This document shows positions 1 to 22,427 of a DNA stretch of 22,427 nucleotides, piece by piece. The stretch is from a virus: IMG/VR virus record IMGVR_UViG_3300035691_000166, positions 1 to 22,427 of that record; one strand, 5' to 3'. The position numbers were made by a program, and so were the translations under genes. The notes under the pieces were generated by a model. It made no database searches and had not been told where the DNA came from. It saw nothing but the letters and a program-made list of their open reading frames with translations. Within the stretch, counting starts at the first letter, position 1. Each line of letters opens with the position of its first letter.

Positions 1-2808
1 GGCGACCTGCGGGAGCGGGTGATCTCGGCCGAGATGGACATGCTGACGGCAGCCCAGAAGCCGTCCAGGATGACCCGGGCTGCCGCCCGTGCAGCTGCCG
101 ACCGGCTGCTGGCCCGGACCAAGATCCGCGACCTGAACCCCCGCCGGATCCTCGAGCTCGAAGCCCGTGCGGCCGTGCGGGCCCGGGAAGCGATCAAGGC
201 CGGGAAGACCGCTGACGCGCTCCTGGCGCTCCGCCAGCAGCTTGTCTTCAACCAGTTGGCCCGGATGGCCATCCCGGCCCGGGAGGCCGTGCAGGCCGCC
301 CTGCGCCGCTTCAAGGCCATGGGCCGCGGTGCCGACCTGGACGTCGCCAAGAAGCGGTCCATGCCTTGGGTCCACGCCGCCAGGCTGATCCTCGGCAAGT
401 GGGGTGTCCTCGGCGACACGTCGAACTCCGCCACCTTCCTGCAGATGCTCCGCGACCATGACCCGAAGGTGGCCGGCGAGGTCGACCGCGAGATCACCCC
501 GATGCTGGCCCGGACCCCGCACACGAACAAGGGCCCCGGGTTCACGCAGGTCAGCTACTCCGACTTCCAGGACATGGCGGCCCTGGTCGACCTGCTCTGG
601 CACCGGGCGAACAAGGAGCACTCGATCGCCACCGAGCAGGGCCAGATGGAAGTCGACGCCGCGGTGACCGAGATCATCGACCAGACGCGCAAGGTCTACG
701 GCGACCCGGGCCGCAAGGGCCCGATGCAGAAGAAGGAGCGGCAGGGCCTGCTGGCCCGCTTCGCCGGCTCGTCGCTGATCCGGGTCGAGCACTGGATCAA
801 CATGGTCGACGGCGGCACCGACGGGCCACTGCACCGGATCCTGTGGCGTCCTCTGCGCAAGGCCTACGACGCCTACCTCGACGCGCACATCGGCCCGCTC
901 AAGCACCTCTACGAGTTGCTGAAGAACCTCGACCCGCACCTCGGCACCGTCGCGATCCCGGCGCCGGAGATCGGCTACACGTTCACCGACCACCGCGAGC
1001 TCGTGGGCGCGCTGCAGCACATCGGCAACGAGAGCAACCTGCAGGGCCTGCTCGAGAACTACGGCTGGGCTGAGCGCGACCCGGTGACCGGCGAGCTCGA
1101 CACCAGCAAGTGGGACGCGTTCCTCGCCCGAGCCTTCAAGGAAGGGATCATCACGAAGGCCCACATGGACTACGTCCGCGCGGTGTGGGAGTTCAACAAG
1201 ACAGTGCTCGCCCCGCAGAGCCAGAAGGCGATGCTCGACCTGTTCGGCACCTTCTGGACTCCGATCGAATCGCGGAGCATCGAGACCCCGTGGGGCACGA
1301 TCGAAGGCGGCTACGTCCCCAAGCGCATCGATCCGATGCACCCGGGCAACGCGTCGCTGCGAGCCGACATCACGCTCGACGCGCTGCGGGACATGGAGAC
1401 GTCGATCCGCGAATCGATGCCAGGGACCAAGCCGGCGGGCCACACGATGGCCCGGGTGGCTCGTTCCACCAGGGCCCTGTCGCTCGACCTCGGGATCCAG
1501 CTGCAGCACATGGACGAGGTGCTGCGGTTCGTGCACCTGCAGCCGGCGCTGCGCGACGTCGCGCTGTTGCTGAAGAACCGACGCTTCAGCGACTACATGA
1601 ACGGCGTCGACCAGACGATCATCCGCAGCATGCTGATGCCGATGCTCGAGGCCACAGCACGCAACGCGATCACGACGCCGCCGACGGACCCGAAGTTTGC
1701 GTGGGCGCACCAGCTGGCCGGAGCACTCCGCAGGAACACCAGCATGCGGTTCCTGTTCGCGAGCGTCCGCAACGCGCTGCAGCAGTTGTCCGGGGGTGTG
1801 AACATCACCCGCTACGTGCCGATCCGCCACGTTGGGCCCGCGTCGTTCTACGTCGCGATGAACCCCGTAGAGTCGATCCAGTCGATGATGTCGCGGAGCC
1901 GCTCTATGCGGCTACGGGTGGACAACCGGCTCGGGAACATGATGCAGGACATCGAGGTGCTGCTCGATCCGGAACGCTACGGCGTGTTCACCCGGTTCAA
2001 CAATCGCTACGGCTACGTCCTGCAGAACGTCACGCAACACCGGGTCGACGCGATCGCATGGCACGCTGCGTTCGCACACTCGATCGAACAGCAGGGCGCG
2101 AATCCTTCCGACGAGGCCGCGATCGCGAAAGCCGTCGACCACGCGGACGAAGTGGTGCGACTCTCACAAGGCGCGATGACCCCGATCGACGTCGCCGACT
2201 ACGAGCGCGGCGGCAACGTCTGGCGCCTGCTGGTCCAGTTCTCTTCCTACCCGAACCTGCTGTTCAACCAGATCGTGAGCGCGCGCGGCGCAGGTCCGCG
2301 TTCGCTCGCGGTGCTGAAGGCGCTCGTCGTGCCGGCGCTGGTCGTGTCCACGGTGAACGCGCTGCTGGGGCCGCCGATGGACGACGAGGATGGCGACGGG
2401 GACACCAGCTGGGAATACCTGAAGTTCTACGTCGGCGAGCAGATCAAGACCGCGACCAGCATGGTGCCGGTGCTCGGGCCCGCGGTCGGCAACGCTCTCA
2501 CCGCGCCGGCGCGGCAGACCGCGGACCGCGTGACCCCAGGCCCGTTCTGGTCGATGGCCCAGTCGGTGCTGCGCCTGCTCGGCGAGGCGAAGTTGCCGGC
2601 GGAGCAACTGCTCACCGGCAAGCCGGTGCAGCTGCCGGACGTCAGCGGCCAGATGATCCGCGACCTCGGAGCGGTGCTGACGTCGTTGCTCGGGATCCCG
2701 ATCGCTCCGGTCACCGGGGCGCTCGGCTACGCGCGCGACGTGCAGGAAGGCAAGCGGAAGCCGCCGACGACGGGGAGCTTCGTGCGCGGGTTGGTCACCG
2801 GTCGGTGA
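1..2808 (+). CDS. Large polyvalent/internal-virion-like phage protein (5' truncated)
   Basis: The frame is open from the first base of the window (Gly-Asp-Leu before the first GTG at 19), so the gene almost certainly begins upstream and at least 935 residues are visible. The visible part is mostly charged and helical, with Ala/Arg-rich helices over the first 100 residues. Near residues 730-750 there is a Trp-Arg-Leu-Leu-Val-Gln-Phe-Ser-Ser-Tyr segment, followed by a hydrophobic stretch around 762-785 that could be a membrane segment. This layout, with a late aromatic motif, a hydrophobic segment and an amphipathic C-terminus, recalls C-terminal regions of phage large polyvalent and internal virion (ejection) proteins. 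That is an inference from general resemblance; no catalytic motif was identified. It is the only plus-strand gene on the left and converges on the minus-strand cluster, overlapping the last gene of that cluster by 14 bp. A tape-measure or other structural protein is the alternative. Confidence 0.6.
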   Translation, partial: GDLRERVISAEMDMLTAAQKPSRMTRAAARAAADRLLARTKIRDLNPRRILELEARAAVRAREAIKAGKTADALLALRQQLVFNQLARMAIPAREAVQAALRRFKAMGRGADLDVAKKRSMPWVHAARLILGKWGVLGDTSNSATFLQMLRDHDPKVAGEVDREITPMLARTPHTNKGPGFTQVSYSDFQDMAALVDLLWHRANKEHSIATEQGQMEVDAAVTEIIDQTRKVYGDPGRKGPMQKKERQGLLARFAGSSLIRVEHWINMVDGGTDGPLHRILWRPLRKAYDAYLDAHIGPLKHLYELLKNLDPHLGTVAIPAPEIGYTFTDHRELVGALQHIGNESNLQGLLENYGWAERDPVTGELDTSKWDAFLARAFKEGIITKAHMDYVRAVWEFNKTVLAPQSQKAMLDLFGTFWTPIESRSIETPWGTIEGGYVPKRIDPMHPGNASLRADITLDALRDMETSIRESMPGTKPAGHTMARVARSTRALSLDLGIQLQHMDEVLRFVHLQPALRDVALLLKNRRFSDYMNGVDQTIIRSMLMPMLEATARNAITTPPTDPKFAWAHQLAGALRRNTSMRFLFASVRNALQQLSGGVNITRYVPIRHVGPASFYVAMNPVESIQSMMSRSRSMRLRVDNRLGNMMQDIEVLLDPERYGVFTRFNNRYGYVLQNVTQHRVDAIAWHAAFAHSIEQQGANPSDEAAIAKAVDHADEVVRLSQGAMTPIDVADYERGGNVWRLLVQFSSYPNLLFNQIVSARGAGPRSLAVLKALVVPALVVSTVNALLGPPMDDEDGDGDTSWEYLKFYVGEQIKTATSMVPVLGPAVGNALTAPARQTADRVTPGPFWSMAQSVLRLLGEAKLPAEQLLTGKPVQLPDVSGQMIRDLGAVLTSLLGIPIAPVTGALGYARDVQEGKRKPPTTGSFVRGLVTGR

Positions 2809-3118
2809 GCTTGACTTCAGCAAGGAATACGTCCGCGCGCTCAAGCCAACCCTGCTCAAGGATGTCGTCGTCCCGCAGCAGGCGGACCGCCCGCCGCAGT
2901 TGCTCGCGCAGTTTGGCGTTCTCGCGCGCGGCGGCGATGAGATCGAGCACGGCGACGCCGGCCTTTTCGAGCGTGGCGGCACACGCTCTGTTGCCGTCGA
3001 TTACCTGAATCGACGCACCGACGTCCTCGCAGGCTGAGGCAGCGCGATTCATCTCGGCCGCCCACGTCTCGCACGCCTTCGCCAGCCGCTCCAGTTCGTC
3101 GAGTTGATCGGGGTTCAT
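2795..3118 (-). CDS. Small helical protein of unknown function, last gene of the leftward cluster
   Basis: This 107-aa protein begins MNPDQLDELERL. The ATG at 3118-3116 is preferred over an upstream start because it overlaps the stop of the previous gene in an ATGA arrangement. The protein is largely alpha-helical and charged, with heptad-like stretches (ENAKLREQLRRAVRLLRDDD near residues 65-85) that could form a coiled coil. It has no membrane segment and no recognisable domain. It is the promoter-distal end of the minus-strand operon. Its stop codon lies inside the converging virion gene and no intrinsic terminator follows. Function unknown. Confidence 0.7.
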   Translation of the reverse strand: MNPDQLDELERLAKACETWAAEMNRAASACEDVGASIQVIDGNRACAATLEKAGVAVLDLIAAARENAKLREQLRRAVRLLRDDDILEQGWLERADVFLAEVKLTDR

Positions 3119-3339
3119 GGGCGCCCCACAAGCATCGATGGGTGGATCATGTCGATCTCGGGTTTGAACGACCAACGTTCGACGCTGTTGCGAACGAAGA
3201 CGTCTTGCACGGCGCGCTTCATCGCCTGCGCCCCGGCGTCGAACGCCTCGCGCTGGATGGCGCGGATCGCCTCGACTCGCTTGCTGGCGAACACGTAGCT
3301 GCCGCCAACCTCACGTTCCCATTGCTCTGCTGTCTTCAC
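3115..3339 (-). CDS. Small phage protein of unknown function (TAEQWERE N-terminus)
   Basis: A 74-aa protein starting with GTG at 3339 and beginning VKTAEQWEREVGG. The GTG is chosen because a strong AGGAGG sequence lies 8 nt upstream and the start overlaps the preceding stop as GTGA. A longer reading frame upstream lacks such support. The N-terminal TAEQW pattern followed by an amphipathic helix (VEAIRAIQREAFDAG) is, as I recall, common in short accessory proteins of phages. That is family-level familiarity only; no function is known to me. It is coupled by a 4-bp overlap to both neighbours. Confidence 0.7.
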   Translation of the reverse strand: MKTAEQWEREVGGSYVFASKRVEAIRAIQREAFDAGAQAMKRAVQDVFVRNSVERWSFKPEIDMIHPSMLVGRP

Positions 3340-3539
3340 TTGCCCACCCTCCTGCGTTTGCGCGCGATCGGCACGATGCGGACGCGGATGCAGGTGCCAT
3401 TTATTGCATTGGCCCACGACCGCCCGCCCGTCCGGTCTATCCATAGTGTTTGTCGCAGAATGTGGCCGTCATCGCGGACGACCGCCCACGCCTCCACCGG
3501 CGCCGGCAGCTTCGCCTTCAGCTTGCGCGAGTTAGCCAT
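3336..3539 (-). CDS. Small basic protein of unknown function
   Basis: A 67-aa protein beginning MANSRKLKAKLPAPVEAWAVV and ending in a very basic tail (RIVPIARKRRRVGK). The ATG at 3539 is chosen because it has an AAAGGA ribosome site about 9 nt upstream and forms an 8-bp ATGGCTAA overlap with the previous gene. The middle (VEAWAVVRDDGHILRQTLWID) is beta-strand-like and the C-terminus is strongly cationic, compatible with nucleic-acid binding, but no domain was recognised. Confidence 0.65.
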   Translation of the reverse strand: MANSRKLKAKLPAPVEAWAVVRDDGHILRQTLWIDRTGGRSWANAINGTCIRVRIVPIARKRRRVGK

Positions 3540-3864
3540 GGGTGGTTCCTTTCGACATCGCGCGGCGCCGAATGCAGTAGGCTGCCCATTTCCTCGGGTC
3601 GGCATCGCGAAATGCGGCGCCCCACGTCGAGCCGATTCCTTCGACATGCAGGTTAGGCCATGCGTCGAGGTCTTCGTGGTTATCAGGGATGGCGTGGTCC
3701 CACCAGCCGACCGCGTAGCTATCGAGATGCAGGCCGTCGGGCGGGAACGCCTCGGCGTGTTCTCCATACCACGCGACAGCAACCTTCTGTGCCTCGGTGT
3801 CGTCCAGCTTCGTCATCGGCTGCCGCGCCCACACGAACTTGCGCTTCTTGCGCGCGCTAGCCAT
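3532..3864 (-). CDS. Small protein of unknown function, Trp-rich
   Basis: A 110-aa protein with a basic N-terminus (MASARKKRKFVW) and a Trp/Asp/His-rich body (YAVGWWDHAIPDNHEDLDAW). The start at 3864 has an AGAGGA sequence upstream and overlaps the stop of the upstream gene by 8 bp (ATGGCTAG). No cysteine motif, membrane helix or known family was recognised. The neighbours are similarly small unknown genes, so it is best seen as part of an accessory block downstream of the polymerase and regulator genes. Confidence 0.65.
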   Translation of the reverse strand: MASARKKRKFVWARQPMTKLDDTEAQKVAVAWYGEHAEAFPPDGLHLDSYAVGWWDHAIPDNHEDLDAWPNLHVEGIGSTWGAAFRDADPRKWAAYCIRRRAMSKGTTHG

Positions 3865-4051
3865 GGTCGGGGTCCTCTGCTTCTTCGTCGTTCAGGCACT
3901 CGATACGCGCCTCGATGTCCGCCGCGACCTCCTCCAAGAAGTTGCGGAAGCCTTCTGGCGGATGCGAGTCGATGAGGTCGACGACCTCGCGCCGCAGCCG
4001 CTTGGTCACATCGGCATCCTTCTTGTCTCGCCCCGGAGAGTGCTTAGCCAC
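3857..4051 (-). CDS. Small acidic-tailed protein of unknown function
   Basis: A 64-aa protein starting with GTG at 4051 (VAKHSPGRDKK). The GTG is preferred over an upstream ATG at 4138 because it is preceded by GGGAGGG at suitable spacing and overlaps the upstream stop as GTGGCTAA. The first third is basic (TKRLRREVVDLID), the middle is helical (FRNFLEEVAADIEARIECL) and the C-terminus is acidic (NDEEAEDPDHG). No known domain was recognised. Confidence 0.6.
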   Translation of the reverse strand: MAKHSPGRDKKDADVTKRLRREVVDLIDSHPPEGFRNFLEEVAADIEARIECLNDEEAEDPDHG

Positions 4052-4367
4052 GCTCGCCCTCCCGAATGCAGTTGGGACAGACTGGCCTTCCAAGCTCGTC
4101 TTTGTCGGCGCCATTGAACCACACGACAACGTCCTCACCGCATCGCGCGCACTTCACCATCGCGTCCGGCGGAGCGGCGACTGGCGGCTTGCCCTTCTTC
4201 ATGTTCACCAACTCCTCCAGCAGCCTCGTGTTCTCGCGAAGCAGCTCGCCATAGTTCTGCGCGTTGCGCAAGTCGGACGCGGCCTGTATTGCCTTATCGC
4301 GCTGCGCGTAGGCGTCGGCGAGTTCACGCCGCAGTCTGTCGCACTGTATGCATCCAGATTTAGCCAT
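4044..4367 (-). CDS. Small CxxC zinc-ribbon-like protein with coiled coil
   Basis: A 107-aa protein beginning MAKSGCIQCDRL. Three CxxC pairs are visible: C6/C9, C73/C76 (CARCG) and C97/C100 (CPNC). The last two pairs sit either side of about 20 residues and look like a zinc ribbon. Residues 10-60 are a heptad-like helix. The start at 4367 has GAGGAGGG upstream and forms the ATGGCTAA overlap with the preceding gene. A structural zinc site is an inference from cysteine spacing; the function is unknown. Confidence 0.65.
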   Translation of the reverse strand: MAKSGCIQCDRLRRELADAYAQRDKAIQAASDLRNAQNYGELLRENTRLLEELVNMKKGKPPVAAPPDAMVKCARCGEDVVVWFNGADKDELGRPVCPNCIREGERG

Positions 4368-4581
4368 CGCCGTCCCTCCTCGCCGCCTCGGTGTCCTGAG
4401 GGTCCTTCTTGAACTCCTCAAGCACCGAATGCAGCTTCATGAACAGCAAGCGCACGGCATCACGATGCGCCTCAATGGCCGCTATCTTCTCGCGCAGTCG
4501 CGCGATCTCTTGCCGCATGGCGTCAGCCTCTAGCTGCGCTGGCTGCGGCTGCATGACTCGCCACTTCTCGTTATCAGTCAC
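4360..4581 (-). CDS. Small coiled-coil protein of unknown function
   Basis: A 73-aa protein starting at GTG 4581 in a GTGA overlap with the stop of the upstream gene. An ATG nine codons in (MQPQPAQLEADAMRQ) is an alternative start. Most of the protein is one long charged helix (EADAMRQEIARLREKIAAIE) predicted to form a coiled coil. The C-terminal residues are acidic and basic mixed. No domain was recognised. Confidence 0.6.
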   Translation of the reverse strand: MTDNEKWRVMQPQPAQLEADAMRQEIARLREKIAAIEAHRDAVRLLFMKLHSVLEEFKKDPQDTEAARRDGDG

Positions 4582-5675
4582 GTCGCATCCATCCTCGCCA
4601 CCTCGCGCAGCACGCCGCGGAGCGTGGCGCGCAGTTGGTCGCGTTCGGCTTCCAGCGCATCGCGCAGTTGGTCGACCTCAACGTCTCGCTCGCGTCGGAT
4701 CAGAGATCGTTCCTCGCCAAGCAACTCGTCGATTGCCAGCTTCGGCGTCGCGGGTTCCTTGATGTAGGGCGCCATCGCCTCGCGCGATGCTTTGTCGTAG
4801 CCGTTGTGACGCTCCTTGAGCGCGAGCATGAACGGCACTGCCTCGTCCCGCTCCTTGCGCAGCGCCTCGATCTCGGCGCGCGCCGTGTCGCGTTCGATGC
4901 ACACTTGCCGCGTGGTCGACGCATCGGTCGACGCATCCAGCTTCGCGGTCAGCGAGGCGACCTGGGCGCGCAGTTCGACGTTTGCCTTCTGCAACTCGGA
5001 AACCGACCGCCGCAGATTCTCGGCATTGGCGTCGAGCAGATCGCGCTCGCGACACAACTCGTCGACAGCCAATGCATGCCGCCGCTCGACCTCGCCGGCC
5101 GGATCCGCGGGTGCGGCCCGCCGCACAATCGCGAGCACCTTGCGCGCCCATACGCGGTCCTGCTCCTTCTGCGCTTCGTTGAGGAAGTCGTAATGGAGCC
5201 AAAGCGATTCCCAGCGCGCGCGACGCTCCGGCGTTAGCCGCTCGTTTTCGGCGACCGTCTTCGACCACTCGGTCCACTGCTCGTGCTCCAGCGCCGCGAG
5301 TGCTTCCAGAACGTCGCCTGATTCCGCGGGCGCGGCGGGCAACTTGCCTTCGCACCACAACACTGCCGGTCGCCAGTTATGGTCGCACTTCTGGCACTCC
5401 CAAGACTCAGTATCGAGCAACCCGCCGCACTGGCCGCAGTGGTCCCATCCGTCGATGCACCGCCGCACGTCCTCCGGCACCGCGACCGGCGGCGCGGGCT
5501 GCGACGGCTCGGGCTCGGCGAGCAGGCGGTCGATCTCGACGAGAACGTCGTCGACTTGAATGTATTGGCGACCGTTGACGAGCGACTTGTATCCGGACTT
5601 GCCAATCCACTCGCGCAGCTTCCGCAGCCGCGCGCCGTCGCCGGGCGAGTCGTGGCGTTCGTTGGTTCCCGTCAC
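4578..5675 (-). CDS. Zinc-ribbon and coiled-coil phage protein of unknown function
   Basis: A 365-aa protein, the largest of the accessory block, starting at GTG 5675 with GAGGTG upstream. Residues 80-97 carry two CxxC pairs (CGQC at 80-83, CQKC at 94-97), typical of a zinc ribbon. Residues 130-180 contain a patterned segment (LEHEQWTEWSKT, then ERRARWESLW and DRVWARKVL). I recall this type of segment from unrelated phage hypothetical proteins, often as a stand-alone domain. Residues about 195-280 and 325-360 are long charged helices likely to form coiled coils. The modular build suggests a scaffold or accessory DNA-associated protein, but no enzymatic motif is visible. It begins 3 nt after the regulator gene ends. 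Confidence 0.7.
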   Translation of the reverse strand: MTGTNERHDSPGDGARLRKLREWIGKSGYKSLVNGRQYIQVDDVLVEIDRLLAEPEPSQPAPPVAVPEDVRRCIDGWDHCGQCGGLLDTESWECQKCDHNWRPAVLWCEGKLPAAPAESGDVLEALAALEHEQWTEWSKTVAENERLTPERRARWESLWLHYDFLNEAQKEQDRVWARKVLAIVRRAAPADPAGEVERRHALAVDELCRERDLLDANAENLRRSVSELQKANVELRAQVASLTAKLDASTDASTTRQVCIERDTARAEIEALRKERDEAVPFMLALKERHNGYDKASREAMAPYIKEPATPKLAIDELLGEERSLIRRERDVEVDQLRDALEAERDQLRATLRGVLREVARMDAT

Positions 5676-5678
5676 ACG

Positions 5679-5933
5679 TCACCTCTTCGCAGGAGGAAAG
5701 CACTCTTCGATATCCTTCACCGACGTCCGCAGCACACGCGCCAGGCGAGGCCGCAGTTCCGAGCCCGGAGACCTCCGCCCGGCGATCATCAGCCACAGAT
5801 ACGACCGAGAGATGGCGCACTTCACGGCCACGTCGTTCACGCTCAGCACTGGCAGGTGTTCGCCTTGCCACCGGGCGCGCGTGACGAGCGCGGCGAACTT
5901 CGTGTTGGTCTTGGTCTTGGTCTTGGTCTTCAT
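5679..5933 (-). CDS. Small Cro/CI-like helix-turn-helix regulator
   Basis: An 84-aa protein beginning MKTKTKTKTNTK. The ATG at 5933 overlaps the polymerase stop codon as ATGA, and the ribosome site must lie within the last codons of the polymerase gene (AAGGG abuts the ATG), so translation is probably coupled. After a Lys/Thr repeat, residues about 30-78 read as an XRE-type HTH: VNDVAVKCAISRSYLWLMIAG followed by RRSPGSELRPRLARVL and a C-terminal ECFPP. SRSYLWLMIAGRRSP matches the recognition-helix pattern of Cro/CI-type proteins. A DNA-binding regulator of phage genes is the natural reading; its operator is unknown. It is unusual for such a regulator to sit directly behind a DNA polymerase rather than at a divergent promoter. 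Confidence 0.7.
   Translation of the reverse strand: MKTKTKTKTNTKFAALVTRARWQGEHLPVLSVNDVAVKCAISRSYLWLMIAGRRSPGSELRPRLARVLRTSVKDIEECFPPAKR
5905..5928. repeat. (TTGGTC)4 hexanucleotide tandem repeat
   Basis: Four perfect copies of TTGGTC lie at the 5' end of the HTH gene. They encode alternating Lys-Thr on the minus strand. A change in copy number would add or remove two residues without changing frame. Confidence 0.85.
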
Positions 5934-7900
5934 CCCTTGAACCTCGGTCCGCGGTAGCCCTCGGCAGCGATCGGCAGGCCCTTGGCCCACGCCGGCAGCG
6001 TGCACATGATCTTGCAGAACTCGGCCACGTCGCCGGCGCCGCGTCGCACCTCGCTCGCGATCGAGTCGTGGACGTGCAGGACGACCTTGTAGGTCGGGCT
6101 GCCGTCAAGCAGCTTCAGCGCGTGCGCGAGGATCTCGCGCGCCACGGCCTGCGTGACGTTCTCGACCAGCTTGCCGCCGTAGCTGTGCTCGACCGCCATC
6201 CCGTTCCGGGACGGTGCCTCGACCCAGTAGCGGAGCGCGGTCAGGTTCACGTCCTTCTCGACGATCGACCCGTCTTCCTTGGCGACTTTCAGGCGCCTTG
6301 TGGTTTCGACCGACTTCGGCCGCCAGTAGTGCAGCGACCTGCCGCTCGGCAGTGTGATCCGCAGGGCCTTGCCGGTGTAGTAGCAGACGAGGTGGTTGCC
6401 GACCGTGAACGCACGACACTGGTGGCTGATCGCCGCGTGCGCCGCGCGCTCGAGGTTGTGCCACAGGTCGACGATCCGTCCGTTGTGCGCCCGCCAGATC
6501 GACACCGCCCGGAAGGCCTCCTTCACGGTGAGCTCGACGCCGTAGGTCGCAGCTGCTTCCTGTGCCGTCAAGGCCGACATGCCGTATCCGAACCCGAGTC
6601 GCTGCACCTTGCCGAACTGCCGGTCGGTGCTCCCGACGCGCACCGCGTCCTCGGTGTAGACGTCGCGGCCGGACGCGAACAGCGCCAGCACGTCGTCCTG
6701 GCCGGCGAGCCAGGCGACCACGCGGGCCTCGATCGCGGAGTAGTCGCCGCCCACGATCTCGTAGCCGGGCGGTGCCGCGATCACGGATCGCAGCTGCCAG
6801 GACAGGCCGCGCAGCAGGTCCGGCGACGCCGCGGTGGCTGCCTTCAGGTCGCCAGCGATCACCGCATCGCGCAGGCGGGCCGCGTCGTAGTCGTCGGTCT
6901 TCCTGCTCCTCGGCAGGTTGTGGACCTGCAGACCGCTCGACGCCCACCTGCCGGTGTGCGCCCCGCAGTAACGCAGGACACCGCGCAGCCGACCGTCGCT
7001 GCTCACCATGTGCGGCACGCGCGCCAGCTTCGCCAGGGACGCCGTGCGCGAGGCTTCCTTGCGGATCATCAGCAAGGTGCGGATGTCGTCCGCGAGGTCC
7101 GGCTGCGCGAGCAGGTCGTCCAGGTCGTCGCGGGTCAGGGTCTCGACGTCGACGCCCTTCCGCTGCAGGTGCTTCTTCAGCGGGCCCGCGCTCTTCGCCA
7201 CCGAGACCATGTCGTAGTCGGTCGCGGTGAGGGTGTCGACGTTCAGTGCACGCAGCCGCAGGGACAGCATGCTGCTCAACTGCTCGACGTAGCGCAGGTC
7301 GATCGGCATGCCGCGTTCGTTGATCCGACGGTCGATCGCTTGCAGCTCGAGTTCGCTGACCGGAGGCTTTGGCAGGTGCGCGAGCGCCCCCAGCATGGCC
7401 TCGACGTCGGTCATGCAGTAGGTGGTCAGGCGCGCGAGGTCAGCTGCCGACGCGGTCGGCGTCTTCGCCAGCTTCCGCATTAGCTTGCCGCCCTCGGTGT
7501 CCTTCTGGATCGGGGTCCCGAGTGCCGTGCACAGCCCCTCGAGCTTCACCGGCAGACCGAACAAGGCCGCGCACGCCGCGGTGTCGACCCACTGGTCGGT
7601 GTAGATATCCGGCCACCCGTAGCGCGGGTGCAGGATGTGCCGAAAGATCGCGGACTCGAAGCCAGCGTTGTGCGCACACACGGCGCCGTCAAGCAGAACG
7701 TGCTGCCGAACCGCCCTTGGCGGGAAGCCGTCGGTCAGCGGGTGCCACTCGAAGTGCTCGACAACTTTTCCGTCCCTCAGGAAGGCACCGCACACGACGT
7801 GCACCCCGGTGCTCGGGTGCTCCGCGTAGGCCTCGGCACCGACGTCGATGTCGACCTCGGAGTAGGTTTCGATGTCGATGCCGAGGATCGCGGGGTTCAT
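5930..7900 (-). CDS. Family A DNA polymerase with 3'-5' exonuclease domain
   Basis: A 656-aa replicative polymerase, short like other phage PolA enzymes. The proofreading domain is intact by motif: ExoI DIET (D9, E11), ExoII AHNAGFE (N78, E82 in place of the usual Asp), ExoIII YCMTD (Y161, D165). The polymerase domain has TGRWASSGLQVHNLP (316-330), motif A GDYSAIEAR with catalytic D386, and the O-helix RQFGKVQRLGFGYGM. In the O-helix R427, K431 and Y439 align with E. coli R754, K758 and Y766. Motif C is VLHVHDS with catalytic D612; the third residue is Ser rather than the usual Glu. The residue aligned with E. coli position 762 is Leu435. No 5'-nuclease domain is present. The start ATG at 7900 overlaps the preceding stop as ATGA. 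It lies between the conserved unknown gene and the HTH regulator, in an operon with ssDNA-binding and nuclease genes. Confidence 0.95.
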   Translation of the reverse strand: MNPAILGIDIETYSEVDIDVGAEAYAEHPSTGVHVVCGAFLRDGKVVEHFEWHPLTDGFPPRAVRQHVLLDGAVCAHNAGFESAIFRHILHPRYGWPDIYTDQWVDTAACAALFGLPVKLEGLCTALGTPIQKDTEGGKLMRKLAKTPTASAADLARLTTYCMTDVEAMLGALAHLPKPPVSELELQAIDRRINERGMPIDLRYVEQLSSMLSLRLRALNVDTLTATDYDMVSVAKSAGPLKKHLQRKGVDVETLTRDDLDDLLAQPDLADDIRTLLMIRKEASRTASLAKLARVPHMVSSDGRLRGVLRYCGAHTGRWASSGLQVHNLPRSRKTDDYDAARLRDAVIAGDLKAATAASPDLLRGLSWQLRSVIAAPPGYEIVGGDYSAIEARVVAWLAGQDDVLALFASGRDVYTEDAVRVGSTDRQFGKVQRLGFGYGMSALTAQEAAATYGVELTVKEAFRAVSIWRAHNGRIVDLWHNLERAAHAAISHQCRAFTVGNHLVCYYTGKALRITLPSGRSLHYWRPKSVETTRRLKVAKEDGSIVEKDVNLTALRYWVEAPSRNGMAVEHSYGGKLVENVTQAVAREILAHALKLLDGSPTYKVVLHVHDSIASEVRRGAGDVAEFCKIMCTLPAWAKGLPIAAEGYRGPRFKG

Positions 7901-8361
7901 GCGCCGCCCGTCAGCAGCAGGCGCGTGGGCTTGCCGCTCTCGATGGCCGTAGTGATCTTCGCTCGGAGTTCGTCACCGACCGTGCGACCACCCGGCAGCA
8001 CGGTCCAGGCCATGAACTCGTCCTCGATCGTGCTGATGCCCGTCTGCGCGGCTTCGAGCTTCGCCTTGATGACGAGCAGCAGGGCCCGCCAACGGGCCCT
8101 GCAGGCCTGCTCCCAGGCACGCTCGGCGTCGACCGGGTGGCGCAATCGCCGCCCGGCCGGCGTCTTCTGGAACTCGTCGGCCTGCTTGTCGGGCAGCGGC
8201 AGCATGAACCGGATGGTGCGGCCGACGATCGCGAAACCAACCATCGCGGTTGAACCATCCCAGCCGCTGGCGAACTGCGACGCGCCGTAGCGCGATAGCA
8301 GCCGCTCGATTTCGGCCCTGGATCGTTCCACCGAGACGTTGGTCTGCTGAGCGAAGCGCAT
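7897..8361 (-). CDS. Conserved phage protein of unknown function between ssDNA-binding protein and DNA polymerase
   Basis: A 154-aa protein beginning MRFAQQTNVSVERSRAEIER. Its N-terminal half (SVERSRAEIERLLSRYGA, then AMVGFAIVGRTIRFMLPLPD) follows a pattern I recall from conserved hypothetical proteins near PolA and DUF2815 genes in other phages. The C-terminal half is helical (WEQACRARWRALLLVIKAKLE), then AWTVLPGGRTVGDEL. No catalytic motif is obvious. The start at 8361 lies 2 nt after the ssDNA-binding protein gene ends and the stop overlaps the polymerase start, so it is locked into the replication operon. A replication accessory role is inferred from position only. Confidence 0.8.
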   Translation of the reverse strand: MRFAQQTNVSVERSRAEIERLLSRYGASQFASGWDGSTAMVGFAIVGRTIRFMLPLPDKQADEFQKTPAGRRLRHPVDAERAWEQACRARWRALLLVIKAKLEAAQTGISTIEDEFMAWTVLPGGRTVGDELRAKITTAIESGKPTRLLLTGGA

Positions 8362-8363
8362 GA

Positions 8364-8966
8364 CTAGAGGTCGCTGAAGTCGAACTTCGGACGGCCAGCA
8401 TCCGGCGCGTCGTCGTCACCGACCGGACCGAGGGCTTCGAAGGCCTCCCGCGCAACACCCGCCCGGTTGCCGCCGAACGGCTCGTCGTCGCGCAGGAACT
8501 GCACGCCATCGAGCGACAGCGACACGCCCTTCTTGCCGCTGAAGGTCCAGCACCACGCGGTGAGGAAACCGCGAACCCAGCACCCGGCGTAGATCCGCTC
8601 CTCGTCGGTGATCGGGGTGCGGCCGTCGCGGTCGACCACCGCCGGCCGACGCGAGTTGTTCGTGGTCAGGAAGTGCCAGCCGGGCAGGTAGCCGTCGAGG
8701 TGCTCACGCTCCTCGGCCCGCTTCAGCGGGAAGTCCTTCAGCTCCTCGGGCCGGAGGACCTTGTTCCACTTCGCCTGCATCGCGGCGCGCATCGCGGCCA
8801 GGATCGGAGACAGGTTGGTGGTCGGCGGCAGCAGGAACGCAGCCTGGAAAGTGAACTTCTCGGGGTCGGTCTCTTCCTTGGTGCGAGCGCGCTTCTTGAA
8901 GAGGCTCGGGAACGAGAGCCGAGCGGGCTCAGTGACGAAAGAATCCGTGGGGATCTTGGTAGTCAT
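8364..8966 (-). CDS. Enc34-type ssDNA-binding protein (DUF2815)
   Basis: A 200-aa protein beginning MTTKIPTDSFVTEPARLSFP. Its pattern matches DUF2815, a phage family that I recall was reassigned as Enc34-like single-stranded DNA-binding proteins: an early LSFPSLF, then EKFTFQAAFLLPP, a KWNKVLRP helix, GWHFLTTNNSRRP, YAGCWVRGFLTAW and GVSLSLDGVQFL. The C-terminus is acidic (DDDAPDAG) and ends FDFSDL, like the protein-recruiting tails of other ssDNA-binding proteins. It would coat single-stranded DNA during replication. The ATG at 8966 is supported by the domain start, but there is no Shine-Dalgarno sequence; a CA-rich leader shared with two other genes precedes it. Confidence 0.9.
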   Translation of the reverse strand: MTTKIPTDSFVTEPARLSFPSLFKKRARTKEETDPEKFTFQAAFLLPPTTNLSPILAAMRAAMQAKWNKVLRPEELKDFPLKRAEEREHLDGYLPGWHFLTTNNSRRPAVVDRDGRTPITDEERIYAGCWVRGFLTAWCWTFSGKKGVSLSLDGVQFLRDDEPFGGNRAGVAREAFEALGPVGDDDAPDAGRPKFDFSDL

Positions 8967-8986
8967 GGTCGTGTGATTGTGTGAAG
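8967..8986 (-). promoter_or_regulatory. CA-rich leader element, copy 1 (ssDNA-binding protein gene)
   Basis: Read on the minus strand, the bases before the ATG at 8966 are CTTCACACAATCACACGACC. The core ACACAATCACACG recurs before the starts at 11388 and 12003. No purine-rich ribosome site is present. It may act as an unstructured CA-rich translation enhancer or a protein-binding site. Confidence 0.55.
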
Positions 8987-9007
8987 TGAGAAACTGCGGG
9001 CGGCTAC

Positions 9008-10195
9008 TTACTCGCCACCCTCGGACGATGGAAGGGGAGTGTTTCGAAATGCTGACAGTGCGGCCGGCTCGACCGGCTGCCTCTTGTCGGACTCGGGCAC
9101 AAGCGCGAGCCCGGTCACCGGACGCGTCGTGAGCGCGTCGACGAGATCCTTTGCGCGTTTGCCCTTGCCGATCCGACGCTCGGCTTCTGCCGGCGAGATC
9201 AGCTGAGGCGGTTCGTAGGCATCGACACCGCGCTCGGTGAGAAACGTCGAGGCCTCGCGCTCGTCGGTCCACTTGCGGTTGCCGATCTTCTGCACCAGCT
9301 TGTGGCCTGGGATCTGGGTGCCGTTCACCGCGAGGTCGTGCGCGCGCTCTTTCACGGCACGCAGCCAGACCTCGAGCACGTTCGCACCTTCGAGCACGCG
9401 TGCAATCTGCTCGGGGGACATCTGCACAGGGCGCGGGGGCTGCGGGTTCTCGGCGAAGGCGGTCTGCGCGGTAGCCAGGGCTCGTTCCTGCAGCGCCGGG
9501 CAGGTGTGCCGAGCCTTGCAGAACTGGCAGTGGTCGCCCGGATTCAGCTCCGCAGCTTCGCCGCTTTCGATCATCCTGGCGACGAGGAGGATCGTCTGCA
9601 CGCGCACCATCAAGCCGACGGGGTCGAGTTCCCAGGTGCGCGCGATGCCGGAGTCCGTCGGGAATCGCGGCTGCACGATGTGCATCACGATCCGCCGGCA
9701 CTGCCAACCCAACTTCGTGAAGTGGTTGAGCGCACCGTGACCGTAGAGCAGCAGTTGCTCGTTCTCCTCGGCACCGACGAACACGCCGGCGCCGGCCTTG
9801 AAGTCGATGACGTGCAGCGTGCCGTCCTCGGTGCAGATCACCGCGTCCGCGGTGCCGTAGACCAGCCCGGGCAGCATGACGACCGGCACCTCGACGAACA
9901 GCCGGGTTCGGATCTGGCGCGGCTCGATGTCCTCGATGCGCAGCAGAGCTTCGACGTAGCCGACGTAGGCGCGCACCGCGGGCATCAAATCGGCAGGGCA
10001 GTTGTCCTGTGCGTTCTCGATGGAGTCTTCGCGCGCACCCTGCAGGAACGCCGCACCCAGCGCATGCGCCGCGGTGCCGTCCTTCGCGTAGCTCGTCTCC
10101 TCGTCCGGCAGATCCTTCGTCAGCTTGTAGCTGCCCGGGCAGCGCGACCACCGGTGCGCGCTGCTCGGGGCTAGGGGTGCATGGCCAGTGCTCAT
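9008..10195 (-). CDS. Cas4/RecB-like PD-(D/E)XK nuclease (DUF2800)
   Basis: A 395-aa protein starting at ATG 10195 (MSTGHAPLAPSSAHRWSRCP) with GGAGGT upstream. The sequence carries the RecB/Cas4 nuclease signature: H44 (GTAAHALG), GTAD with D117, then HVIDFKAG with D131 and K133, and a downstream QLLLYGHGAL motif. Four cysteines, C19 near the N-terminus and C223, C226 and C232 (CQFCKARHTC), match the arrangement that binds a 4Fe-4S cluster in Cas4/AddB-type nucleases. This pattern is typical of the DUF2800 family. The likely role is an exonuclease in phage recombination or end processing, working with the ssDNA-binding protein encoded 41 nt downstream. It starts with an ATGA overlap onto a tiny upstream membrane-protein frame. 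Confidence 0.9.
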   Translation of the reverse strand: MSTGHAPLAPSSAHRWSRCPGSYKLTKDLPDEETSYAKDGTAAHALGAAFLQGAREDSIENAQDNCPADLMPAVRAYVGYVEALLRIEDIEPRQIRTRLFVEVPVVMLPGLVYGTADAVICTEDGTLHVIDFKAGAGVFVGAEENEQLLLYGHGALNHFTKLGWQCRRIVMHIVQPRFPTDSGIARTWELDPVGLMVRVQTILLVARMIESGEAAELNPGDHCQFCKARHTCPALQERALATAQTAFAENPQPPRPVQMSPEQIARVLEGANVLEVWLRAVKERAHDLAVNGTQIPGHKLVQKIGNRKWTDEREASTFLTERGVDAYEPPQLISPAEAERRIGKGKRAKDLVDALTTRPVTGLALVPESDKRQPVEPAALSAFRNTPLPSSEGGE

Positions 10196-10302
10196 CGGCA
10201 GACCTCCCGGCACCGGCAGCGAAGAGCCGCGCGGTGCCCGAAGAGCCAACCGAGCAGGTAGCCAACGAACCCGGCGGCACCCATACCCCAGTCGAAGTGC
10301 AC
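10192..10302 (-). CDS. 36-aa putative small membrane protein
   Basis: This short GTG-started frame fills the gap between two replication-operon genes. It starts 5 nt after the stop of the upstream gene and its TGA overlaps the nuclease ATG as ATGA. The residues include a hydrophobic core (MGAAGFVGYLLGWLFG) long enough for a single membrane helix, followed by an Arg/Cys-rich tail (RAALRCRCREVCR). No clear ribosome site is seen, so translation would depend on coupling. Support comes from the exact fit to the gap and the overlap type used throughout the cluster. An internal ATG seven codons in is an alternative start. Confidence 0.5.
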   Translation of the reverse strand: MHFDWGMGAAGFVGYLLGWLFGHRAALRCRCREVCR

Positions 10303-10307
10303 GGGGA

Positions 10308-10682
10308 TCAGGCGACCTTCGTCGCAGCCTGGACCGCGGCCAGGAACGTCGCACGCTTGTTGTCCGGCAGGTCGGACACGCGCGAGATCTTGAACTGGGT
10401 GAAGAGCTTCTCGAGCTCGTCGGTGGTCCCGTTGTGCACCGAGATCAGCTGCCGCACGGCGTCCTTGATCTTGTCGAGCTCGGGCACCGGCGGGCCGGCA
10501 GGTGCCTGGACCTGCGGCTCAGGTTCGGCAAGCTTCGGCTTCGGGGCCACACGCTGCGGCTTCGGCGTCTCGGACGGCAGCTGCACCGGGGCTGTGCCGA
10601 CGGGCGTGCCGGTCATGAGGCCGGCGAGCAGCTGCACGCAGAAGGGATGGTTCTCGGGGAGGGTGAGAGTGATCTGGATCAT
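10308..10682 (-). CDS. Small phage protein with Pro-rich linker, unknown function
   Basis: A 124-aa protein beginning MIQITLTLPENHPF. An N-terminal strand-like segment is followed by a Pro/Lys/Glu-rich linker (residues about 35-68) and a helical C-terminal domain (DKIKDAVRQLISVHNGTTDE, then EKLFTQFKISRVSDLPDNKR). The C-terminal pattern, a helix pair with a SDLPDNKRATFLAAV ending, resembles the tails of several phage hypothetical proteins. I know no function. The start has AAAGGA upstream and overlaps the preceding stop as ATGA. Confidence 0.75.
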   Translation of the reverse strand: MIQITLTLPENHPFCVQLLAGLMTGTPVGTAPVQLPSETPKPQRVAPKPKLAEPEPQVQAPAGPPVPELDKIKDAVRQLISVHNGTTDELEKLFTQFKISRVSDLPDNKRATFLAAVQAATKVA

Positions 10683-11101
10683 GGGTCGGTCCTTTCGGAA
10701 GCAGTGAACGGGAGAAGCGGAGTCAGAAGGTCGACGCACGGCAGCTCGACCTCGAACTGCGGGCCGTGGTCGATGGAGTGCGCGGTGCTGCCAAGCTCGT
10801 GCCGCACCTTCCGGTGCTTGCGCTTGCAGTCGAACAGATTGCACGGCGCGTCCACGCGCCGGTCCTCGAGCCACTTCTCCAGCGGCTCGAGTTGGTCGCT
10901 GGTGCCGCGGCACACGATGCCAACGCGGCCGATGCTCGTCTGCTGCGGCTGCACCTTCTCGATCAGGTGCGCGAGCATCCGCACGAAGCGGTGCCGGGCA
11001 TCGAGATCCTCGGCCGCTGGCGCGAGCACGAGCGTGGCCCAGTAGTCGCCGTGGAAGTGGTGCTGCAGCTGACCGTAGACGCGGAAGGTGGGAGTGTTCA
11101 T
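10679..11101 (-). CDS. Hypothetical protein, 140 aa
   Basis: The protein begins MNTPTFRVYGQLQHHFHGDY. It is a mixed alpha/beta sequence with two cysteines near residues 87-92 (CNLFDCKRKHRK) and several His residues, which might coordinate a metal, though the spacing matches no family I recognise. The start overlaps the preceding stop as ATGA and an AGGA sequence lies upstream. It sits in the promoter-headed subcluster leading to the nuclease gene. Function unknown. Confidence 0.75.
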   Translation of the reverse strand: MNTPTFRVYGQLQHHFHGDYWATLVLAPAAEDLDARHRFVRMLAHLIEKVQPQQTSIGRVGIVCRGTSDQLEPLEKWLEDRRVDAPCNLFDCKRKHRKVRHELGSTAHSIDHGPQFEVELPCVDLLTPLLPFTASERTDP

Positions 11102-11388
11102 CGGTCCTGCTGCGCCTCCCGCGCTTCCAACTGCTCGCGCCGGGCCTCACTGGTCGCGTAGAACGCATCCGACAGCGACTTGCTGTGCAGGTCACTCGCC
11201 AGCTTGTGGATCCAGGCCGCCTGGTTGCGGCTGCAGCGGCGCTTGTCGAACGCGGCGAGCAGCGAGGTGCCGAACGCGCCGCGGTTCTTCCACCCGCGCA
11301 GATAGTGCGCGGCGTCGTCCAGCGAAGCGAAGGCGCTCGTCTGGACGGTGCGCTTGCCGTTGAGCCAGAGTTCGTAGGTTGCGTTCAT
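11098..11388 (-). CDS. Hypothetical protein, first gene after an internal promoter
   Basis: A 96-aa protein beginning MNATYELWLNGKRTVQTSAF. The start of the protein reads as a small beta/alpha unit (YELWLNGKRTVQTSAFASLDD), followed by a basic helical region (AAFDKRRCSRNQAAWIHKLA) and a charged C-terminal helix. The ATG at 11388 has no Shine-Dalgarno sequence. It is preceded by the CA-rich leader and, further up, by a candidate promoter at 11428-11455. No family was recognised. Confidence 0.7.
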   Translation of the reverse strand: MNATYELWLNGKRTVQTSAFASLDDAAHYLRGWKNRGAFGTSLLAAFDKRRCSRNQAAWIHKLASDLHSKSLSDAFYATSEARREQLEAREAQQDR

Positions 11389-11412
11389 GTGTGTCCGTGT
11401 GATCGTGTAAAC
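11389..11412 (-). promoter_or_regulatory. CA-rich leader element, copy 2
   Basis: Read on the minus strand it is a run of CA-rich bases ending CACACGGACACAC directly before the ATG at 11388. It shares ACACGATCACACGGACACAC with the leader before 12003 (one base different) and has no purine-rich ribosome site. Confidence 0.6.
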
Positions 11413-11427
11413 GTCAGGTAGCCTCTA

Positions 11428-11455
11428 CGTGTAGCGTTCTGTCGACAAAGCGCAA
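11428..11455 (-). promoter_or_regulatory. Candidate promoter with TGTCGACA palindrome
   Basis: On the minus strand there is a TTGCGC box (11455-11450), a 16-nt spacer and TACACG (11433-11428). The spacer contains the perfect 8-bp palindrome TGTCGACA (11440-11447) within a longer block, TGTCGACAGAACGCTACA, that also occurs at 12050-12067. It lies between an upstream terminator and the gene starting at 11388. Confidence 0.5.
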
Positions 11456-11466
11456 GAGGTCAGCAG

Positions 11467-11506
11467 AAAAATCGGAACCCCGGCAGGGCCGCCCGTGTCC
11501 CTGCCG
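11467..11506 (-). terminator. Intrinsic terminator, leftward
   Basis: An 8-bp perfect stem (CGGCAGGG 11481-11488 with CCCTGCCG 11499-11506) has a 10-nt loop. On the minus strand it is followed about 9 nt later by TTTTT (11471-11467). It would end transcripts from the two small genes at 11597-12003 just before the next promoter. The gap between stem and T-run makes it weaker than a textbook case. Confidence 0.5.
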
Positions 11507-11520
11507 ACGTGCGATGAAAG

Positions 11521-11587
11521 CGGGGTGAGAAACAAGTCGGAAAGCACCCCGGGTGGCGCGCACGGTCCCTTGCGGGACGGTTCCGTG
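11521..11587 (-). other. Two further hairpins in a non-coding stretch (possible small RNA or 3' UTR)
   Basis: Hairpin one is GTCCC/GGGAC with a GCAA tetraloop (GNRA type on the minus strand, 11565-11578), extended by CACG/CGTG (11561-11564 with 11584-11587) across a 5-nt bulge. Hairpin two is CGGGGTG/CACCCCG (11521-11527 with 11545-11551) with a 17-nt loop. Together with the terminator stem at 11481-11506 this gives three perfect stems in about 105 nt with no open frame of note. I see no other feature in 11389-11596 apart from the promoter and leader. Confidence 0.4.
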
Positions 11588-11596
11588 ACCGGAAGT

Positions 11597-11791
11597 TCAC
11601 AGCCAACCCACCACCCGGGCAAGGACCAGCCAGACGGCGATCGAAGAGAGCACGACCAGCAGCACAGCGAAGCCGCGGGCGTCGCGCTCGAGCTGTTCGT
11701 TCGTGCGACCCTGGCCGGCCTGGACGGGCGGCAGCTGCTCGGGGGCCTTGTAGGGCAGGTCGCTCTGCCAGTCGTCTTCGGGGTAGACCAT
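11597..11791 (-). CDS. Small single-pass membrane protein
   Basis: A protein of about 64 aa with a Pro/Gln-rich N-terminus (YPEDDWQSDLPYKAPEQLPP), a polar connector and a C-terminal hydrophobic helix (GFAVLLVVLSSIAVWLVLA). The helix spans most of the last 22 residues, leaving only a few residues after it. It is likely a tail-anchored inner-membrane protein with the N-terminus in the cytoplasm. The start is uncertain: ATG at 11791 shares one base with the upstream TGA, or GTG one codon earlier forms a GTGA overlap. Holin-like or superinfection-exclusion roles are conceivable but unsupported. Confidence 0.65.
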   Translation of the reverse strand: MVYPEDDWQSDLPYKAPEQLPPVQAGQGRTNEQLERDARGFAVLLVVLSSIAVWLVLARVVGWL

Positions 11792-12003
11792 CACGGCTGC
11801 GCCTTTCCGTCTTCGTAGACGGCGATCGACCGCTCCCAGCTGCGCGTGAAACCGTCGGTATCGACAACGAAGCGCAGCTCAGCGTCGATCGGTTCGTCGG
11901 GCTTCGGCGGCGACTCGATGACATACCGCGCGACGCCGTCGTTGCTCATCTTCCTAGCGAACTTCCGGGCCTGCTCTTCCGTGGCGAATCGTTCGATGCT
12001 CAT
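11791..12003 (-). CDS. Small hypothetical protein, first gene after an internal promoter
   Basis: A 70-aa protein beginning MSIERFATEEQARKFARKMS. It has an N-terminal helix, then a beta-rich half (ARYVIESPPKPDEPIDAELR, then RSIAVYEDG). The ATG at 12003 lacks a ribosome site but carries the CA-rich leader, and a candidate promoter lies at 12048-12076. It is translationally linked to the small membrane protein that follows. No family was recognised. Confidence 0.7.
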   Translation of the reverse strand: MSIERFATEEQARKFARKMSNDGVARYVIESPPKPDEPIDAELRFVVDTDGFTRSWERSIAVYEDGKAQP

Positions 12004-12031
12004 GTTTGTGTGTCCGTGTGATTGTGTTGAC
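12004..12031 (-). promoter_or_regulatory. CA-rich leader element, copy 3
   Basis: On the minus strand this is GTCAACACAATCACACGG followed by ACACACAAAC and the ATG at 12003. The shared core ACACAATCACACG is identical to the copy at 8967 and differs by one base from the copy at 11389. Confidence 0.6.
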
Positions 12032-12047
12032 CCTGAGGTCGCCGTTC

Positions 12048-12076
12048 CTTGTAGCGTTCTGTCGACACAGCGTCAA
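12048..12076 (-). promoter_or_regulatory. Candidate promoter with TGTCGACA palindrome
   Basis: On the minus strand there is TTGACG (12076-12071), a 17-nt spacer and TACAAG (12053-12048). The -35 box overlaps the stop codon of the upstream gene. The spacer holds TGTCGACA (12060-12067), and the block TGTCGACAGAACGCTACA is identical to that at 11430-11447. This is the best -35/spacer combination of the set. Confidence 0.55.
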
Positions 12077-12342
12077 GCCCATTCGAATACTTTCTCGTAA
12101 GTCCAGGCCGTGACAACCTCTGCGCCGCGCAGAAAAATATCGGAGAAGGTGTAGACGACCCGCCGCACCGGCACGTTCTGCGGCGAAGGCTCGACGCCGT
12201 CGGGCACCGGGCCCCACGCCGGCAGGATCAGCTTGCCGAGCCCGATCGCGAGGCCTCTGGCATCGACCGGCAGGTAGACCTCTTCGCCGTCCAGCGGGCC
12301 GCCGGTCAGCAACAACGTGAACGTGCCGGCGGGTGCGGTCAT
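12073..12342 (-). CDS. Hypothetical protein, 89 aa
   Basis: The protein begins MTAPAGTFTLLLTGGPLDGE. The pattern TLLLTGGPLDGEEVYLP, followed by a later VVYTFSD strand, resembles a small beta-rich phage protein in which GGPLDG is recurrent. I recall similar short proteins in actinobacterial and proteobacterial phages but no function. The start overlaps the preceding stop as ATGA and the stop overlaps the -35 box of the next promoter. Confidence 0.7.
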   Translation of the reverse strand: MTAPAGTFTLLLTGGPLDGEEVYLPVDARGLAIGLGKLILPAWGPVPDGVEPSPQNVPVRRVVYTFSDIFLRGAEVVTAWTYEKVFEWA

Positions 12343-12911
12343 GGCAGCCGATGGTAGCGACCCGACGCGTCGAGCACCGCGGACGGCTTGCCCTGCAGGT
12401 AGAAGACCAGCGCGCCGTTGCTCTGCATGACGTAGCGGTCCGAGTAGCCGCGCTGGAACTGTCCCGGCGGCAGCGTGTAGGCCGTGCCGGCTTCTTCGTC
12501 TTCGTCGGGCGTGCAGGGCTCGGGGTCTTCGAACACCGGCGGGTTGATCTTCAGGTCGGCAACCTGGGTCAGCTGCCGTTCGAGTCGCGCGACCTTCGCG
12601 CGCTCGGTGTCGAGCATCGTGCGGGTGCTGCCGAGCATGTTCTTCAAAGACTGCACCTCGACGTGCAGCTGCCCCTGCGTGCCGTCGAGTGCGTTCAACA
12701 CCGCGGTGACGAGCGGCTGATCGTCCTGCACAGCAACCCGTGGGTCCTGCGCGATCGCGATCAGATCCTGGTCGAGGTTCAGGTTGCAGACGTCCTCCGC
12801 GGCTCGAGCGACAAACGTGAAGTTGTCCTCGGCGTCGGCACTGTTGCGAAGCAGCGCGGTCCGCAGGTTGGCGAAGGCCTGCCGCACCGTGGTGACGGTG
12901 TCACGCGTCAC
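12339..12911 (-). CDS. Coiled-coil hypothetical protein
   Basis: A 190-aa protein starting at GTG 12911 (VTRDTVTTVRQAFANLRTAL), chosen for its GTGA overlap with the upstream stop and a GGTGA sequence 5' of it; a longer frame upstream lacks support. The N-terminal two thirds are helical, with a coiled-coil segment near residues 95-130 (VEVQSLKNMLGSTRTMLDTE then RAKVARLERQLTQV). An acidic stretch (FEDPEPCTPDEDEEAG) and a beta-like C-terminal unit (GALVFYLQGKPSAVLDASGR) follow. No known domain was recognised. Confidence 0.7.
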   Translation of the reverse strand: MTRDTVTTVRQAFANLRTALLRNSADAEDNFTFVARAAEDVCNLNLDQDLIAIAQDPRVAVQDDQPLVTAVLNALDGTQGQLHVEVQSLKNMLGSTRTMLDTERAKVARLERQLTQVADLKINPPVFEDPEPCTPDEDEEAGTAYTLPPGQFQRGYSDRYVMQSNGALVFYLQGKPSAVLDASGRYHRLP

Positions 12912-13207
12912 GACGTCACCGCCCGCATCGGCAGCTCGTCGAGCAGCGGGTTCGGCGTCGACAGGTGCTCCGCGATCGTGCGTCCCTTCTGCTGCACCGC
13001 CGCCGCGCGGCCCCGTTTCATCAGGCGGATGTATTCGCGGGCGCCGCTGCGCGACGGGAACACCGCGAGGACCGTCCACGGTTCGTAGTTCGACCGCCGG
13101 CCCAGCACCTGATACGCGCGCCGCTCGTAGTCGCGAACCTCCGGGGTCCAGTCCAACGGCCGGCTCACAATCTGCGTGCGGAACTTCTTGAACTCTCGAA
13201 ACCTCAC
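12908..13207 (-). CDS. Small basic hypothetical protein linked to the SNF2 helicase
   Basis: A 99-aa protein starting at GTG 13207 (VRFREFKKFRTQIVSRPLDW). The start is strongly supported: GGAGGTGAT, complementary to the 16S rRNA 3' end, lies 4 nt upstream inside the helicase gene, and GTG overlaps the helicase TGA. It is basic, with YEPWTVLAVFPSRSGAREYI in the middle and RLMKRGRAAAVQQKGRTIAE after it, suggesting nucleic-acid contact. Because it is fused by overlap to the helicase and has an unusually strong ribosome site, a stoichiometric partner role is possible but unproven. Confidence 0.75.
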   Translation of the reverse strand: MRFREFKKFRTQIVSRPLDWTPEVRDYERRAYQVLGRRSNYEPWTVLAVFPSRSGAREYIRLMKRGRAAAVQQKGRTIAEHLSTPNPLLDELPMRAVTS

Positions 13208-14535
13208 TTGATCACCTCCGAGATCATCTCTCGTTTCAGATTCAACGCGTCGTCGTTGTGTGCGTCGACCGACCCGGCAAGGGTCAAGACACGCACGAGC
13301 ACACTCTCGTTCTGCCCGATGCGGTGGATCCGCGCGGCAGCCTGCTCGACCTCGCCGGGCACGTAACTGCGCTCGATGAACACCGCGTCGTGTGCGGCGT
13401 GGAGCGTGATTCCCACACCGCCGGCGACGATGTTGCAGATCGCGACGCGACACTCGGGCGCCGTCTGGAAGGCCTCAACCGCGCGCGTGCGCGCCGCCGG
13501 TGGCGTGTCCCCGGTGATGCGAACGTGCCCGATGCGAGTCTCGGTCAGCCGGTCGCTCAGTTCACCGATCACGCTCGTGTGGTGCGCGAACACGACCAGC
13601 TTTTTCTGGGGTTCCTCGAGCAGCTCGTCGATCAGCAGGTCCGCCGCCGCGCCGACCTTGGCCTCGCCGCACAGCCTCCGCCAGGTCGACCACTCCGAGT
13701 CCTTGCGCATCGCGTCCAGCCGGTCACCGAGGCTCTTCAGGTGCGCGAAGCGGGCCTCGAACTTCCGCAGCTCGGGTCCGAGGCTGCCAGTCAGTTCGAT
13801 GCGGCCCCAGCGCACGGGCGGCAGCTGCAGGTGGTCGGCCTTCTTCCTGCGCAGCATGAAGCCGCGCAGCCGCTGCTGCAGGTCTTCGGTGTTCCTGGCA
13901 CCGGTGATCTTGACACCGTCGCCGTAGGGCACCTGCGCGAGCGTGCAGAAGCGGGAACGGAACGCGTGCCACGCCATCGGCTTCCCGCCGATCTCCGGCA
14001 GACGCTGCGGCGCGATCCCCGCGAGGTATGCCCAGAGTTCTGTCGGGTTGTTCGGCATCGGGGTGCCGGTGAGCAACCAGCATCTGCTCGCGCTGCGCAC
14101 GATCGCAGGGACGGTCGGGTGCACCGACAACCCGAACAGACGCCTCGTGCGCGCGGCCGTGCGGTTGCGGAAGTTGTGCGCCTCGTCGACCACGACGAGG
14201 TCCCACTTCTGCGAGCACAGCTTGCCGTGCAGCTGCGAGCGTAGCAGGTCGTGCGTCGTGATCACGACGTCCACGTCGGCCCAGATGTCGCCGGTGCCTT
14301 TCGTGATCACCTGCACACGACGGCTGGGGCTCCAGGTCGCGATCTCACGCTTCCAGTTGTAGACGACCACCGCTGGAGCGAGCACCAGCACACGCTGCAA
14401 AGCCAGCATGTCCATCGCGGTGATCGCGGTGGCGGTCTTGCCGAGGCCCTGTTCGTCTGCCAGCAGCCCGTGCGTCGTCGCCGCGAGCCAGAAGGCACCG
14501 ATCTCCTGGTGCCGGAACAGGACGTTGGAGGACAT
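13204..14535 (-). CDS. SNF2-family DNA helicase/translocase
   Basis: A 443-aa superfamily 2 ATPase starting at ATG 14535 (MSSNVLFRHQEIGAFWLA). All signature motifs are visible: Q-motif-like RHQEIGAFWLA, Walker A DEQGLGKT (27-34), Ia LAPAVVVYNWKRE, DEAH (117-120), motif III LLTGTPMPNN (154-163), IV VVFAHHTSV, V GGVGITLHAA and VI QAAARIHRIGQ with R402 and R405. The compact length and GIGQ-type motif VI resemble the SMARCAL1-like helicases frequent in phage replication clusters. It would translocate on duplex DNA and remodel forks or protein-DNA complexes. It is the first gene of the leftward operon. There is no ribosome site, and the candidate promoter leaves only a very short leader. Confidence 0.93.
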   Translation of the reverse strand: MSSNVLFRHQEIGAFWLAATTHGLLADEQGLGKTATAITAMDMLALQRVLVLAPAVVVYNWKREIATWSPSRRVQVITKGTGDIWADVDVVITTHDLLRSQLHGKLCSQKWDLVVVDEAHNFRNRTAARTRRLFGLSVHPTVPAIVRSASRCWLLTGTPMPNNPTELWAYLAGIAPQRLPEIGGKPMAWHAFRSRFCTLAQVPYGDGVKITGARNTEDLQQRLRGFMLRRKKADHLQLPPVRWGRIELTGSLGPELRKFEARFAHLKSLGDRLDAMRKDSEWSTWRRLCGEAKVGAAADLLIDELLEEPQKKLVVFAHHTSVIGELSDRLTETRIGHVRITGDTPPAARTRAVEAFQTAPECRVAICNIVAGGVGITLHAAHDAVFIERSYVPGEVEQAAARIHRIGQNESVLVRVLTLAGSVDAHNDDALNLKREMISEVIK

Positions 14536-14545
14536 GGAAGTTTGT

Positions 14546-14574
14546 AGCGTATCGTCGACAGAACTCGCACGCAA
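14546..14574 (-). promoter_or_regulatory. Candidate main leftward promoter
   Basis: On the minus strand there is TTGCGT (14574-14569), a 17-nt spacer and TACGCT (14551-14546), followed by 10 nt to the helicase ATG. Transcription would start only a few bases before the ATG, so the mRNA would be leaderless or nearly so. The spacer contains TGTCGAC (14554-14560), related to the palindromes at 11440 and 12060. Confidence 0.5.
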
Positions 14575-14578
14575 GCCG

Positions 14579-14608
14579 TAGACGAGCGAACTGGTCCCCT
14601 GCTAAAAC
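14579..14608 (+). promoter_or_regulatory. Possible rightward promoter for the primase-helicase gene
   Basis: TAGACG (14579-14584), an 18-nt spacer and TAAAAC (14603-14608) each match the consensus at four of six positions. They lie 55 nt before the ATG at 14664. This is a weak match placed where a divergent promoter is expected. Confidence 0.3.
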
Positions 14609-14663
14609 ACCGGGCCCCGTCCCACCGCGCGTGCGAAGCGCGACAAGAGCGAGGCCCCGTGCC

Positions 14664-16883
14664 ATGTCCGATGCGGAAGCTAGCGTTCCCGTTTACTTCT
14701 CGCAACTCCAATCGATCCCGCGCTGGTGCAAGTGGCGGTTGATGCCCACAGCCAGCGGCAGGTTCACGAAGGTGCCCGATCAGAGCACCGCGCGGATCGA
14801 CGAATGCCGGCCCTGGACGCGGCCGAAACCGCGGTTGCAGGAAGGCGAGTTCGAGGTGAAGCTGATGCACGGCAGCTCGCTCGGAGACGAGCCGCGCACG
14901 TCCGAGCGTGGTGTTGGTCTGGTGCTCACCGGCGAGGTGCTGCTGCCTGACGGCCGGCGCCTGCTCGCGATCGACCTGGACGCGTGCATCACCGAGCACG
15001 GCGAGATCACCGCGGAGGCCTCGCAGTGGTTGGACCAGCTGGACTCCGCCACCGAGGTCTCGCCCAGCGGCTACGGACTGCGGATCTACGTCGCGGTGAT
15101 GGAGCAGCTGCCGCAGAACCACCTGCGCACGAAGGTCTGTCGAAAGGAAGCTGCGCCGGCCGGCGTCGACAAGACCCCGGAGTGCCAGCTGTTCGGCACC
15201 GGGCCTGCCGGCTACGTGACGGTCACCGGCAACCACCTGCAGGGCACGCCGCAGGAGATCCGCACGGTGCAGGTAGCAGACCTCGAGCGGCTGTTCGGTC
15301 TGCACCCGGCCGCCAGCGCGACCAACGCGGTGGTGCCGACCGGCTGGGGCGCGGAGCCCGCGGCCGGCGAGCTCGAGGCCGCGGTGCTGGACTGGAAGCA
15401 CGGCCGCCGGCTCTGCGCTGCCGAGTGGGAAGGCCTCGACTACGACAGCGCCTCGGAAGCCTACTTCGCGCTCGTCACCGTGGCGCTGCGCGCCGCGCGC
15501 GGGCATGGCGAGGCGGTGGTCGACTTCCTGCTGGGCACCGCCTGGGGCGCCGGCCTGGTCCCCGAGTCGCGCGACCCAGGGAAATACTCACGCGAGTCCT
15601 GGGTGCGCCGCGAGGTCGCGCGCGCCGCGGCCAAGAGCACCGCCGCCGACGATCCAGCTGCTGTGTTCGAACCGGTAGCGGATCCACCGGCGAAGCCTGC
15701 GGACGGGCTCCACAGCGGCAACGGGCACACGGCGCCGCAGGAAAACGCCGGCGGGCCTCCTCGACCCGCCGGCCCCCAACTGGATAGCTCAGCACCGCCG
15801 TCTGAGGGGGCATCGGCACCGAGCCGCTCGCGCCTGCAGCCTACAGATCCGCCGCCGCGCCGCAACCCCTTGCAGATCGTGACCGTGGCGGAGCTGTTCG
15901 CCCGCGAGCGACCGGGCGACCTGTGGTTCCGGATGATGCCCAGGGGCAGCCTGTCGATCTGGTTCGGCATCCCGAAGTGCGGCAAGTCCTACCTAGCCCT
16001 CGCGCTAGGCATGGCGGTCGCCGAGGGTAAGCCGTTCCTGGGTCGCCCCACGGTGAAGGGCCGGGTGCTCTACGTCGCCGGCGAGGGCGTGCAGGGGGTG
16101 GCCGACAAGGTCGCTGCGGGCATCTCGCCCGAGCGGGCCAAGGACGCAGCAGACCCATTTCACAACCAGTTCTTCGTGCTCCCCAGTATGCCCCGGCTCA
16201 CGGACCCGAAGACCCTGGCGGCCGTGCTGGCGGCGGTCGAGAGCCTTGGCGGCGTCGACCTGGTGATCGTCGACACCGTGGCCCGGGCCATCGGGGTCTG
16301 CGGGCTCGACGAGAACAGTGCGGAGGACACCGGGGCCTTCGTGGCGGCTCTCGACGTGCTGCGGATGCACACCGGCGCGGCGGCGCTCGGCGTGCACCAC
16401 GAGAACAAGCAGGGCGGCGATCGCGGCTCGAGCGCCCTGCGCGGCGCGGCGGACGTCTTCGTGCGCGTCGAGCGGGTGCGACGGCGGTGCTCGTCACTGA
16501 CCGTGCAGGACATGCGGGACGGGGAGCCGCCGGAGCCGATCGAGGTCACGTTCGAGTCCAAGGTGATCGGATACGACCAGGACGCCACCGGCACGAAGCA
16601 GCCGATCGAGCGGTGGCGGGTCAAGGAGCAGCCCGACGCGATCGAGAACGTGTTCGAGCTTGGTTCGACCGAGCGGGCTGTGCTCGCGGTGCTCCGCGAC
16701 TTCGGGATCGGGATGACCCTAGCTGCGATCGCGCGCGAGTCCGGGATTCCGAGGGAGACAGTGAGGCGAACCTTACCCAAACTCCTGGTGCTCGGGCACA
16801 TCGAAGAATCGATCCAGAAGGACCACAAGATCTACCGAATCGCAATGTCCCCGGATTCCACGCAAGATGATGCGCAAGCCTAG
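14664..16883 (+). CDS. Primase-polymerase / RepA-like AAA helicase fusion
   Basis: A 739-aa protein starting at ATG 14664 with GAGG about 9 nt upstream. Residues 1-215 match the primase-polymerase-like domain found in phage and plasmid primases: WCKWRLMP, then LLAIDLDAC with D104 and D106, then TEVSPSGYGLRIYV at 130-143. An Arg stands where many archaeo-eukaryotic primases have His. A Pro-rich, probably disordered linker (about 330-400) leads to a RecA/RepA-type ATPase: Walker A GIPKCGKS (435-442), LYVAGEG, Walker B LVIVDT (D537), and HHENKQGGDRGSSALRGAAD (578-597). The C-terminus (670-725) is a winged-helix-like unit (LAAIARESGIPRETVRRTLP). It probably opens the origin, unwinds and primes DNA. 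The repeat array directly downstream is its likely target. Confidence 0.88.
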   Translation: MSDAEASVPVYFSQLQSIPRWCKWRLMPTASGRFTKVPDQSTARIDECRPWTRPKPRLQEGEFEVKLMHGSSLGDEPRTSERGVGLVLTGEVLLPDGRRLLAIDLDACITEHGEITAEASQWLDQLDSATEVSPSGYGLRIYVAVMEQLPQNHLRTKVCRKEAAPAGVDKTPECQLFGTGPAGYVTVTGNHLQGTPQEIRTVQVADLERLFGLHPAASATNAVVPTGWGAEPAAGELEAAVLDWKHGRRLCAAEWEGLDYDSASEAYFALVTVALRAARGHGEAVVDFLLGTAWGAGLVPESRDPGKYSRESWVRREVARAAAKSTAADDPAAVFEPVADPPAKPADGLHSGNGHTAPQENAGGPPRPAGPQLDSSAPPSEGASAPSRSRLQPTDPPPRRNPLQIVTVAELFARERPGDLWFRMMPRGSLSIWFGIPKCGKSYLALALGMAVAEGKPFLGRPTVKGRVLYVAGEGVQGVADKVAAGISPERAKDAADPFHNQFFVLPSMPRLTDPKTLAAVLAAVESLGGVDLVIVDTVARAIGVCGLDENSAEDTGAFVAALDVLRMHTGAAALGVHHENKQGGDRGSSALRGAADVFVRVERVRRRCSSLTVQDMRDGEPPEPIEVTFESKVIGYDQDATGTKQPIERWRVKEQPDAIENVFELGSTERAVLAVLRDFGIGMTLAAIARESGIPRETVRRTLPKLLVLGHIEESIQKDHKIYRIAMSPDSTQDDAQA
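15747..15811 (+). repeat. Strong inverted repeats in the linker of the primase-helicase gene
   Basis: GCCGGCGGG (15747-15755) pairs with CCCGCCGGC (15765-15773), a 9-bp perfect stem with a 9-nt loop. Immediately after, GCCCC (15772-15776) pairs with GGGGC (15807-15811) around CTCAG/CTGAG (15788-15792 with 15802-15806). Both fall in the region coding for the low-complexity linker between the two domains. Confidence 0.55.
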
Positions 16884-16893
16884 TTTATACGAC

Positions 16894-16916
16894 CTGCCCA
16901 CCGTGGGCAGCTTTTT
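16894..16916 (+). terminator. Intrinsic terminator after the primase-helicase gene
   Basis: CTGCCCA/TGGGCAG forms a 7-bp stem with a CCG loop, followed one base later by TTTTT. It lies 10 nt after the primase-helicase stop codon. The stem also carries two copies of the TGGGCA/TGCCCA repeat, so the element may double as a protein-binding site. Confidence 0.65.
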
Positions 16917-17120
16917 ACCCACCGTGGGCAACAAAATGGGCAACAGTTACGACGACGTGGGCGGACGTGGGCAGCGAGTGGGCAACTCTCGGAAAACAAC
17001 TAACTCTAGGTGATAACATGCGTTACGTTCGCGCTGCCCAAAGCTGCCCAAAGCTGCCCAAAGCCATAAGCAAAAGCTGCCCACAAGAAGTCCCCCCCTT
17101 AGAGGGGGACTTCGTGGGCA
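16895..17120. repeat. TGGGCA/TGCCCA iteron-like array with AT-rich core (candidate replication origin)
   Basis: Eleven exact copies of the 6-mer and one variant lie in 226 bp. TGGGCA starts at 16904, 16925, 16937, 16968, 16979 and 17115, with TGGGCG at 16958. TGCCCA starts at 16895, 17035, 17045, 17055 and 17078. Left of the AT-rich stretch (16985-17030) nearly all copies point one way; to the right nearly all point the other way. Start-to-start spacings of 21, 12, 21, 10 and 11, and 10, 10 and 23, are close to multiples of one helical turn. Three of the right-hand copies form a 10-bp tandem repeat (GCTGCCCAAA). Iterons beside an AT-rich segment and next to the helicase-primase gene are typical of replication origins, as in the lambda O gene. 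Confidence 0.65.
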
Positions 17121-17557
17121 ATGCTCGGGCGGAACCGACTCGAAAACACCCCTCGGTGACCGGTGCCCGACCCGCCGGAAAAACGCCCGGTGTCCGATCC
17201 ACCGGGAAGGCCCGGCCGACAGCCCGGTCGCTCGAGCACTGCCGGCAGCTCGGGTGGACCGCGGACGTCGTGGAGCGGTGGCTGGCAGGGGCTGGGGTTC
17301 GCAAGGATCTCTTTGGCTGCATCGATGCGGTCGCGCTCGACACCCAGCCGGGGTTGCTCGGGATCCAGGCTTGTGCGGCATCCTCGGCCTCTACACGGGT
17401 CGCCAAGGCTCTGGCCGAGCCGAGGCTCGGAACCTGGCTACGTGCGGGGAACCGCTTCGAGGTCTGGTCGTGGGGCAAGCGCGGGCCGCGCGGCAAGCGC
17501 AAGCTCTGGGTGCTCACGCGGCGGGCGGTGACATTGGCTGAGTGGTTGCTGGCCTGA
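17018..17557 (+). CDS. PD-(D/E)XK nuclease-like protein
   Basis: A 179-aa protein starting at ATG 17018, which has AGGTGAT upstream at good spacing. The first 60 residues are low complexity and partly encoded by the repeat array (AQSCPKLPKAISKSCP). Later GTG starts are possible, for example near 17114. The folded part (residues 70-178) reads SLEHCRQLGWTADVVERW, then VRKDLFGCIDAVAL with D97 and D103, then LLGIQACA with Q117, then WLRAGNRFEVWSWGKRG. The order E/D, DxxxxxD, xIQ and a Trp-rich end fits a group of small phage PD-(D/E)XK-fold proteins that I recall as VRR-NUC or resolvase-like. The usual catalytic Lys after IQ is not obvious, so activity is uncertain. It lies between the origin-like array and a small unknown gene. 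Confidence 0.7.
   Translation: MRYVRAAQSCPKLPKAISKSCPQEVPPLEGDFVGNARAEPTRKHPSVTGARPAGKTPGVRSTGKARPTARSLEHCRQLGWTADVVERWLAGAGVRKDLFGCIDAVALDTQPGLLGIQACAASSASTRVAKALAEPRLGTWLRAGNRFEVWSWGKRGPRGKRKLWVLTRRAVTLAEWLLA
17078..17120. repeat. Long inverted repeat (17 bp) built on the iteron motif
   Basis: GAAGTCCCCC (17087-17096) pairs perfectly with GGGGGACTTC (17104-17113) around a 7-nt loop. An outer TGCCCAC (17078-17084) pairs with GTGGGCA (17114-17120), leaving only a 2-nt bulge. No T-run follows, so it is not a simple terminator. It closes the right side of the repeat array. Confidence 0.75.
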
Positions 17558-17567
17558 TGGGTTGGGT

Positions 17568-17807
17568 ATGATACGACCGGAGATCGATAGCTTGCCGCTC
17601 AAGAAGCGGATCCTCTACCACTACGGGCCCGGCTGTCGCGACTACGACACGCTGATGCAGCGATGCTTCCCGATCGAGGTCTGGCCTAGGGCGTGGCGCG
17701 TCGCCACCCAGGGCGGTCCGCCGGGCTGCGCCATCGCCTTCGGCAAAGCTCTTCGCGAGCTGGGGATCTACCGTGACGAGAACAGGCGGTTGTGGATGGC
17801 GGATTGA
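17568..17807 (+). CDS. Small hypothetical phage protein
   Basis: A 79-aa protein beginning MIRPEIDSLPLKKRILYHYG. A TTG two codons earlier is an alternative start. It starts 10 nt after the nuclease-like gene. The pattern KKRILYHYGPGCRDYDTLMQ, followed by FPIEVWPRAWRVATQGGPPG and FGKALRELG, suggests a compact alpha-helical fold with a conserved Gly-Pro-rich turn. I believe related short proteins occur in other phages but know no function. Confidence 0.7.
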   Translation: MIRPEIDSLPLKKRILYHYGPGCRDYDTLMQRCFPIEVWPRAWRVATQGGPPGCAIAFGKALRELGIYRDENRRLWMAD

Positions 17808-17810
17808 CCG

Positions 17811-17873
17811 GTGTGCAAATCTTGCCCACTTGACTCTGCCGCCCCGCCTGTGTGCAGTTCTTGCTCATGTTGA
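17811..17873 (+). repeat. Imperfect direct repeat spanning the start of the large virion-type gene
   Basis: The unit GTGTGCAAATCTTGCCCAC-TTGA (17811-17833) recurs as GTGTGCAGTTCTTGCTCATG-TTGA (17850-17873), offset 39 bp. Eighteen or more positions agree. The second copy contains the ATG of the next gene, whose usual ribosome site is absent. Confidence 0.5.
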
Positions 17874-19918
17874 AGATCGGCTGCACGCTGGCGAACTGTT
17901 CCCCGAGACGCCGCACCGGATGGACCGAGCAGGTCGCGTTCCCGCGACCAGCTGGTGGCGCCGGCGTGCCGGACCTGTTGCAGTTCGTCGCCGACGACGG
18001 ACGCGAGTTCACAGGTGTTCGCGGCGAGGACGTGGGCGAGCACTCAGTGACGTTCCGCTTCCGATGCACGCTCGAAGCGAACGAGGTCGTCAGCGGTGTC
18101 GTGATCGACGCGCCCGACTCGGTGAAGCTCGAGCCGTTCGTGCTGCACCCGTGGGTCAGCGACGACCTGCAATCGATCGTGCCGATCGCTGGCCTGCTGA
18201 AACCCGACGGCACAGTCGCCGAGCTGCTGCAGCCGCTCGAACTCTCGCTCGTGAGCTTCTCGCCGGTGCACCAGCGGTGGTATGCGCGCATGGCGAGCAG
18301 CGAGCTTGGCCTCGTGCAGGAGCTCTGGGCTGACCTCTGTCACATGGACCCGGTCGTGAAACTCACCGGTGCGGTGACGTGGAGCGATCGACGCGACACC
18401 GCGCGGCTGAAGACGTTCTTCGGGATCCTCGGTTTGCACAGCGGCGAGCAGCTCGCGCTCGACTTCACCGATCGCCACGGTTGGATTCGCTCTGAGCACC
18501 AGGGTCAGAAGCTCGTGCTGTTCGGCAGCAACCAGACGTTCATCGACGGCGCGTCGATTCCGTTCAGCGGCAGTGTGCTCTGCTTCCGCGGCCCGAACAA
18601 CGTTGGCCCATGGACACCGACGCCGCAGGACTGGGAGGACGTGAACAACCTCGAGGCCGCGAAGGGCGGCCCGATGCTCGGCATCGCGCACAACTGGCAC
18701 GGCAGCTTCCTCGGTGCGAAGGGCACGCCGGTGCGAGGCAGCTACCCGGTCGACCAGTTCGAGTGGGAACGCTTCCAGCAGATGCTGCAGCAGCGCGCCA
18801 CGCTGCTCACGCCGCGGCCGATCGGCTGCGCTCCGGCTCCAGGACAGACCGGTGACCAGGAAGACTTCGGAGCGAGTAAGGGCACACGCGCTGTCACGTT
18901 CCTCGATCCGCGCTGGATCTACGAGGCTCGCTACAGCGTGCAGGCCGAGTGCTTCCGCGGCTATCGCCACTTCGAGAAGGACGGCACTGCGCTCGACCCG
19001 AGCAAGCATCCGAACTGGGAGACGTGGGGCGGCAAGACCGGGTTCTGGTTCCAGGGCGTCAGCGACGACGCGACGCTCGGCAAGCAGGGCGGCTACTGGC
19101 CCGAGCCTCCGGGCGGCTGGACCGGCTACGACGACGAGCACAGGTCGCAGAACAACCTCGCGGCCTACCTCGCGCTCACGGGGGATCCGTTGCTGATCAC
19201 GCAGTGGTGCCACCTCACGACGACCGATGTGATGTCGGTCACGCACAAGCGACCGACGACGGCTGCGCAGCGAGCCGAAGGTCGCCTCATCGAGACCTGG
19301 GCGAACATGGCTCTCGTGCTGCCGGGCGAGGCTCGGCGGCGCGCGCTTGAGCTTGTCGGCCGACGCGTGCTGCTCGCTGCGCAGAAGCTGCAGGCGATCA
19401 CCGGCCCGATGGTCCTGATGGAGTCGCACGGGCCCGACGGTCGCAAGCCCCTCTACAACGCCGCCGGCCAGCTGGTCGAGACCGCGACGATCTGGGAGCT
19501 CGGGCTGCACCTCGTCGGCCTCGCATGCGCAGTGCGCAGTGGCACCTGCCTCTATCTCGCGCTGGCGCAGGATGTGCTCGTGCAGCTGTCGCGCACGATG
19601 GCCCGCTACGGCTGCTTCCTCGGCGCCAACGGCTGGAAGATCGTGCAGGACGTCGAGTGGCGCGGTGGCGGTGACGTCGATGTCACGCTGGCGCGCGAGA
19701 CCGAGCCCGGCAAGTGGTCGCTCGCGATCTTCGACGGCAATGACGGCGACGTTCGCAGCTGGACGCGCAACGGCATGCTCGTCGCTCGAGCCACGCTGCG
19801 CGACGTCGACCCGTCGCTCGCTGCGAAGCTGAACACCTGCCTCGTGGTGATGGGAGTCAACCTGCAGAGCCCGAAGTCCCAGCGCGATGCTGAGTGGTGG
19901 GCTGTGCTCAATCCGTAG
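17867..19918 (+). CDS. Large putative virion/tail-associated protein, possible alpha/alpha-toroid enzyme fold
   Basis: About 683 aa from ATG 17867 (MLKIGCTLANCSP); GTG at 17852 is an alternative. No ribosome site is clear. The first third is beta-rich (VSGVVIDAPDSVKLEPFVLH), typical of a structural domain. The remainder contains repeated helix pairs: WTGYDDEHRSQNNLAAYLAL followed by TGDPLL, then AEGRLIETWANMALVLPGEA and AAQKLQAITG. DEH-rich helix pairs with TGDP turns recall the alpha/alpha-toroid of polysaccharide lyases and six-hairpin glycosidases. This is a fold-level impression; catalytic residues cannot be assigned. Its position before a spike-base-like gene and the small-terminase-like gene suggests a virion component that may act on the cell surface. 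A non-enzymatic structural protein is the alternative. Confidence 0.7.
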   Translation: MLKIGCTLANCSPRRRTGWTEQVAFPRPAGGAGVPDLLQFVADDGREFTGVRGEDVGEHSVTFRFRCTLEANEVVSGVVIDAPDSVKLEPFVLHPWVSDDLQSIVPIAGLLKPDGTVAELLQPLELSLVSFSPVHQRWYARMASSELGLVQELWADLCHMDPVVKLTGAVTWSDRRDTARLKTFFGILGLHSGEQLALDFTDRHGWIRSEHQGQKLVLFGSNQTFIDGASIPFSGSVLCFRGPNNVGPWTPTPQDWEDVNNLEAAKGGPMLGIAHNWHGSFLGAKGTPVRGSYPVDQFEWERFQQMLQQRATLLTPRPIGCAPAPGQTGDQEDFGASKGTRAVTFLDPRWIYEARYSVQAECFRGYRHFEKDGTALDPSKHPNWETWGGKTGFWFQGVSDDATLGKQGGYWPEPPGGWTGYDDEHRSQNNLAAYLALTGDPLLITQWCHLTTTDVMSVTHKRPTTAAQRAEGRLIETWANMALVLPGEARRRALELVGRRVLLAAQKLQAITGPMVLMESHGPDGRKPLYNAAGQLVETATIWELGLHLVGLACAVRSGTCLYLALAQDVLVQLSRTMARYGCFLGANGWKIVQDVEWRGGGDVDVTLARETEPGKWSLAIFDGNDGDVRSWTRNGMLVARATLRDVDPSLAAKLNTCLVVMGVNLQSPKSQRDAEWWAVLNP

Positions 19919-19927
19919 GAGTTCCTG

Positions 19928-20164
19928 ATGGCTCTTGGAACCAGTTCGATCGTTCCCACCTACCGCAGCGCCCGTGCGGTGACCGCGAGCGCGAACCCGT
20001 TGCCCGATGGTCCGTGCCTCGCGATCCTGATCACGACGACGACCACGGCCACCGTGACCATCGACGGGGTCAGCGTCACGCTCACATCGGCGCCGGCGAA
20101 CACCATCTATCCGCTCGCGTGCACGCACGTCACCGCGGGCACCGGTGTCTTCGCGCTCTACTGA
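19928..20164 (+). CDS. Small spike-base-like virion protein
   Basis: A 78-aa protein beginning MALGTSSIVPTYRSARAVTA, with GGAG 8 nt upstream. The pattern VPTYRSARAVTASANPLPDG, then a Thr-rich strand TVTIDGVSVTLTSAPANTIY, then THVTAGTGVFALY, resembles a small beta-structured family that includes the spike base proteins of gene transfer agents (Rcc01079-type) and other phage heads. Shared features are the opening AVTPS-like stretch, the Val-Thr strands and the final GT...ALY. The match is from memory and short, so the assignment is tentative. It is coupled by TGATG to a tiny membrane protein. Confidence 0.65.
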   Translation: MALGTSSIVPTYRSARAVTASANPLPDGPCLAILITTTTTATVTIDGVSVTLTSAPANTIYPLACTHVTAGTGVFALY

Positions 20165-20259
20165 TGACTCCGACCTGCTGGACCATCGTGTTCTGCACGT
20201 TCGGCGTCGTCGCGTTGGCTGACGCGCTAATCGCTCGTCGCAAACGGAGCCGGCGGTGA
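20164..20259 (+). CDS. 31-aa putative small membrane protein
   Basis: The ATG at 20164 shares a base with the preceding stop (TGATG), and its own TGA overlaps the following GTG as GTGA, so the frame is locked between two genes. The product has one hydrophobic segment (WTIVFCTFGVVALADALIA) and a strongly basic tail (RRKRSRR), matching a single-pass inner-membrane protein by the positive-inside rule. Holin or spanin-type roles are possible but speculative. Support comes from the double overlap and the membrane-like composition. Confidence 0.6.
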   Translation: MTPTCWTIVFCTFGVVALADALIARRKRSRR

Positions 20260-20474
20260 GGAACGCTGATGGGCGCATCTGCGGTGAAGAGCACCACCGG
20301 ACCAAGGTGCCCGACGAAGTGGTGTTGAAACTGCGCGACCTCTACGAGACCGGGCAGTTCTCACTGCAGGAGCTGGTCGATCGGTTCCCGCAGCACCGCT
20401 TGACCAAGCGCAACGTGCACAGCATCGTCACCTACCAGACCCGCGGCTACGTGAAACCGCAGCCGCTCAGCTGA
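20256..20474 (+). CDS. Small HTH-like protein upstream of the small-terminase-like gene
   Basis: A 72-aa protein starting at GTG 20256 in a GTGA overlap. The stretch VPDEVVLKLRDLYETGQFSL, then QELVDRFPQHRLTKRNVHSI, then VTYQTRGYV, fits a helix-turn-helix with a recognition helix and a C-terminal aromatic turn, as seen in small HNH-linked and resolvase-type HTH units. Its position directly before the terminase-like gene suggests DNA binding, possibly of packaging or regulatory sequences. No direct family match. Confidence 0.65.
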   Translation: MRNADGRICGEEHHRTKVPDEVVLKLRDLYETGQFSLQELVDRFPQHRLTKRNVHSIVTYQTRGYVKPQPLS

Positions 20475-21028
20475 TGCAGAACAAGATCCAGGTCCACCTG
20501 AGCCCCGAGGAGCGCGCGCAGAAGGTCGCGGAACTCGTCGAGCACATCATCAACGGCGGCTCCCTGCACGGGTGGTGCGAGGAGAACGTGCCGTGGGCCA
20601 CGGTCTGGGGTTGGATGTCGGCCGACCCGAAGGTCTGCGAGGCCGTCCGCAACGCGCAGGTCGGCAGCAGTTGGCGCCGCGTCGAAGAGATGATGGCGAT
20701 CGCCGACGACGCCAGCGAGGACTACACCTGGGTCAAGGACGAGGACGGCACGAAGCGGCTGATCCTGGTCAAGGAGAACATCGCTCGCAGTCGGCTGCGG
20801 TGCGACGTGCGTTGGAAGCTGGTCGCTGCGCTGGCGCCGTCGATCTGGGGCACGAAGCTCGCAATCTCCGGCGACCCGAACTCGCCGATCACCGTGGTCT
20901 CGATGTCGGATGCCGAGCGGGAGCACAAGATCCGCAAGCTGCTGAACAAGGCCGTCGGTCGGCCGGCGAAGAGCCGGCTCAACGGGAACGGCGCCGAGAC
21001 CGATGACGAGAACGGGCCGGTGGAGTAG
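20474..21028 (+). CDS. Small terminase subunit-like protein
   Basis: A 184-aa protein beginning MQNKIQVHLSPEERAQKVAE, with its ATG joined to the previous stop as TGATG. An N-terminal HTH region (SLHGWCEENVPWATVWGWMS, then ADPKVCEAVRNA) is followed by the pattern MMAIADDASEDY, ENIARSRLRCDVRWKLVAAL and IWGTKLAISGDPNSPI. This order matches the small terminase or terminase-like proteins of the Sf6-type group, in which the HTH binds the packaging site and the helical middle oligomerises. The C-terminus is acidic and Asn-rich. No large terminase is present in the rest of the window, so the packaging ATPase must lie elsewhere. Confidence 0.8.
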   Translation: MQNKIQVHLSPEERAQKVAELVEHIINGGSLHGWCEENVPWATVWGWMSADPKVCEAVRNAQVGSSWRRVEEMMAIADDASEDYTWVKDEDGTKRLILVKENIARSRLRCDVRWKLVAALAPSIWGTKLAISGDPNSPITVVSMSDAEREHKIRKLLNKAVGRPAKSRLNGNGAETDDENGPVE

Positions 21029-21272
21029 GCTGCCGGTGTGTTCTGGCGAGCCCTGAGCAGCGGGTTCGCTGCACGCATGGTTGTCCCCGCGGGTCCGAGG
21101 GCGCGCTCCTCGGAACCGGGATGGCTGTGCGGCGCCGGGCAGTGTTCCGCTGGCAATCGTCAGCGGCTTTCGGCTAGCGAGATGGCCACCGAGTTCGCCA
21201 GGACACAGTCCAATGCACACGTTCGGCATCGAGAACTTTGCGGCGCGCGGTGATCGAGGTAGGCTGCCGCGC
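21029..21272 (+). other. Structured intergenic region after the small-terminase-like gene
   Basis: No convincing gene lies here. The bases GTAGGCTGCCG occur at both ends (21025-21035 and 21259-21269). Inside are a hairpin GCAGCG/CGCTGC with a GGTT loop (21057-21072) and CCGAGG/CCTCGG with a 7-nt loop (21095-21113). An open frame of 71 codons (21038-21253) is Arg/Ser/Ala-rich and looks non-coding. A packaging (cos or pac) site or a regulatory RNA is possible. Confidence 0.4.
21237..21265 (+). promoter_or_regulatory. Candidate promoter giving a leaderless mRNA
   Basis: TTTGCG (21237-21242), a 17-nt spacer and TAGGCT (21260-21265), with the ATG 7 nt further on at 21273 and no ribosome site. A -10 box of the TANNNT type this close to a start codon is typical of leaderless transcripts in GC-rich bacteria. 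Confidence 0.45.
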
Positions 21273-21635
21273 ATGGACATCGTGCGAGCTGACGCCGGCG
21301 CAGCGAACCTGCCGGCCCTGAAGGAAGAAGTCGAACGCTACAAGCAGATCATCCGCATGAGCGGCGACGCCGCGGTGGTCTCGCGCGTGATGGCGATCCC
21401 CGAGGTGCACCGCAACATGCGCTTCGGTGACGGCTCGGTGCGCGATGGCGTGGTCTACGCGATCGCGGAGGTGCGTGCGGTCTGCGACGCGAAGGTGAGG
21501 CAGGTCGAAGCCAATACCGACGCGCGCGTCAAGGATCTGCGCACGCGACTCGCGGTCGCGAACCTCGCTGCGTTCGTGCTGGCCGGTGTCACGGTCGGCG
21601 TGTCGGCCGTTGCGACGTGGCTGGCTCTGCGCTAG
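21273..21635 (+). CDS. Membrane-anchored coiled-coil protein
   Basis: A 120-aa protein beginning MDIVRADAGAANLPALKEEV. A helical, charged N-terminal region (RVMAIPEVHRNMRFGDGSVR between two helices) is followed by a C-terminal hydrophobic segment (LAAFVLAGVTVGVSAVATWL) with almost no tail. The layout fits a C-tail-anchored membrane protein, such as a spanin-related or superinfection-exclusion protein, but no family was recognised. The start is set by the -10-like box 7 nt upstream. A terminator follows 50 nt downstream. Confidence 0.65.
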   Translation: MDIVRADAGAANLPALKEEVERYKQIIRMSGDAAVVSRVMAIPEVHRNMRFGDGSVRDGVVYAIAEVRAVCDAKVRQVEANTDARVKDLRTRLAVANLAAFVLAGVTVGVSAVATWLALR

Positions 21636-21684
21636 CCTGCAGCGCATCGAGTTCCTCTCGATCGCTCTTTTGACCAGAAGCCTG

Positions 21685-21725
21685 GGACCGTGCAGCGATG
21701 ACCGCGTTGCACGGTCCTTTCTGTT
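21685..21725 (+). terminator. Intrinsic terminator, rightward
   Basis: GGACCGTGCA (21685-21694) pairs perfectly with TGCACGGTCC (21708-21717) around a 13-nt loop, followed by TTTCTGTT. It closes the transcription unit ending with the membrane protein gene. Its 3' arm overlaps the -35 box of the next promoter. Confidence 0.65.
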
Positions 21726-21742
21726 CCGGTAGCTTGTCGACA
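21707..21742 (+). promoter_or_regulatory. Candidate promoter with TGTCGACA palindrome
   Basis: TTGCAC (21707-21712), a 17-nt spacer and TAGCTT (21730-21735), then TGTCGACA (21735-21742) just before the ATG at 21745. The palindrome matches those in the leftward promoters. There is no ribosome site, so the mRNA would be leaderless or have a very short leader. Confidence 0.45.
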
Positions 21743-21744
21743 TC

Positions 21745-22110
21745 ATGCAACACGACACCCCGAAGACGGTCTTGCAGGAAGCGGAGGCGGTGGTCGAGGA
21801 CCGCCGCGCGAGCTATGGCGACCCGGCCGAGAACCACGCTCGCACGGCCGCGATGTGGACCGAGTATCTTGGCCGGCGGCTGCAGTTCCCTGCGACGATC
21901 ACCGCGCACGACGTCTGCATGCTGAACGCGCTGCAGAAGATCAGCCGCGAGGCGAACGCGCCCAAGCGGGACAACCTCGTCGACATCGCCGGCTTCTGCC
22001 GCAATGCCGAACTCGTGCAGGCGAAGACCGAGCCGTCGCCGTCGCTGCTCTACCCGACGCTGTCGGGGCGCACGAAGGCGCGTGTTACCGACACCGGGAA
22101 GTGCGAGTGA
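21745..22110 (+). CDS. DUF6378-like phage protein
   Basis: A 121-aa protein beginning MQHDTPKTVLQEAEAVVEDR. The signature RRASYGDPAENHARTAAMWT, then FPATITAHDVCMLNALQKIS, then KRDNLVDIAGFC, is the pattern I associate with DUF6378, a small helical family common in phages and prophages. It recalls MazG-type nucleotide pyrophosphohydrolases in composition (Glu/Asp-rich helices, a YGDPxxNH motif), but enzymatic activity is unproven. It is the first gene after the terminator-promoter pair and overlaps the next gene as TGATG. Confidence 0.8.
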   Translation: MQHDTPKTVLQEAEAVVEDRRASYGDPAENHARTAAMWTEYLGRRLQFPATITAHDVCMLNALQKISREANAPKRDNLVDIAGFCRNAELVQAKTEPSPSLLYPTLSGRTKARVTDTGKCE

Positions 22111-22427
22111 TGCGCGCCCCCAGCCTGATCACCAACCTCGTCGAACTCCTGCACCTGAACGGGCAGCTGCTGATCCAGACCGGGTTCACGGACGCCACGC
22201 AGACCGAGACCGCGGTCGTGATCACCGCAGGTCCGCTGCAGTTCACGGCGAAGTGCAAGTCCGAGTCGATCACCAGTTCGCAGAACCCGCGCGCTGCGGT
22301 CGAGGACCTGATCGGCGAGACGATCCGCAACGCCGCGGCCGGCATGCGCGAGCACCTGCAGAAGCAGCAGAACGAGATCGTGGTGGCGCAGGAAGGCGAC
22401 GTGCCGCCGGCGCCGCCCGTGAGCAAG
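22110..22427 (+). CDS. Hypothetical protein, 3' end outside window
   Basis: The gene starts at ATG 22110 in a TGATG overlap and is open to the last base (at least 106 residues). The visible part begins MRAPSLITNLVELLHLNGQL. It contains a Thr-rich, beta-like segment (TETAVVITAGPLQFTAKCKS) and a later helix (GMREHLQKQQNE). No domain was recognised. It is probably co-transcribed with the DUF6378-like gene. Confidence 0.65.
   Translation, partial: MRAPSLITNLVELLHLNGQLLIQTGFTDATQTETAVVITAGPLQFTAKCKSESITSSQNPRAAVEDLIGETIRNAAAGMREHLQKQQNEIVVAQEGDVPPAPPVSK

Follow-up and report, generated by a model that had tools for sequence, protein, structure and literature searches.

A mirrored hexamer array behind a phage primase-helicase gene as a probable replication origin read by the helicase's winged helix

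The window analysed here, a 22,427-base IMG/VR virus record that is possibly a fragment, carries a dense array of TGGGCA hexamers immediately behind a primase-helicase gene. Comparison with related loci makes it very probable that this array is a phage replication origin whose iterons are read by the winged helix of the phage's own primase-helicase. More broadly, we lean toward the view that there is a widespread class of RecA-fold (RepA/SF4-type) replicative helicases that recognise their own origins by means of an exchangeable winged helix fused to them. Phages would swap the winged helix-array cassette under diversifying selection, be it from incompatibility, satellites or defence; the outcome would be a large number of origin specificities independent of one another, and a helix-to-hexamer code that can be read. 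The window features are the following:

14631..16883, + strand: primase-helicase gene, 750 aa, with a primase-like N-terminus, an AAA_25 core and a C-terminal winged helix
16665..16841, + strand: predicted winged helix, the putative hexamer reader (helix-helix-helix-strand-strand, AlphaFold2 model)
about 16752-16790: predicted recognition helix of the winged helix, RETVRRTLPKLLV (AlphaFold2 model)
16895..16984: left array half, with TGCCCA at 16895, TGGGCA at 16904, 16925, 16937, 16968 and 16979, and the variants TACCCA at 16916 and TGGGCG at 16958
16985..17034: AT-rich spacer, a candidate unwinding region by base composition
17035..17083: right array half, with TGCCCA at 17035, 17045, 17055 and 17078, the first three spaced 10 bp apart
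17087..17113: C-run/G-run hairpin GAAGTCCCCCCCTTAGAGGGGGACTTC, between the inverted hexamers TGCCCA 17078 and TGGGCA 17115
17115..17120, + strand: distal TGGGCA closing the hairpin
17018..17557, + strand: next gene, encoding a hypothetical protein, with its start at 17018, 17114 or 17156

The array comprises 11 exact TGGGCA/TGCCCA sites within 226 bp (16895-17120) and opens 11 bp 3' of the helicase stop codon (stop at 16883, first site at 16895). A Markov-1 simulation of the window, run 150 times, placed at most 7 copies of any one hexamer within 226 bp. Across the whole 22.4 kb the word occurs 18 times, against 10.1 expected, and 11 of the 18 fall in the array; outside the array, the window's densest hexamer cluster reaches 6 copies. 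The sites are ordered - + + + + +, followed by an AT-rich gap and then - - - - +, with start-to-start spacings of 9, 21, 12, 31, 11, 56, 10, 10, 23 and 37 bp. Within the gap, positions 16985-17030 are 59% AT, compared with 33% window-wide, and exceed 99.98% of the window's 46-bp stretches. The three TGCCCA copies at 10-bp spacing lie in different reading frames, which fits selection on the DNA rather than a repeated peptide. The first-pass annotation had described eleven copies and one variant, facing opposite ways on the two sides of an AT-rich run and following the primase-helicase gene. The count, the orientations, the AT-rich run and the position all stand; the one-mismatch sites number two instead of one.

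The helicase core is RSF1010-RepA-like, with a RecA fold. The AAA_25 Pfam family matches residues 417-595 (1.4e-35), the PHROGs matches are to primase/helicase families, the profile match to RSF1010 RepA (1g8y) scores 1.2e-18, and the first-ranked Foldseek hit is RepA (1nlf). The winged helix spans residues 679-737 (AlphaFold2 model, mean pLDDT 88); its helices (282-294, 300-307 and 311-323 of the model) and strands (327-332 and 335-340) are mostly modelled at pLDDT >90.

Related loci were gathered in several ways. A direct DNA search with the exact triple repeat gave no match, while a scan for spaced TGGGCAAC repeats recovered six virus contigs in which a closely similar array accompanies a related helicase. 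Several further matches of that scan had periods in multiples of three within ORFs; these look like coding repeats and were set aside. The primase protein alone found no relatives, so an alignment query was needed. This query, with relatives selected by conserved helicase patterns, returned 137 helicase loci, some on virus contigs and others in bacterial genomes spread over many phyla. Only 7 of 117 relatives have at least 4 copies of TGGGCA behind the helicase, and the idea that this word is universal was rejected. When the DNA behind the helicase gene was instead searched for dense hexamers of any sequence, many other words came up, among them CGGACA, GGGACA, GCAACA, GGAGCA and GAACAC. Density was counted in 430-bp windows at the 3' end of the helicase gene, with the top hexamer picked per locus and the same free choice given to background windows. 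By this measure 73% of the 117 loci have at least 7 copies of one hexamer, compared with 0.7% of 1804 background windows, and 42% have at least 9, compared with 0%. About a quarter of the relatives are without a comparable array.

These arrays begin at a median of 1 nt past the stop codon and reach +160. Both site orientations are present in 62/63, and same-orientation neighbours lie 8-12 bp apart in 185 of 292 cases, with a mode of 10. The largest gap is AT-enriched in 46/63, modestly; the AT-rich core, clear in the window, is weak as a family rule. Related loci share the position of the array behind the helicase and mostly not TGGGCA itself, close relatives using other words. At L012:3906-4029, L053:10420-10570 and L055:8428-8490 we also observed TGGGCA/TTGCCCA arrays behind more distant AAA_25 helicases. 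The candidate recognition helices PKTLRTC (L012) and EKTFRRA (L053) resemble RETVRRT of the window, which hints at a shared code.

The word changes together with the winged helix. In fourteen close relatives the helicase cores are about 95% identical (91-99% pairwise), yet the C-terminal winged helices are of four unrelated types. Each type comes with a word of its own (TGGGCA, GCAACA, GGAGCA or GAACAC), on near-identical site layouts and with conserved flanks. The exchange block is delimited by the loci L095 and L100, whose DNA diverges from about 250 bp before the stop codon to 200 bp after it and is near-identical on either side; the two differ in both winged helix and word. Among locus pairs with core identity of at least 70%, mean word sharing was 0.86 where the C-termini are at least 50% identical (20 pairs) and 0.06-0.17 where they are less than 50% identical (33 pairs). 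Partial Mantel tests on 63 non-redundant loci gave r = 0.34 (p = 0.0005) for word and C-terminus controlling for core, and r = 0.11 (p = 0.009) for word and core controlling for C-terminus; related loci are not independent, and deduplication and Mantel permutation lessen the effect of kinship but do not remove it. Judged by sequence, the winged helix and the hexamer are exchanged together in these relatives, in lock-and-key fashion.

A [RK][RKQT][AT][FYW]x[RQK] signature in the recognition helix, chosen after inspection, accompanies GGAC-type words in 18/25 loci compared with 2/38. Within one clade an RKTFSQA helix occurs with CGGGAT and a KRTFNRA/V helix with CGGGACA, a pairing that would fit glutamine reading A and arginine reading G. 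For the window itself the case that the word is specific to its cognate helicase is indirect, coming from co-variation in relatives: its winged helix shares only 22% identity with the one in the other TGGGCA group, so that the word-helix pairing in the window's own phage rests on analogy. Separately, the loci L137 and L170, with 88% identity between their cores and 64% between their C-termini but different top words (GGAACA and GGACAC), form a natural near-point-mutant pair for the recognition helix.

The array could alternatively be a set of operators through which the helicase winged helix, or another repressor, controls downstream transcription. Winged helices are common in regulators, the sites precede the next gene and may extend into its start, and there is a hairpin within the array. 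However, the word tracks the helicase C-terminus and not the downstream DNA: L095 and L100 are near-identical from about +200, and yet their words and winged helices differ. For an operator, seven to fourteen mirrored sites with 10-bp phasing would also be a large number, and homologues of the window's next gene occur without the array. We therefore regard an operator role as improbable.

The product of the next gene has no Pfam or PHROG match and appears PD-(D/E)XK/resolvase-like by eye only. The ATG at 17018 is preceded by a good ribosome site; there are in-frame GTG starts at 17114 and 17156, and database matches to the protein start only at its residues 34-69. The start is thus uncertain and the array may be wholly intergenic. 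The array had been described as running into this gene, a point that hangs on the start codon, as does the coding status of the array's right half. A tie between the array and the downstream gene was considered and rejected, its distant homologues (L006-L009) having no TGGGCA array upstream. A 688-aa ORF at 17852-19918, between the array and the small-terminase gene, is likewise without a Pfam or PHROG match.

The hairpin has counterparts in the relatives. A CCTNWAGG-type hairpin loop was found in 29 of 69 related array regions and in 70 of 1734 background windows, about a tenfold enrichment. The loops are CTTTAG/CTATAG-like, the median position is +91, inverted hexamers often flank the structure, and a T-run is mostly missing; the hairpin may serve as a terminator or for priming. 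This conserved C-run/G-run hairpin, together with strong folding (z -5.0), might suggest that the words act in RNA, as an attenuator, a terminator or sites for an RNA-binding protein. Mirrored sites alone force strong folding, however, and the mostly absent T-run, the presence of both orientations in 62 of the 63 arrays, the match of same-orientation spacing to the DNA helical turn and the co-variation of the word with a DNA-binding fold all argue against it, making a role in RNA very unlikely.

A packaging, partition or integrase-arm site has the least to recommend it and we give it hardly any credence: some unrelated TGGGCA clusters do adjoin integrase or terminase genes in other contigs, but the word of the arrays considered here, which lie behind AAA_25 helicases, changes with the C-terminal part of the helicase. 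In the window, 3.4 kb separate the array from the small-terminase gene, and none of the proteins scanned was recognised as an integrase. The unrelated clusters are of two kinds. At L039:830-935 and L052:7078-7140, TGGGCAAC direct repeats adjoin phage integrase genes and could be arm sites for the integrase, in which case the TGGGCA word would be put to an unrelated use. At L026:9969-10365 and L014:12862-13127, about 8-13 mirrored TGGGCA sites are intergenic and near terminase genes, with no AAA_25 gene recognised nearby.

A helicase-linked origin is the best reading of the array, given the conserved position behind the helicase and the co-variation of the word with the C-terminal winged helix. 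We infer binding, melting, ring loading and initiation along the following lines. Several helicase subunits would bind same-facing hexamers separated by roughly one helical turn, the two sets facing opposite ways, and would thereby concentrate and orient a RepA-type ring on the spacer. The duplex would open there, and the fused primase would begin synthesis, possibly at the hairpin. If the ring is brought to the spacer in this way, through hexamer binding by the winged helix, the array would be the origin, and winged helix and array would constitute a single exchangeable specificity cassette. GC skew, put forward earlier as an origin marker, did not single out the array: there is no clear change at the site (means 0.047 and 0.063; downstream above upstream in 25/36), and in the phage CRP-811 the skew follows the gene strand.

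The array had been likened to lambda ori, where iterons and an AT-rich part lie beside a replication gene. In lambda the iterons are inside the O gene and O is not a helicase, whereas the window array lies after the helicase stop and no O homologue was recognised in the window. The alpha protein of satellite P4 (ori/crr) is a primase-helicase too, and its C-terminal winged helix binds short iterons; the likeness lies in this fused domain, while helicase class and word differ from those of the window. SaPI Rep also belongs to another helicase class than the RSF1010-RepA type; unlike the SaPI Rep/P4-alpha class, the window helicase has an AAA_25, RSF1010-RepA-like core. The closer precedent is nevertheless the SaPI/PICI rep-ori. 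In these islands and in SCCmec Cch2 the initiator is a helicase, sometimes primase-fused, with the origin directly 3' of its gene, and the SaPI/PICI rep-ori has two iteron sets around a spacer, recognised by the helicase C-terminal domain (PMC6092414, PMC7581432). Cch2 is a 3'-to-5' helicase (PMC7581432), and the helicase-origin arrangement has been described as unique to PICIs (PMC6092414). The window array likewise lies directly 3' of its helicase gene with two site sets around a spacer, its origin role being predicted. Since the helicase class differs, the window module is a look-alike and not a member. It also differs in context: a PICI is an int, alpA/rpr island, whereas the window encodes its own DNA polymerase and small terminase and looks like a phage, and the AAA_25 helicase-array module occurs mainly in phages and phage-plasmids.

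With RSF1010 the window shares a RepA-family hexameric helicase (1g8y, 1nlf). In RSF1010 a separate protein, RepC, melts the origin at which RepA is loaded (PMC8965321), whereas the window helicase has a predicted DNA-reading domain fused on, and no RepC-type family match was found among the window's main proteins scanned. Because RSF1010 RepA needs a separate origin-opening protein, the fused version would be a different initiation route for this helicase family. Winged-helix exchange among close phages is described for Gordonia phage replication initiators, with the swapped domain N-terminal; unlike for the AAA_25 arrays, the passage concerned mentions no accompanying change of origin word (PMC10684548). 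An earlier description of the AAA_25 helicase-array pairing was not found in the open-access literature searched. The pairing offers a rule for candidate origins in unmapped phages, prophages and phage-plasmids, namely 0-200 bp behind the AAA_25 helicase, and the natural chimeras lend themselves to testing how winged helices recognise DNA and could supply compatible plasmid origins.

The module extends to isolated phages, plasmid records and islands. In the Roseobacter phages CRP-811 and CRP-823 the helicase is followed by 11 CTACAA sites, and this array is the densest hexamer cluster of the complete CRP-811 genome. Comparable arrays were not found in the AAA_25 phages Hashim76 (Mycobacterium), Evaa (Gordonia), Madraxi (Rhodococcus), 1244 (Vibrio) and wksl3 (Salmonella). 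Plasmid records carry TGCGGC (Klebsiella), CGCAACA (M. currus), TGCGGAAG (Caenibius) and CGGACA, the last behind the AAA_25 gene of the 21-kb pMRAD08, which has no known plasmid Rep family among the 25 Pfam families listed of the 33 matched; FF17 pD has a weaker array, of GGACAC, behind its helicase. These array-bearing plasmid records look like phage-plasmids or islands. In E. coli HZ13 and SCU-125 the helicase-array module, with GTGCGGCA, is found in elements with integrase, capsid and terminase genes. The loci from SCU-125, HZ13 and plasmid p1RM9154-C1 (L205, L206 and L209) combine an AlpA/HTH regulator, an Icd-like gene, a RepA-family helicase with its array, and capsid genes; in our reading these islands resemble capsid-forming satellites that use a helicase-array replicon.
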